NCBI GenBank assembly: GCA_018296165.2
Contig: JACKQL020000002.1
Coordinates: 2,232,001-2,296,000 of the forward strand
DNA: 64,000 nt
DNA from: Termitomyces sp. T153
Lineage: Eukaryota; Basidiomycota; Agaricomycetes; Agaricales; Lyophyllaceae
Direction: 5' to 3'
This document shows positions 1-64,000 of the stretch, piece after piece. Positions within the stretch are counted from its first letter, which is position 1. Every line of letters starts with the position of its first letter. The translations under genes were made by a program, and so were the position numbers. Below the pieces are notes generated by a model. The model did no database searches. It was not told the DNA's origin and saw only the letters and a program-made list of their open reading frames with translations.

Positions 1-365
1 AGGATAGTTGAGAATAAGGAATTTTGAGCTTGCTGCATCATGGGATTATCAAAACAGTGCCAAGGTGGAGATGTAATTGGCAGTATGAGTCAGCATGACA
101 ATTCATGACAAAAGTTTTGAAACCTTCTGCTATGTTGTGATGTCTCTATGGAAAGCCCAGGAAATTTCCCCTTCAACTGTGGATTGTACTTTGAGGGAGG
201 CAATACCTGTGACCAGAGCTCCAGCCATGTCCACCATTTGACTGGCTTCAACTTCTAATAGAACCAGATCTGGCTCAGTGAATACTGCTTAGTCTGACTC
301 CACAGATGGTGGATCACCTTGCATGCTTATAGTCATTGGGGAGGAGGGATCCCAAACAGTAGTAA
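1..365 (-). pseudogene. Coding-like remnant, unrecognised
   Basis: One minus-strand frame across most of this stretch reads as plausible protein, with residues such as PSVESD, VFTEPDLVLLEVEASQMVDMAGALVTG and SWAFHRDITT, interrupted only by stops of the kind made by C-to-T change in CAG or CAA codons. It lies just outside the 5' LTR of the C1 element, so it is part of whatever C1 jumped into. I do not recognise the family. It could be a gag or accessory-gene piece of a fourth element, or a host gene fragment. It is cut by the window edge. Confidence 0.3.
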
Positions 366-741
366 TGTCAGGGAACTGCCAATGCACATGCTTGGCTTGG
401 TCATGTGTTTGGTCACATGATCAGTTGCCATGTGCATTCTGCACAGAACTCACATGGCAAGGTATGCACATGTTTGGTCATGTGTTTGGTCACATGATCA
501 GTTGCCATGTGCATTCTGCACAGAACTCACATAGCAAGGTATGCACATGTTTGGTAAGGTCATGTGACCAGAGTAATTTTTCTGAACCCTGGCATTGGAG
601 ATTCTCAGACTTGTTCTCTTTGGATCTCCCTCTGCCAGGTGTGTAGTCCTACTTGTAGACATTGTACTGTGCTGAATAGACTTTGGATCTCCCTCTGCTA
701 GTTGTGTAACTGAGCTACAGCCTCCAGAGGTTGCCCTTATA
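366..741 (+). repeat. C1 element, 5' LTR
   Basis: This 376-bp block starts TGTCAGGGAACT and ends TTATA (TTACA in the better copies). It aligns with the paired LTRs of the C2 element at 29550-29919 and 35287-35663. Its second half, from about 589, matches them clearly. Its first half instead contains a 78-bp direct duplication (401-478 and 479-556) that C2 lacks. It is followed at once by the C-family primer site and gag, so it is a 5' LTR. Confidence 0.8.
401..556. repeat. 78-bp tandem duplication inside the C1 LTR
   Basis: Two adjacent copies of a 78-bp unit containing TGTGTTTGGTCACATGATCA start at 401 and 479 and differ at very few bases. The C2 LTRs do not have it. The unit lies in the part that would be U3, upstream of the inferred RNA start near 607. 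Confidence 0.8.
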
Positions 742-743
742 GC

Positions 744-754
744 AGAACAAGTCT
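744..754 (+). promoter_or_regulatory. C1 self-complementary primer binding site
   Basis: AGAACAAGTCT lies 2 nt after the 5' LTR and is the exact reverse complement of AGACTTGTTCT at 607-617 inside the same LTR. The same pair exists in C2. This is the layout of Tf1-type self-priming, where the 5' end of the element's own RNA folds back and primes minus-strand synthesis in place of a tRNA. Confidence 0.65.
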
Positions 755-857
755 CTAGATTTGGTCTGGGAGCCTCCTTTTGATTACCTGAGCTTCTACC
801 TAGTTCCTCAAAAGATCTCTCCCCCACCAGTGTCTTAGTGCTCCCTGTGCTCCTCCT

Positions 858-2165
858 ATGACCCAGCCAACCCCTTCAGCACTTCCTCCTGATGCTTCAA
901 GCCCCCAGGACAATGCCTGGAGTCATTTGCTGTCCCTGGAAACACAGGTTCAACTTACCCAAGCCTTTTTTACTTCTCACACAGCTGAACTCACTGGACT
1001 CCATCAAACTACTGAAGCAGTGTCCATTTCTCTCTAAGCCCTTCTGAAACATTTCCCCCTTGCTCCTACCACACCTCCTATGCCCCCAGCAGATGCAGAA
1101 TGGTTGGTGTCTGCACCTAGCTCAGGCTTTTTGGCTCCAGCTGCTGCAGAATGGTTTGCATCTGCATCTGGCTTAGGCCTTTCAGCTCTCCATTCTAAAC
1201 TCCCTCGTCCTGCACTCCCTGATGTATATGATGGAGATTGTAAGGTTGGAGAGTGTTTCCTCCAGTCCTGTACCACCTATATCCAGCTGAGCAGTGAAGC
1301 CTTTACCTCAGATGCCTTGAAAATTGCCTGGGTTTTCTCCTATATGAAGGCCAGTCAAGCCTCAACCTATGTGTTGCATATCTTTTGATGCCCAGGAGGA
1401 GTTGAGAGTTTCTCTGGCTGGATGGAGTTTGATAAGGAGTTCCAAGCAGAGTTCTTTCCTCTTGACCCTGCTAAAACCACAGCTCTTTCCCTTCAAGATC
1501 AAACTTAGTATGGTCAAGAAAGGCAGTCACTTGATGAGTACATTGACTCTTTTTGTGCCTTAGTTGAACAGGCTGAATATCCAGATGGTCTACAACTCTG
1601 CCTAACCTTCTGTGATGGACTCCACTCCTCTCTCAGGAATTGCATTGACAGCATGGCAGAGCAGTGCCCAGATGATGAGCATGTTAATACCTGGTACAAG
1701 GTGGCATGTGAGCAGTGGCAGCTTATGAAACTGCAATGCAAGTTGTAGTGGATGCAACCCTCAACCCTTCCTTTCTCTTGTGGAGGGTTCATCCCCCAAG
1801 CTCCCTCCTCCACACCTGCATTAGTACTCCCACAAGTGGGTGCAGCTCCTCGCTTTATGCCTCATGCTGCCCCCTTGTGCTCCTTACCCCAAGGAGTTCC
1901 AATAGATGTTGATGCTTCCTGACAGCAGTCCTCTACTCCTCTGCTGTGTCAATGCTGTGGAAAGGCAGGTCATTTTGCCTGCTACTATTCCCAAGGGCTA
2001 GAAGTCCACTACCTGTCAGTGTCAGAGCAAGAAGAGCTGCTCATCCAACTGCTCACAGCCTAAGATGCCACAGGAGCCCCCTCTCCAGATGCACCTACAG
2101 CTGTCCAATCTGATGAAGTGGCTGATGTATTGGAGGAGGTTCCTACAGAGTCTGAGGATTTTTAA
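858..2165 (+). pseudogene. gag: C1 gag, degenerate
   Basis: This encodes the capsid/nucleocapsid polyprotein of the C-family gypsy element. The start at 858 (MTQPTPSALPPD) aligns with MSQLANPDTPLE in C2 at 30026, and both go on to HLLxLETQVQLTQ. The body includes a YDGD..VGECFLQSCTTYIQLSSEAF segment and SLDEYIDSFCALVEQAEYPDG, typical of gypsy capsid. The end has a CCHC zinc knuckle (CQCCGKAGHFACYYS, near 1951-1995). Several in-frame stops (for example after VSISL near 1037, after LHIF at 1386, and before the knuckle at 1919-1921) show it is dead. The stops are of the CAG/CAA/CGA-to-TAG/TAA/TGA kind. Confidence 0.75.
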
Positions 2166-2191
2166 AAGGGCAACAGATGACCAGTATGCTG

Positions 2192-3291
2192 ATGTGCTCC
2201 TATGCCATCTAGTGCTGTGCAGAAAACCTAAAAGGAGGACATAGCACTAGTCACTAGATAGAGTAGCTAGCAGTAGGAAGTTAATAGTTGAGGGCAAGTC
2301 AGTAACCATTCCAGAGAACAAGAGCAAACTTAGGTGTGAAGTGTGAATTTTAGAAGGATTGCTAGCACTAGCCTAAGTTGCTAGACAGTAACAGAGGGTC
2401 GCTAGTGCAATCAAACAGATGAAGACTAATTCATCACTAGTGCAAAGTGAACTTTAATGGTGAAAGAGGAGTTAGGTAGAGAAAGGAATGGAGGAGTGGT
2501 AACAGGGAGACTGAATGGAGAACAAATGCAAACTAATCACTAGCCATAGTTGCTAGCATTGCTGAGTCAAAATAATGCTAAGGGCACCCATAGTTGGTAC
2601 TATGCAAAGTCAAAGTCAGAGTTGTCAAGACTTGTTGCTAAGTTGTTGTCAATGGAGGGTGAGATATAGAGTAGGTTATAAAGGCAAGATGAAATCTTCA
2701 ACTGGTAAGCTTAGAGATAAAGGGAATCAATAGGAGTAGTGTTTGGTGAGGGTAAGGTTCAATGATTGGATGTCTATGTACAAGTGGCATTTATACTGTT
2801 CAAAGGTATAGTATGGGCAAGCAAGCAAATAATTGCTACTAGCAATGGTGTCTGCCAAGGTGTTTATGGTACATATGAGGTGTCAATCCATAACCAAGTG
2901 AAAAATATAAGCAAAGTCTGAAGTGTAGATGCTATTCAAGTATGACTGTAAGCTCAACAAGAAAAATGATAACTCAGAAATTATGCAACTGGCAATATAT
3001 CCATATATGGGGGGTAGAATGCTATGTTGTTGCCAAGAAGTTGCTAGTGATTGTTGCTAAGAAAGGTCTCAGCCTTGTTGTTTTAGACCCAAAGTCCAGA
3101 CTCCATGTGATGTTCCTTATGATTGACAAGTCTTGTGTTCATTAAAGTCCTGTGCAAAGGCTATGTTGTTCCAGACCTTGGGGCTAGGCCTCACATGCTA
3201 AGTGTCGTGACTTGTGCCATGTCAAAATCATTAGCTGCCGCTCAGTCCAAAATTTCCAAAATTGATGCTCAGCAACAAATGGGTTTTATTA
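2192..3291 (-). mobile_element. Family B solo LTR (alpha subtype)
   Basis: This 1100-bp LTR, in minus orientation, begins TGATGTGCTCCTATG (the 3' terminus read backwards). It ends in the complement of the B-alpha LTR start and matches the LTR at 59790-60870. It splits the C1 gag-pol junction. The bases just before (2188-2191) and just after (3292-3295) are both ATGC, and joining the flanks restores the C2-like order, so this is a clean solo LTR with a 4-bp target-site duplication. It carries no coding sequence. Small plus-strand open frames inside it are chance. Confidence 0.85.
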
Positions 3292-5397
3292 ATGCCCCCA
3301 TTGCCCAGTACTAATTGTTTCACCCCCCTGTCTATAGAATCAAATATATCTGTTGCCATTGTTGATACTATGCCTGAAACAATAAACCCCTCCTCAGATG
3401 TACAAACTCCCTCTCTAACTAAAGTCTCAGCTGGAAATGCACCCCTTAGCCCATGCCTCTGGATCCCTGCATGAGAATGCTGCCTTCCCCATTATTATAT
3501 TGTTGCTTCCACCCCTTCTACCAACTCCCTGAAGCTACAGGTGGAAATTGAGACAACAGATACCCAGCAGATCCAAAGTGTGGTTGCCCTGCTTGACAGT
3601 GGTGCAACAGGCCTCTTCCTCAACACTGACTATGTGCAATGACACTGCCTTACCACTTGCCTCCTTTCCCATCCTATTCCTGTATACAATGTTGATGGCA
3701 TGCTCAATGAAGCTGACTCTATTTGCTCCGTGGTGGACCTGGTCCTCCACTATGAGCTGCTTTTGCTGTCACTAGTTTGGGAAAGCAAGACATGATCTTG
3801 GGGTTTACCTGGCTATGTGAACACAACCCAGAGATTGACTGGACTAAGAGTGAGGTGAAAATGAGTTGCTGCCCATGTTGCTGCATTACCTGTGCAAAAG
3901 AAGCCCATAAGGAGCAGAGAGCTAAGTTTTGTGAGCATGCTGCTGTGCAGGTCTGTTATGCTGGGCATCTCCCTTATGCTGATCTTGACTTCCTGAGTTT
4001 TCCCCCTCTGACATTTCCTCATAGAGAGGTCCTTTACAGGGATGTCCAAGGTGTTGGGTGTAAATCTCCAGAGGAAGAGGAAGGTGAAGGAGAATGGACC
4101 TGTACTTTAGATGCAGAGTCTTTAGATGAGACTATAGAGGTGGGTGATTGAATCTATGCTACAACCCTCTGCCCCTCTCCTGCAGTAGCAGAGATTTGAG
4201 CCAGTCAGACTACTTCTCAGCATCTGGCTGAGGCATTTGTGGCAAACTCACAGCCCAAGCCTGTCCATAGCACAGTTCCCAATCACCTCCATGACCTTGA
4301 GGATGTATCCTCCAAGACCTCCTTTGATTCACTTCCAGAGCACAAGCAGTGGGATCATGCAATCAAGCTGGTATCAGATGTGGAGCCCTCCAGCTGCAAG
4401 GTCTATCCACTTGCACCCCATGAGCAGGATGAGCTGGATGCTTTTCTGCAGGAGAATCTTAGCTCAGAATAAATACAACCCTCTAAGTCTCCAATGGCCT
4501 CCCCAGTCTTTTTTATTAAGAAAAAGGATGGGTTCCTTCATTTGGTTCAGGATTACCATGTCTTGAATGTGATGATAGTAAAGAATTGCTATCCTTTGCC
4601 ACTCATCTCAGAACTTGTCAATAACCTTTGTGGTGCATGCTACTTGACAAAGTTGGATGTCCATCAGGGCTAGAACAATGTACACATCAAAGAAGGGGAC
4701 AAGTAGAAGGCAGCTTTCTGAACCAATTGTGGACTCTTTGAACCTCTGGTGATGTTCTTTGGTCTCACCAATAGCTCAGCCACCTTTCAGACTATGATGA
4801 ATGACATTTTCCATGATCTGATTGTGGAAGGTGTAGTCTGTGTATATCTTGACAATATCCTCATCTACACTAAAACTCTGGAGGAGCATCACCAGGTCAC
4901 ATGCATTGTTTTGAAATGCCTCCACCACTATCAGCTCTATTTAAAGCCTGAGAAGTGTGAATTTGAGCAGACCAAGGTGGAGTACCTGGGTTTGATCATT
5001 TTGCATGAAATGGCAGAGATGGACTCCATTAAAGCAGCAGGTGTAGCAGAGTGGCCTGAGTCAAGAAACAAGAAGGAAGTGCAGGCCTTTCTTGGCTTTG
5101 TCAATTTCCACTGGAGGTTCATACAGGATTTTTTCCACCATGCACACCTCCTCTTTGACCTCACAGTTAAGGACACAGCATGGCAGTGGGAGCCTCCACA
5201 GCAAGCTGCCTTTGATGCCCTTAAGCAAGTGGTGACCTCAAAGCCAGTCCTCCTGTTCCCTGACAATGATTTTTCATTTCATGTGGAAGTGGATAGCTCA
5301 GACTTTGCTACAGAAGCCGTTCTCTCCCAGCAGTCAAAGGAGAATGGCAAATGGCATCCAGTAGCCTTCTACTCCAAGAGCCTTAATGCAGTGGAAC
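3292..5397 (+). pseudogene. pol: C1 pol: protease, RT and start of RNase H, truncated
   Basis: This continues C1 after the solo LTR. The protease region is shifted between frames (the LGKQDMILGFTWLCEHNPEIDW part at about 3778-3840 is clear). RT follows, with FFIKKKDG near 4506, FFGLTNSSATFQTMMNDIFHD near 4752, and a catalytic box that reads YLDN rather than YLDD at about 4839-4850, a G-to-A loss of the second aspartate. Thumb and connection segments (KKEVQAFLGFVNFHWRFIQDF) and the first RNase H aspartate (EVDSSDFAT) are present. The frame stops at FYSKSLNAVE, exactly where the A1 5' LTR begins. The rest of RNase H, the integrase and the 3' LTR of C1 are missing from the window. Confidence 0.8.
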
Positions 5398-6438
5398 TGT
5401 CACAACCTGCTTCCCAGACTCCTGATCTCATCCCCAACCTGCTTGAGCCCTTCCCAACACCCTGCCAAACCCCACAACCCTTGACCACCCTCTACACCCA
5501 CTCCAAGTAACTTTGACACTTCTTTGGCAAACCCCAATGATCCCCTGGCCAACTCTGACACCTTCTCCACAGTCCTTGACACTTCCCCTGAGCCCCTGGA
5601 ACCTTTCCCCACTACTCCTGACCCTGCCATATGCCTTTGATCCCCTACTCTGGTTCACCTGACCTGCTCTGGAGCATCACAACAACCCTGGAGTGGCCTG
5701 CGTCTCCAGCTGATCCCATCAGAATATCACTGTGGCCCACCCCTTAATCATACCCAGCACTTGTTGACCCTGCACAGCCCTGTCAAGTCCTGCTGCTATG
5801 CCTGCTGTTCTCTGGAGCTATCCAGTGGTCAGTATATAAGTCATAGAGTAACTCCTTGTACTCCAGTCTTGATATTACTTGCATTAACTGGTTACTTGTG
5901 TCTCATGTTTTGTTCTATCTTTGTTTCTATTTTTAGTCTTGAATCTATCTCCTTTCTCTGTCTCATCTCACCTTGTCTCTGTCTTGTCTTGACTGTCTAT
6001 ATTTCCTTTGTTTCTCCAAGTTCTTTTCATCTCCGATGTCAGTACAAACTCTGTGCATGCGCTACAAACCCTGAACATTCTACAACAACTTCAGACCTCA
6101 CCCTTTGCTCAGCCCCAGAGCCCATCAAGTCTTAATTGATCTCCCATCAAACTACAGCTCTGCCTCCATCACTCACAAAGCCTCCATTTACCCTGCAGTC
6201 TATTCATATGCCTACAAACTTGTCTCTGATGCCTGCCCCAGCCCAATGTTAATATACTTGGTCTTAGATTTCTCCAGATCACTTTGGACTTGCTTGGACT
6301 GCTCCCCCTAGCTTCTCCTTGCAAGTCTCTCCTCTCTGCACCAACCCCAGAATGCTAGGTTATAAGTGCAGGACATTGTATCCACCTAGTAAGGATTTGC
6401 CAGTGTAGCTGAGCCCCTGTCATCAGCAGAACCTGACA
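5398..6438 (+). repeat. A1 element, 5' LTR
   Basis: This 1041-bp LTR runs TGTCACAACC...GAACCTGACA and is homologous along its length to the LTRs of A2. It has a TATA box (TATATAAG, 5833-5840), and AGTCTTGATATTA follows at 5865-5877. The primer site TAATATCAAGACT comes directly after it at 6439-6451. It cuts the C1 RNase H frame on its left. CpG is nearly absent compared with the A2 LTRs, so this is an old copy. Confidence 0.85.
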
Positions 6439-6451
6439 TAATATCAAGACT
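6439..6451 (+). promoter_or_regulatory. A1 self-complementary primer binding site
   Basis: TAATATCAAGACT directly abuts the LTR end and is the perfect reverse complement of 5865-5877 in the same LTR. It matches the A2 arrangement and has been conserved although the surrounding copy is decayed. Confidence 0.75.
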
Positions 6452-6470
6452 CCCCCTGACCCCATTCTAA

Positions 6471-6928
6471 ATGTCTGTGTATAACCCCACATACAATCCT
6501 GCCAGCTATCTAACCGATGTCTATAGTTGGCCAGTCCCTAAAAACCCATATGCCCCATTCTACTCAGGCCCCCCTGCGGATCAGTATGTTCCCCACCACT
6601 GGACTCCTGACCTCAACCAGGCATTCTATGCCCCCTCCATCAGCCAGAAAATTCCCCTGGGCTGGCACCACCCTCCAGCATTCCCTGCCAATGGCAGCAA
6701 CTCCCACATGTACTGTGGAGGATACTCTGCCATGCCTCCTAACCCTGCCTACCTTCCCCCTGCCCACTACTACACGTACCCAGTTCCTGCTGCAGCTCCA
6801 GCCCCCCTGGAGCACCCAGATAATTATTCTCCTTCTCATCTGCCATTCTCTGCTCAAATTCCCCCTTCCTCCAGACAGCAAAGGGTCAAAGCCTATGTCT
6901 GACAGCATGACAAAGTCCTCTGTTTCTT
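6471..6928 (+). pseudogene. gag: A1 gag, N-terminal part
   Basis: The ATG at 6471 gives MSVYNPTYNPASYLTDVYSWP, matching MSAFNPAYNPVGYPTNAYGWP of A2 gag, then a Pro/Tyr-rich N-terminal region. A TGA at 6900-6902 lies where A2 has CTCAG (AYVstop versus AYAQQ). Homology to A2 ends abruptly at about 6928, where an LTR fragment replaces roughly 560 bp of gag. The start is chosen by alignment with A2. Confidence 0.75.
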
Positions 6929-7772
6929 TCCGACTTACTTTGGAGTATCACAATGATCTCGGAATGGCCTGTATCACTAATTGATCCCATCAACATATCA
7001 ATGTGGCCTGCCCTCTAATCATAACTAACACCTGTTGACTCCATTGAGCTCCGCCAAGCCCCACTGCCACAGCTGACGTTCCCTGGAGCTCTCCAGTAGT
7101 CAGTATATAAGATGTAGAGTAGCTCTTTGTACTCTAGTCTTGATATTGCTTAAACATAACCTATGGTCTGATTGTTTCTCTCTTGTGTTTTGTGTTCCGT
7201 ATCTCGTTTTCTTACTCTCAGTCTTCCAGTCTTGTCTTGTCTCTATTCCATTATCGTTTTTGTTATCATTTTGTATCTCTGCCTGAATCTATTCTCGTTC
7301 TCTTCTCCATCTTGTCTTGACTCCGTCTAATTTTGTTTGACTACATTCCTATCTTTCCCAACCTTAATGCCTTTGCAAACCCCGCAATTACGATTACAAA
7401 TTCCAGACACTCTTTAACCAACTCTGGACCTTGCTACACACTTGGCTCTGAACTCTATCAACCTCTGTTGATCCCCCATCAAACTCTGGCTCTGCTTCTA
7501 TCACCCGTGTAGCCTCCACCTCCTCCGCACCTGCAATACTTGCATATGGACTTGTGCCTGAACTCCACCAAGCCTGTCCCCCTTCCTGCAGCTCATCCTC
7601 TACTCCTCCAGACCTCCCTGGACTTGCTCAGATCAATCTCCACCAACTATCCTCACAAGTCCCCAGTGTTTAGAACACCTCCAAATGCCGAGATGTCAGT
7701 GCAGGGAATCACATCTGCCTAGTAAGGACTTGCCTAGTGTAGCTGAACCCCTGTGGTCAGTGGAACCTAACA
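6929..7772 (+). mobile_element. 5'-truncated family A LTR fragment inside A1 gag
   Basis: The sequence from ACTTACTTTGGAGTATCAC to the terminus GGAACCTAACA matches the last 820 or so bp of the A3-subtype LTR at 24142-25230, including TATATAAG and AGTCTTGATATTG. The first 270 or so bp of that LTR are missing. Downstream, gag resumes at a point about 560 bp further along than where it stopped, so the event combined an insertion with a deletion. Confidence 0.75.
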
Positions 7773-9263
7773 GCCTGGTAATCCCACCGATGAGCCTGCT
7801 CTGCGCAATGGCCCTCCATGAGACAGACCTCCCCATTTCAATCTCTGCACTCCCCATACCAACATGCCTCCATTCCACCAGAACATTGCAGCCCCTCTGA
7901 GACAGCCCACAGGCCCCGGGGCACCCCAACTCCCTTTCCCTGCTGGTCTCTCTTGCCCCCCACCTGTCCTGATGCCCAACCCTCCCACCAACGCCGATTA
8001 CTTTGGACCCCCCACCTCCAGAGGACCCCCTTCCCCTTGATGGGCCTCTGGGCCTTTCTCAGGTAATGTGGGGCAGCCCCCCAGCAGTGGACCTCCCAAC
8101 AGTGGACCACTTGGAGAATGGGGCCCAGCTATGGACAACTTCCCCCTCCAGCACAGCAATGGAAACAACTACTACTACTACTACAATGCTAGACTCCTGC
8201 CCCAAACCCAAAACACCCAGGACAACACTCATGACACACTGGCTCAGGAAACAAAATTTAACATTTAAAAGCCTGAACCCTTCATTGGTTGCAATCCCCA
8301 GAAGTGGCACATCTTTCTAACCCAGTGTCTAACAATGTTCCAAGCTAAGCCAATTACCTTCCAGCTTGAAAGCTCATGAGTGGCCTTTGCTGTGTCATAT
8401 TTGCAGGGAATTGCCTTTGATCATTACACTGCGCTACTCCAGTTTGATCCCAACAGCCCCATGCTCTCCAATTGGCTTGCTTTCACCCAGGAATTCTTGA
8501 GTAAGTTTGGCATCTTTGACACCATAGTGGAGGTGGAGGAAAACCTCTTCAACCTCTGGATGGGCAACAACAAATGTTTCACAACCTTTATTATACAATT
8601 TGAACAGAAAGCCTATGAAACTGGGTGGAACTACAACACCCTCCGCTTCACCCTCCATTGCACCCTGCCTCAATGGATCAAGGACATCCTCTGCTTTGCA
8701 CCCAAGCAAACCACCTACAACAGGTACAAGGCAATTGTTACCTAGGTTGACCAACATTACTGGGAAGACCAGAGTGAGAACATAGCACTCCAGACTTCAT
8801 GGAACACCTCTGGCAACACCAACTGGCAGGCCAGAGCAACCAACGGCACTCAACCCTCAATACCCACTAATTCTGCCAATCCTACACCCCATTTCCCTCC
8901 AGGCTGAGGACCTTCCAGTGCCAATCAACTCCTGGAACAGTGTCTCCCTACCCAGCTCAATGCTGCCAACCTCCAGGAGGCTTTGAAACCCCAGGATGCT
9001 AACCCCAATGACCACAATGACATTCTGGACTTTGCCAACAACAAGAAGCTCTATGCGCAAACAAGATTTGGAATAGGCTGTGGATCAACATATTGGAGGA
9101 AACTCAGGAGAAACAATGGAAAGAAGGCACATGCATCCTATGTGGTGAGCAGAGATACTTTATTTGCAGTTGTCCTAAATGACAGGTGATGGGATGTGCT
9201 ATGTGGATGATCAATGGAGAAGACTGTGATTGCCAGTTTATGGAAAATGAGTTGGTGGTTTAG
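7773..9263 (+). pseudogene. gag: A1 gag, central and C-terminal part
   Basis: This aligns with A2 gag from about 11750 to 13244: a Pro-rich linker, the NNYYYYYN tract (five TAC codons, near 8168-8190), and capsid with SYLQGIAFDHYTALLQFDPN, LSKFGIFDTIVEVEENLFNL and FIIQFEQKAYETGWNYNTLRF. The nucleocapsid end has decayed CCHC residues near 9135-9180. There are many stops (TGA at about 8038, TAA near 8265, TGA near 8378, TAG near 8743). The final stop TAG just after ENELVV coincides with the A2 gag stop. Confidence 0.75.
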
Positions 9264-9334
9264 GTCTTAAAGATGCACTAGACTGTGGAACAGACTCTGA
9301 TGTCTTCTCCACCCCAGTCACACTTCTGCATGCA

Positions 9335-9701
9335 ATGGTACTCACCACGGACAACCTCCCAGCACACCTCCCCTCCCACTCCTCCACCACCCTTCTCCTC
9401 TGCACCACTCTCCCCTTCTCTGACCACTCTATTCCCACACTAGTTGACAGTGGCACCATGAATAACTTCATTGATGAATACCTGGCAGTACTTGCTCTCC
9501 ACCACCTCCAATGCCTCCCCACTCCAATCCCCCTCAAGCTCTTTGATGGCAACCCCACCCCCATTAGATACATCACACACTGCCTAGAAATAACCATGAC
9601 CTTTGCTAATGGACAACAACAAGAACTCTGGCTACTCATCACAAAACTACACTCCTCTGCCCCTGTCATCTTAGGCTTCTCCTGGCTCTGCTCCACCAAC
9701 C
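9335..9701 (+). pseudogene. pol: A1 pol, first protease domain, split by A2
   Basis: This is the first of two retropepsin-like domains. The active-site motif reads VDSGTMNNFIDEYLA (DSGA in A2) and the C-terminal motif is VILGFSWLCSTN. The frame is cut at codon ACC-AAC by insertion of A2. It resumes at 20540 with CINWPSLTLHLDWDNP, matching [16 protein letters not shown] in A2. The 5 bp CAACC at 9697-9701 is duplicated at 20535-20539. Confidence 0.8.
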
Positions 9702-10103
9702 TGTCACGACCCGCTCCCTAGCTCCCTAGACACTGCTCTCAACCCCTCCCGATTTCCCACCTAACTCCCCGGGACCCCGCCCACACTTTCGACGCCCACA
9801 CTGGACAACTCCGACGCTCCTCCGGCAAACCCCGATGGCAACTCCCTCTCCGTAGCCATCAACACCCCCTCGAAACCTTCCCCCACCGTTCCTGGCCATG
9901 TCATACGTCCCCGACCCCCTACCCTAGTTTACCCGACCCGTCCCGGAGTGTCACAACGTCCCCAGAGCGGCCGTGCCCCCAACTGATCCCATCAGAATAC
10001 AGCCGCGGCCTGACCTTGGGTTGTATCCGACACCCGTCGACTCAGCACAGCTCCGTCAACCCTCGCCATCATATCCGCCGCCTCGGAGGCACCCAGTAGT
10101 CAG

Positions 10104-10111
10104 TATATAAG
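10104..10111 (+). promoter_or_regulatory. TATA box of the A2 LTR promoter
   Basis: TATATAAG sits 32 bp upstream of AGTCTTGATATTA (10136-10148), the segment complementary to the primer site. Both are kept in every A LTR of the window, including the decayed ones, in the context CCAGTAGTCAGTATATAAG. The spacing fits an RNA that starts at or just before the AGTCTTG motif. Confidence 0.7.
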
Positions 10112-10135
10112 TCATAGAATAACTCCTCGAACTTG

Positions 10136-10148
10136 AGTCTTGATATTA
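10136..10148 (+). promoter_or_regulatory. 5' RNA segment complementary to the primer site
   Basis: AGTCTTGATATTA is the 13-nt perfect complement of 10702-10714. In Tf1-like elements the first nucleotides of the genomic RNA pair with the primer site and are cleaved to give the primer. Position relative to the TATA box agrees with this being the RNA 5' end. Confidence 0.7.
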
Positions 10149-10701
10149 CATTTTACCAGTTTCCCATGTTTCGTCTCTTGTCTTGTCTCTATTTCTGTTT
10201 CTAGGCTTTGAATTTATCTTTTCTCAGTCTCGTCTCGTCTCTGTCTTGTCTCGACTGTACATACTTCCTTTGTTTCTCTGAAGTTCCCTTGCTCTCTACG
10301 TCAGTACAAACTCCGCGCACGCGCCATGACCTAAACATTATTAACAACAACTCCGGACCTCGCTACCCGCTCGGCCCCGGAAACCACCAAGCCCCGGTCA
10401 TCCCCTGTCCAACTCCGATCCCGCTCCCCATCAACCGAGAAGCCTCCGCCTACCCCGCAAATCTACTTGTGCACCCACTAACTAGCCCTGACACCTGCCC
10501 TGGGTCAACGACCAGTACCTCCGGTCTTAGACCCCTCCGAATCACTCAGGACTTACTCGGGCCGCTCTCCCTAGGGGCCCCTCGCAAGCTTTCCCCACCT
10601 CCGCTCCAACACCAGACGCCCGGTTATAAGCGCAGGACATCGCGTCCGCCTAGTAAGGACTCGCCAGTGTACTGAGCCCCCGTCGTCAGCGGAACCTGAC
10701 A

Positions 10702-10714
10702 TAATATCAAGACT
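10702..10714 (+). promoter_or_regulatory. A2 self-priming primer binding site
   Basis: TAATATCAAGACT begins on the first base after the LTR. It does not begin TGG as tRNA-primed sites usually do, and it pairs perfectly with 10136-10148. Confidence 0.75.
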
Positions 10715-10733
10715 CCCCCTTACCCCATTTTTG

Positions 10734-13244
10734 ATGTCTGCGTTTAACCCTGCGTACAACCCAGTTGGTTACCCAACCAACGCCTACGGCTGGCCCATAT
10801 TGGAAAATTCCTATGCCCCATTCTACTTGGGTCCCTTCGCGGACCAATACGTGCTCCGTCACTGGACCCCTGACCCCAACCAGGTGTTCTACGCCCCCTC
10901 CATCAGCCAGGGAATACCCCCGGGCTGGCGCCGCCCTCCCGCATTCCACGCCGATGGCAACAACCCCCATATCAACCCCGGAGGATACTCCGCAGCACCC
11001 CCCAACCCCGCCTACCTTCCCCCTGCCCATTACTATGCGTACCCAATCCCCGCTGCAGCCCCAGTCCCTCCGGAAACCACGGATAACTATTCCCCACCCC
11101 GCCCACCATTCGCTGTTCAAACCCCTCCTTCTCCTAGGCAGCAAAGGATTGAAGCCTACGCTCAGCAACGCGACGAAGTCCTCTGCTTCCTCTGCCTGTC
11201 CCCTGCAGAATTCGCAAGGCGTACCCGCACCCTCCTTACCAACTTAGGCTACCCCAACACCTCCACAACCCCGGAGGTCTGGGCGGACCGACTCCTCAAC
11301 TTCCACGAACGCTACCTACAAGGGAACCTCCCAGAGAATACGCAAGGCACCCTGGGCCTCGACGACAACTTATGGAACGAGCTCCGCGCCTTGGTCAAAG
11401 AAATCCACACTAGCCTGAACCCCCGCCCCTTCGAAGATCCCCTGGATCCCGCCTGCTCCTTCCACGTGCAACGCGAGGAACCCGTCGGGACACAAAACAA
11501 AGCCCCATCTTCCGTTCCCCGCCAGCAGGAAGAACTCAATGCGGCCTCCAGCATCTTGAGGAATCTCAACCCCGCGGGGGGGTTGTTCGACCAACCCGCC
11601 GCCCACACCCTGGCCCTCTCCGCCCGGCCCCGGGCCAGCTTGGTGCCCAGCATCTTCCAAACCTGGGACCAACCTGCCGTCCCCGAAATCCGCTCCCAAT
11701 GACCGCCCCTACGCGTCAACGACGACAACTGGACCCTCTCCTATATCAACGAGCCGGGCAACTCCGCCGACGAACACCCCCCGCGCAACGGGCCCCAACG
11801 AGACCGACCCCCCCACTTTGACCTCCGCGCCCCTCGTAGCAATGCCCCTCCGCCCCGTCCCAACGCCCCAGTTCCCCCGCAACAGCCCCTGGGCCCCGGG
11901 GCACCCCGACCTCCTCTTTCCGTCAACCCCTCTCGTCCCCCGCCTGCCCCAATGCCTAACCCCCCCAACGACATCAACTATTTCGGACCCCCGAATCCCG
12001 GAGGACCCCCTCCCCCTTGATGGGCCCCAGGACCCGCCCCGAGTAGTGTAGGTCAAAACCCTGGTGGGGGACCACCCAATGGCGGACCCCCGGGAGGATG
12101 GGGCCCGGCGATGGGCAGCTTTCTCCCCAAGCACGGAAACGGAAATAACTACTACTACTACTACAACACCGGACCCCCACCTCGAACTCAAAATTCGCAG
12201 GACAATACCCACGACGCACTGGCCCGGGAAGGAAAGCTCGACATCCAGAAGCCTGAACCCTTCACCGGCCGCAACCCCCGGAAGTGGCGAATCTTCCTGA
12301 CCCAGTGTTTAACTATGTTTCAAGCTAAGCCCATCACTTTTCAGCTTGAGAGCTCACGAGTGGCCTTCGCCACATCATACTTACAGGGCATCGCCTTCGA
12401 CCACTACACCGCGCTACTCCGGTTCGACCCAAACAATCCTGTACTCTCCCATTGGCTTGCTTTCACTCAAGAGTTCTCGAGTAAGTTTGGCGTCTTTGAC
12501 ACCGTAGCAGAGGCGGAGGAAAATCTCTTCAACCTCCGAATGCGCAACAACAAACGCTTCACGACCTTCATCGTACGATTCGAACGAGAGGCCTACGAGA
12601 CCGGCTGGAATTACAACGCCCTCCGGTTTGCCCTCCGTCGTGCCCTGCCCCAACGGATCAAGGACGTCCTTTGCCTCGCGCCCAAACAAACCACCTACGA
12701 TGGGTACAAGGCGCTCGTTACCCAGGTCGACCAACGTTATTGGGAAGATCGCAGCGAAAACACGGCGCCCCGGACCTCGTGGAATACCTCCGGTAACACC
12801 AACTGGCAGGCCAGAGCAACCAATGGCATCCGATCCTCCATCCCCGCCAACCCTGCTAACCCTGCACCCTGCTTCCCCCCGGGCCGCGGAGTCCCCAACA
12901 CTAACCGGCCCCCAGGGCAACGACCACCCGCCCAGCTCAACGCCGCTGACCTCCACGACACCCCAGTACCCCTGGATACCAACCCCGACAATTGCGACGA
13001 CATCCCGGACCCTGCCGATGATCAGGAGGCCCTATGCGCAAACAGGATCCAGGACAGTCAGTGGATCGACGTGCCGGAAGAAATGCAGGAGAAACAACGG
13101 AAGGAGGGCGCGTGCATCCTATGTGGTGAGCAGGGACATTTTATTTGCAGTTGCCCTAAACGACAGGTGATGGGACGCGCCGTGTGGACGATCGACGGAG
13201 AAGACTGCAACTACCAGTTCACGGAAAACAAGTCGGCGGTTTAG
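10734..13244 (+). pseudogene. gag: A2 gag polyprotein with two in-frame TGA codons
   Basis: This is the structural protein that packages the element RNA in cytoplasmic particles. The ATG at 10734 starts MSAFNPAYNPVGYP, the first ATG after the primer site. One frame stays open to TAG 13242-13244 except for TGA at 11700-11702 and 12018-12020, both in contexts that could be former CGA arginine codons. In order it has a Pro/Tyr/Asn-rich N-terminus, a helical region (ERYLQGNLPENTQGTLGLDDN), a Pro-rich linker, a run of five tyrosines at about 12148-12165, capsid with PFTGRNPRKWRIFLTQC and FDHYTALLRFDPNNPVLSHW, and a CCHC knuckle CILCGEQGHFICSC at about 13116-13157. The total is about 836 codons. 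Without readthrough or repair, only the first 322 codons would be made. Pol overlaps its end in another frame. Confidence 0.85.
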
Positions 13245-16200
13245 GTCTGGAAGACGCACTAGACTGCGGACCACACCCCAACGTCTTCTCCGCCCCAGCC
13301 ACACTCCTCCGCGCAATGATGCTCGCCTCGGACAACCCCCCAGCACACCTCCCCTCCCACTCCTCCACAAACCTCCTCCTCCGCACCACTCTCCCCTTCA
13401 CCGACAAACCCGTCCCCACACTAGTCGACAGCGGTGCCACCAATAACTTTGTTGACGAATCCCTGGCAGCACTCGCCCCACAACCCCTCCGCCGTCTTCC
13501 CGCCCCGATCCCCCTCAAACTCTTTGACGGAGACTCTACCCCAGCGGGAGACATCACTCATTGCCTAGAAACGACCCTGACCTTCGCCGACGGACAACAG
13601 CAAGAACTCCGGCTACTCGTCACAAAATTACACCCCTCCGCCCCCGTCGTCTTAGGGTTCTCATGGCTCCGCTCCACCAATCCCCGCGTCGATTGGCCCA
13701 GTCTCACCCTACGCCTCGACCGGGACAACCCCGCCGATTCCGGACTGGTAACCTTCCATGTCCCACCCCCCTACGAGAGCTCCGAGGCCACAATCAACCA
13801 ACCCCGGACTCCGCCGCAACTTCGCTCTAGGTCTGCGCGATTGTTCGTCATCTATGTCTGACTTGGCGGCTCGCTCAAGGAACTTCCCGCCCTCGTAGAC
13901 AGCGGCGCCTCCGGTGTCTTCGTCAGCAACCAACTCGACCTCCAACGCAACGACCTCGACAAACCCCTCGAGCTCCAACTCTTCGATGGGAGCCCCGCCA
14001 CGACAAGAATCACGCAGTACCACAACAACACCCTCACCCTTGATAACGACCTGCAGTTCCAGGCCCAACTCCTTGTTACCCGACTACCCCCGTCGACCCC
14101 GATCGTGCTCGGACTCCCGTGGCTGCGAGACATCAACCCAGACATCAACTGGAAGAACCTTACCATGCAATTCCCCGGCCCCAAAGCGAGCTTAGCAGCC
14201 GCCATCCACCTCTGCTTCCAGCCTATCCCGGACCCCGACGCCACCCCGGATCCGACTGCTACACCTACGGGACCCAGCCCCGTCGACTCCAGAAACCTTG
14301 ACATTAAAATCATCGGCGCCGTCCCCTTCGCGCGCCTCCTACGAGAAGGCACCCCCGCCTTCCAGTTGCAAGTCACTCCAGCTCTACTGGAGGAATACCT
14401 CTGCGCAGGGACTACCATGCCAGAAAAGAAGACAGAGGAACAGATCCTATCCGAAGTAGTTCCCCCGGAGTATCATAAGTTTGCTGACGTGTTCTCCGAA
14501 GGAAGTGCCAAGGAGCTCCCTTTGCACCGCTCCTACGACCACCAGATCGACCTCGAAGAAGGCACCTCACCCCCGTTTGGCAAGATCTACAACATGTCCG
14601 AAATCGAGCTCCGGGCCCTGAAGGAATACCTCGACGACATGCTCGGCAAAGGTTTCATACGTCCCTCGATCTCCGCGGCTGGTGCTCCGGTTTTGTTTGC
14701 CAAGAAAAAAGACGGATCCCTCCGACTCTGTGTGGATTATCGGGGACTCAACAAAGTCACCAAGAAGAACCGGTACCCCCTCCCCTTAATCGGAGACCTT
14801 GTTGATCGCCTTCGCAGCGCCAAGATTTATATGAAAATCGACCTTCGTTCCGGCTACAACAACGTCCGGATCGCCCCGGGGCATGAGTGGAAGACCGCCT
14901 TTTGCACCTGCTACGGCCTCTTTGAGTATCTCGTAATGCCCTTTGGAATGACTAACTCCCCCGCCACCTTCCAGTACTTCATGAATGACATCTTTCACGA
15001 CATGAACGATGTCTTTGTCATCGTATATTTGGACGATATCCTGATCTACTCGAATTTGCCGGCGGAGCATTTGGAGCACGTCCGCCGTGTCCTGGAACGA
15101 CTCCAAGAGTATCACCTTCATGCTAAACCCGAAAAGTGCTCATTCCACACAGCGGAAGTTGAATATCTCGGGGTCATCGTCACCCCTGACGGTGTGCGCA
15201 TGGACCCCGCCAAGGTTGACGCGATACTCAACTGGCCCTCCCCGCGGAACGTCAAGGAGGTACAGTCATTCTTGGGGTTTGCTAACTTCTATTGCCGCTT
15301 CATCGACAACTACTCCGGAATCACCAAACCCCTCAACCGGCTCACAAGGAAGGACACCCCTTGGGATTGGGACAGCAAGTGCCAGGGTGTATTCCTCCTC
15401 CTGAAGAAGGCCTTCACCTCCGCTCCGGTCCTCCGCCATTTTGACCCCTCCCTACCGATCATGCTTGAATGTGACGCCTCCGACTACGCTATTGCCGGGA
15501 TACTCTCCCAGTCAAACTCGGAGGGCAAGGATCTCCGCCCCGTCACCTTCTACACCCGATCGATGATCCCAGTGGAACTCAACTACGACATTTACGACAA
15601 GGAACTCCTCGCGATCGTCGAGGCCTTTCGTCAGTGGTGGGCCTACCTCGAAGGGTCCACGCACCGCATCCAAGTCTACTCCGATCACAACAACCTGCAA
15701 TACTTCACAACCACGAAACAGCTCAGCCGCCGCCAGGCTCGATGGTCCGAAACCCTTTCGGAGTACGATTTTACCATTCACTACCGCCCCGGGCGACTCG
15801 GCGCAAAGCCCGACGCCCTCACTCGGAGACCCGACATGTATCCAAAGAAATCGTTCAAAACCGAACGAAATGCATTCAACCATCAAGTGGTAATCCCACC
15901 CGAACATCTACATGCCGTGCTGATTTTAAACGAAGAAGGAATCCTCCAGCAAATCAGGAATTCACCCCCGGACCCCTTCTTCAACCAGCACGACCCCCGC
16001 AACAACCCCGACGAGTCGAGCGTAGACAACCCCTTTTCGCTATCCCCGGACCACCGCCTGCTGCTCCGAAGTGGACGAATCTACGCCCCGGACCACAAGT
16101 CCATTCGCCTCGACATACTCCGGCAGCACCACGATCACAAACTCCGGGGGCACCCGGGAATTCGTAAGACCCTTCAACTCATCTCCCGGACTTATTTTTG

Positions 16201-17395
16201 GCCAGGAATGAAGAAGGACATCACGCGATACGTGAAGGCCTGCGAACCCTGCCTACGGGCCAAAGTCCCCCGCCATCGCCCCCACGGATTACTGAAACCC
16301 CTCCCCGTCGGTCGCCGCCCCTGGTCCTCAATATCGATGGATCATATCGTCGAACTCCCCGACTCCAAAGGTTTCGACGCAATTCTCGTCGTCGTCTGCC
16401 GCCTTACCAAGCAAGCCCTCTTTATTCCCTGCCACACCACTGACACCGCCCCGGATTTCGCCAAACTATTTCTAGAACACGTATTCTCCAAACACGGACT
16501 TCCCGACGACATCGTCTCTGACCGTGGACCCCTATTCGTATCTCATTTCTGGCAATTGCTGTGCAAGGCACTTGAGATCAAAACCAGCCTCTCTACCGCC
16601 TACCACCCGGAAACCGACGGGCAAACCGAGCGCGTAAACCAGACGTTAGAACAGTATCTTTGCCTCTACGTTAACTATTTACAGAACGACTGGCGCGCGG
16701 AGCTCCCCCTCGCCGAATTCACCTACAACAACACGCCTCACTCCGCCACCGGAGTTTCCCCCTTTTACGCCAACAAGGGCTACAATCCCCGACTCACGCT
16801 GTCCCTCAAGGACATCCCCTCCCACGTGGCCCACGAAGTCGCCGAGGACCTCCGATCCCTCCACCAATTCCTCCGGGACAAGATCGACACCGCCAACCGA
16901 GCCTACTCCAAGCACGCCGACGCCCGTCGCCAGCCGACCCCCGACTGGCCCCCCGGCACCTTGGTCTGGCTCGACCGACGAAATCTTAAGACCCGGAGGC
17001 CTTCTATCAAACTCGACCACAAACGCCTTGGCCCATTCAAGATCCTCCGGAAGGTCTCCACCCACGCTTACAAGCTCGACCTGCCTCCGGGTCTGAAGGG
17101 CCTCCACCCTGTGTTCCACGTTCGACTCCTTGAAAGGCACGCTCCAGACCCCTTCCCCGGCCAACGCCCCAGCCGACCGCCCCCCGTCGAAGTCGAGGAC
17201 GAGTATCACTACGAGGTCGACGAGATCCTCGACTCCCAGGTAGTTCGCGGCCGACTCCAGTACTTGGTCCGCTGGAAGGGCTACGGACCTGAGGACAATA
17301 CGTGGGAACCCCGAAAGAACCTCGACAGGGCCCCCGACGAACTCCGGGACTTCCACCGACGGAATCCCGCCAAGCCCCGGAACCCCCGGGACTGA
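13184..17395 (+). CDS. pol: A2 pol: tandem proteases, RT, RNase H, integrase, chromodomain
   Basis: This replication polyprotein is one frame of about 1400 codons with a single TGA at 13859-13861. Domains in order: protease 1 (DSGA at about 13427, VVLGFSWLR); protease 2 (DSGA at about 13898, IVLGLPWLR); RT with [31 protein letters not shown] and YLDD at 15026-15037; RNase H with [15 protein letters not shown] and YSDHNNL; integrase with an HHCC finger (about 16120-16256) and catalytic D 16340, D 16520, E 16628, a D-x59-D-x35-E spacing; a GPF module (RLGPFKIL); and a C-terminal chromodomain ([27 protein letters not shown], about 17209-17335) that would target insertion to modified chromatin. 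It overlaps gag by up to 60 nt in the -1 frame, so ribosomal frameshifting is likely. The given start is the first ATG of the frame, not necessarily used. The TGA between the proteases needs readthrough or is an inactivating mutation. Confidence 0.9.
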
Positions 17396-17625
17396 CCCAA
17401 CACAGATGGCAATAGTGGGCGTAACCCCTGCCTCTGGGTTCACCAGGGATTCAACTCCCACCAATACTCTCCTACGTGTTTCCACTTACTCCTCTCCTCG
17501 CTCTATCTGAAACTCCCCACACTCAGCAGAAGGTCCGAAGACTGTATAGGAGCAAGTAGTGTACAGGTATATACTCGAACAAGAAATGGGCAGGGAACGG
17601 GTCAGCGACGGGGTCCGAATTCCCC
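17396..17625. other. Gap between convergent pol and antisense gene
   Basis: 230 bp between the pol stop and the stop of the opposite-strand gene. I see no coding frame supported by homology in other copies. It probably holds both 3' untranslated ends. Confidence 0.5.
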
Positions 17626-19321
17626 TCACTCTCCCTCCTCCTCCGACCCCAACCCCGCTACCCTTCCCACCATGAACACCTCCAACTGTGCCACTACCGC
17701 CGCCAGAACCTCGGGTTGCCCGGGGAGCGGTTCCCCCACGTCCGTCGCTATCTCCCACCACACCCCGGGGTCTGCCGTCGCCCTTTGCCGATGCCCTGCC
17801 AACAGGCGCCCCATCTGCGTAACCCCTTGACCCAACTCCGGCGGAAGGTCCCCGGGCATCCTCGCCAACCCATCATGGATGGACCCCAGCGCTGCTGACG
17901 CTCCGTCGAGAAGGATGCGATGCTCCCGGGCCCAGTCTGTGGAACCTGAATCAGCGCTTAGGGGAAGAAAGCGGGAAGACCACTCACGAAGCACTCCTCA
18001 CCGGCCCAAGGACGCCTCGTTAGCGAGCCACTCCTCCCGCCGCCGCGCCCTCTCTGCCGCCGCCCAGACTTCCCCAGCGCTGGAACCCTGCTGAGTCTCC
18101 CGCACCCCTGAGCCTCCTGCCTGCTGCGTCGCCACCTCTGCCGCCTCCACCTGCGCCTGCAAATGCACCATCCACACCTCCAACTCCTGCAGATGAGATA
18201 ATCGCTCCGCGGCAGTCCCAATGGCAACGTCCTTGTCTTTCTGCACCAGGTCCCGTTCCCTCCGAACCCCGTCCAACTCCCGTCGAGCCCCGTCCCTCTC
18301 CTCCCGTACCCCCTGAATCTCCTCCTCACGTACGACCAACAACCGTTCCAAGCCCTCTACCCGACGCCACAGATAGGCCTCCGCAACCGACCACGACCTG
18401 TCCGCAGACTGCTCAACGGGGGCTCCGGACATAGGGGAATACACCACGGAACCAGGGGGGCCCCCCATCACCTGCTCGCCCCGCGCCCGCTTACTGGGAC
18501 CCGCCTCAGGTGAAGGGGACGCCCTCCGTTTCCCTTTCTCCTGCCGGGAAGGGGCCCCCTCCTTCCGTCCACCCCGCGGAGGGCCCACCTTCATGACAGG
18601 CGCGCTGACCCGTTCCCCTTCCCCAGCCCCGGAGCCCCTCCCCAACACCCTGCCCTTCCGTCCTTCCTCCAGCTGCGCTGCGACCCAACCCTGGTCCCAC
18701 CCTTGCTCTGCCGCGACGCAAACAGCCCGCCAACTCAGGGTGATGGAGCACTTCTCGTGCCGCGAACGGCACGGAAGGCACACCGACGTGTCCCGCCGTA
18801 CTCCCGATGCCGGTTCCTCAAACTCACACTGCTCCCCTCGTCGGGTACAAGACGCACACTGCAGGGGCATGTTAGTCCAGGAGACATGAAGCTAAGTGGC
18901 CACTCACCGGAGCCGCCGCCTGACACCACTCGAGAGTGGGGGGACCCCTCGCCCGACCCACCGCCTCGGCAAACTGCTCCGGCGTCACCTCCGCCTGGAC
19001 CACCCTCAAACCCTCTGGGACAAGCTGGACCACCCCTGGGCAAATGCCAGACTTGGAACGCGTAGAAGTGACCACGCCTGCCGGGGGCTGCGTCGCATCC
19101 GCACCAGACGGTGGCCCTGAGGGACCAGCCACGGCCGCGGACAACTCTGCAAAGGGACGATCAGTGTCCTGGGGTACATGGAATGGGCCGCACTCACAAC
19201 TACGGTACATCGCCTTGACCTGACGGCGATCTCAGCGACCCTCCGAATCTTTGGAGGACGACGGCTGGGAAGGCGGGGACGGTGACCTAGATGCTGTGGG
19301 AGAATAAGCTGAAGAAGACAT
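17626..19321 (-). CDS. A2 antisense accessory gene: six-cysteine cluster and coiled-coil protein
   Basis: This lies on the strand opposite pol, between pol and the 3' LTR, and reads away from that LTR. Model: exon 1 19321-18908 (138 codons, MSSSAYSPTASRSPSPP; one TGA at 19234-19232), a 49-nt intron 18907-18859 (GTGAGT, CTAAC, CTGCAG), exon 2 18858-17988, a 51-nt intron 17987-17937 (GTGAGT to CACAG), exon 3 17936-17626. All joins keep frame. The protein is about 531 residues: Ser/Pro N-terminus, a C-x-C segment (YRSCECG), then C-x2-C-x6-C-x15-C-x2-C-x6-C starting at residue 139, similar to a fungal Zn2Cys6 cluster with a long loop. After that come a basic Ser/Pro stretch (KRRASPSPEAGPSKRARG), a long coiled coil (RRVEGLERLLVVREEEIQGV..., about 70 residues) and a helical end. 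A second TGA precedes intron 2. Decayed copies (50826-52336, 53607-54063) keep the cysteines. A nuclear DNA- or chromatin-binding role is inference. Confidence 0.75.
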
Positions 19322-19521
19322 TGCAACAAGCTGGCGGACTCCTGGGTGCGTCCACCCCTTTTAATAAGTTAAGAAGGGGCCCCTGACAAACGGCGGCCGC
19401 ACCTCGACTTCCTTCCCCACGCTGCCGCCGCTTGCTGCGGTTTGATCAATATTGATCAACTTCGATTCCCACGCCCTACCGGTCCCCGACTCGCTCCCCA
19501 CGTCTCGAGGGTCTCGACACT
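19322..19521. other. Upstream region of the antisense gene, next to the 3' LTR
   Basis: About 200 bp between the antisense start codon and the polypurine tract, including a TTGATCAATATTGATCAA palindrome at 19442-19459. This must contain the antisense gene's promoter unless transcription starts inside the 3' LTR. The related copies at 52337-52535 and 54064-54264 keep the TTGAT(C/T)AATATT core. Confidence 0.45.
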
Positions 19522-19534
19522 GAAGGGGGGGTGA
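19521..19534 (+). promoter_or_regulatory. A2 polypurine tract
   Basis: TGAAGGGGGGGTGA directly precedes the 3' LTR and would prime plus-strand synthesis. Equivalent purine runs precede the A LTRs at 52548 and 54276. Confidence 0.7.
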
Positions 19535-20534
19535 TGTCACGACCCGCTCCCTAGCTCCCTAGACACTGCTCTCAACCCCTCCCGATTTCCCGCCTAACTC
19601 CCCGGGACCCCGCCCACACTTTCGACGCCCACACTGGACAACTCCGACGCTCCTCCGGCAAACCCCGATGGCAACTCCCTCTCCGTAGCCATCAACACCC
19701 CCTCAAAACCTTCCCCCACCGTTCCTGGCCATGTCATACGTCCCTGACCCCCTACCCTAGTTTACCCGACCCGTCCCGGAGTGTCACAACGTCCCCGGAG
19801 CAGCTGCGCCCCCAACTGATCCCATCAGAATACAGCCGCGGCCCGACCTTGGGTTGTACCCGACACCCGTCGACTCAGCACAGCTCCGTCAACCCCCGCC
19901 ATCATATCTGCCGCCTCGGAGGCACCCAGTAGTCGGTATATAAGTCATAGAATAACTCCTCGAACTTTAGTCTTGATATTACATTTTACCGGTTTCCCAT
20001 GTTTCGTCTCTCGTCTTGTCTCTATTTCTGTTTCTAGGCTTTGAATTTATCTTTTCTCAGTCTCGTCTCGTCTCCGTCTCGTCTCGACTGTACATACTTC
20101 CTTTGTTTCTCTGAAGTTCCCTTGCTCTCTACGTCAGTACAAACTCCGCGCACGTGCCACGACCTAAACATTATTAACAACAACTCCGGACCTCGCTACC
20201 CGCTCGGCCCCGGAAACCACCAAGCCCCGGTCATCCCCTGTCCAACTCCGACCCCGCTCCCCATCAACCGAGAAGCCTCCGCCTACCCCACAAATCTACT
20301 TGTGCACCCACTAACTAGCCCTGACACCCGCCCTGGGTCAACAACCAGTACCTCCAGTCTTAGACCCCTCCAAATCACTCAGGACTTACTCGGGCCGCTC
20401 TCCCTAGGGGCCCCTCGCAAGCTTTCCCCACCTCCGCTCCAACACCAGACGCCCGGTTATAAGCGCAGGACATCGCGTCCGCCTAGTAAGGACTCGCCAG
20501 TGTACTGAGCCCCCGTCATCAGCGGAACCTGACA
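19535..20534 (+). repeat. A2 3' LTR
   Basis: A 1000-bp LTR, TGTCACGACCCG...GGAACCTGACA, matching the 5' LTR base for base except about 26 substitutions by eye, and followed by the target duplication CAACC at 20535-20539. Confidence 0.92.
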
Positions 20535-20539
20535 CAACC

Positions 20540-21190
20540 CCTGCATCAACTGGCCTAGCCTCACCCTCCACCTTGACTGGGACAATCCCACCAACTCTGA
20601 ACTAGTGCCCTTCAATGTCTCACCCTCCTCCGAGAACCCCGAGACCATGATTGACCATCTCTGGACTCCTCCACAGCTCCACTCTAGGTCCATGTGGTTG
20701 TTTGTCATTAATGTCTGACTTGATGGCTTGCCTAAGGTACTCCCACCCTTGTTGATAGCAGTGCCTCTGGTACCTTTGTCAGCAGTCAACTTGACCTTTG
20801 ATGCAATGACTTCGACAAACCCCTCAAGCTCCAACTCTTCAATGGAAGCCCTGCCATACAGGGATCACTCAATACCATGACAACACTTTCACCCTTGACA
20901 ATGATCTGCAGTTCCAGGCCCAGCTCCTTGTCACCCAACTCCCCCCATCAACCCCAATAATGCTCAGACTCTCATGGCTGCAAGATGTCAACCCCGACAT
21001 CAATTGGAAGAACCTCACCATTCAATTTCCTGGCCCCAAAGCAAGTCTAGTGGCTGCCATCCCCCTCTGCCTCCAGTCTATCTCAGACTCTGATATCTCC
21101 AACCCTGGTGCCAACACCTCTGAAGCAACTCAAAGCCCCTCAACCTCTGACAGCAACCCAGAAGGTGAAGAAAATGCAACCCCACCTTAG
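20540..21190 (+). pseudogene. pol: A1 pol continued: end of protease 1 and all of protease 2
   Basis: This resumes A1 after the nested A2. The end of protease 1 (CINWPSLTLHLDWDNP) is followed by a TGA at 20716-20718, at the same place as the TGA in A2 pol. Protease 2 follows, with its active site changed to VDSSASGTFVSSQLDL (DSGA in A2) and the motif [27 protein letters not shown]. It ends at TAG 21188-21190 in a stretch that A2 does not share closely. It shows that the two-protease layout predates both copies. Confidence 0.8.
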
Positions 21191-21274
21191 TCACTTTTGA
21201 TCAAATCATGATGGCTGCCTCCCAACATACCTTGGAATTGATACAAAGGCCTGCAGTATCCTGACCAGTGACAC

Positions 21275-24141
21275 TTGACCCCTCCAACCAACTCTACTAC
21301 CACTCCAGACTCGACCACTACTGCCCTGTCATCCATCCCCATTGATTCCAGAAACCTCAACATTAAAATCATTGGCACCATCCCCTTTGCATGCATCCTA
21401 CAAGACGGCACCCCCACCTTCCAGTTACAAATCACACTAGCCCTACTGGAGGAGCATCTCCACACAGAAACCACTGTGCTGGAGTGCAAAATGGAGGAAC
21501 AGATTCTATCCAAAGTAGTTCCCCTGGAGTATCATGAATTTGCTGATGTGTTCTCTGAAGGGAGTGCCAAAGAACTTCCCCCACACTGCTTCTATGACCA
21601 CAAGATTGACCTCAAAGAAGACACCTCGCCCCTGTTTGGCAAGATCTACAACATGTCTGAGATCAAGCTCCAGGCCCTAAAGGAGTACCTCGATGACATG
21701 CTTGGCAAGGGCTTCATACACCCATTGATCTCCACTGCTGGCGCTCCAGTCTTGTTCACCAAGAAGAAGGACAGATCACTCCAACTCTGTGTGGATTATT
21801 GGGGACTCAACAAAGTCACCAAAAAGAACCAGTATCCCCTCCCCCTGATTGGAGATCTTGTTGACCACCTCTGCAGTGCTAAGATCTACACAAAGATAGA
21901 CCTCTGCTCTAGCTACAATAACATCTGTTTTGCTCCAGGACATGAATGGAAGACTGCCTTTTGCACCCACTATGGCCTCTTTGAGTACCTTGTAATGCTC
22001 TTTGGAATGACTAACTCCATCACCACTTTCCAGTACTTCATGAATGACATCTTCCACAATATGAACAATGTTTTTGTCATTGTGTATCTGGACAACATCT
22101 TGATCTACTTGAATTTACTAGAGGAGCATTTGGAGCATGTCTGCCATGTCCTAGAATGACTCTGGGAGTATCACCTTCATGCCAAACCTGAGAAATGTTC
22201 CTTCTACATGATGGAGGTCGAATACCTTGGGGTTATCATCACTCCTGACGGCATGCACATGGACCCCACCAAAGTTGAAGCTATACTCAATTGGTCCCCA
22301 CCACAGAATGTCAAGGAGGTACAGTCATTTCTGGAGTTTGCTAACTTTTATTGCTGATTCATTGACAACTACTCCAGAATCACCAAACCCCTCAACCAAC
22401 TCACGTGGAAGGATACCCCTTGGGATTGGAACAGCAGGTGCCAAGGTGTATTCCTCCTCCTGAAGAAGGCCTTCACCTCCACTCCAGTCCTCCACCATTT
22501 TGACCTCTTCCTGCTGATCATACTTGAATGTGATGCCTTTAACTATGCTATTGCTGGAATACTCTCCCAGTTGGACTTTGGATCTCCGCCCTGTCACCTT
22601 CTTCACTCATTTGATGACCTCTGTGGAGCTCAACTACAACATCTATGATAAAGAACTCCTTGCAATCATTGAAGCCTTCCATCAGTGGCAGGCCTACCTT
22701 GAGGGATCCCCGCACTGCATCCAAGTCTACTCTGACTACAACAACCTGCAATACTTCACGACCACAAAACAACTCAGCCGCCACCAAGCTCAATAGTCCA
22801 AAACCCTCTCAGAGTACAACTTCACCATCCACTATCACCCTGGATGACTCGGTGTGAAGCCTGATGCCCTCACTTGAAGGTCTGATGTATATCCAAAAAA
22901 ATTGTTTGAAGCTGAACAGAACACATTCAACCATTGAGTAATAATCTCTCCCAAACATCTACATGCCATGCTGATTTTAAATGAAGAAGGGATCCTCCAT
23001 CAGATCAGAAACTCACCTCTGGACCCTTTCTTCACCCAGCATGACCCCTGCAACAATTTTATCAACAAGTTGAATGCCAAAAAACCCTTTATGCTGTCTT
23101 TGGACCACTGCATCCTGCTCTGGAGTGGACAAATTTATGCTCCAGACTACAAGTCCATTTGCCTCAACATACTCCGGCAACACCACAACCACAAACTCTG
23201 GGGACACCCAGGAATTTGTAAGACCCTTCAACTCATCTCCTAGACTTACTTTTGGCCAGGAATGAAGAAGAATGTCACACAATACATAAGAGCCTGCAAA
23301 TCTTGTCTTTGAGCCAAGATACTGTGCCACTGCCCCCATGGGTTATTGAAGCCCCTCCCTGTTGGCTGATGCCCCTGGTCCTCAATATCAATGGATCATA
23401 TTGTTGAACTCCCTGACTCTGACTCCAAAGGTTTCAATGCAATCCTTGTTGTTGTCTGCCACCTCACTAAACAAGCCCTCTTCATCCTCTGCCACACCAC
23501 TGACAATGCTCTGGAGTTTGCCAAACTATTCCTTGAGCACATATTCTCCAAGCATGGACTCCCAGACAACATTGTCTCTGACTGCAGACCTCTATTCATA
23601 TCTCATTTTTGGCAATCACTATATAAGGTGCTTGAAATCAAAACCAATCTCTCCACTGCCTATCACCCGGAGACCAATGGACAAACAGAATGAGTAAACC
23701 AGACATTGGAACAGTATCTCTGCCTCTACATTAACTATTTACGAAATGACTGGCATGCAGAACTTTCTCTCGCTGAGTTTACCTACAACAATATGCCTCA
23801 CTCTGCCACTGGAGTTTCCTCCTTCTACGCCAACAAGAGCTACAACCCCTGACTCATGCTATCCCTCAAGGATATTCCTTCCCACATTGCCCACAAAGTC
23901 GCTGAAGATCTCCAATCCCTTCACCAGTTCCTCCAGGATGAGATTGACATTGCCAATCAAGCCTACTCCAAGCATGCTGATGCCTGATGCAACCTGACCC
24001 CCGACTGGTCCCCTGGCACCTTGGTCTGGCTTGATCAACAAACTTTCAAGACCTAGAGGCCCTCCATCAAGCTTGATCACAAATGTTTCAGCCCTTTCAA
24101 AGTCCTTTGGAAGGTCTCCATGCACACTTACAAGCTCAACT
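21275..24141 (+). pseudogene. pol: A1 pol: RT, RNase H, integrase, truncated before the chromodomain
   Basis: This aligns with A2 pol from about 14290 to 17085. RT is the best kept part (open to 22159): [48 protein letters not shown], and YLDN in place of YLDD at about 22087-22098. RNase H (LECDAFNYAIAGIL, DKELLAIIEAFHQWQAYL) and integrase ([60 protein letters not shown]) are split among frames by stops and small indels. Homology ends at HTYKLNL, where the LTR at 24142 begins, so the chromodomain, antisense gene and 3' LTR of A1 are absent here. Almost every A2 CpG has become TpG or CpA. Confidence 0.85.
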
Positions 24142-25230
24142 TGTCATGACCCATTCCCTGGACCTCTGCACATCGCCCAATGACCCCCTGCCCCTCTAGA
24201 ACCTCCCCCAATGCCTTGCTGAACTTTCACAGTGCTCTGCACCTACTCCAGCTAACTCCGATGCCTCCTCAGCTAACTCCGATGGCCTCCTGGCCAACTC
24301 CGATGTCTTTCCCACAGTTGGTGACGCTTCTCCTAGATCTCCTGAGCTTCTGGGACCATTTCTCTGCTATGCCTGACTCCATTACACATCATCAACTTGA
24401 CACCCTGGTTCCTCTGACTTACTTTGGAGTATCATAACGACCTTGGAATGGCCTGCATCACCAATTGATTCCATCAACATATCAATGCAGCCCGCTCTCT
24501 GATCATAACTGATACCCGTCGACTCCATCGAGCTCTGCCAAGCCCCGCTGCCACAGCTGATGTTCCTCAGAGCTCTCCAGTAGTCAGTATATAAGACGTA
24601 TAGTAGCTCTTTGTACTCTAGTCTTGATATTGCTTAACATTACCTATAGTCTGATTGTTCCTCTCTTGTGTTTTGTGTTCTGTGTTTTGTTTTCTTACTC
24701 TCAGTCTCCCGGTCTTGTCTTGTCTCTATTCTGTTATCGTTTTTGTTATTGTTTTGTATCTCCACCTGAATCTATTCTTGTTCTTGTCTCCATCTTGTCT
24801 CAACTCTGTCTCATTTCATTCAACTCCATCTTGTCTCGTTTGATCTGTCCCATCCATTGTGTTCCTATCTTTAACCAACTCTGGACCTCACTACATGCTT
24901 GGCTCTGAACTCTATCAACTTCTGTTGATCCCCCATCAAACTCCAGCTCTACTTCCATCACTTGCATAGCCTCTGCCTCCTCTGCACCTACAATACTCGC
25001 ATACAGACTTGTGCCTGAACCCCGCCAAGCCCATCCTCCTTCCCTGCAGCCTGTCCCCTACTCCTCCAGACCTCCTCAGACTTGCTTGGATCAATCTCCA
25101 CCAACTATCCTCACAAGTCCCCAGTGTTTGGGACACCTTTGAATGCCCAGTTGTTAGTGCAGAGAATTACATCTGCCTAGTAAGGACTTGCCCAGTGTAG
25201 CTGAGCCCCCATGGTCAGCAGAACCTGACA
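24142..25230 (+). repeat. A3 5' LTR (variant subfamily of A)
   Basis: This 1089-bp LTR runs TGTCATGACCCATTCCCTGG...AGAACCTGACA and carries TATATAAG (near 24589-24596), AGTCTTGATATTG and a short 21-bp tandem repeat (GCTAACTCCGATG units, about 24250-24310). It is followed by the A primer site and a gag start, so it is a 5' LTR rather than a solo one. It cuts A1 pol. The fragment at 6929-7772 and the LTR at 54669-55877 belong to the same subfamily. Confidence 0.8.
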
Positions 25231-25500
25231 TAATATCAAGACTATACCTTACCCCGTTCATGATGTCTGCGCTAGCTCTGCACACACATTTGCCAAACAC
25301 TTCCAATGTTTATGGTCAACCCATGCCTGGAAACCCTTATGATTCATATAGCCCTGCCCAATTTGCCAAGGCACATTGAGTTGCAGACCTGACACCAAAC
25401 ATCCCTTCCACTCCAGTTACACCCATACAACAGCTCTCTCCACGGACACCCTCCCCACCCATGCCCAACCCTATACCACTCCTGCAGACCACCTTCCACC
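25231..25500 (+). pseudogene. gag: A3 primer site and gag N-terminus
   Basis: TAATATCAAGACT at 25231-25243 abuts the LTR. An ATG at 25263 starts MSALALHTHLPNTSNVYGQPMPGNPYDSYSPAQFAKAH, then a TGA, then a Pro-rich stretch to 25500. The N-terminus differs from A1 and A2 gag apart from MSA and the Pro/Tyr/Asn bias, so A3 is a distinct subfamily. A solo LTR follows at once. The likely continuation is 26452-26507 and 27610-27748. Confidence 0.6.
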
Positions 25501-26451
25501 TGTTAGGTTCTGCTAACAATGGGGGCTCAGCTATACTGGCAAGTCCTTACTAGGTGGATGTGATGTCCTGCGCTTATAACCAAGCGTCCAGTATTGGCAT
25601 GGAGGGGCTTGCAAGGGGGAGCTAGGGGGCGGTCTGAGCAAGTCCGGAGTGGCTTGGGGGTGTCTAAGACCAAGTATACCAGTCGTTGAACCTGGATGAG
25701 TGCTGGAGCAAGTTTGTGGGTGCGCAATTAGAATGCGGGGTAAGCAGAGGCTTTGCAGTTGATGGGGGTGGAGCCAGAGTTTGATGGGAGATCACCAAGA
25801 TGTGAGGGGTTCCTGGGCCAAGTGGAAGCGAGGTCCAGGGTTGTCATAGGAATGTTCAGGTCATAGCACGCGCATGGAGTTTGTACTGTTGTTGGAGATG
25901 AAAGGAACTTAGGAAGACAAAGGAACTATACACAGTCGAGATGAGGTGGAGACAAGGCGAGACGAGACAGAGAACAGAGATAGATTCAAAACTAAAAATA
26001 GAGACAGTGATAAGACAAAAGACAAGACACAGGAAACCGGTAAATGCAATATCAAGACTAAAGTACTAGGGGTTCCTCTACAACTTATATACCTACTACT
26101 GGGTGGCTCCAGAGGGCAGAGGATATGGCGGTGGGCTTAACGGAACTGCGCAGAGTCAATGGTTGTCGGGTGCAATCTTGGAATGGGCCACAGTGACATT
26201 CTGATGGGATCAGTTGAGAAGCGGATTGTTCTGGGGTCAGGGAAAGCCTTGGGAGTCCAGGGGAATTCAGGGGGTACATCAACTGCTGCAGAGAAGGCAT
26301 TGGAGTTGATCAAGGAGCTGTCGAGGTCTGCTGAGGAAGTGTTGGAGTTGCCTGAAGTGGGCGTGGAGGGTGGGCGAGGGTTGGGGAGTTTGGTGGAGCA
26401 TTGGGGGGGGGGCTGGGGGCAGTGTTGGGGTCTAGGGAGCAGGTCGTGACA
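25501..26451 (-). mobile_element. Family A solo LTR, minus orientation
   Basis: This 951-bp block reads TGTTAGGTTCTG...GGTCGTGACA, the reverse complement of an A LTR (TATATAAG and AGTCTTGATATTG appear on the minus strand near 26050-26095). The 5 bp CCACC occur on both sides (25496-25500 and 26452-26456), a clean target duplication, so it is a solo LTR. It still has some CpG, so it is younger than its surroundings. Confidence 0.88.
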
Positions 26452-26507
26452 CCACCCTTCTCCTACCCTCTCCGCCAGCTCTGCTTCCCCACAAAGGTTG
26501 ACCCCAA
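26452..26507 (+). pseudogene. A3 gag fragment between two solo LTRs
   Basis: 56 bp of Pro/Ser-coding character between the solo LTRs at 25501-26451 and 26508-27609. Joined to 27610 it reads on without interruption. Assigned to A3 gag by position only. Confidence 0.4.
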
Positions 26508-27609
26508 TGATGTGCTCCTATGCTGCCTAGTGTCATGCAGGAAACCTAAAAAGAGGACCTAACACTAGTCACTAGATAGGGTAGCTGGCAGTAGGAAGTT
26601 AATAGTTGAGGGCAAGTCAGTAACTGTCCCAGAGAACTAGAGCAAGAGTTATGTTGTGGGGTGAAGTCAATAGGAGTTGCTATTGCTAGCAGAAGTTGCT
26701 AGTGACAATCAGGAAAGAAAAAGGGGTAAAGACCAGTAACGTTGCTAAGACAAAATGCCCCTCTAACGGAGGTAGTGGAGGGTGAGGGAATGGGGTAGAG
26801 ATGGGGAAAGGCGGCCACAGGAAGGCTAAAATTAAGGGATGAACGTAAACTGGTTGCTAGCTGTAGTCGCTAGTGTTGTTAAGTTGGATTAACTAAAATA
26901 GGCACCCGCAGTTGGCACCACACTAAGTTGAGGTCAAAGTCAAGGAGGCTTATTGCTAAGCCTGGGTCGAAGGCAATAAAAAGAGTGAAAGAGGCAAAGT
27001 GAAATCTCTTGCTGGTAGGCTCAAAGATAGCTGTTCTCCAATTATTTTTGTCTTCTTTTTTTTTTAGTGTCTATGTACAGTCAGTATTTATATGTTTCAA
27101 GGTATAGTATGGGAAAGTAAACAAATAGGCACCACTAGTGACGGTGTCTGTCACTGTGTTTAGGGTGCATACAAGGCATCAGTCTGTAACTAAGTGAAAA
27201 ATCATAGGTGAAGTCTTGGCGGCACCTAATTGCGAATGAAACCAAAAAGTAACAAGTCCAATGTCAATACCTGAAGTGTAGATGCCATTCAAGTTTGTTA
27301 GTAAGCTCGGCAAAAGAAATGATAGTAAAAGGTACATGTCTGATAATTTGTCCATATATAGTAAGAAAATGCCGTTTTGTTGCTAGAGTTGCTGGGGTTG
27401 CTATTAATTGTTGCTAGAGAGGGTCTAGGCCTTGATGATTTAGGCACAAGTTCCAGACTCCCCATGATGTTTCTTGTGATCAGTAAGTCTTGTGGTCACT
27501 AAAGTCTCATGTGCTGAGTGTTGTGACTTGTATTGGATTTAAGGTAGTCAGCTGCTGCTAAGTCCGAAATGCCAAAAAAATAGTGCTCAGCAATAACTGG
27601 AGCTCATCA
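26508..27609 (-). mobile_element. Family B solo LTR (beta subtype)
   Basis: This 1102-bp LTR in minus orientation begins TGATGTGCTCCTATG and ends GGAGCTCATCA, matching the B1 LTRs at 39397-40405 and 49703-50825 in reverse. Both flanks carry CCAA (26504-26507 and 27610-27613), a 4-bp target duplication like that of the B LTR at 2192. The poly-T run near 27049-27064 is internal to it. Confidence 0.85.
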
Positions 27610-27748
27610 CCAATGTCACCAAAAGCAGCACGCTAAACCCCGGCAATAATTTGATCCAATGATCAACAAACTTCTCCAGCACCACACCCCCACCCCTCCA
27701 ACAACAATAACACAAATCCACTGCAAAAAATCACCCATTGTGTGAAGA
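27610..27748 (+). other. Low-complexity Pro/Asn-coding remnant, probably A3 gag
   Basis: Continues 26452-26507 across the B solo LTR. One frame gives QQTSPAPHPHPSNNNN and similar, which fits the gag linker style of family A, but there is no second copy in the window to align it with. It ends where the next LTR fragment begins. Confidence 0.35.
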
Positions 27749-28733
27749 TGGCTAACTCTGATGCCTTCTCTGCAGCTGTTGATGCTTCCCTTGACCCTCC
27801 TGAGCCCCTGGGACCTTCCCCCATTGTTCCTGACTCTGCTGCACATCACCAACTCCCCCCCCTAGTCTGCCCAACCAACCCCAGAGCATCACAACAACCC
27901 CAGAATGGCCCGTGTCCTCAACTGATCCCATCAGAATATCACTGCAGCCTGTCCCCTGATCACAACTGACACCTGTTGACTCTGTGCAACTCTGTCAAGC
28001 TACGCTGCCACTCATGCTGTCCCCTGGAGGTCTCCAGTAGTTAGTATATAAGTTGTAGAGTAGCTCCTTGTACTCTAGTCTTGATATTACCTGCCTTACC
28101 TGATGTGTTTCTGATTGTTTATCCTCTTGTGTTTCATGTTTCATATCACATTTCCCCTTATCTCAGTCTCCTGGTCTTGTCTTGTCTCCACTTCCATTAT
28201 TGTCCTCATTATTGTTTTGTATCTCTGCTTGAAAATATTTTTGTTCTTGTCCCAATCTCATCTTGACTCTGTCTCATCTTGTTCAGCTCCATTTCTATTA
28301 TCATGTTCAAGTTCTTTCAATCCTAATGCCTTTACAAACTCTGCACTTACAATTACAAACCTCAAACATTCTTTAAACCAACTCTGGACCTTGCTATTCT
28401 CTTGGCTCCAAGAACCATCAACTTCTGTTGATCCCCCATCAAACTCTGGCCCCACTCCTATTACTTGCATAGCCTCTGCTTGCCCTGCACCTCTAGTACT
28501 TGCTTCCAGACTTGTACCTGGCACCCCATCAAGCCTGACCCCTTCCCCATGACTCATCTTAGACCTCTCTGGACCACCCCAGACTTGTTTGGATCACTCC
28601 CCATTGCTTATCCTCACAAGTCCCCAACATCTAGACCTCCCCCAAATGCCCAGTTATCAGTGTGGGACATCACATCCACCTAGTAAGAACTTGCCCAGTG
28701 TAGCTGAGCCTCTGTGGTCAGCAGAACCTGACA
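27749..28733 (+). mobile_element. 5'-truncated family A LTR
   Basis: Homologous to the solo LTR at 36150-37292 from its position +155 onward: CTAACTCTGATGCCTTCTCTGCAGC..., TATATAAG near 28045, AGTCTTGATATTA near 28077, and terminus AGAACCTGACA at 28733. The first 150 or so bp are missing. It truncates the family B LTR remnant that follows. Confidence 0.8.
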
Positions 28734-28862
28734 ACATTGTTGCAGACCTTGGGGCTAAGCCTCATGTGCTAAGTGTTGTAACTTGTACCATGTTGAGATA
28801 GTTAGCTGCCACTCAGTCCAAAATTGCCAAAAATGATGCTCAGCAACAAATGGGTCTTATCA
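28734..28862 (-). repeat. B2 3' LTR, remnant (start of LTR only)
   Basis: 129 bp that match 60742-60870, the start of the B3 LTR, with about four differences by eye. In the B2 orientation (minus) this is the first part of the 3' LTR. It is preceded, on the minus strand, by the purine run GGGGAGGA (complement of 28863-28870). Confidence 0.8.
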
Positions 28863-29036
28863 TCCTCCCCTATGCCAAAATCTTGACTGCCCTCAGTCAA
28901 CCCCAAAGTCTCATGATTGCTTGCTTGGTCTGTGCACCTAGATTAATGAGAATAAAAGCAGCTAGTGATTTCATTTGGACTTTGTCAACACTCCCTTCTT
29001 TCATCTTATCTCTCCTCCAATCTCAATCTTATTGCC

Positions 29037-29549
29037 ATGTTGTCTGAACTTGCTTCTCAGTTTGAAAAGATCACTATGGCCCATGCTTTCCTTGATCAGG
29101 TAGACTGCCTGCTTTCTGTAGCTTGTGCTTCATTGGCAAAGAATCCTTGCTTGGCAGTCACCATCATGTTCAAGACCTGGCTTCAATGGTTCAAGACCAC
29201 AGGGAGTGGAGTTGAGTGGCTTGAGTTGGCAATAGTTGAGAAGGAGTGTTGCCAGCTCTATGAGCAGTACAAAGGGGAAGAGTGGATTTGGCCTTTTGAT
29301 GTGCAATTTGTAAGTTCTCTGTTTACTTCTTTTTTAGTGACAATTCTAATGACTTCTCAAGGCTCCTGTTAATCCCTTGTTGGAGTTTTTGCTGGAAGAT
29401 CTGATGGCAGAAATGACAGTAAGTGCCCCAGCAGTTGCTATTGCTAGCAACACCACTAAGGTAATGTTAGCTTTTTGAGGACATGTCTTTGGATGACCAA
29501 TTTTTCTTCCAGCACCTGCTAGGTGCATTAGCAGTGGCAAGGGGGGAGG
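29037..29549 (+). pseudogene. B2 antisense accessory gene, exons 1-3 (part 1 of 3)
   Basis: B2 lies on the minus strand, so its antisense gene reads plus. The ATG at 29037 gives MLSELASQFEKITMAHAFLDQVDCLL, matching the B1 gene. Exon 1 ends at PFDVQF with donor GTAAGT at 29309. Exon 2 (APVNPLLEFLLEDLMAEMT) ends with another GTAAGT at 29419. Exon 3 (LFEDMSLDDQFFFQHLLGALAVARGE, with one shift) is cut at 29549 by the C2 element and continues at 35669. Unlike the B1 copy, the first donor is intact here. There is no known family that I can name from this N-terminal part. Confidence 0.65.
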
Positions 29550-29919
29550 TGTCAGGGGACTTCAATTTCCAACCTCCATGACTGGTTCTAGCACCTCTAC
29601 AGCTTGTTTGACACCTCTGCAGCTCTTTCTGGGACCATGGAGATCTCCAAAGAACTGCAGAGTTCTCTGTATTACCTCAGCAACCATTGCCCTAGAGTTA
29701 GAAGTAACTCTGGTCACCTGTATAGTAGTTTCCATGCCTCCACCACCCACTGATGCACTACACTGAGCAGCAGGGATCCTTAGACTTGTTCTCTTTGGAT
29801 TCTCCTCTGCTGGGTGATTAGTTACTGATTTGTATCATTGTCTACTCTGCTAATATACTTTGGATTCCCCTCTGCTAGCTGCATGACTCTGATCTGCTGC
29901 CCTGGAGGTTTGCCTTACA
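29550..29919 (+). repeat. C2 5' LTR
   Basis: 370 bp, TGTCAGGGGACTTC to CCTTACA. It contains AGACTTGTTCT at 29782-29792, complementary to the primer site. Confidence 0.88.
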
Positions 29920-29921
29920 GC

Positions 29922-29932
29922 AGAACAAGTCT
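29922..29932 (+). promoter_or_regulatory. C2 self-complementary primer binding site
   Basis: AGAACAAGTCT, 2 nt after the LTR, pairs perfectly over 11 nt with 29782-29792 in the LTR. C1 shows the same pairing with the same 2-nt gap. Confidence 0.65.
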
Positions 29933-30025
29933 CCTAAAACTCACCTGGAAGCCCTGCATAGCTGCAAGGAAGCTCTGAGCTGCTATCTGTCACTTCTTTG
30001 CCAGGATTAAGCACTATGGAGTTCT

Positions 30026-31244
30026 ATGTCTCAGCTTGCCAACCCAGACACACCCTTGGAGGCCCCAGCCCTGCAGGACAAAGCCTGGATTCACCTGCTC
30101 CACTTAGAGACCCAGGTGCAATTAACACAATCATCTCTCACCCACCATATGACTAAACTCTCTACCCTCCATCAGATAACAGATCTTATCTCCCAATCCC
30201 TCCAGGTGCTGCTAGAATGCCTAAGCCCTAACTCCACTCCTCCCATGGCAGTGGAACCAGCTCTGCCTGCCACAGCACCTACTCTGGTGGCTCTGGTGAC
30301 CTTATGGCTGTGGATCCCTTGTCTAGTGCTGCCAGATGCATACAATGGTGCCCAATTCAGCAGGGAACAATTCCTACAGTTCTGCCTCACCTATATCTAC
30401 CTCAGCAGGGACACTTTTAACTCAAATGCATTGAAAATAGCCTGGGTGCTGTCATACATGAAGACCAGACATGCCTCCACCTATGTGCTGTGAGTTTTCT
30501 GCTGTTCTGGAGATGTGGGGAGCTTCCTGAACTGGGTTGCCTTTGAGAAGGACTTTCATAGAGTTTTTCCTATTAGACCCTGCCAAGATGGTGGCACTGA
30601 TGCTGCATGACAGAGAGCAGTATGGACAAGGAAAGTGTATGTTAGATGAGTACATTGACTCATTCTGAGCCCTGGTTGAACAGGCCACCTACCTCAATGG
30701 CCTTTAACTATGCCTCACCTTCTGGGATGGCTTGCACCCCACCTTGGTGGAATGCATTGACAACCTGGCAGAGGGTCACCCCAATGATGAAAAAATTGTG
30801 TGGTATGAGGTGGCCTGGGACCAATGGCAACTCATGAAGATACAGAGGGAGCTTTGCTGTTGCCATTCCATGCTGTGCCCCACTCTGGTTAGCAACCTTC
30901 ACCACTCTGCACCTACTCACCCAGTGCCAGCCCTCACTTCAGCTGCTCCTGCAGCATGTCCTCTACCACTGGGGATTCCCATAGATGTGGATGTGGCCTA
31001 ACAACTCTATGCAGCCCTGCTGTTGTGCTGGAGATGCAAGAAGCCCAGGCACTTTGCATAGCACTGTTCCCTGGGCCTGGAGGTACACTACCTCTCCATG
31101 GTGGAGCAGGAGGAACTTCTCCTGCAGCTCTTGGCTGCAAAAGATGCTGCTAGAGCTCTGTTACTGGACAAGCCCATGTCAGAAATGACCCTAGAGGAAG
31201 CCAGTGTGTGCACCTCACCTCTGGAGCTGGAGGAGGATTTTTAG
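30026..31244 (+). pseudogene. gag: C2 gag
   Basis: This structural protein begins MSQLANPDTPLEAPALQDKAW at 30026 and stays open for 155 codons to ASTYVL. After several stops and a shift, capsid residues (LDEYIDSF, EQATYLNG) and a CCHC knuckle (CWRCKKPRHFAxHC, near 31027-31068, with a stop at one variable position) can be followed, ending at LELEEDF. It is colinear with C1 gag. The start was chosen because both C copies begin at the same place. Confidence 0.75.
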
Positions 31245-31329
31245 TCAAGCAACAGATGAGGTGTATGCCTCTATTACTAGGTGCTGAAAGGTTCTCTTGT
31301 CTGTCAATAGAAAATGAAACTGCCTTTTC

Positions 31330-34300
31330 CAATGCCCTTCATTCTGAGACAGAAGAACCTTGAAGCCCCCTTTCAGACAAATAAACACTAACTCCAGAGC
31401 CCCCGCCAAGCTCTCCAACACCTCTGAAGGTCTGAGGCATGGCCCTGCTTAGGCATGTCAAATGCCCCAACAGTACATGATAGCCTCTGGCTTGTCCGCC
31501 CATTCCCTGCACTTCAATGTGGAGATCAAGATTATGGACACCCAGCAAAACTGTGGAGTCACAGCTCTCCTGGACAGCAGAGCAATAGGACTTTTTCTGA
31601 ACTCAGAGTTTGTCAAACGCCATGGCCTGACCACACAGCCCCTTCCCAAGCCCATTTCTGTCTACAACATTGATGGAATGCCCAACAAAGCCAGCATGAT
31701 TAGCTCCATAGTTAACCTGGTTCTCCACTACCAGAATCATGCAGAGTGTGCCATATTTGCCATTACTAGCTTGGAAAGGCAAGACATGATCCTTGATTTC
31801 ACGTGGCTTTAAGAGCATAATTCTGAGGTTGATTGGACCAAAGGAGAGGTGACCATGAGTAGATGCCCCAGGAAGTGCTCTGCCTGTGCCGCAGAGGACA
31901 GAGCAGAGTGTCAGACCTAAGTATGAGAGCACACAGCCATCTGAGCATGTCATGCTGGCTCTCTCCCCTTCACTGATTTAGACTTCCTGGACCCCCTGCC
32001 TCTGGTGTTCCCTCATAGAGAGGCCCTCTACAAGGGCAATTGGAGCAATGGCAGAGCCCCAGAGGAGGAGCATGGAGGGGAGTTTAGTGGTATACATGAG
32101 CCAGAGCTCCCAGATGAAGCAATAGAGGTGGGGGATTGAATCTATGTTACCACTATCTACCTGCTGCCCTCCATTATGGAGATCAGGGCTAGCCAGACTA
32201 TGTCCCAGAGGCTGGCCCAGGCCTTTTCTGCCAATGCTATGCCTCAAGAGTTCCAGGACATGGTACTTCTCTACCTGCATGCATTTGAAGATGTGTTCTC
32301 CAAAGCCTCCTTTGACTTGCTTCTAGAGTGCAAGAGGTGGGACCATGCCATCAAACTGCTGCCTGACTCTATACCCTCTAGCTGTAAGGTCTACTCCCTT
32401 GTGCCCAGAGAGCAGGATGAGCTTGATGCATTCTTATAGGAGAATTCGGACTCTGGTCATATCTGTCTATCCAAGTCTTCGATGACTTCTCCAGTCTTCT
32501 TCATCAAAAAGAAGGATGGCTCTCTCCAACTAGTACAGGACTAATGGGTACTCAATGCCATGACAGTGAAGAACCATTACTCCCTCCCCCTCATCTACAA
32601 GCTCATCAACAACCTCTAGGATGCGCAATACTTCACAATAATGTGTGCATTCAGGAAGGAGATGAGTGGAAGATGGCCTTTCAGACCAACCAGGAATTGT
32701 TCAAGCCATTTGTCATATTCTTTGGTCTTACCAACAGCCTGGCCACCTTTCAGACCATGATGAACAACATCTTCTGGAACCTCATTGCAGAGGGTGTAGT
32801 GTGCATGTACCTTGATGACATCCTCATCTACACTAAAACACTGGAGAAACACTGTCAGATCACTTGTCTTATCTTGAAACACCTCTGCTAGCACCAGCTC
32901 TACCTCAAGCCAGTAAAGTGCAAGTTTGAACAAATCTGGATTGAGTATCTTGGCCTGATCATCTCCCATGGAGCAGCAGAGATGGACCCAGTGAAGGTAG
33001 CAGGTGTGGTGGAGTGGCTAGAGCCCCAAAACAAGAAGGAGGTACAGGTGTTCCTTGGTTTCACAAACTTCTACTGGAGATTCATCCAGGACTTCTCACA
33101 CCATGCCTGCCCACTGTTCGACCTCATGGGAAAGGATGTTACATAGAGCTGGGGACCTTTGGAGCAGATGGCCTTTGACACTCTCAAGTGCACTGTGACC
33201 TCTGGGCTTATCCTCCTATTCCTGGATGACAACTCTCCCTTCTGCATAGAGGCTGACAGCTCTGACTTTGCCACTGGGGTAGTGCTCTCATAGCAATCTT
33301 CAGAGAATAGGAAGTGGCATCTAGTAGCCTTTTACTCCAAAAGCCTGAATGCAGTGGAATGGAATTACAAGATCCACAACAAGGAGGTGCTGGCCATCAT
33401 CCAGTTGTTTGAGGAGTGGCAGCACTTCCTGGAAGGTGCATAGCACAAGTTTGGGGTCTGGACAGATCACAAGAACCTCAAATACTTTCAGATGGCCAAG
33501 AAGCTCAATTGCTGGCAGGCCCAATAGTCCCTCTACCTTGCCAACTTTGACTTTTCCTTGCACCACAAGCCTGGCTGGAGAATGGGGAAACTAGATGCCC
33601 TGTCTCAGAGGGCAGACCATGGAATAGAGGAAGGGGATAATAGTAATATCATGCTTCTCTGCTCTGAATTGTTTGCAAATCCAAGCCATGAAGGGCCTCG
33701 CTATCAATGGAGCAGAGGTGAACATTCTTCAGGACATATGACAGGGTAATAGGGACAGTCAACAGGAGGAGCTTGTGGCACAAGCCACTCAGACGCTGAA
33801 GTTGGGGCATATTATTGGTGTTAAGGTGGTCTGCGCTGATGAATGGGCTCTCTGAGATGGAATCCTGACCTTCCAAGACTATCTACATCCCCAACATTCT
33901 GGAGCTCCATCAGAGGGTTGTGGAGCAACACCACAACTTCTGCATTGCAGGGCACCCCAGGTGGTGGAAGACACTGGAGTTAGTATTGCAGAAACTACTG
34001 ATGGCCCCAGATGTCCCAGTACATTGGGTCCTACACTAGTACCTGCAATCTCTGCCTCTGGACCAAGCCCCAGTGCCAACTCCCCTATAGACAGTTACAC
34101 CTGCTACCAGTGCCCATGGAATGGTGGAGCATAGCATCCATAGACTTCATCATAGAGCTCCCTGACACCCATGTTTACAATGCGATCATAGTGGTGGTGG
34201 ACTTGTACAGTAAGAGAGCACACTTCATTCTGACCCACACCACCTGCTCTGCTATGAGTGCTGTGAATCTGTACCAGAGGAACATCTGGAAGCTCTATGG

Positions 34301-35197
34301 CCTCTCTAACACCTACATCTCAGATTGGGGACTGCAATTCATGGCAGAGTTCACCTGGGAGCTCTACCAACTGCTTGGAGTAAAGCTCCACACTACCACT
34401 GCTTACCACCCACAGTCCAACAGCTAGATGAAGCATGTAAACCAGGAGCTGGAACAGTATCTCCACCTCTTCTGCAATGAGTGCTAAGATGACTAGGACA
34501 AACTCCTTCCAATGCTGAATTTCAGTACAACAACCATGTTCATGCATCCACCTAGTTTTCCCCATTCTTCCTTGACACTGGATGGCACCTGCACATGGGT
34601 CTTGAACCCTGGGCCTGATCCTCAGAGAATGAGGCAGTAAACAAATTTGTGGACTGGATGAAGAGGTCACAGGAAGAGGCCTGAGCTACGCTGGCAAAAG
34701 CAAAAGACAACATGGCACAATACTACAACTGCAGGAGGACCCCAGAGTGCAGATATCAGCCCAGAGATTGAGTCTACCTGGATGCCTCTGACATTACAAC
34801 TACCCGAAACTCAAAAAAGCTGTCACATTGCCAATTAGAGCTGTTCACAGTGGAACAACAGGTGGGACCCCTGGCCTATTGACTCCAACTCCTTGTGGGG
34901 ATGCACTAGCTTCATCTGGTGTTCAATGTGGTCAAACTAACTCCGGCCCCTAAAGATCCTATCCCAGAGCAATGTCTGCCACCTCTGCTGCCTCCTGTGG
35001 TAGTCAACAACAACAAAGAGTATGAAGTGGAAGAAATCCTGGACAGCTGTTTATTCTGGAGATGGCTACAGTACAAGGTAAAGTGGAAAGGCTATGGAAT
35101 CGAGGATATTTCTTGGGAGCTGTGGGAGAATGTACATGCTCCCGAACTTGTCAAGGAGTTCCACCAGAGACATCCAGACATCCTGTGTGCCATATGA
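31330..35197 (+). pseudogene. pol: C2 pol: protease, RT, RNase H, integrase, chromodomain
   Basis: This has all pol domains in gypsy order but many stops. The single protease has its active site altered to LLDSRAIGLF (DSGA expected; G-to-A change) near 31570 and ends MILDFTWL. RT has FFIKKKDGSLQ near 32500, FFGLTNSLATFQTMMNNIF, and an intact YLDDILIY near 32809. RNase H has EADSSDFATG, NKEVLAIIQLFEEWQHFLEG and TDHKNLKYF. Integrase catalytic aspartates are in SIDFIIELPD (near 34138) and YISDWGLQF (near 34315); the third acidic residue, expected near QSNSxMKHVNQELEQYL, is lost. The C-terminal chromodomain (YEVEEILDSCLFWRWLQYKVKWKGYGIEDISWE, about 35020-35120) is open. Only about 90 bp separate it from the 3' LTR, so there is no room for an accessory gene. 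Confidence 0.85.
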
Positions 35198-35286
35198 GGA
35201 ATCTATCCTATCTCACTGGCAGACCGAGCAATCAGGGACTTCTTCTACTCCATGTGTTGAGACACTGCATGCTAGAGAGGGGATGA

Positions 35287-35663
35287 TGTCAGGGGACTTC
35301 CATTTCCAATCTCTGTGACTGGTTCCAGCACCTCTGCAGCTTGTTCAATGCCTCCATGGCTCTTTCTGGGACTGTGGAGATCTTTAGAGAACTGTGGAGT
35401 TCTCTGTATTACCTCAGCAACCATTGCCCTAGAGTTAAGAGTAACTCTGGTCATCTGTACAGTAGTTCCCATGCCTCTGCCACCTGCTGATGCACTGCAC
35501 TGAGCAGCAGGGATCCTTAAACATGTTCTCTTTGGATTCTCCTCTACTAGGTACTAGGTGATTAGTTACTGATTTGTATCATCATCTACTCTGCTAATAT
35601 ACTTTGGATTCCCCTCTGCTAGCTGCATAACTCTGATTTGCCACCCCGGAGGTTGCCTTTACA
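35287..35663 (+). repeat. C2 3' LTR
   Basis: 377 bp, TGTCAGGGGACTTCC to TTTACA, preceded by the purine run AGAGAGGGGATGA (35274-35286) and followed by GGAGG, the repeat of the left flank. Confidence 0.88.
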
Positions 35664-35668
35664 GGAGG

Positions 35669-36149
35669 AGCAGAGCAAGGGCCACAGAGGCAAGGATAGG
35701 GCAAATCATGGGAACATTAGGGAGGCTGGCCCCTCGACTCCCAAGATTGTGGCTGGTGGTGTCACTAAGGGGTTGGCAATATTGTCAAGGGTGGCAACAA
35801 CTCCAAGGAGCAAAGGGAAGAGGAAGAGTAAGGCCTGAGAAGAATTTGAAGAAGAAGAATTTAAAGTAAGTCTTCATACTTCCGCTAACCCTTGGCAATA
35901 TTCACTAATATTTCTACAGGAACAGATTGAAAAAACCTTTTCTGACAAGCACTTGGCAACATTGCTTCACTGGCAAAAGACCTCAACAGTGGTGGATACT
36001 GGGATGGGGGCTGGAGTGGTGTTGGAGGAGGCAAAAGGGAAGTCAACTGTGTTGTTAGAGAGGTGACAAGCCTTTAAGCTTCAATAGGAAGCAGTAAGTC
36101 TTTTGGCACCTTTTGCTACATTTTTTGCTAACAACTCTTAGTGTGACAA
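35669..36149 (+). pseudogene. B2 antisense accessory gene, exons 3-4 and first cysteine (part 2 of 3)
   Basis: Continues from 29549: a basic Gly/Ser-rich stretch (RGKDRANHGNIREAGPSTPK, LSRVATTPRSKGKRKSK), matching RSKGKGKAKA of the B1 gene. An intron ends in ACAG near 35920, and exon 4 follows (EQIEKTFSDKHLATLLHWQKT..VVDTGMGAGVVLEEAK). A further intron GTAAGT...CTCTTAG (36089-36140) is followed by TGTGACAA, the first codons of the cysteine cluster, where the A solo LTR is inserted. Confidence 0.65.
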
Positions 36150-37292
36150 TGTCACAACCCACTCCCTGGATTCCTGAACATCATTACCAACCTGCTTACT
36201 TCCCCAGAGTTCCTCCCAACACTCTGTTGAACTCCCCCAACTATTGTACACTCAGCACCCACTCTGGAGATAACTCTGACACTTCTCTGGCAAACCACTA
36301 ATGACCCCCTGGCTAACTCCAATGCCTTCTCTGCAGCTGCCAATGCTTCTCTTGACTCTTCCAAGCCCCTAAGACCTTTTCCTGTTGTTCCTGACTCTGC
36401 TGCATGTCACCAAATCCTCTCCCTAGTTTGCCCAACCAACCCCAGAGCATCATGACAACCCCAGAACAGCCTGTGTCCTCAACTGATCCCATCAGAATAT
36501 CACTGTGGCCCATCCTCTGATCACAACTGACACCCACCAACTCTGCGCAACTCTGTCAAGCCCCACTGCCACACCCACTGTCCCCCAGAGCTCTCCAGTA
36601 GTTAGTATATAAGTCATAGAGTAGCTCCTTATACTCTAGTCTTGATATTACCTGCCTTACTTGATGTGTTTCTGATTGTTTCTCCTCTTGTGTTTCATGT
36701 TCTATGTTATGTTTCCTTTTATCTCAGTCTTCCAGTCTTGTCTTGTCTCTATTTCCATTATTGTCTTGTTATCATTTTGAATCTCTGCTTGAATCTATTT
36801 TCATTCTTGTCTCAATCTTGTCTTGACTCTGTCTCATCTCATTTGACTCTGTTTCCATTATTGTGTTCAAGTCCTTTCAACCCTAATGCCTTTACGAACT
36901 CTGCACTTACCATTACAAACTCAAACTTTCTTTAAACCAACTCCAGACCTTGCTACTTTCTCAGCCCCAAAACTCATCAATATCTGTTGATTCCCCATCA
37001 AGGTCTGGCTCTGCTCCCATCACTTGTGTAGCCTCTGCTTACTCTGCACCTTCAATACTTGCCTCTGGACTTGTACCTGATGCTTCTTTAAGCCCAATCC
37101 TTCCCCCACAACTCATCTTAGACTTCTCTGGACCACTCCAGACTTGTTCAGATCACTTCCCCTCACTTATCCTCACAAGTCCCCAATGTCTAGACCTTCT
37201 CTGAATGCCAAGTTATCAGTGTAGGACATCACATCCACCTAGTAAGGATTTGCCCAGTGTAGCTGAGCCCCAATGGTCAGTGGAACCTGACA
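36150..37292 (+). mobile_element. Family A solo LTR inside the B2 accessory gene
   Basis: A 1143-bp LTR, TGTCACAACCCACTCCC...GGAACCTGACA, with TATATAAG near 36605 and AGTCTTGATATTA near 36637. GACAA flanks it on both sides (36145-36149 and 37293-37297). It interrupts the codons between the first two cysteines of the B2 cluster. Confidence 0.9.
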
Positions 37293-37297
37293 GACAA

Positions 37298-38355
37298 CTG
37301 CTGAGCAGAGAATGACCCAAAAGGCTGCTAGTACCCAATGAGGGCCCAGCCTTGCTATCATTGCAACAGCACAAAAAAGAGCTGCTTGCATAGCAGGAAG
37401 TTGTTGAGGAGTACTGACAGAAAGTTTGCCAAGAGGATTGCAGTGAGGGCCTCTTTTGTTTGACAGGCATGGGCATTTGTGGAGTGGCAGAAGGAGTTGG
37501 CAAAGCAGGGCTTGCCCATCGAGGTCAAGCATTTCAGCCTGCTCCTGCTGACATTGCAGGATGAGTCAAGGGTTGGAGGCAGCAGAGTCACTAAGAGCAA
37601 GCAATAGGAGAAGAGCAAGGAGGTGGTGGAGAGTGGGGATGACAGTAGCAATAGCAACAACAATGTGCCCTTGGTGCATAAACAAGCATCAAGTTCCATG
37701 CTGGTTGCTAGCACTAAGCAACTATAGATTGTTGCTAGCAAAGAGGGGGAGAAGGAGGTGGAGGATGTGGAGATGAGGGAGACAACTCCCTTGGCGACAG
37801 TCACTGAGGTTGAGCCAGCGGCTAGTGACATGGAAGTTGAGGGCAAGGAGTTCAAGGCTGGAGTGGTAGGCATGGATGGGAATGAGGATGAGGGTAAAGA
37901 GGAGGCTAAAGTCCAATGATGAGTAAGTAACTTTGCTTGCTAACTTTCATTCACTAACAAGTTTGCTAGGGAACCTGGAGCAGCATGCCACTGTGACAGG
38001 TGGGCAATGATGAGTTGGAGTGGCTGGGTGAGGACCTAGCTTGGCCAACACTGCTAACATTGCCAGTGTTGCTACTGGACTTTGATGAGAGGGCTGTGGG
38101 AGTAGAGGAGGTTTCAGAGGGAGTTGGAGGCAGCATGGGAGGAGCTATTGGCAGCCTGAGTGAGGTACTCTGTTGCCAAGCAGTTGTTAGCAGCATTGGC
38201 AGGCTACTAGAGTGACTGCTAGGCTTTCTTGGCTTGGCAGCAAGGGAATAATGTCAGCAAGAAGGACTGGGAGGAGGGGGAGTTGGAGGAAGTGCCTGAC
38301 AACAATGCTGACCTTGAAGCTTAGCAACCACCTCTTGCTCTTATATATAAAACTT
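37298..38355 (+). pseudogene. B2 antisense accessory gene, rest of cysteine cluster to C-terminus (part 3 of 3)
   Basis: Joined to TGTGACAA at 36141-36148, this gives a cluster C-x2-C-x8-C-x8-C-x2-C-x6-C (CDNC, GC, PCYHC, KSC) with two variable positions turned to stops. This is the same spacing as in B1. After it come a Lys/Gln-rich helix (AFVEWQKELAKQGLPIEVKHFSLLL, in a shifted frame), an acidic stretch (EKEVEDVEMRET..), an intron GTAAGTAAC...ACAGGTGGGC near 37923-38000, and the last exon with LEWLGEDLAWPT, LLLDFDERAVGVEEVSEGVGG and an LLAAxVRYSVAKQ..LARLLE-type end. All six cysteines survive although the gene is broken by two insertions. Confidence 0.65.
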
Positions 38356-38910
38356 TTAATTCTTTGTAGCACAGACATAGACTAGCCCTCTTAAGGGGCT
38401 TCCTAGCTTTTTGTATACTGCAGACTGGCCCCCTTAAGGGGCCCAAAATGTAAAGTACTTTGACTTGTTCCAAAATAATGAGAGAAAGCCAGTACAAGAA
38501 AAAAAAACAAGACAAATTAGTTGGTACACACTAGCAACTGTCACTAGTGACATTGGAGGAAAACACTCAGTAAATCATCATGGTGAAAAACCTCCAGAGA
38601 TGTGCCAAGCACTAGCAGCAAATAGCAAAGTGCAGCATCAAAAGCAATAGAATAGTAAAGTAGAATGTCTGTAAAAGGCTTTTAAACAATGGTAACCAGA
38701 GGAGAGAGTAGCAAAAACAAAAGAACTTAATATTTTTGTAAGGTATTTTGACTTGTTTTTCTGAATACTAGCAAAGGGTTATAGTGAGATGAAAGGCAGT
38801 CAAGAAAGATTGCTAGGGCTTAGCAAAAGGTATTTTTAGTTTTCTTCTTTGCTGTCAACATTGCCAGCATTATCATTGTCTATGAGGTTGGTTTGCTCAA
38901 GTTTATGAAG
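38356..38910. other. Convergent 3' ends of B2 accessory gene and pol; palindromes
   Basis: No supported gene. It holds two G/C palindromes around CTTAAG: AGCCCTCTTAAGGGGCT (38384-38400) and GGCCCCCTTAAGGGGCC (38427-38443). The B1 element has AGCCCCTTAAGGGGGCT in the equivalent place (47466-47482). They sit just past the end of the accessory gene and may act as a terminator or transcript-end structure. Confidence 0.55.
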
Positions 38911-39396
38911 TCATGAAGTGTCAATGTCAAAAGTGTTGCTAGGCACTGAGATGTGTTCTTTAGTGAAATAGGGTACCAGGCAAAAGGCAGCTATGGGGTG
39001 ATGCAGCACTGAACCATTCAGTTCACAAAGGATGTAAGCGCCATCATGGTTATGAGAGATTACCACCAGTGGGCCTAAGTATTGAGGCTTCATTTTCTTG
39101 TTGTGCATCACTTCAATCCTAGTGTTCCTCATCAGCATGAGGTCACCAGCTTTGAAATTGTAATTCCAGATCTTAGCGGCATGTTTTGCTTCAAAGTGAA
39201 GGATGGCTAGGCAATGAGCACTAAGGACATTATTGTGTAGGTGGTCAAGGTCCTCTTGGCAATGTTGCAGATTGATTGCTTGGTGGGCTATGAGGTCTGT
39301 TGTTGACAAGAACAAGTTTGGCAGTGGTTGCAAATATGTCACTTCAACTATGTCAGCTAGTAGCAGGGGGTAGGTGCCACTTGTCACATAGTAAGG
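38911..39396 (-). pseudogene. pol: B2 pol, integrase C-terminal part
   Basis: A minus-strand frame colinear with the last 170 residues of B1 integrase: ADIVEVTYLQPLPNLFLSTTDLIAHQAI, HNKKMKPQYLGPLVVISHNHDGAYILCELNGSVLHHPIAAFCLVPYF and the shared end PSNTFDIDTS. It is open to the point where the B1 LTR starts (within SPYYVTSG). The integrase core, RNase H and RT are missing on this side. Confidence 0.8.
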
Positions 39397-40405
39397 TGAT
39401 GAGCCCCAGTTATCGCTGAGCACTATTTTTTTAGCATTTTGGACTTAACAGCAGCTGACTACCTTGAATCTGACACAAGTCACAACACTTAGCACACAAG
39501 ACTTTAGTGACTGCAAGACTTACCGATCACAAGAAACATCATGTGGAGTCTGAAACCTGGGCCTAAACCATCAAGGCCTAGACCCTCCCTAGTGATGATT
39601 ATTAGCGACCCTAGCAACGAAACGGCATTCCCATACTATATATGGACAAATTATCAGACACATACCTTTTACTGTCATTTCTTTTGCTGAGCTTACCAAC
39701 ATACTTGAATGGCATCTACGCTTCAGGTATTGACATTGGATTCATTACTTTTTGGTTTTATTTGCAATTAGGTGCTGCCAAGACTTCACCTATGATTTTT
39801 CACTTAGTTACAGACTGATGCCTTGTATGCACCCTAAACACAGTGACAGATGCCGTCGCTAGTGGTGCCTATTTGTTTACTTTCCCATACTATACCTTGA
39901 AACGTATAAATACTGACTGTACATAGACACTAGACAAGCAAGAACAATCAGAGAACTGCTATCTTTGAGCCCTACCAGCAAGAGATTCCACTTTGCCTCT
40001 TTCGCTCTTTTTATTGCCTTTGACCCAGGCTTAGCAATAAGCCTCCTTGACTTTGACTTTGACTTAGTGTGGTACCAACTGCGGGTGCCTATTTTAGTTA
40101 ATCTGACTTAACGATGCTAGCGACTATGGCTAGCAACCAGTTTACTTAAAAGGGCATTCTGTCGTAGTGACGTTACTGGTCTTTACCCCTTTTTCTTTCC
40201 TGCTTGTCATTAGCAACTTCTGCTAGCAATAGCGACTCCTATCAACTTCACTCCACAACGTAACTCTTGCTCTAGTTCTCTGGGACAGTTACTGACTTGC
40301 CCTCAACTATTAACTTCCTACTGCCAGCTACCCTATCTAGTGACTAGTGTTAGGTCCTCTTTTTAGGTTTTCTGCACAGCACTAGGTGGCATAGGAGCAC
40401 ATCAT
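39397..40405 (+). repeat. B1 5' LTR
   Basis: 1009 bp, TGATGAGCCCCAG...GGAGCACATCA. The LTR ends form an inverted TGATG/CATCA. It lacks two blocks present in the 3' LTR: about 35 bp after CACAACACTYAGCACA and about 80 bp before GGGCRYTYTGTC. It is followed by TTTTGGAGCCCACCGTGAGGG, the candidate primer site. Confidence 0.85.
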
Positions 40406-40426
40406 TTTGGAGCCCACCGTGAGGGA
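40406..40426 (+). promoter_or_regulatory. Candidate B1 primer binding site (tRNA type)
   Basis: TTTTGGAGCCCACCGTGAGG follows the LTR. The B3 copy has the same block next to its LTR with one change (CACTGTGAG). I find no complement to it in the B LTR, so unlike A and C this family probably uses a tRNA. The TGG near its start fits pairing with a CCA end. I cannot name the tRNA. Confidence 0.45.
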
Positions 40427-40469
40427 CTTTGAAGTTAACCATTCCACCAGAAACCAGAGCTCAAGCAAA

Positions 40470-41934
40470 ATGTCGCTTGGAAAACCTTGTCGAATCACCT
40501 CCGCCTTCATTGTTGACCCCTCAGCACTCTTTGCCAGCAACCTGTCCTTGACCTCTTGCTGATGAACTCAAAACTGCTAAAAACCTTTGTGATGTTAGCA
40601 AAATCCTTGCCGATTTTCCAGGCGCTTTTATTGAAAGTTTCCTTGATGCACCACTTTCACCTTTGACCCTGACAGATTCTATCTTTTTCCCAGAAGCACA
40701 ATCTATCCCTTCTTCACCAACTAACCCCCTTCCTCCGCTAAACCTGACAATCACTAATATGAACAACAACCCCGCCGCTCAGCATGCTAGAATGCTGCCG
40801 TGTAACGACACAACTGTGCCTAAATGGGATGAGAGTTGCCCTAGGGAACTCCCCCAATACTTCAAGGAACTAGAATACCTCTGTGCTGACTGCGGCATCA
40901 CTGACAACACCCAGAAGAAGGAGTATGCATTGCAATACGTCTTTTATGACACAGCAGAAACCTGGCTTGGCTTATCTGAATTTGGCGACAATATTGGCAA
41001 CAACGCTCCTTGACTATATACTTACCAGGAATGGAAGTCGGCAGTGCTTAGGCTGTACCCTGGCACTAATGCTAGCACTTGTTATAACCTTGGCGACTTG
41101 GAACGGCTGGTTAACCAGACTTTCAACAGTGGTTTAGTGACTTTGGGAAGGTTCTCTGATTACTACAGGGATTTCCAACATATCGCTAGATGGTTACTCG
41201 CTAATGGTAAACTCTATTGTAATGAGGAACGTTGCTTGTTTCAACAAGGTATCCCTACGTCGTTATGGTCCAAAATTGTTCATTGCAAATGGGTTTTAAA
41301 GGGGACAGACACCTCTACGACCAAGACCAGCAATGGCACCAGTGGTATTCCTTCATCATTGCCAATTGCTAATGCACTGGCAGCCCCTTCACCTACGCCA
41401 AAGCAAGAAACTTTGGAATTAACAACTACCACAGCGATAGTTAGCACCTTGGAATGTTTGGAAGCTCTTTTGACCAACAGTAATGCCCAACCTCGTCAAC
41501 AGCTTGCTAACAGCACTTGCCACTTTTGCAGTGAAATTGGTCACACCATGGTCTGAGGCACGTGTATGAAACTGGAGCAAATGATTCAACAGGGTAAGAT
41601 CTGTTGGAATGCCAAAGGAAAGATCATTTTACCATCAGGTGCTATGATCCCTAATTATTTTGGCAAGCGACTATATATGGAACGCATCAAGGAATGGCAC
41701 AGGCTTAACCCAGGACAAATCATTACCAGCAGACTCTCTTCCAATGCTAACCCAGATCCCAAGCAAGCGGCTATGCAGCAGTTGCTAATCCATGAAGTAA
41801 TGCAACAGGACATTGCTATGGGCCGAGTGCTAAGCAAGGAAGAACGGATCAAGGCTTTGGAATGTGAACTCTTTGCACTCAGGCAACCTGGCAAAAAGTT
41901 TGACAGTGTACAAGTTCCCCGCATGGCTTATTGA
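40470..41934 (+). pseudogene. gag: B1 gag
   Basis: Candidate start MSLGKPCRITSAF at 40470, though a frame change is needed near 40550 to reach the main frame (ADELKTAKNLCDVSKILADFPGAFIESFLDAPL). That frame continues with LPCNDTTVPKWDESCPRELPQYFKELEYLCADCGI and RLVNQTFNSGLVTLGRFSDYYRDFQHIARWLLANGKL, both capsid-like. A nucleocapsid knuckle follows (CHFCSEIGHTMV, near 41519), with its stop where B3 reads ICGIC, then MIQQGKICWNAKGKIILPSGAMIPNYFGKRLYMERIKEWHRLNPGQI, a signature I associate with Agaricomycete gypsy gag. Relative to B3 it lacks about 25 codons near 41284 (B3 has LSNHHPEDLYDVDQVFEGTKW). Single TGA/TGG-type stops break it at 41011 and 41554. Confidence 0.75.
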
Positions 41935-43555
41935 CCAGCAAACAATACCCCAAAGGCAACACCCCCGACTAGCAACACCTTGGCAACTTCATCCTCTGCC
42001 AATTCGACTCCAGCTCTTGCCACTAAGCCTGCAGACAAAGGCAAAGCATCTGAACGTACTGTTGCTAATGAACAACTGCCCATCGCTAAGAAACCCATTG
42101 CTCAGCCTCCCATTCACCCGTTTTCTGGCATCCCTGGTTGCTATGTGGCCCTCACTAACAGGAATTTTGCTGCTCCCAACAGAACTAACAATGGCACATA
42201 TCAAACTATGCCACCCATTTACAACATTGAGCAGTCCAAGGCAGTTTTCAAACAGGTTTTAAGCACCAAGGTTACAGTATCGGTTGGCGAACTTTGCTTA
42301 GTATCACAGGACATCCGGAATCAGTTTAGAACAGCAGTTACGCCCAAATGACTAGTAGGCACTAGCGCTAATATGGTACAGGGCCCCAGCAATATTTTTG
42401 AAGATATATTGCCAACTTTCACTATTGAAGAACCCCAGTTTTTGCTAGGATCAAACGTCGATACCATTAATGGACTTACCTCGGATAGGGCACCTTGCGC
42501 ATCTGTTGACCCCGTTGAAGTCTACATTGATTCGCTACCCCATGGAGAAGAGCCAGTGGTGCTCACTGTCACTAAGGATTCTCAGTCACTTTGTACCATC
42601 ATGATGCTAATCAACAACAAAGAGGAAGTGGAATGCATTAACAACAGTGGCTCACAGATTATTTCAATGTCAGTGGAAATTGCCAGTGACCTGGGACTAT
42701 CCTACGATCCCAACATAGTTTTAAACATGCAGAGCACTAACGGCACCTTGGACCAATTGCTAGGACTTGCTCGAAACATACCATGTACTATTGGCAACAT
42801 TATGGTTTATCTCCAAATCCATGTTTTACAGTCTCCTGCCTATGACATTCTACTTGGACACCCCTTTGATGTATTAACTTGCAGCATGATCAACACGCTT
42901 AGTGACGTCAAAACTACTATAACAATTACAGACCCCAATACTGGCCAACGGTGCACTATCCCTACCTTTCCTTGTGGCAAATCCAAAAGGAACCACTGCC
43001 AGAATGTTTGCTTTGAAACAGAAGCACCCCATTGCTTTCATCGCCAAAGGCATGGATGAGGAAGATAGCGACATAGCGATCATTATCAGCTATGACCATT
43101 CAACTGGTCTAGCAATTTGTATAGCTTCTTGTGATTTGGCCAACAACATTTTACTTACTAATTCTGACATACAGACTAATCCTGTGCTAGCATACCTTTA
43201 CGCTATGGCTAGCAACATATCTGATTTGTCCCTTCCACCTCGTTCTTATCTGGTTTCAGCTGATACATCTAATCTCTTAATTCTTGGACAGACTTTACCA
43301 CTTGATACACATGTTACAGACATTACCCCCACCTATGTTAACATTCCATTCCCTGCTCAATTTGTCGCTAACAAACCCCCTAAGCAAAGAGGAGTTCAAG
43401 TAAAGAAGAAGTACAAACCTGTCGCCATGAAAACCAAACCAGTCGCCAGCCATGTTAGCAAGGATTTCCGAATTGAGCGCCAGATTATTGGCAATCTGCT
43501 AGTGACAATCCCTCAGCTCAATCCAAATCCACCACCTTTCGTCCCGACAAAGTGA
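41935..43555 (+). pseudogene. pol: B1 protease region
   Basis: This contains a Pro/Ala-rich linker (41980-42351, KGKASERTVANEQLPIAKKPIAQPP), then the retropepsin core VECINNSGSQIISMSVEIASDLGLSYDPNI at about 42625. B3 has VECITDSGSQII, so the catalytic Asp became Asn here. The core ends with YDILLGHPFDVLT near 42840. A further frame to 43555 (MANPKGTTARMFALKQKHPIAF...) matches the B3 copy at 56738-57241 and leads towards RT. Frames are broken at 42349 and 43059. Only one protease is present, unlike family A. Confidence 0.7.
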
Positions 43556-45520
43556 TTCACTAGTGAACGACAAGCAAAACTTGTTAAGGACCACAACACA
43601 GGATTCCTCACTACTGACAAAATCAACATACTAGTCAACATAGTTGCCAAGCAGGAAAAAGCTTTTGCTTGGGAAGATTCTGAATGAGGAAGTTTGCGCC
43701 CCGACTTTTTCCCACTAGTATGCATACCAACAATTCCACACATACTGTGGGTCCAGCATAATTGCCCCATACCCCCAGGACTAGAAAAGGAAGTATGCAA
43801 GATTATTCATGACAAGATTAGTGCTGGTGTTTACAAACCTTCAAACTCTGCTTATTGCTTGTGATGGTTTTGTGTTCTCAAGAAGAATGGTAAGCTCAGA
43901 ATTGTGCACAGTCTTGAGCTGCTAAACCGTGTCACCATTCACCATTCTGGAGTACCACTCTTTTCAGACCATGTTGCAGAATCTTTTGCTGGACGCATCT
44001 GTGGCGCCACTCTCGACCTCTACGTTGGCTACGATAAGCGACTTATTGACCCTGCTTCACGTGACTTAATGACATTCCAGACTCCATTTGGCACTCTTCA
44101 CTTAGTAACCTTGCTAATGGGATGGACCAACTCTATGCCTATTTTTCACGATGACATTACTTTCATTTTACAGCCAGAGATCCCCCATAACATGCTCAGC
44201 TTTATTGATGACATTGGCACTAAAGGACCCAAGGACTGGAAGATCATTAATGGAAAACCCACTAAGCATCCCACTAATCCAAACATTTACCTAGTGCTAT
44301 GAGAGTTCTTTGAGCTTCTCAACAGGGTTCTCCAGTGAATGAAATATTGTGGTGGCACTTTTTCTGGTCACAAACTTGTTCTTTGTGCCCCGACTTTCAA
44401 AATTCTAGGTCATGTTTGCACTCCTAGTGGACAAGTCCCTAATGAAAGTCGCTTAGCCCTAATTAAGCAGTGGGGCCCTTGCAAGTCACTATTGGAAGTC
44501 CGAGTCTTTTTGGGCACAGTTGGGGTACTTAGGATTTTCATCAAGAACTTTGCTCATTGAGCCAACAACCTAACAAAACTTACTCGCATTGGTGTCCCTT
44601 TTGAGTTTGGTCCTGACTAGATAAATGCTCAACATGACCTTGTGAAAGCCTTACAAGATGCTAAGCCCCTAGTTCCTATCAACTATAAATTGTCTCACCC
44701 TGTCATCTTAGTGGTGGACACCTCATACATAGCGGTTGGATATTACCTTTGCCAGTGCACTAGCAACAATTGCAAGGAATGCCACTACCACCATTTTGGA
44801 TTGATTATGCTAAACGACAGAGAAGCCAGATCCAGTCAGCCCAAGTTGGAACAATTTTGATGTTTCACTTTGAGCTGGTCCACATCAAAGGAACTTTCCA
44901 TGGCCCCAATGGTCTTTTGTGACGCCTGCCACAGCCTGGCGACCCTCCAGTTGACAATAGCAACAACTCCATTTATGAAGATTGGATAGACCGCTTACAT
45001 GAGTTCATTCACCAAGTTCAGCTACCACTAAGAACTTTGCTCATTGAGCCAACAACCTAACAAAACTTACTCACATTGGTGTCCCTTTCGAGTTTGGTCC
45101 TGACCAGATAAATGCTCAACGTGACCTTGTGAAAGCCTTACAAGATGCTAAGCCCCTAGTTTCTATCAACTATAAATTGTCTGACCCTGTCATCTTAGCA
45201 GTGGACACCTCATACATAGCGGTTGGATATTACCTTTGCCAGTGCACTAGCAACAATCGCAAGGAATGCCACTACCACCATTTTGGATTGATTACGCTAA
45301 ACGACAGAGAAGCCAGATCCAGTCAGCCCAAGTTGGAACAATTTTGATGTTTCACTTTGAGCTGGTCCACATCAAAGGAACTTTTCATGGCCCCAATGGT
45401 CTTTTGTGACGCCTGCCACAGCCTGGCGACCCTCCAGTTGACAATAGCAACAACTCCATTTATGAAGATTGGATAGACCGCTTACATGAGTTCATTCACC
45501 AAGTTCAGCTACCACTGCCA
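43556..45520 (+). pseudogene. pol: B1 RT and RNase H, with internal duplication
   Basis: RT can be read from NCPIPPGLEKEVCKIIHDKISAGVYKPSNSAYCL (about 43760) through KKNGKLRIVHSLELLN, TPFGTLHLVTLLMGWTNSMPIFHDDITFIL and the catalytic box FIDDIGTKGP (about 44200). This is the FIDD variant of the RT box. The thumb (MKYCGGTFSGHKLVLCAPTFKILGHVC) and connection (LLEVRVFLGTVGVLRIFIKNFAH) follow. RNase H starts VILVVDTSYIAVGYYLCQC, but after SQPKLEQF about 50 codons expected before FHFELVHIKGTFHGPNGL are missing. The block 44543-45029 is repeated directly as 45030-45516. Stops at 43863, 44300 and elsewhere confirm it is dead. Confidence 0.75.
44543..45516. repeat. 487-bp direct tandem duplication in B1 pol
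   Basis: Unit 1 (44543-45029) and unit 2 (45030-45516) begin AAGAACTTTGCTCATTGAGCC and end GTTCAGCTACCACT. They differ at roughly ten bases, mostly C/T. 487 is not a multiple of three, so the frame shifts. It spans the end of the RT connection, RNase H and the linker to integrase. Confidence 0.9.
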
Positions 45521-45538
45521 CTACTTGGCCAAGTTTCC

Positions 45539-47011
45539 ATGGCTTCCCATTGCCTGCCTCCTTTAGTCAAGTACCCTTATTCACATCCTTTAGTGACATT
45601 CACCAGTGACACCGGCACTGCCCCCCAGTTAGCAACTAGTAACAATATTCAGCCTCTCCAAGATGATGGCACCACTACTTATAGTGACATACCTCGCAGT
45701 GCAAAAGCTATTGCCAGCGATGCTTGCATACTTCTAGTTGAAGAATGGCTTCATGATCTTGTCAAACCCGAGGGCCTTAGTGATAAAGACTATGCCACTT
45801 TCATTTGCTATGCCTCTATGTTCTTCACTACCAGAGGCAAACTTTGGCAAAGAAGTTGAGATGGTGCTCATAAGCTGTTTGTGCTCATTGCTAGTCACTT
45901 ACAGGTCTTGAAAGCCACGCATGACAACTTGGGTCATAGAGGACTTTTTGCTACTCGCTCAGCCCTTTTAGAATGATTTTGGTAGCCTCAAGTTAGCGCT
46001 GATATAGTATGGTACCTTTGGACTTGCCACCTCTGCCAAATACACCAGATGACCAAAGTTCTCATCCCGCCAACTGTCACTACACCAGCGCCCTTGTTCA
46101 GCAAGATATATGTGGACACCATATTCATGCCTCCCTCCAATAAGTTCAAATATATCATTCAAGGACGTTGTTCGCTAACTCATTACCCCAAGTTTCACAT
46201 GCTTGCCAGAGAGAACACCAAAGCTATTGCTAAGTGGCTATACAGGGACATCATCTGTCGTTGGGGAGCACTTAGCAAAATTGTTACTGACAATGGACCT
46301 CCAATCCTAAAGGCAGTTACCTACTTGGCGAAGAAGTATAACTTGCACCACATTCAGATCTCTGGTTACAATAAGCATGCTAATGGAATAGTTGAGTGGC
46401 CCCATTTCAATGTTTGCCAAGCCCTCTTCAAAGTGGTTGATGGTGATCAGTCCAGGTGGAGTACTGCTACTTACTCTGTATTTTGGTCAGAACGGGTTAC
46501 TGTTCACAAGCGAATGGGTTGCTCCCCCTACTTCACGACAACTGGCACCCACCCTCTCTTGCCAGCTGACATAGTAGAAGTGATATATTTGCAACCATTG
46601 CCAAACTTGCTATTGTCGACAACAGACCTCATAGCCCACCAAGCAATTGATCTTCAACGTCACCAAGAGGATCTTGACCACCTTCACAGTCACGTTTTTA
46701 GTGCTTGTTGCCTAGCAGCCATTTGCTTCAAAACAGAGCACACCGCTACAATCCACAATTACAACTTCAAAGCAGGTGACCTCGTACTGATGAGGAATAC
46801 TAGAATTGAGGTAACACATAACAAGAAGATGAAGACTCGTTATCTAGGCCCCTTAGTGGTAATCTCTCGCAACTGTGGAGGCGCTTACATTATTTGTGAA
46901 CTAGATGGCTCAGTACTACATTGCCCTGTTGCCGCCTTTTGCTTAGTCCCCTATTTTGCTAGAGAACACATAACAGTGCCTAGCGACGCTTTTGACATTG
47001 ACACCTCTTGA
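45539..47011 (+). pseudogene. pol: B1 integrase
   Basis: This reads LATSNNIQPLQDDGTTTYSD...SLVEEWLHDL and then, after a stop, an HHCC finger (HDNLGHRGLFATRSALLE .. WYLWTCHLCQ, about 45915-46040). The core is open in one frame from 46049 (320 residues): catalytic D in IYVDTIFMP, D in IVTDNGPPI, and E in NGIVEWPHFNV. The C-terminal domain has a YLGPLVVISRN motif instead of GPF and ends PSDAFDIDTS with no chromodomain. Homologous on the minus strand to 38911-39396. The first 100 codons have a TGA and TAG, so the protein as encoded would not be complete. Confidence 0.82.
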
Positions 47012-47485
47012 CTCAGAGAACTGGAGCAAACTGAACTTGTCAACAATGACAATACAGGCCATGTCACCAGTGAAGAAGAAAACTACCTTTTGCTAAGCCT
47101 TAGCAACTTATCTTGACTCTGCTTCATTTCTTATTGTTCCAATCCCTATTATCCAGAAAAAACTATCAAGAATACCTTACAAAAACATTAAGTCCTTTCA
47201 TTTTCACTACTCTTTCATTGTTGTTACCTCAGTTAAAAAGCCTCTAACAGACACCTTACTTTACATTTTTTTCTTTTCTTGTTTCAATGCTGTGCTTGGC
47301 ATGCCTCTAGGGGTATTTTGCCATGATGATCTACTGAGTGTTTGCCTTCATGCATCGCTAGTGTTAGGTGACAGTTGCTAGTGCATAACACCCCATTGAT
47401 CTTGCTTTTCTCTGTTTTTCTCTCAAAGTTTCTGAACTATGGCTAAAATACTATACTTTTTTTGGAGCCCCTTAAGGGGGCTAGT
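47012..47485. other. Convergent 3' ends of B1 pol and accessory gene
   Basis: No gene supported. After the pol stop the sequence is T-rich with TCTTTTCTTG and similar tracts. The palindrome AGCCCCTTAAGGGGGCT is at 47466-47482, right at the end of the antisense gene, as in B2. Confidence 0.5.
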
Positions 47486-49529
47486 CTATGTCCGTGTTAC
47501 TAATAAAAATATATGTACAGGAGGCAACCGTTGGTAAGCATTGAGGTCAGCATCGTCCTCAGGCACCTCCATTGCCTCCATCTCCTCCCAATCTCCTTCC
47601 CCAACATTGTTCTCCTCCTGCCAGGCCAGGAAGGCCTGACAGTCATGCCAATATCCTGCCAGAGTCACCAACATTTGCTTGGTGACAGTGTACCGTGCTC
47701 ATGCCGCTAACAACTCCTTCCTGGCAGCCTCCAGCTCCCTCTGGAACTGCCGTTCCACTCCTGCCACCCTCTTGTCAAAATCTGCTAGCAACGCCGCTGA
47801 CATTAGTGGCGTCGGCCAACCAAGGTCCTCGCCCAACCACTCCAGCTTGTTGTTGCCAACCTGGCGCAAAGGTGTGTCACTCCAAGTCCCCTAGCAAAGC
47901 GGTTAGTGATCAAGAAGATAGCAAAAGAAACAAACTTACCCATTGTCAGACTTTGACCTCCTCAGCACTTTCCTCCTCCTTGTCCTCCTCAGTAGCGACT
48001 GGGACAACTTTGAGCTCCTCCTCGCCCTTGACCTCCATGTTGCTAGCCTCCCACTCCACCTCAGCAATCGTCGCTAAGGGAGTCATCTCCCTCATCTCCA
48101 CGTCCCCCTCTTCCTCCTTGCTGGCAATCGTTCAAGGTTGCTTAGCACTAGCAACTGATGCAGGACTTGCCACTTGTTTCCGTGCCAGGGTCACATCACC
48201 ATCACTATTGTTGTTGCTGTCATCCTTGTTGCTCTCCACCAGCTCCCTGCTCTTCACCTTAGCAACTCCACTGCCTCCAACTGCCGACTCCTCCTGCAAT
48301 GTCAATAGGTTCAAGCTAAAATGCTTGACCTCAATGGGCTCCCCTTGCCTCGCTAGCTCCCTCTGCTGCTCCACAAAAGCCCTCACATTCCTTACCGATG
48401 CTGCTTTCATTGCTATCTTCTTAGCAAACTTGCCACCAGTGCTTCTTGACAACCGTCCGCTATGCAAGCAGCTCTTCCTCATGCTGTCACAACAATAACA
48501 AGGCTGGACCCCCATTGGGTACCAGCAGCCCTCTGGGTCATTATCGGCCCAGCAGTTGTCGCACTGAGAACTTGTTAGCGACGAAGATTGAAATAATCAC
48601 TAAGTACTTACCGCTCCTTGCATGCACTTATACTCTTGTTGCTTTGCTAGCCACACTGTCACCTTACTCTTGGCCTTCTCCAACTTCACACCAGCTCCCA
48701 GGCCAGTGTCCACCACCATCAAGGCCTTTCGCCAACAAAGAAGAGTTGCCAAGCACTTGTCAGTAAACGTTTCTTCAATTTGTTCCTGCAAGAAGAGTTA
48801 GCGACCATCACCAAGAGTTAGCAAAAAAGAAAAGAAAAAGACTCACCTCAATATCCTCATCCTCCTCATCTCATGCCTTTGCCTTCCCCTTCCCTTTGCT
48901 CCTTGGAGTTGTTGCCAACCCCCTAGCAATGCCGCCAGCCACTGCCTTGGGAGTTGAGGGGCCCACCTCTTGAATGTCCCCACGATTTGCCGCCTCCTCA
49001 CCCCCATGACCCTCGCTCCATCCTTTCCCCCTCACCACTGCTAATGCACCTACTGGGTGCTGGAACAAGAACTGGTCATTTGGCAACAAGTCTTCAAAAA
49101 GCTGACATACCTTAGCAGTGTCACTAGCGCTAGTGACTGCTAGGGTACTTACCATCATTCCCGCCATAAGGTTATCTATTAGGGACTCCAAGGAGGGATT
49201 GACTAGCGCCTAGCGATCACATTAGGAATGTTGCTAAGAGAAGAAAAGAAAAGACTTATGAAGTGGACGTCAAATGGGCGAACCCATCCCTCCCTCTTGT
49301 ACTGCTTGTATAGTTGGCAACACTCCCTCTTGACAGTCACCAACTCTGGCCACTCAACCCCACTCCCTGCAGTCTTGAACCACTGCAGCCATGTCTGAAA
49401 GATAGTGGTGACTGCCAAGCAAGAATCCTTTGCCAAGGAAGCACGAGCCACAGTGAGCAATTGGTCAACACGTTCCAGGAAGGCGTGGGCCATCATAGTC
49501 TTTTCAAACTAAGAGGCAAGATTTGACAT
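47486..49529 (-). pseudogene. B1 antisense accessory gene: six-cysteine cluster protein
   Basis: This is a multi-exon gene opposite pol, between pol and the 3' LTR. It starts at 49529 (MSNLASxFEKTMMAHAFLERVDQLL, with a TAG in codon 7). Exon 3 ends at 48847 (GTGAGT). Exon 4 is 48785-48612 (EQIEETFTDKCLATLLCWRKAL..VWLAKQQEYKCMQGA). A 48-nt intron 48611-48564 (GTAAGT...CTCAG) lies in phase 0 directly before exon 5. Exon 5 opens with C-x2-C-x8-C-x8-C-x2-C-x6-C (CDNC, GC, PCYCC, KSC), then a Lys/Arg-rich helix and a long acidic tail. Exon 6 (47860-47486) has LEWLGEDLGWPTPLMSAALLADFDKRVAGVERQFQRELEAARKELLAA, a coiled coil. The first donor is mutated (ATAAGT where B2 has GTAAGT), and TGA codons interrupt exons 5 and 6. 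The cluster resembles a Zn2Cys6 finger; DNA or RNA binding is inference. Confidence 0.7.
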
Positions 49530-49690
49530 AGCGATAAGATTGAGATTGTAGTGGAGAGTAGATGAGAAGAAAGTGGGGATGATGAAGTTCAAGCAATACC
49601 ACCAGCCATTTTATTTGGATCTCTCTGGTGCATGGACCAAGCAATCAAGCACATGACTTCGGAGTTGACTGAGGACAGTCAATATTTCAG

Positions 49691-49702
49691 TATGGGGGAG
49701 GA
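49691..49702 (+). promoter_or_regulatory. B1 polypurine tract
   Basis: TATGGGGGAGGA directly precedes the TGATGAGCC start of the 3' LTR. Confidence 0.6.
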
Positions 49703-50825
49703 TGATGAGCCCCAGTTATTGCTGAGCACCATTTTTTTGGCATTTTGGACTTAGTGGCAGCTGACTACCTTAAATCCGACACAAGTCACAACACTCAGCA
49801 CATGAGACCTAGCCCAAGGATTGGACTGAAGCACGAGACTTTAGCAACCGCAAGACTTATCAATCACAAGAAACATCACATGGAGTCTGGAACCTGGGCC
49901 TAAATCATCAAGGCCTAGACCCTCCCTAGCAACAATTATTAGCGACCCTAGTGACTCTAGCAATGAAACGGCATTCCCTTACTATATATGAACAAATTAT
50001 CAGATGTGTACTCTTTTACTATCATTTCTTTTGCCAAGCTTACCAACATACTTGAATGGCGTCTATGCTTCAGGTATTGACATCAGACTCATTACTTTTT
50101 GGTTTCATTCGCAATTAGGTGCTACCAAGACTTCGCCTATGATTTTTCACTTAGTTACAGACTGATGCCTCATATGCACCCTAAAAACAGTGATAGATGC
50201 CATCGCTAGTGGTGCCTATTTGTTTACTTTCCCATACTATACTTTGAAATGTATAAATAGTGACTGTACATAGACACTAAAAAAGGGGGAACAATCGGAG
50301 AACTGCTATCTTTGAGCTTACCAGCAAGAGATTTCACTTTGCTTCTTTCGCTCTTCTATTGCCTTTGACTCAGGCTTAGCAATAAGCCTTCTTGACTTCG
50401 ACCTCAACTTAGTGTGGTGCCAACTGTGGGTGCCTATTTTAGTTAATCTGACTTAGCGACGCTAGCAACTATGGCTAGCAACCAGTTTACATTCATCCAT
50501 TGATTTTAGTCTTCCTGTTACCGCCTTTCTCTGTCTCTACCCTATGCCTCACTCTCCACTACCTCTCTTAAGAGGGCGCTTTGTCTTAGTGACATTACTG
50601 GTCTTTACCCTTTTTCTATCCTTATTGTCACTAGCAACTTTCGCTAGCAATAGCAACTTCTTTCAACTTCACTCCACAACACAACTTTTGCTCTAGTTCT
50701 CTGGGATGGTTACTGACTTGCCCTCAACTATTAACTTCCTACTGCCAGCTACCCTATCTAGTGACTAGTGTTAGGTCCTCTTTTTAGGTTTCCTGCATGG
50801 CACCAGGCGGCATAAAAGCACATCA
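49703..50825 (+). repeat. B1 3' LTR
   Basis: 1123 bp, TGATGAGCCCCAGTTATTGC...AAAGCACATCA. Clearly the same family as 39397-40405 but with two extra blocks and many transitions, so it is not a near-identical partner. Confidence 0.82.
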
Positions 50826-52336
50826 CTGCCAACAGCCACCCCATCTGCCTGAATTCCTGCTCCAACTCTGACAGGAGCTCCCTGGGCATCTGCACCAACC
50901 CATCCTGCATTGAGGCATGGGCAGCCAATGCCCCATTGAGGAGGATGTGGTGCTGTCAGACCCAGTCTAGATAGCTCAGTATTAGTGGGACAAAAGAAAA
51001 GAAAAGTGGGTGAACTCACACATTACTCCTCAATGCTCCAAAGCTGCCTTGTTGGCCAACCACTCCTCATGCTGCCTTTCTGCCTCTGCCCTGGCTCCCT
51101 CTGCCTTTGCAACCCCTTGCTATACCTCTGCCCTCTGCTCTATTCATGCCTCTGACTGCACTAAGCATTTCTGCAATGCTTGCACCTCCAGTGACCTCTC
51201 TACAATTGTCTGCACAGCTTCCTCTAACTCCTGCTGTGCCAAGTCCCAATCCCTTTGCACCTTGTCATGCTGCCACTGAACCCCATCACAATCTCATGCA
51301 ATCCTCCAAACCTCCTCCTCACACAACACCAACAGTTGAGATAATGCCTCTACCCATTGCTGCCAAAACATCTTGGAAACTGGGGAAGAGAGGCTGGACT
51401 CCCCCCCAGAACCCCCCACCAAGGCCCCTGACCCAGCAGAGTACATGTGCAGCCCCAAAGGACCCGCCATTGACTCCTCCCTCTGCAGCCACTTGCTGGG
51501 CCCTGCCTCTGGCAAAGGGGATGCCCTCTATTTTCCCTTGTTGCATGCCGCAGGAGCCCCCTCTCTCCACCCACCCCATGGGAGCCCCACCTTCATTATG
51601 GACTGCCCTGTGCTACCTCTGCACTCTACTCTGGAACCCCAACCCAATACCTTTCCCTTGCACCTCTTGAGCAATTGCTCCACTACCCATTCCACATCCC
51701 ATCCCTGCTCCTCTGTCATGCAGGCCACATGCCAACTTAACAAAATTGGGCACTTCTTGTGCCTAGCATAGCAGGGGATGCATACAGAGGTGTCTCAGCA
51801 GGACTCCTGCATTGGCTCCTCAAACTCACAATGCTCCCTGCAGTGAGTGCAGAGAGTACACTAAAATATCAGATCAGCCTTGAACCCTGCAAATGATGCT
51901 ACAAACTCACCAGAGCTTCCATTTGACACCATTCCAGGATCAGGGGACTCTTTGCTTGCCCCACCACCTCTGCAAACCTCTTAGGGGTCACATCCACCTG
52001 GGCCACCCATAATGCCTCTGGGACAGCCATAATCTGCCTTGGGCCAAAGTTGGGCCTTGAGGAGCACCCTGCTGGCACTGAGGCAGGCAGCCCCAGAACA
52101 GCACCTTGGGATGAAACCCAAGAAGAGCCAGCCACTGCTGCAGACAACTCTGTCAAACTTGATCAGCCATGATGGAACATGGGGGGAACAGACCCACACT
52201 CACAACTATGGTACATGGCCTCGATGCATCGGTGGCCACAGCAAGGATCAGACTCCTTCAAGGAGGAGGAGGTAGGAGACATTGATTGTGAAGCAGATAG
52301 TACTAATGATGCTGGAGAGTAAGCAGAGGATGACAT
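50826..52336 (-). pseudogene. A5 antisense accessory gene, 3'-truncated
   Basis: A decayed copy of the A2 antisense gene. The ATG at 52336 gives MSSSAYSPASLVLSASQSMSPTSSSLKESDPCCGHRCIEAMYHSCECG, here open through the point where A2 has a TGA, and it shows extra cysteines. The intron before the cluster keeps GTGAGT and TTTTAG. The cluster reads CTLCTHCREHCEFEEPMQES..CIPCYARHKKCP: all six cysteines and the x15 loop are kept despite stops. The basic Ser/Pro region and coiled coil follow in broken frames, then GTGAGTTCACC...ATCTAG as intron 2. It is cut at 50826 by the B1 LTR, in the exon 3 equivalent of A2 position 17790. Confidence 0.7.
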
Positions 52337-52547
52337 TGTAAAGAATTTAGGAACTCCAGAGTACATCTGACTCTTTTTAATGACTTGGGAAGAGCTCTCT
52401 AATGAATGGTGGCCATACTTCAACTTCATTCCTCACACTGCTGCTCACTGCAATTTGATTAATATTACTCAACTTTGATTTCCATGCCCCGCCAATCCCC
52501 AAACTGTGCCCTCCATCTCAAGGGTCTTGATGCTAAAGGGGGAGTAA

Positions 52548-53606
52548 TGTCATGACCCACTCCCAGGACCCCCAACATCATCCTCAGGCTGCTTGCTTCC
52601 CTAGAGTCCCTCCCCCAATGCCTTGTCAAAACCTTCAATTGCCAAACACCCTCTGCAGCCACCCTGAGTAATTCCAATGCTTCTTCAGCAAACTCTGATG
52701 GGCCCTAGCTAACTCTAACAACCTTCTCCACAGCTGTCAATGCTTCCCTTGACTCTCTTGAGCCCCTAGAACCCTCCCCCACTGTTCCTAACTCCATCAT
52801 GTGTCTCCAGCTCACCACTCTAGCTCACCCAATCTCCTCTGAAGCTTCACAACAACCCCAGAGTGACCTGCATCCCCAACTGATCCCATCAGAATAATGC
52901 CATGGCCTGCCCCTCAATTGCAACCAACACTCATTGACTCTGCATGGCTCTGTCAAGCCCCGCCACCACACCCACTGCCTTCTGGAGCTCTCTAGTAGTC
53001 AGTATATAATCTGTAGAGTAGCATCTTGTACCCTAGTCTTGATATTGCATTAACTGGTTACTTGTGTCTTGTGTCTCTTTCTGTCCTACTTCTATTTTTA
53101 GTTTCAAATCTATCTCTTTTCTTAGTCTCATTTCATCTCACCTCCATCTTATCTTAATTGTCTCTATTTCCTTTGTTTCTCTAAGTTCTTTTTAACTCCA
53201 ACATCAGTATGAACTCTGTGCACATGCTATGACCCCCAAACATTCTTACAACAACTCCAGACCTCACTCCTTGCTCAGCCCCAGAACTCATCAAGTCTTG
53301 ATTGATCCCCCATCAAACTCTAGCTTTGCCTCTATTACTCACAAAGCCTCTGCTTGCCCCACAATCTATTTGTGTGCCTGCAAATCTGTTCCTGATGCCT
53401 GCTCAAGCCCAACACCTAATATACTTGGTCTTAGACTTCCCCAGACCACTCCAGACTTGCTTGGACCATTTTCCTTGGCTTCTCCTTGCAAGTTCCTATC
53501 ATTTGTGCCACCTCCAGAATGCTAGGTTATAAGCACAGGACATTGCATTTGCCTAGTAAGGACTTGCCCAGTATAGCTGAGCCCCTGTAGTCAGCAGAAC
53601 CTGACA
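52548..53606 (+). repeat. A5 LTR (3' LTR)
   Basis: 1059 bp, TGTCATGACCCACTCCC...AGAACCTGACA, preceded by the purine run TAAAGGGGGAGTAA and by the A5 accessory gene, hence a 3' LTR. TATATAAT at about 53003 (TATATAAG elsewhere) and AGTCTTGATATTG follow the family pattern. No target duplication is seen on the right (CAAAC). Confidence 0.8.
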
Positions 53607-54063
53607 CAAACCTGGCACAACAATGCTGCAAACTCACCAGAGCTTTCACTTGGCACCATTCCAGGGTTGGGGGACCCTACACTTGCACCACCACCTCCAC
53701 AAACTTCTTAGGAGTCACCTCCACCTGGGCCACCCACAGTGCCTCTGGAACAACTATAATCTCCTCCAGGCTAAAGTTGGGCCTCAAGGAGCACCCTGCC
53801 AATACTGGAGCAGGCAACACTGGAACTGCACCTTGCAACAAAACTCCTGATGGGCTAGCCACTGCCACAGACAATTCTATCAAGCTTGATCAGCAATGCT
53901 GGAATATAGAGGGAACAAACCCACACTTACAACTATGGTACATTGCCTTGACATGTTAGCAGCCACAACAAGAATTGGATTCCCCCAAGGAGGAGGGAGC
54001 GGGAAACAATGATCATGACACAGGTGATGCTGATAAAGCTGGGGAGTAAGCAGAGGAGGACAT
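53607..54063 (-). pseudogene. A6 antisense accessory gene, N-terminal part
   Basis: A second decayed copy of the exon 1 region. ATG at 54063, then SSAYSPALSASPVS..., ESNSCCGC before a stop, MYHSCKCGFVPSIFQHC, and the FVEVVVQVxGPP segment. It ends at 53607, just after the donor site of intron 1 (CTCACC on the plus strand), so only exon 1 is present. The 670 bp 53607-54275 is equivalent to 51880-52547, giving a tandem [3' region + LTR] arrangement. Confidence 0.65.
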
Positions 54064-54275
54064 TGCAAAAGTTTTGAACTCCAGAATATGTCTGACCCTT
54101 TTTAATGACTTGGGAAGAACCCTCTGATGAACAGTGGCCATACTTTGACTTCATTCCTCACACTGCCACTGCTCACTGCAGTTTGATCAATATTACTCAA
54201 CTTTGATTTCCATGCCCTGCCAATCCCTAACCTGTGCCCTGCATCTCAAGAGTCTCAATGCTGAAGGGGAGGTGA

Positions 54276-54668
54276 TGTCACGACCTGCTCCCTAGACTCC
54301 CAACCTTGTTTCCAACCTGCTTGCTCCCCTGAGCCCTTCCTAATGCCCCATCAAACCCCCCAACCCCTGTCCACCCTTCATGCCCACTCCAGGTAACTTT
54401 GACACTTCTCTGGCAAACTCCAACAGCCCCCTAGCTAATTCCAATGCCTTCTCTGAGCTATCAATGTCTTTTCTGCAGCCATTGATGCTTTCCTCAACTC
54501 TCCTGAGCCTCTAGGGCCCTTTCTACTGTTCCTAACTCTGGCGCACATCACCAACTCACCTCCCTGGTTTGCCTGACCAGCCCTGAAACATCACAATGAC
54601 TCTAAAATAGCCCATGTCTCCAACTGATCCCATCAGAATATTGCCATGGCCCACTTCCTGATCACAAC
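54276..54668 (+). repeat. A6 3' LTR, left part
   Basis: TGTCACGACCTGCTCCCTAGAC... preceded by a GAAGGGGAGGTGA purine run. Interrupted at 54668 by a minus-orientation LTR and continued at 55883-56521. Confidence 0.8.
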
Positions 54669-55877
54669 TGTCAGGTTCCGCTGACCTCGGGGGCTCAGCT
54701 GCACTGGGTGAGTCCTTACTAGGCGGGCGTGATCCCCTTGCACTGGCAACCAAACACTCAAAAGCGTTCTGGGCACTGACAGCTTGTGCAGATAGTTGGT
54801 GGGATGTGATCTGGACAGATCCAGGGAGGTCTGGAGAAGTCAGATTGCAAGGAAATGGGACGGGCTTGGCGGAGTTCAGGCAGAAGACCATATAGGAGAT
54901 TTGTGGAGGCGAAGGAGTAGGCAGCTACGCAATCAATGGGAGTGGAGCCAGAGTCTGATGGAAGATCAATTGGAGTTGATGGAGTCCGGGACTAAACAAA
55001 GAGTGGGGTTCGGGTCTAGGAAAGAGTGTCGGGGTTCGTAATCATAATCGCAGAGTTCGTGAGGCCCTTAAGGTTGAGGAGGGCTCGGGCACTATGGTTA
55101 GATGGAGTCACTGAGACAGCGCTGGACGAAATGAAATGGAGTCAATATGGAACAAGAGTAGATTCAAGTGAAGATATGAAACAATAATGAGAATGAAAAT
55201 AAAATAGAGACACAACAAGACCGGGAGACTGAGATAAGACCAGGAGACTGAGATAAGACCAGGAGATGGAGAGTAAGGAAAATGAGACACAAAACACGAA
55301 ACACGGAACACAAGAAGGAAACAATCAGACCATAGGTAACGTTAAGCAATATCAAGACTAGAGTACGAAGAGCTACTCGACGGCTTATATACTGACTACT
55401 GGAGAACTTTGGGGTACGTTGGCTGCGGCAGCGGGGCTCGGCGGAGCTCAACGGAGTGGGCGGGTGTCGGTTGTGATCGAGGATCAGGCCGCGCTGATAC
55501 GTTGATAGGATCATTGGGGAACGTGGGTCGCCCCGAGGTTGTTGTGATACTCCGGAATGGGTTGGAGGAACCAGGGTGTTGAGTTGATGATGGGTAGCAA
55601 AGATTGGGAACAGCGGGGATGGTTCTTGGGGTTTGGGAGATCTAGAGTAAGTGTCAGTGGCTGCGGGGAAGGCGTCAAAGTTGGCCAGGGGGCCGTCAGA
55701 GTTAGCCGGGGAGGCATTGGAGTTAGCTGGGGAGGCGTCAGAGTTAGCTGGGGTTGCGTTGGGGCTTAACAAAATAGGCATGGGGCATGGGCGGCAGTTC
55801 AGTGGAGCGTCGGGGGTTATTGGGAAATCGGGGGGTTGCTGGATGATGTGTGGGGGTCCAGGGGATGGGTCGTGACA
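54669..55877 (-). mobile_element. Family A (A3 subtype) solo LTR inserted in the A6 LTR
   Basis: 1209 bp in minus orientation, TGTCAGGTTCCGCTGACC...ATGGGTCGTGACA. ACAAC flanks it on both sides (54664-54668 and 55878-55882). It is CpG-rich in contrast to the host LTR, so it is one of the youngest insertions here. On the minus strand it carries TATATAAG and AGTCTTGATATTG, and a 21-bp tandem repeat (GTTAGC units, 55680-55761). Confidence 0.9.
55680..55761. repeat. 21-bp minisatellite in the solo LTR
   Basis: Four units with period 21 (GTTGGCC at 55680; GTTAGC at 55701, 55722 and 55743). The A3 LTR at 24142-25230 holds about three units in the same place, so it is a feature of this LTR subfamily. 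Confidence 0.8.
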
Positions 55878-55882
55878 ACAAC

Positions 55883-56521
55883 TGACACCTGTCAACTCTG
55901 CATAGCTCTGTCAAGCCCTGCCACTACACTCACTGCCTCCCAGAGCTCTCCAGTAGTCAGTATATAAGCCATAGAGTAGCACCTTGTACTCTAGTCTTGA
56001 TATTGCATTAATTAGTTACTTGTGCCTTGTGTTTCTTTTGTTTCCATCTCTATTTATAGTCTTGAATCTATTTCTTTTTCTCAGTTCCATCTCATCTTGT
56101 CTCCATCTTGCCTTGACTGTCTCTATTCCCTTTGTTTCCCTAAGTCCCTTTCATAAACATTTCTACAACAACTCCAGAGCTCACTCTTCACTCAGTTCCA
56201 GAACCCATCAGTCTTGATTGATCCCCCATCAAACTCTGGCTCTGCTCCCATTGTTTGCAAAGCCTCTGCTTACCCCACAATCTATTTGTGCACCTATGAA
56301 CTTGTTTCCAACACCTGCCCAAGCCCAACATTTGATATACTTGGTCTTAGACTTCTCTAGACCACTCTGGACTTGCTTGAACTGCTTCTCTTGGCTTCTC
56401 CTTGCAAGTCCCTATCATTTGCACCACCTTCAGAATGCTAGGTTATAAGCACAGGACATTGTGTCTGCCTAGTAAGGACTTGCTAGTGTAGCTGAGCCCC
56501 CATAGTCAGCGGAACCTGACA
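55883..56521 (+). repeat. A6 3' LTR, right part
   Basis: Completes the LTR begun at 54276: TGACACCTGTCAACTCTGC..., TATATAAG near 55959, AGTCTTGATATTG near 55993, end GCGGAACCTGACA at 56521. To its right starts B3. Confidence 0.8.
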
Positions 56522-57760
56522 GCCTGTGTCATGGTCTTTAATGAGTTTTGCTTGACAATTACTAGTAAATTGTTGCATCAGTACAAATTGTAGCAGATTT
56601 GGATTGAGTGGAGGAATTGTTGCTAATGGGTCACCAAGAATGCATTGCTTGATTCAAAAGTCTTTGCTGACATGGCTGGCAACTGGTTTGGTTTTCATAG
56701 TGATGGGCTTGTACTTCTTCTTTACCTGGACACCTTTTCACTTTGTGGGTTTGTTAGCAACCAATTGAGCAGGGAAGGGGATGTTAACATAGGTGGGAGT
56801 AATGTCTGTATTGTTTGTATCAAGAGGTAAAGTCTGTCCAAGAATCAAAGAATTAGATGTATCAGTGGAAACAAGATAAGAATGAGGTGGAAGGGAAAAG
56901 TCAGATAAATTGCTAGTAGTAGCATATATATATGCTAAGGCAAGGTTTGTCTGTGTGGTAGAATTAATAAGTACAATGTCTTTGTCCAAATCACAAGAAG
57001 CTATACAAGTCACTAGACCAGTTGAATGATCATAGCTAATAATGACCACTGTGTTGCTATTGTCATTGTCAATGTCTTTGGCAATGAAAGCAGTGGGGTG
57101 CCTTGGTTTTGAAGCAAACATTTTGGTGATTGTTTTGTTTATTTTTACTGTGTGGAAATGTTGGAATAGTGTGTTGCATGCCAGTGTTGGAGTCCATGAT
57201 AGTGATAGTAGTTTTGGCATCACTAAGGGTGTTGACCACACTTTGAGTTAATACATCAAATGGGCGACCAAGGAAAATATTGTAAGTGGATGATCATAAG
57301 ATGTGAATTTGCAAATAAACTGTTATGTTGCCAATGGTGCAGGGTACATTGCAAGCAAGTCCTAGCAATCAATCCATAGTACCATTAGCACTCTGCATAT
57401 TCAAAACAATATTGGGGTCATAGAATAAACCAAGGTCACTGGCAATTTTTGCAGACATCAAAATAATCTGGGAGCCACTGTCAGTAATGCATTCTACCTC
57501 TTCTTTGTTATCAATCAGCATCATGATGGAACAAAGCAACTGGGAATTCTTAACAACAGTGAGCACCATGGGCTCTTCTCCATGGGGCAGCAAATCAACA
57601 TAAGCTTCAACAGCAACAGATGCGAGGGGAGCCTTATCCAAGGTAAGTCCATTAGTGGTAGCAGTATTGGATCCAAGCAAAAACTGGGGTTCTTCAATAG
57701 CAAACATTGGCAAAATATCTTCAAAAATGTTGCTGGGGTCCTATATGGTGTTAGTGCTAG
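56522..57760 (-). pseudogene. pol: B3 protease region, 3'-truncated
   Basis: Minus-strand homologue of B1 42373-43560. It has the retropepsin core VECITDSGSQIILMSAKIASDLGLFYDPNI with the catalytic Asp intact (near 57470-57500), then the frame MFASKPRHPTAFIAKDIDNDNSNTVVIISYDHSTGL...VNIPFPAQLVANKPTK (57241-56738). It ends at 56522 where the A6 LTR begins. RT, RNase H and integrase are absent on this side. Confidence 0.75.
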
Positions 57761-57812
57761 CACCTACAAGTTGTTTGAGCATAACAACTGTCCTGAATTG
57801 ATTTCTGATGTC

Positions 57813-59730
57813 CTATGATACTGAGCAAAGCTTGCCAACCAATACTGTAACCTTGGTGCTTAAAACCTGTTTAAAGACTGCCTTGGACTGTTCAATGTTA
57901 TAGATGGGTGGCATAGTTTGATAGGTGCTGTTGTTAGACCTGTTGGGTGCAGTGAAATTCCTGTTAGCAGGAGGATTGTAGCAACTAGGGACACTAGAAA
58001 ATAGGTGGACTGGAGGCTGAGCAATGGGTTCCTTAGCAATGGGCAGTTGTGCATTAGCAATGCTACATTCAGGTGCTTTGCCTATGTCTGCAGGCTTAGC
58101 TGCAGGAACTGGAGCAGAAGCAGAAGGGGTTGAAGTCACCAGAGTGTTGTTAGTTGGTGTTGCCTTGGGAGTATTGTTTACTAGTTGATATGCTGCATAG
58201 GGAACTTACACACCATCAAACTTCTCACCAGGTCACCTGAGTGCAAAAAGTTTGCATTCCAAAGCCTCAATCCATTCTTCCTTGCTTAGTGCTCAACCCA
58301 TAGCAACATCCTGTTGCATTACCTCATGAATTAATGACTGCTGCATTGCAGCTTGCTCTGGGTCCAGGTTAGCATTGGAAGAGAGTCTGCCAGTAATGAT
58401 TTGTCCTGGGTTAAGCCTGTGCCATTTCTTGATACATTCCATATATAGTCACTTGCCAAAATAGTTGGGTATCATAGTGCCAGATGGTAAGATGATCTTG
58501 CCTTCAGTGTTGTGACAAATCTTACCCTGTTGGATCATGTGCTCCACTTTCATACAAATACCACAGATCATAGTATAACCTGTTTTGCCACAGAAGTGGC
58601 AAGTACTGTTGGCAAACTGTTGATGAGGCTGAGCATTGTTGGTCAAAAGGGCTTCTAGACATTTCAAGGTGCTGACAATTGCTGTGGTTGTTGCTAATTC
58701 CAGGGTTTCCCACTTAGGCATAGGCAATAGCAAAACTAGTGTGTTGACAATTAGCAATGACAAAGAAATACTACTGGTGCCATTGCTGGCCTTGGTCATA
58801 GAGGTGTCCATGCCCTTTAAGATCCATTTAGTGCCCTCAAAGACTTGATCAACATCATAGAGGTCCTCAGGATGGTGGTTGGAAAGAGTGATTTCAAGAC
58901 AGCAAACAATTTTGGACCATAGCAACATGGGGATACCTTGTTGGAATAAGTGACATTTCTCATTGTAGTAGAGTTTGCCATTAGCGAGTAACCATCTAGC
59001 AATGTGTTGGAAGTCTTGGTAGTAGTCAGAGAATCTGCCTGAAGTCGCTAAGCCACTGTTGAAAGTCTGGTTAACAAGTCGTCTAAGGTTGCCAAGATTA
59101 TAACAAGCACTAGCGTCAGTGCTAAGGTACAACCTAAGCACCGCTGCCTTCCATTCCTGGTACATGTAAGGTTGAGGGACATTGTTGCCAATGGTTATGT
59201 TGTCACCAAATTCAGGTAAGCCAAGCCAGGTTTCTGCCATGTTGTAGGAGATGTATTGAGCTGTGTATTCCTTTTTCTCAGTGTCATCAGCAATGCCACA
59301 GTCAGTGAAAAGGTACTTGAGTTCCTTGAAGTATTAGGGGAGTTCTCTAGGGCAACTCTCATCCTACTTAGGTGCAGCAGTATTATTGCATAGCAGCATT
59401 CTAGCACACCAAGCAGTGGGGTTGTTGCTCATGTTAGCGTTGTCAGTATTGCCAGTAGAAGGGGGTTAGTTGGTGATGCTGGGATATAATGGGCTTCTGG
59501 AAAGAAAATAGAATCAGTAGGAGTTAAAGGCAAAAGAGGTGCATCAAGAAAACTTTTGATAAAGGCACCTGGGAAGTTGGCAAGGTTTTCACTAATGTTA
59601 CAAAGGTTCCTAGCTGTTTCAAGTTCTTTGGCAAGGGGTCAAGGTCAAGTCACTGGCAATGAGTGCTGAGGGGTTGAGAATGAAGACTGGGATAATTTGC
59701 TAAGGATTTCCAAGCAATGTTTTGCTTGAG
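57813..59730 (-). pseudogene. gag: B3 gag
   Basis: A better-preserved B gag than B1. The stretch 59240-58449 is open for 263 codons (TWLGLPEFGDNITIGNNVPQPYMYQEWKAAVLRLYLSTDAS..., RFSDYYQDFQHIARWLLANGKLYYNEKCHLFQQGIPMLLWSKIV). It includes LSNHHPEDLYDVDQVFEGTKW, absent from B1, and a knuckle CHFCGKTGYTMICGIC where the usual His is Tyr. The N-terminal part (59407-59730) has stops, and the ATG equivalent to 40470 is lost. The C-terminal linker (58139-57813) is Pro/Ala-rich. Confidence 0.75.
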
Positions 59731-59789
59731 CTCTAGTTTCTGGTGGAATGGTCAACTTCAAACTAACTCCCTCACAGTGGGCTCCAAAA

Positions 59790-60870
59790 TGATGTGCTCC
59801 TATGCCACCTAGTGCCATGCAGGAAACCTAACACAAGTCACTAGATAGGGTAGCTGGCAGTAGGAAGGCAATAGTAGAGGGTGAGTCAGTAACTGTCCCA
59901 GAGAATGAGAGCAAATGGGGGTGTGAAGGGTGAAGTAGAAAGAGTCACTAGCACTAGCCTAAGTCACTAGTGCTAGCCTAGGTCACTAGGCAGTAACAAG
60001 AAGTCGCTAGAAAAAGAGGGAAAGAAAACAAATGAAGACAAAAGCATTGCCACAGTAAAGCAAACTTAAGAGGTGAAAGAGGAGTTGGGTAGAGAAAGGG
60101 GGTAGTGACTTATAAAAGGACTGAAAGGAGGACAAACGCAAACTAGTTGCCAGCAGTAATTGCTAGCATTGCTAACTCAAAATAATGCTAAGGACACCTG
60201 CAATTGGTGCCACATGCAGTCAAAGACAAGGTTGGCAAGACTGGTTGCTGAGTCTTTGTTGATGGAGGGAGTGAGTGATAGAGCCAAAATGAAATCTCAA
60301 GCTGGTAAGCTTAGAGATAGAGGGATTCAATAGAAGTAGTATTCAATGAGGGTAAGGTTCAATGATGAAGTGTCTATGTACAGGCAGTATTTATACTGTT
60401 TGAAGGTATAGTATGGGAAAAGAAACAAATAGTTGCAAGTGTTTATGATACATACAAAGTGTCAATTTGTAACCAAGTGAAACAAATAAGCAAAGTCTAA
60501 AGTGTAGACACCATTCAAGTATGTTTATAAGCTTGACAAGAAAAATGATAAGTAAATAAATCATGCAACTGGCAATATGTCCATATATGGTGGGAGAAAG
60601 CCATGTTGTCAGCAAAGAGTTGCTAGCAATCATTGCTAAGAAAGGTCTTGGCCTTGTTGTTCTAGACCCAAAGTCCAGACTCCACATGATGTTCCTCATG
60701 ATCAACAAGTCTCATGATCGCTAAACTCCTATGCAAAGGCTACATTGTTCCAGACCTTGGGGCTAGGCCTCATGTGCTAAGTGTTGTAACTTGTGCCATG
60801 TTGAAATAGTTAGCTGCCACTCAGTCCAAAATTGCCAAAAATGATGCTCAGCAACAAATGGGTCTTATCA
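59790..60870 (-). repeat. B3 5' LTR (alpha subtype)
   Basis: 1081 bp, TGATGTGCTCCTATG...GGGTCTTATCA on the plus strand. Next to it, on the gag side, is the complement of TTTTGGAGCCCACTGTGAGG, the B primer site, which makes it a 5' LTR of a minus element. It shares the alpha-type start with 2192-3291 and with the remnant 28734-28862. Confidence 0.85.
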
Positions 60871-61020
60871 TCACAAAGCTATATTGATTTGGTTCCTCCT
60901 CACATCTCTCAATCTTCCCATTCTGCATCCTCTACCAATCTTTTGTGACAACAGAAGCACATTAGAAATAGCAAACTCAAATTCTACAACATCAAGATCA
61001 AAACATATTAACATATGATA
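60871..61020. other. Unique AT-rich DNA beside B3
   Basis: Not homologous to any A, B or C sequence in the window. I see nothing supportable in it. Confidence 0.4.
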
Positions 61021-61024
61021 CTAT

Positions 61025-61062
61025 GAGCTATGCCCCATGCCTTTGGCACGGGCCTGTAGCTC
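61025..61062. repeat. Imperfect hairpin, copy 1
   Basis: GAGCTATGCCCCATGCC, a short loop, then GGCACGGGCCTGTAGCTC form an imperfect inverted repeat of about 17 bp per arm. An almost identical hairpin is at 63225-63262, and both are followed by the 59-bp repeat. Confidence 0.7.
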
Positions 61063-61069
61063 TTGCTTC

Positions 61070-61570
61070 ATCCCAGACCCAACCTCACTTTGTTCGGTTA
61101 GGTCCTTGATATTCTACTCAATGCTTCATCCCAGACCCAACCTCACTTTGTTTGGTTAGGTCCTTGTATTTCAAACTCAATGCTCAGTCCCAGACCCAAC
61201 CTCACTTCGTTCGGTTAGGTCTTTGTATTTCAAACTCAATGCTAAGTTCCAGACCCAACCTCACTACATTTGGTTAGGTCTTTGTATTTTGTCAACTCAA
61301 TGCTTAGTCCCAGACCCAACCTCACTTTGTTCAGTTAGGTCTTTGTATTTTGTCAACTCAATAATAAGTCCCAGACCCAACCTCACTTCATTCAGTTAGG
61401 TCTTTGTATTTCAAACTCAATGCTTCATCCCAGACCCAATCTCACTTCATTCAGTTAGGTCTTTGTATTTCAAACTCAATGCTAAGGCCCAGACCCAACC
61501 TCACTACATTTGGTTAGGTCTTTGTATTTTGTCAACTCAATGCTGAGATCCAAACTCAACCTCAGTTTGT
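61070..61570. repeat. Tandem repeat, 58-61-bp unit, about 8.5 copies
   Basis: The unit contains CCCAGACCCAACCTCACTT, then TTCGGTTAGGTC, TTTGTATTT and CAACTCAATGCT. CAGACCC occurs at 61074, 61132, 61191, 61250, 61311, 61372, 61431 and 61490, with a decayed unit at about 61550. Units alternate between CAAACTCAATG and GTCAACTCAATG spacers, which accounts for the 59- and 61-bp steps. Single decayed units recur near 61805 and 62585. Confidence 0.9.
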
Positions 61571-63224
61571 CTTTCATGTTATTGATATGTGTTCCTCAAT
61601 AAAGTAATCAAGATTGTCATATTAATGGGCTTTCCCACTCATCTCTTTCACTATGCTGATTTTGGTCTTTCTTTTTAAATCAATGTGTTGATAGTCCTGT
61701 CATTGTCAATGTCAGTAAACATAAGTCTTTACTATGATTTCAACTATATTTCAATCAGTCAAATGAACCTTCCTTTATAAGTATTCCATTATTTTTAACA
61801 TAATGCTGAAATCCAGACCAAACCTCACTTTGCTTGGTTAGATTTTCAATATTCCAACTCTTGCAAGTGATTGTCATTAATAGATCATCTATAATATACT
61901 TGAACATTTAGAATTATTGATCAATCAAAGTCTCCTCCACCTTCTATCTCCTTATTACTCATGCACTTTGAAGAGCATGTTAGACAATTTTTGGACACCA
62001 AAATATACTAAAGAGAAACAAATTAGGTAAAGCAGTCTGAGTAATGAGATATCTACAATCTCATTTACAGTATCACTAAATGGTACTAATACTTAGCAAT
62101 CAGACCTTTGACATCACTCATTTGTTGTCCTTGATATATCTGACTATACAATCATCTAACCACAAACCATACACCTTCAAATTAAAAACCCTGTGGATCA
62201 TCAGAAACAGGATGTAGCCTACAGATAGTAGCAATCCAGTCTATTCAAACATAGATATATGTCATAGTACTGAGCAAAAAACCTCCTATTCCAGTCCCTT
62301 AACAGAAGACTATCAACTTTACACATTCTATATTAATACTGCCTTCTGAAGCTTTTTCCATCTCAAAGCACCAATAGTAGCATAATAAATTAAACCCACC
62401 ATTCTTTTCTCAGAGGCTGTCATAATGCAGTCAAATATTTATTGAGAGCAGGAAAAGTTGGAGATGATTAGGAGTAAGTTGACTCCAAGGTATAGGAACT
62501 GATTACTGTAAAACTATAAGAATTCATACTTTCAATGCTGAACCATACACCTTGGAATCAGAAAGTCAACAAACAGCTAGCAGCACTCCAGTCCAAGTAT
62601 AGCCTCACTTTGTTTGATTTTACAATTCAATGTTGGTACCACCTAACATCACAGAATACACTTCCAAGTCAGAGGCTATTAGCAATCAGACTCAAGTCAG
62701 ATTTATAGTCAAAACATAGTGTATGTCATAAACTTCTCAAAGTCCTTCAGGAACCATAGGTTGCCTAGGGATATATACAGGGCAATCATTCTCCTTTCTA
62801 AAAAAATAAGTAGAAGCTTTTAAGAGTCAAAGAAACATCTTATGCCACTTCTTTGGCCATTTTTTGTTATAAATTCATTGTTCTGAACTTTTTTTTGATA
62901 GGAAATACATGCATGGGACATGTTCCTTTCCCAAAGAACAGCTAGAAGTGTTCCTTGAGGAGTTGCATTAAAAAACAGTACAATTTCACATAAGTAAGAC
63001 TGAGAATAGTTAAATATTGCCTGAAATATCAAGTCTGGAACCTTTCACACATAGTCAAAGGAGGTTCATATCTATCAAAGTAGTCTACTATAATTTTTTT
63101 TGAGAAAAAACCTGTTCCAAGTGCAAAAAACAGCCAAGTTACCCAAAAAGGAAGGTTCTTGGTCAGCCTTACTAAGCAGAAAAGTCTCGCATTTTTCCCA
63201 GGAGTTGTCCCATATATTGTAGAT
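61571..63224. other. AT-rich non-LTR region, no supported gene
   Basis: About 1.65 kb with low GC, scattered single decayed repeat units (61805, 62585) and many stops on both strands. Two short minus-strand open frames (63029-63271 and 62820-63032; the first contains the hydrophobic stretch LPFWVTWLFFALGTGFF) are not matched by anything else in the window and overlap repeat sequence. It may be a decayed non-LTR transposon or host intergenic DNA. Confidence 0.4.
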
Positions 63225-63262
63225 GAGCTATGCCTCGTGCCTTCAGCACGGGCCTGTAGCTC
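63225..63262. repeat. Imperfect hairpin, copy 2
   Basis: GAGCTATGCCTCGTGCC..AGCACGGGCCTGTAGCTC, matching copy 1 at 61025-61062 with a few changes and in the same orientation. Confidence 0.7.
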
Positions 63263-63390
63263 TTGCTTCATCCCAGACCCAACCTCACTTCATTTGGTTA
63301 GGTCCTTGATATTCTAACTCAATGCTTCATCCCACCTCACTTCATTCAGTTAGGTCCTTGACATTCTAACTCAATGCTTCATCCCAGACC
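63263..63390. repeat. Tandem repeat, second site
   Basis: Two complete units and the beginning of a third (CATCCCAGACC) of the same 59-bp repeat as 61070-61570, the second with a short deletion. The last unit is cut by the A7 LTR at 63391. Confidence 0.8.
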
Positions 63391-64000
63391 TGTCACAACC
63401 TGCTCCCTAGACACTGCTCCCAACCCCTCCCAATTTCCTGTCTAACTCCCCTGAACCCCACCCACACTTTCGCGCCCACACTGGATAACTCCAACACTTC
63501 TCCAGCAAACCCCGACAGCAACTCCAACTCCCTCTCCGTAGCCATCAACACTCCCCCTGAAACCTTCCCCCACCGTTCCTGGCCACGTCATATGTCCCCA
63601 ACCCCCTACCCTAGTTTACCCAACCCGTCCCGGAGTATCATGATGTCCCCGGAGCAGCCGCGCCCCCAACTGATCCCATCAGAATACCACCGCGGCCTGA
63701 CCTTGAATTGTACCCAACACCCGTCGACTCTGCACAGCTCCATCGACCCCTGCCACCATATCCGCCACCCTCCGAGGTACCCAGTAGTCAGTATATAAGT
63801 TGTAGAATAACTCCTCGAACTTTAGTCTTGATATTACATTTACTGGTTTCCTATGTTTCGTCTCTCGTCTTGTCTCTATTTCTGTTTTTAAGTTTTGAAC
63901 CTATCTTTTTTCCTCAAGTCTCATCTCGTCTCCATCTCATCTTGACTGTATATATTTCCTTTGTTCTTCTAAGTTCCCCTTGCTCCCTATGTCAGTACAA
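63391..64000 (+). repeat. A7 LTR, cut by the window end
   Basis: TGTCACAACCTGCTCCCTAGACACTGCTCCC... is closely similar to the A2 LTRs (for example CCCACACTTTCGCGCCCACACTGG, and TATATAAG near 63794 followed by AGTCTTGATATTA near 63824). It keeps part of its CpG, so it is intermediate in age. Whether it is a solo LTR or a 5' LTR cannot be seen. Confidence 0.82.

Follow-up and report, generated by a model that had tools for sequence, protein, structure and literature searches.

Antisense genes of LTR retroelements

HBZ of HTLV-1 is a spliced antisense gene, started inside the 3' LTR, whose product is a bZIP protein with a coiled coil. According to an excerpt of PMC7264820, the HTLV antisense promoter sits in the 3' LTR, and antisense genes are also harbored by the plant aORF-3R elements, which include Grande (gene23), RIRE2, Retand and PvRetro13. 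The same excerpt describes Grande gene23 as nuclear and endowed with its own upstream promoter, reports that the aORF-3R proteins show no clear database similarity except for an SMC domain (PvRetro13 ORF2) and a transposase-28 domain (Retand ORF4), and states that no function is known for the antisense accessory genes that LTR retrotransposons carry. In fungi, an antisense gene named brtn is present in the Boty-like Ty3/gypsy elements of Botrytis cinerea (Zhao et al. 2011, Virology 417:248, as quoted in passages of PMC8365987 and PMC4227169). For the Tcn1-like fungal gypsy elements, which carry a chromodomain, one figure legend includes an extra ORF, described as of unknown function, and the words antisense, zinc and opposite are absent from the text of that paper (PMC2864245).

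The gene described here belongs to A2, a chromodomain Ty3/gypsy element located in the window, i.e., the whole stretch of 64,000 nucleotides from Termitomyces sp. T153 that was analysed; Termitomyces is an agaric of the family Lyophyllaceae. As in the aORF-3R elements, the antisense ORF lies between pol and the 3' LTR, an arrangement found at 97 of 112 pol matches in the genome; unlike them, it encodes a Zn2Cys6-like cluster, no cysteine cluster being mentioned in the excerpt of PMC7264820, and its gene family possesses two conserved introns and includes one family in which the gene persists although gag and pol are not detectable. The Boty-like elements resemble A2 in being fungal Ty3/gypsy elements with an additional antisense gene, but their host is an ascomycete, and brtn was compared with the A2 gene by description rather than by sequence. 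HBZ resembles the A2 gene in lying near the 3' terminus of its retroelement and in combining a DNA-binding region, putative in A2, with a coiled coil, predicted in A2, and differs from it in that the A2 gene has a Cys cluster and a candidate promoter placed between the LTR and the gene; no sequence relation is claimed, and HBZ might be regarded as a functional analogue of the A2 gene. Antisense accessory genes in plant elements and in the fungal Boty (brtn) are therefore already known, and the present gene is set apart by its Zn2Cys6-like domain, by its conserved introns and by its retention in a family lacking detectable gag and pol, none of the three having been reported for such antisense genes in the literature searched.

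Element A2 and its antisense gene

Element A2 spans positions 9702–20534 of the window, as read from self-alignment and from its boundaries, and is flanked by a 5-bp target duplication (CAACC, at 9697–9701 and 20535–20539). Its two 1-kb LTRs (TGTCA...TGACA), located by self-alignment on the plus strand at 9702–10701 (5') and 19535–20534 (3'), differ at 26 of 1000 positions, 22 of which are CpG-associated. The 14 nt following the 5' LTR (10702–10715, plus strand) form a putative self-priming site complementary to LTR positions 10135–10148, the complement being 14 nt long with respect to the 5' LTR and 13 nt with respect to the 3' LTR. On the same strand, a gag ORF (12111–13244; Retrotrans_gag PF03732, E 1.1e-7), an aspartic protease ORF (13184–13861; PF13975, E 3e-5; PF13650, E 3.7e-5) and a pol ORF (14105–17395) with Pfam matches to RT, RNase H, integrase and chromodomain were recognised. 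The order RT-RNase H-integrase-chromodomain, the LTRs and the target duplication are those of a Ty3/gypsy chromovirus. Tf1/sushi elements are self-primed chromoviruses, whose primer-binding site is complementary to the 5' end of the element's RNA; A2 is similar to them in its putative LTR-complementary primer-binding site (14 nt) and its chromodomain integrase; it differs from them in its 1-kb LTR, its 10.8-kb length and its antisense gene. Positions 10731–11702 correspond to 323 open codons in frame with the gag ORF at 12111, from which they are separated by two stops. Since the gag frame thus extends upstream to about 10734 across these stops, gag probably starts near this position and is probably broken in the window copy. 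A2 is nested within a related but older element of its superfamily (about 76–80% identical), which is split at the A2 ends into 7902–9699 and 20535–24137.

The antisense gene, located on the minus strand between pol and the 3' LTR, consists of 531 codons plus a stop, distributed over three exons. Exon 1 (18908–19321, with the ATG at 19321–19319) is separated by a 49-nt intron (18859–18907; GTGAGT...CTAAC...CAG) from exon 2 (17988–18858), which encodes the cysteine cluster, a basic Ser/Pro stretch and a long helix; a 51-nt intron (17937–17987; GTGAGT...CAG) precedes exon 3 (17626–17936), which encodes a helical C-terminal domain. The exon and intron coordinates, the strand and the cysteine spacing of the original prediction were all reproduced from the window sequence. 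The antisense frame that it had put at about 531 residues has the expected length, but it is not open in the window copy, where two in-frame TGA codons, overlooked in that prediction, are found, one at codon 30 (19232–19234, minus strand) and the other at 17998–18000 (minus strand). This copy of the gene is broken; the gene itself is real. Two further copies had been proposed within the window, and one of them, A5 (50827–52336, minus strand), is indeed a divergent and decayed copy of the gene that retains both introns and, as anticipated, all six cysteines; the other is an exon-1 remnant only (53638–54063, minus strand).

Copies in the genome and their decay

A search of the genome (72.4 Mb in 307 contigs) with the exon-2 protein gave at least 135 scored matches. 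The antisense gene is located 3' of pol, within 5 kb, in 97/112 scored integrase-chromodomain matches, with a median gap of 609 bp, and is absent within this distance, among the scored gene matches, in 15/112. The fact that so many pol matches carry the gene in the same position indicates that it belongs to the element, in keeping with what had been assumed from the window.

The family of A2 (family 1) is represented by 42 distinct full-length and gap-free sequences of 1,696 nt each, 26 of which have no in-frame stop under either gene model. In 41 of them (L046 dropped), the change from CGA to TGA accounts for 18 of the 22 in-frame stops, and 42% of the departures from the majority base of a column (1,076 of 2,573) are CpG transitions, so that the copies decay after insertion in good part through CpG change. 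The two TGA codons of the window copy look like the outcome of such decay.

Conservation of the introns

Both introns are located at identical codons in family 1, in A5 and in a second, divergent family (family 2, described below), as shown by 15 aligned rows and by 6 further family-2 rows, and their interiors are strongly diverged between families in the alignment of family 1, A5 and family 2. Intron 1 measures 49 nt in family 1, one less than in A5 and family 2 (50 nt), and has the GT...AG borders in 21/21 aligned rows. Intron 2, if retained, is open in frame in the window copy as well as in most of the 51-nt copies, so that a single copy is no proof of its nature and its status rests on the relatives; these support it as an intron, since its length is 51, 52, 53, 56 or 57 nt across copies, all but the first being found in relatives. 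Its donor GT is changed to AT in 4/42 family-1 copies and in 6/9 family-2 copies, and its acceptor AG is lost in one copy (L075). The automatic annotations, which are weak evidence, excise intron 2 in most of 18 aligned models from strains J132 and T112; one Mn162 model (P0012) retains it. On the whole, the antisense gene is predicted to be spliced. The proposal that introns survive when they are borne by the strand complementary to the genomic RNA agrees with their occurrence at the same positions across divergent families.

Selection acting on the reading frame

The dN/dS values calculated for the antisense frame in 12 pairs of copies are mostly well below 1, rather than about 1. In exon 2, they range from 0.25 to 0.38 between L034 and four other family-1 copies, and from 0.30 to 0.45 in five pairs between families; in the same nine of the 12 pairs, dN/dS is 0.66–1.68 in the four frames whose third codon positions differ from those of the antisense frame, and 0.28–0.46 within family 1 and 0.51–0.75 between families in the mirror frame, where the third positions coincide. 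The frame-specific constraint on exon 2 is slight in the other three pairs, i.e., L076-L079 (0.58; other frames 0.61–0.98), L080-L081 (0.54; other frames 0.58–0.81) and L080-L082 (0.74; other frames 0.52–0.87), the antisense frame not being the lowest in the last one. Exon 3, with values of 0.12–0.39 in 12 pairs, is the most constrained exon in most of them, and exon 1 is looser (0.32–0.94 in the 11/12 pairs that were calculable).

A neutral simulation starting from the L034 exon 2, in which CpG rates were set at 1, 5 or 15 times, all change was placed on one branch and 290 codons were used throughout, even where the aligned codons were fewer, gave a mean dN/dS of 0.69–0.94; in none of the 12 settings did any of the 200 runs go as low as the observed value, which is 0.25–0.42 for L034 against the four other copies. 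A comparison with pol was made in six pairs of the same copies: the dN/dS of the antisense CDS is 0.27–0.52 vs. 0.19–0.36 for the integrase-chromodomain part, the constraint being weaker than that on pol in all six. At these values, the conservation of the gene is similar to that of the other proteins of the element, which is one of the characters defining the aORF-3R genes. The antisense gene is under purifying selection and is kept as a protein-coding gene.

Cysteine cluster, domain matches and predicted structure of the protein

The six cysteines are embedded in residues 139–175 (18748–18858, minus strand) and are flanked by the conserved Cys133 and Cys185. In the window copy their spacing is C-x2-C-x6-C-x15-C-x2-C-x6-C. 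Their substitution across genomic copies, which had been suggested as a check, is not random: among 41 family-1 copies, five of the six are present in all and the sixth in 40, Cys133, Cys185 and the distant Cys44 being invariant as well. In a 13-protein alignment of both families, the eight cysteines of the cluster and its flanks form seven invariant columns and one that is conserved in at least 90%. The middle loop has 10 residues in 9/9 aligned family-2 copies; in one of these, L092, the fifth cysteine is missing. Among 123 deposited proteins, 43 contain the six-cysteine motif, with a loop of 15 in 42 and of 10 in one; 21 of the 55 deposited proteins possessing both flanks of the cluster lack the intact motif, a figure in which model errors and substitutions are pooled.

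The Zn2Cys6 domain has the pattern C-x2-C-x6-C-x(5-12)-C-x2-C-x(6-9)-C (PF00172). The antisense protein resembles the fungal Zn2Cys6 factors in its two C-x2-C-x6-C halves, in the basic second half and in the coiled coil predicted downstream, and differs from them in the loop of 15, which exceeds the usual range (10 in nine family-2 copies), in the two flanking cysteines and in weak profile scores. The window exon 2 scores 15.5 bits against PF00172, below the gathering cut-off of 21, and 9/13 members of the alignment of both families match the profile, with a best E of 0.0026. Hence, of the Zn2Cys6 reading advanced originally, the spacing within the halves holds and the profile matches, found in relatives, are weak, the window exon itself remaining below the cut-off; the cysteines can be said to resemble a Zn2Cys6 cluster. 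No Pfam match to a bZIP domain was obtained in the antisense protein.

The structure prediction that had been proposed for the cluster was not successful, since AlphaFold2 did not resolve the Cys domain in two relatives (pLDDT mostly below 50); the VIA-align rows cover parts of the protein other than this domain. The order of cluster, basic Ser/Pro stretch and long coiled coil agrees with the same models, in which a helix is predicted at residues 273–368 of the first relative (ten-residue pLDDT means of 75–87 over 281–360) and 198–263 of the second (80–98 over 201–264), followed by a helical C-terminus of middling confidence. In the window copy, the predicted helix or coiled coil would correspond to residues ~290–385 (18118–18405, minus strand). 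The basic KGKRRA...PSKRAR stretch (18481–18537, minus strand), in which the SK of PSK is invariant in alignment A4, is what we take, from the appearance of the motif, to be a likely nuclear localisation signal.

Among the matches listed, the relatives of the antisense protein are all from Termitomyces, and more than 100 'hypothetical proteins' of this genus are explained as likely retrotransposon genes. Three Termitomyces models (P0044, P0067 and P0012) continue from the antisense gene into an apparent antisense reading of pol, and the C-terminal extensions of these models are possible artefacts of annotation.

A second family lacking detectable gag and pol

The family-2 (P0114-like) proteins share 43–46% identity with those of family 1. 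The structure of this family was read, in pieces, in one copy (C28:484300-494600), whose 5' and 3' LTRs are 93% alike over 939 bp, whose internal DNA measures about 4.5 kb and whose start after the 5' LTR looks self-priming by eye. A tblastn search with A2 gag and pol (E 0.01) gave no match in the internal DNA of this copy, the only pol match nearby (L087 3841–4440) being located outside its LTR; likewise, no pol match was found in the 2.2 kb adjoining the gene of a second copy (C83), and none of six ORFs of the two copies matched Pfam. The C28 and C83 copies are alignable in blocks, at 73–83% identity, and not end to end. A 1-kb internal piece of family 2 has 40 scored copies, 21 of which lie within 4 kb of a family-2 gene match; none of the 40 has any of the 112 pol matches closer than 5 kb. 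Of the 69 family-2 gene matches that were typed, two do have a pol match nearby, at 4.0 and 4.9 kb.

The gene of family 2 is still constrained. In nine copies, the Cys domain gives a dN/dS of 0.31 (other frames 0.72–0.88, mirror 0.33), exon 3 the same value (other frames 0.69–1.30, mirror 0.42) and the whole exon 2, where the signal is weak, 0.51 (other frames 0.55–0.95), suggesting that the constraint persists at the Cys domain and at the C-terminus and is weak in the coil. A related family devoid of detectable gag and pol represents a natural deletion experiment, in which the gene has nevertheless been kept.

A 202-bp block in a family-2 3' LTR (L086:945-1146) is 86% identical to the start of the A2 LTR and is missing from the 5' LTR of the same copy, which suggests that LTR sequence has been exchanged between families.

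Region upstream of the antisense gene

The stretch of about 210 nt comprised between the 3' LTR and the ATG could be aligned across the five sequences under comparison, namely window, L034, A5, A6 and family 2. It contains, 36–44 nt before the ATG, a TATA-like sequence, ATTAAAAGG (19357–19365, minus strand), and the string ATT(A)AAAAG is conserved in 5/5 aligned upstream regions. Farther upstream, at 121–138 nt from the ATG, an 18-bp perfect palindrome, TTGATCAATATTGATCAA (19442–19459, minus strand), is a candidate operator; its AATATT-ATCAA core is conserved in the same five regions, the full 18-bp palindrome occurring in family 1 only. The exact palindrome was found in 64 of 70 family-1 loci and with one mismatch in six, some loci being counted twice, and this count says little on constraint since the family-1 copies are closely related. 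It is plausible, from these sequence elements, that the upstream region embeds a promoter and a site for a dimeric protein.

Possible function of the antisense protein

The family offers a recognisable domain architecture, constraint at the codon level and upstream elements as candidate targets. The long predicted coiled coil might dimerise the protein, the basic stretch may send it to the nucleus, and the Zn2Cys6-like cluster would contact DNA. Antisense transcription would begin near the TATA-like box between the 3' LTR and the ATG, and the protein would govern the transcription of its own family by binding to that family's control sequences, the candidate target being either the AATATT-ATCAA/palindrome element that precedes the ATG or sites within the LTR. 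The chances appear evenly balanced that the gene, under purifying selection and predicted to be spliced, encodes such a nuclear, dimeric and zinc-binding regulator of its own family's transcription. The retention of the gene by family 2 is, in our favoured interpretation, the strongest argument beyond the domain itself for a family-specific DNA-binding regulator: gag and pol can be borrowed, whereas a regulator specific to a family's own diverged promoter cannot, and family 2 would keep its own gene for this reason. If this is true, the regulator, and not the replication machinery, is the part that an element cannot borrow. A bolder version is put forward tentatively, as something that could well prove wrong: a fungal LTR lineage would have its own spliced antisense transcription factor of the Zn2Cys6 type, an independent counterpart of HBZ recognising family-specific sites beside the 3' LTR, and selection would maintain this factor in descendant families that have lost gag and pol.

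The closest rival to a transcriptional regulator is an anti-silencing factor, like VANC, which the VANDAL21 transposon encodes in Arabidopsis; by binding to the DNA of its family, such a protein would lift CpG methylation or heterochromatin there. The prevalence of CpG transitions among the differences (1076/2573) and of CGA→TGA changes among the stops (18/22) suggests that the copies are methylated, and the persistence of the gene in the family lacking gag and pol fits a factor needed by each family itself; no chromatin or methylation domain was matched in Pfam, however, and this explanation is considered possible but not very probable. A little less credit is given to an accessory protein of the particle, of nuclear import or of integration targeting, aiding the pre-integration complex. 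The coiled coil and the basic stretch are compatible with it, and retroviral accessory roles are proposed for such antisense proteins in the excerpt of PMC7264820, but the integrase of A2 already has a chromodomain, and such a role is rather improbable because a family able to borrow gag and pol should be able to borrow such a factor too, yet it keeps its own.

The remaining explanations concern the nature of the gene rather than the role of its product. The antisense RNA might itself be functional, through double-stranded RNA or interference with the sense transcript, as may happen for the antisense transcripts of other elements (excerpt of PMC7264820), the reading frame being incidental; codon constraint in one frame, conserved intron positions and conserved cysteines speak against it, so that it is disfavoured as very unlikely. 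Similarly, recent capture of a host gene by the element, with the host now making use of it, is hardly credible: introns are typical of host genes, but this gene occupies the same place beside pol in nearly all the matches (97/112) and occurs in divergent families, and none of its relatives, all from Termitomyces among the matches listed, resembles a single-copy host gene. An open frame arisen by chance could be imagined in DNA as GC-rich as this (64%), all the more as the window copy has two stops and its intron 2 is open if retained; this candidate was rejected, and its probability is practically negligible, on account of the dN/dS values, the frame controls, the neutral simulation and the conserved intron positions.

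Other repeats in the window

Outside A2, a 487-bp sequence is duplicated head-to-tail at 44543–45029 and 45030–45516, with 97.7% identity, and overlapping self-matches of 84–88% at 61064–61570 likely represent an imperfect tandem repeat array.
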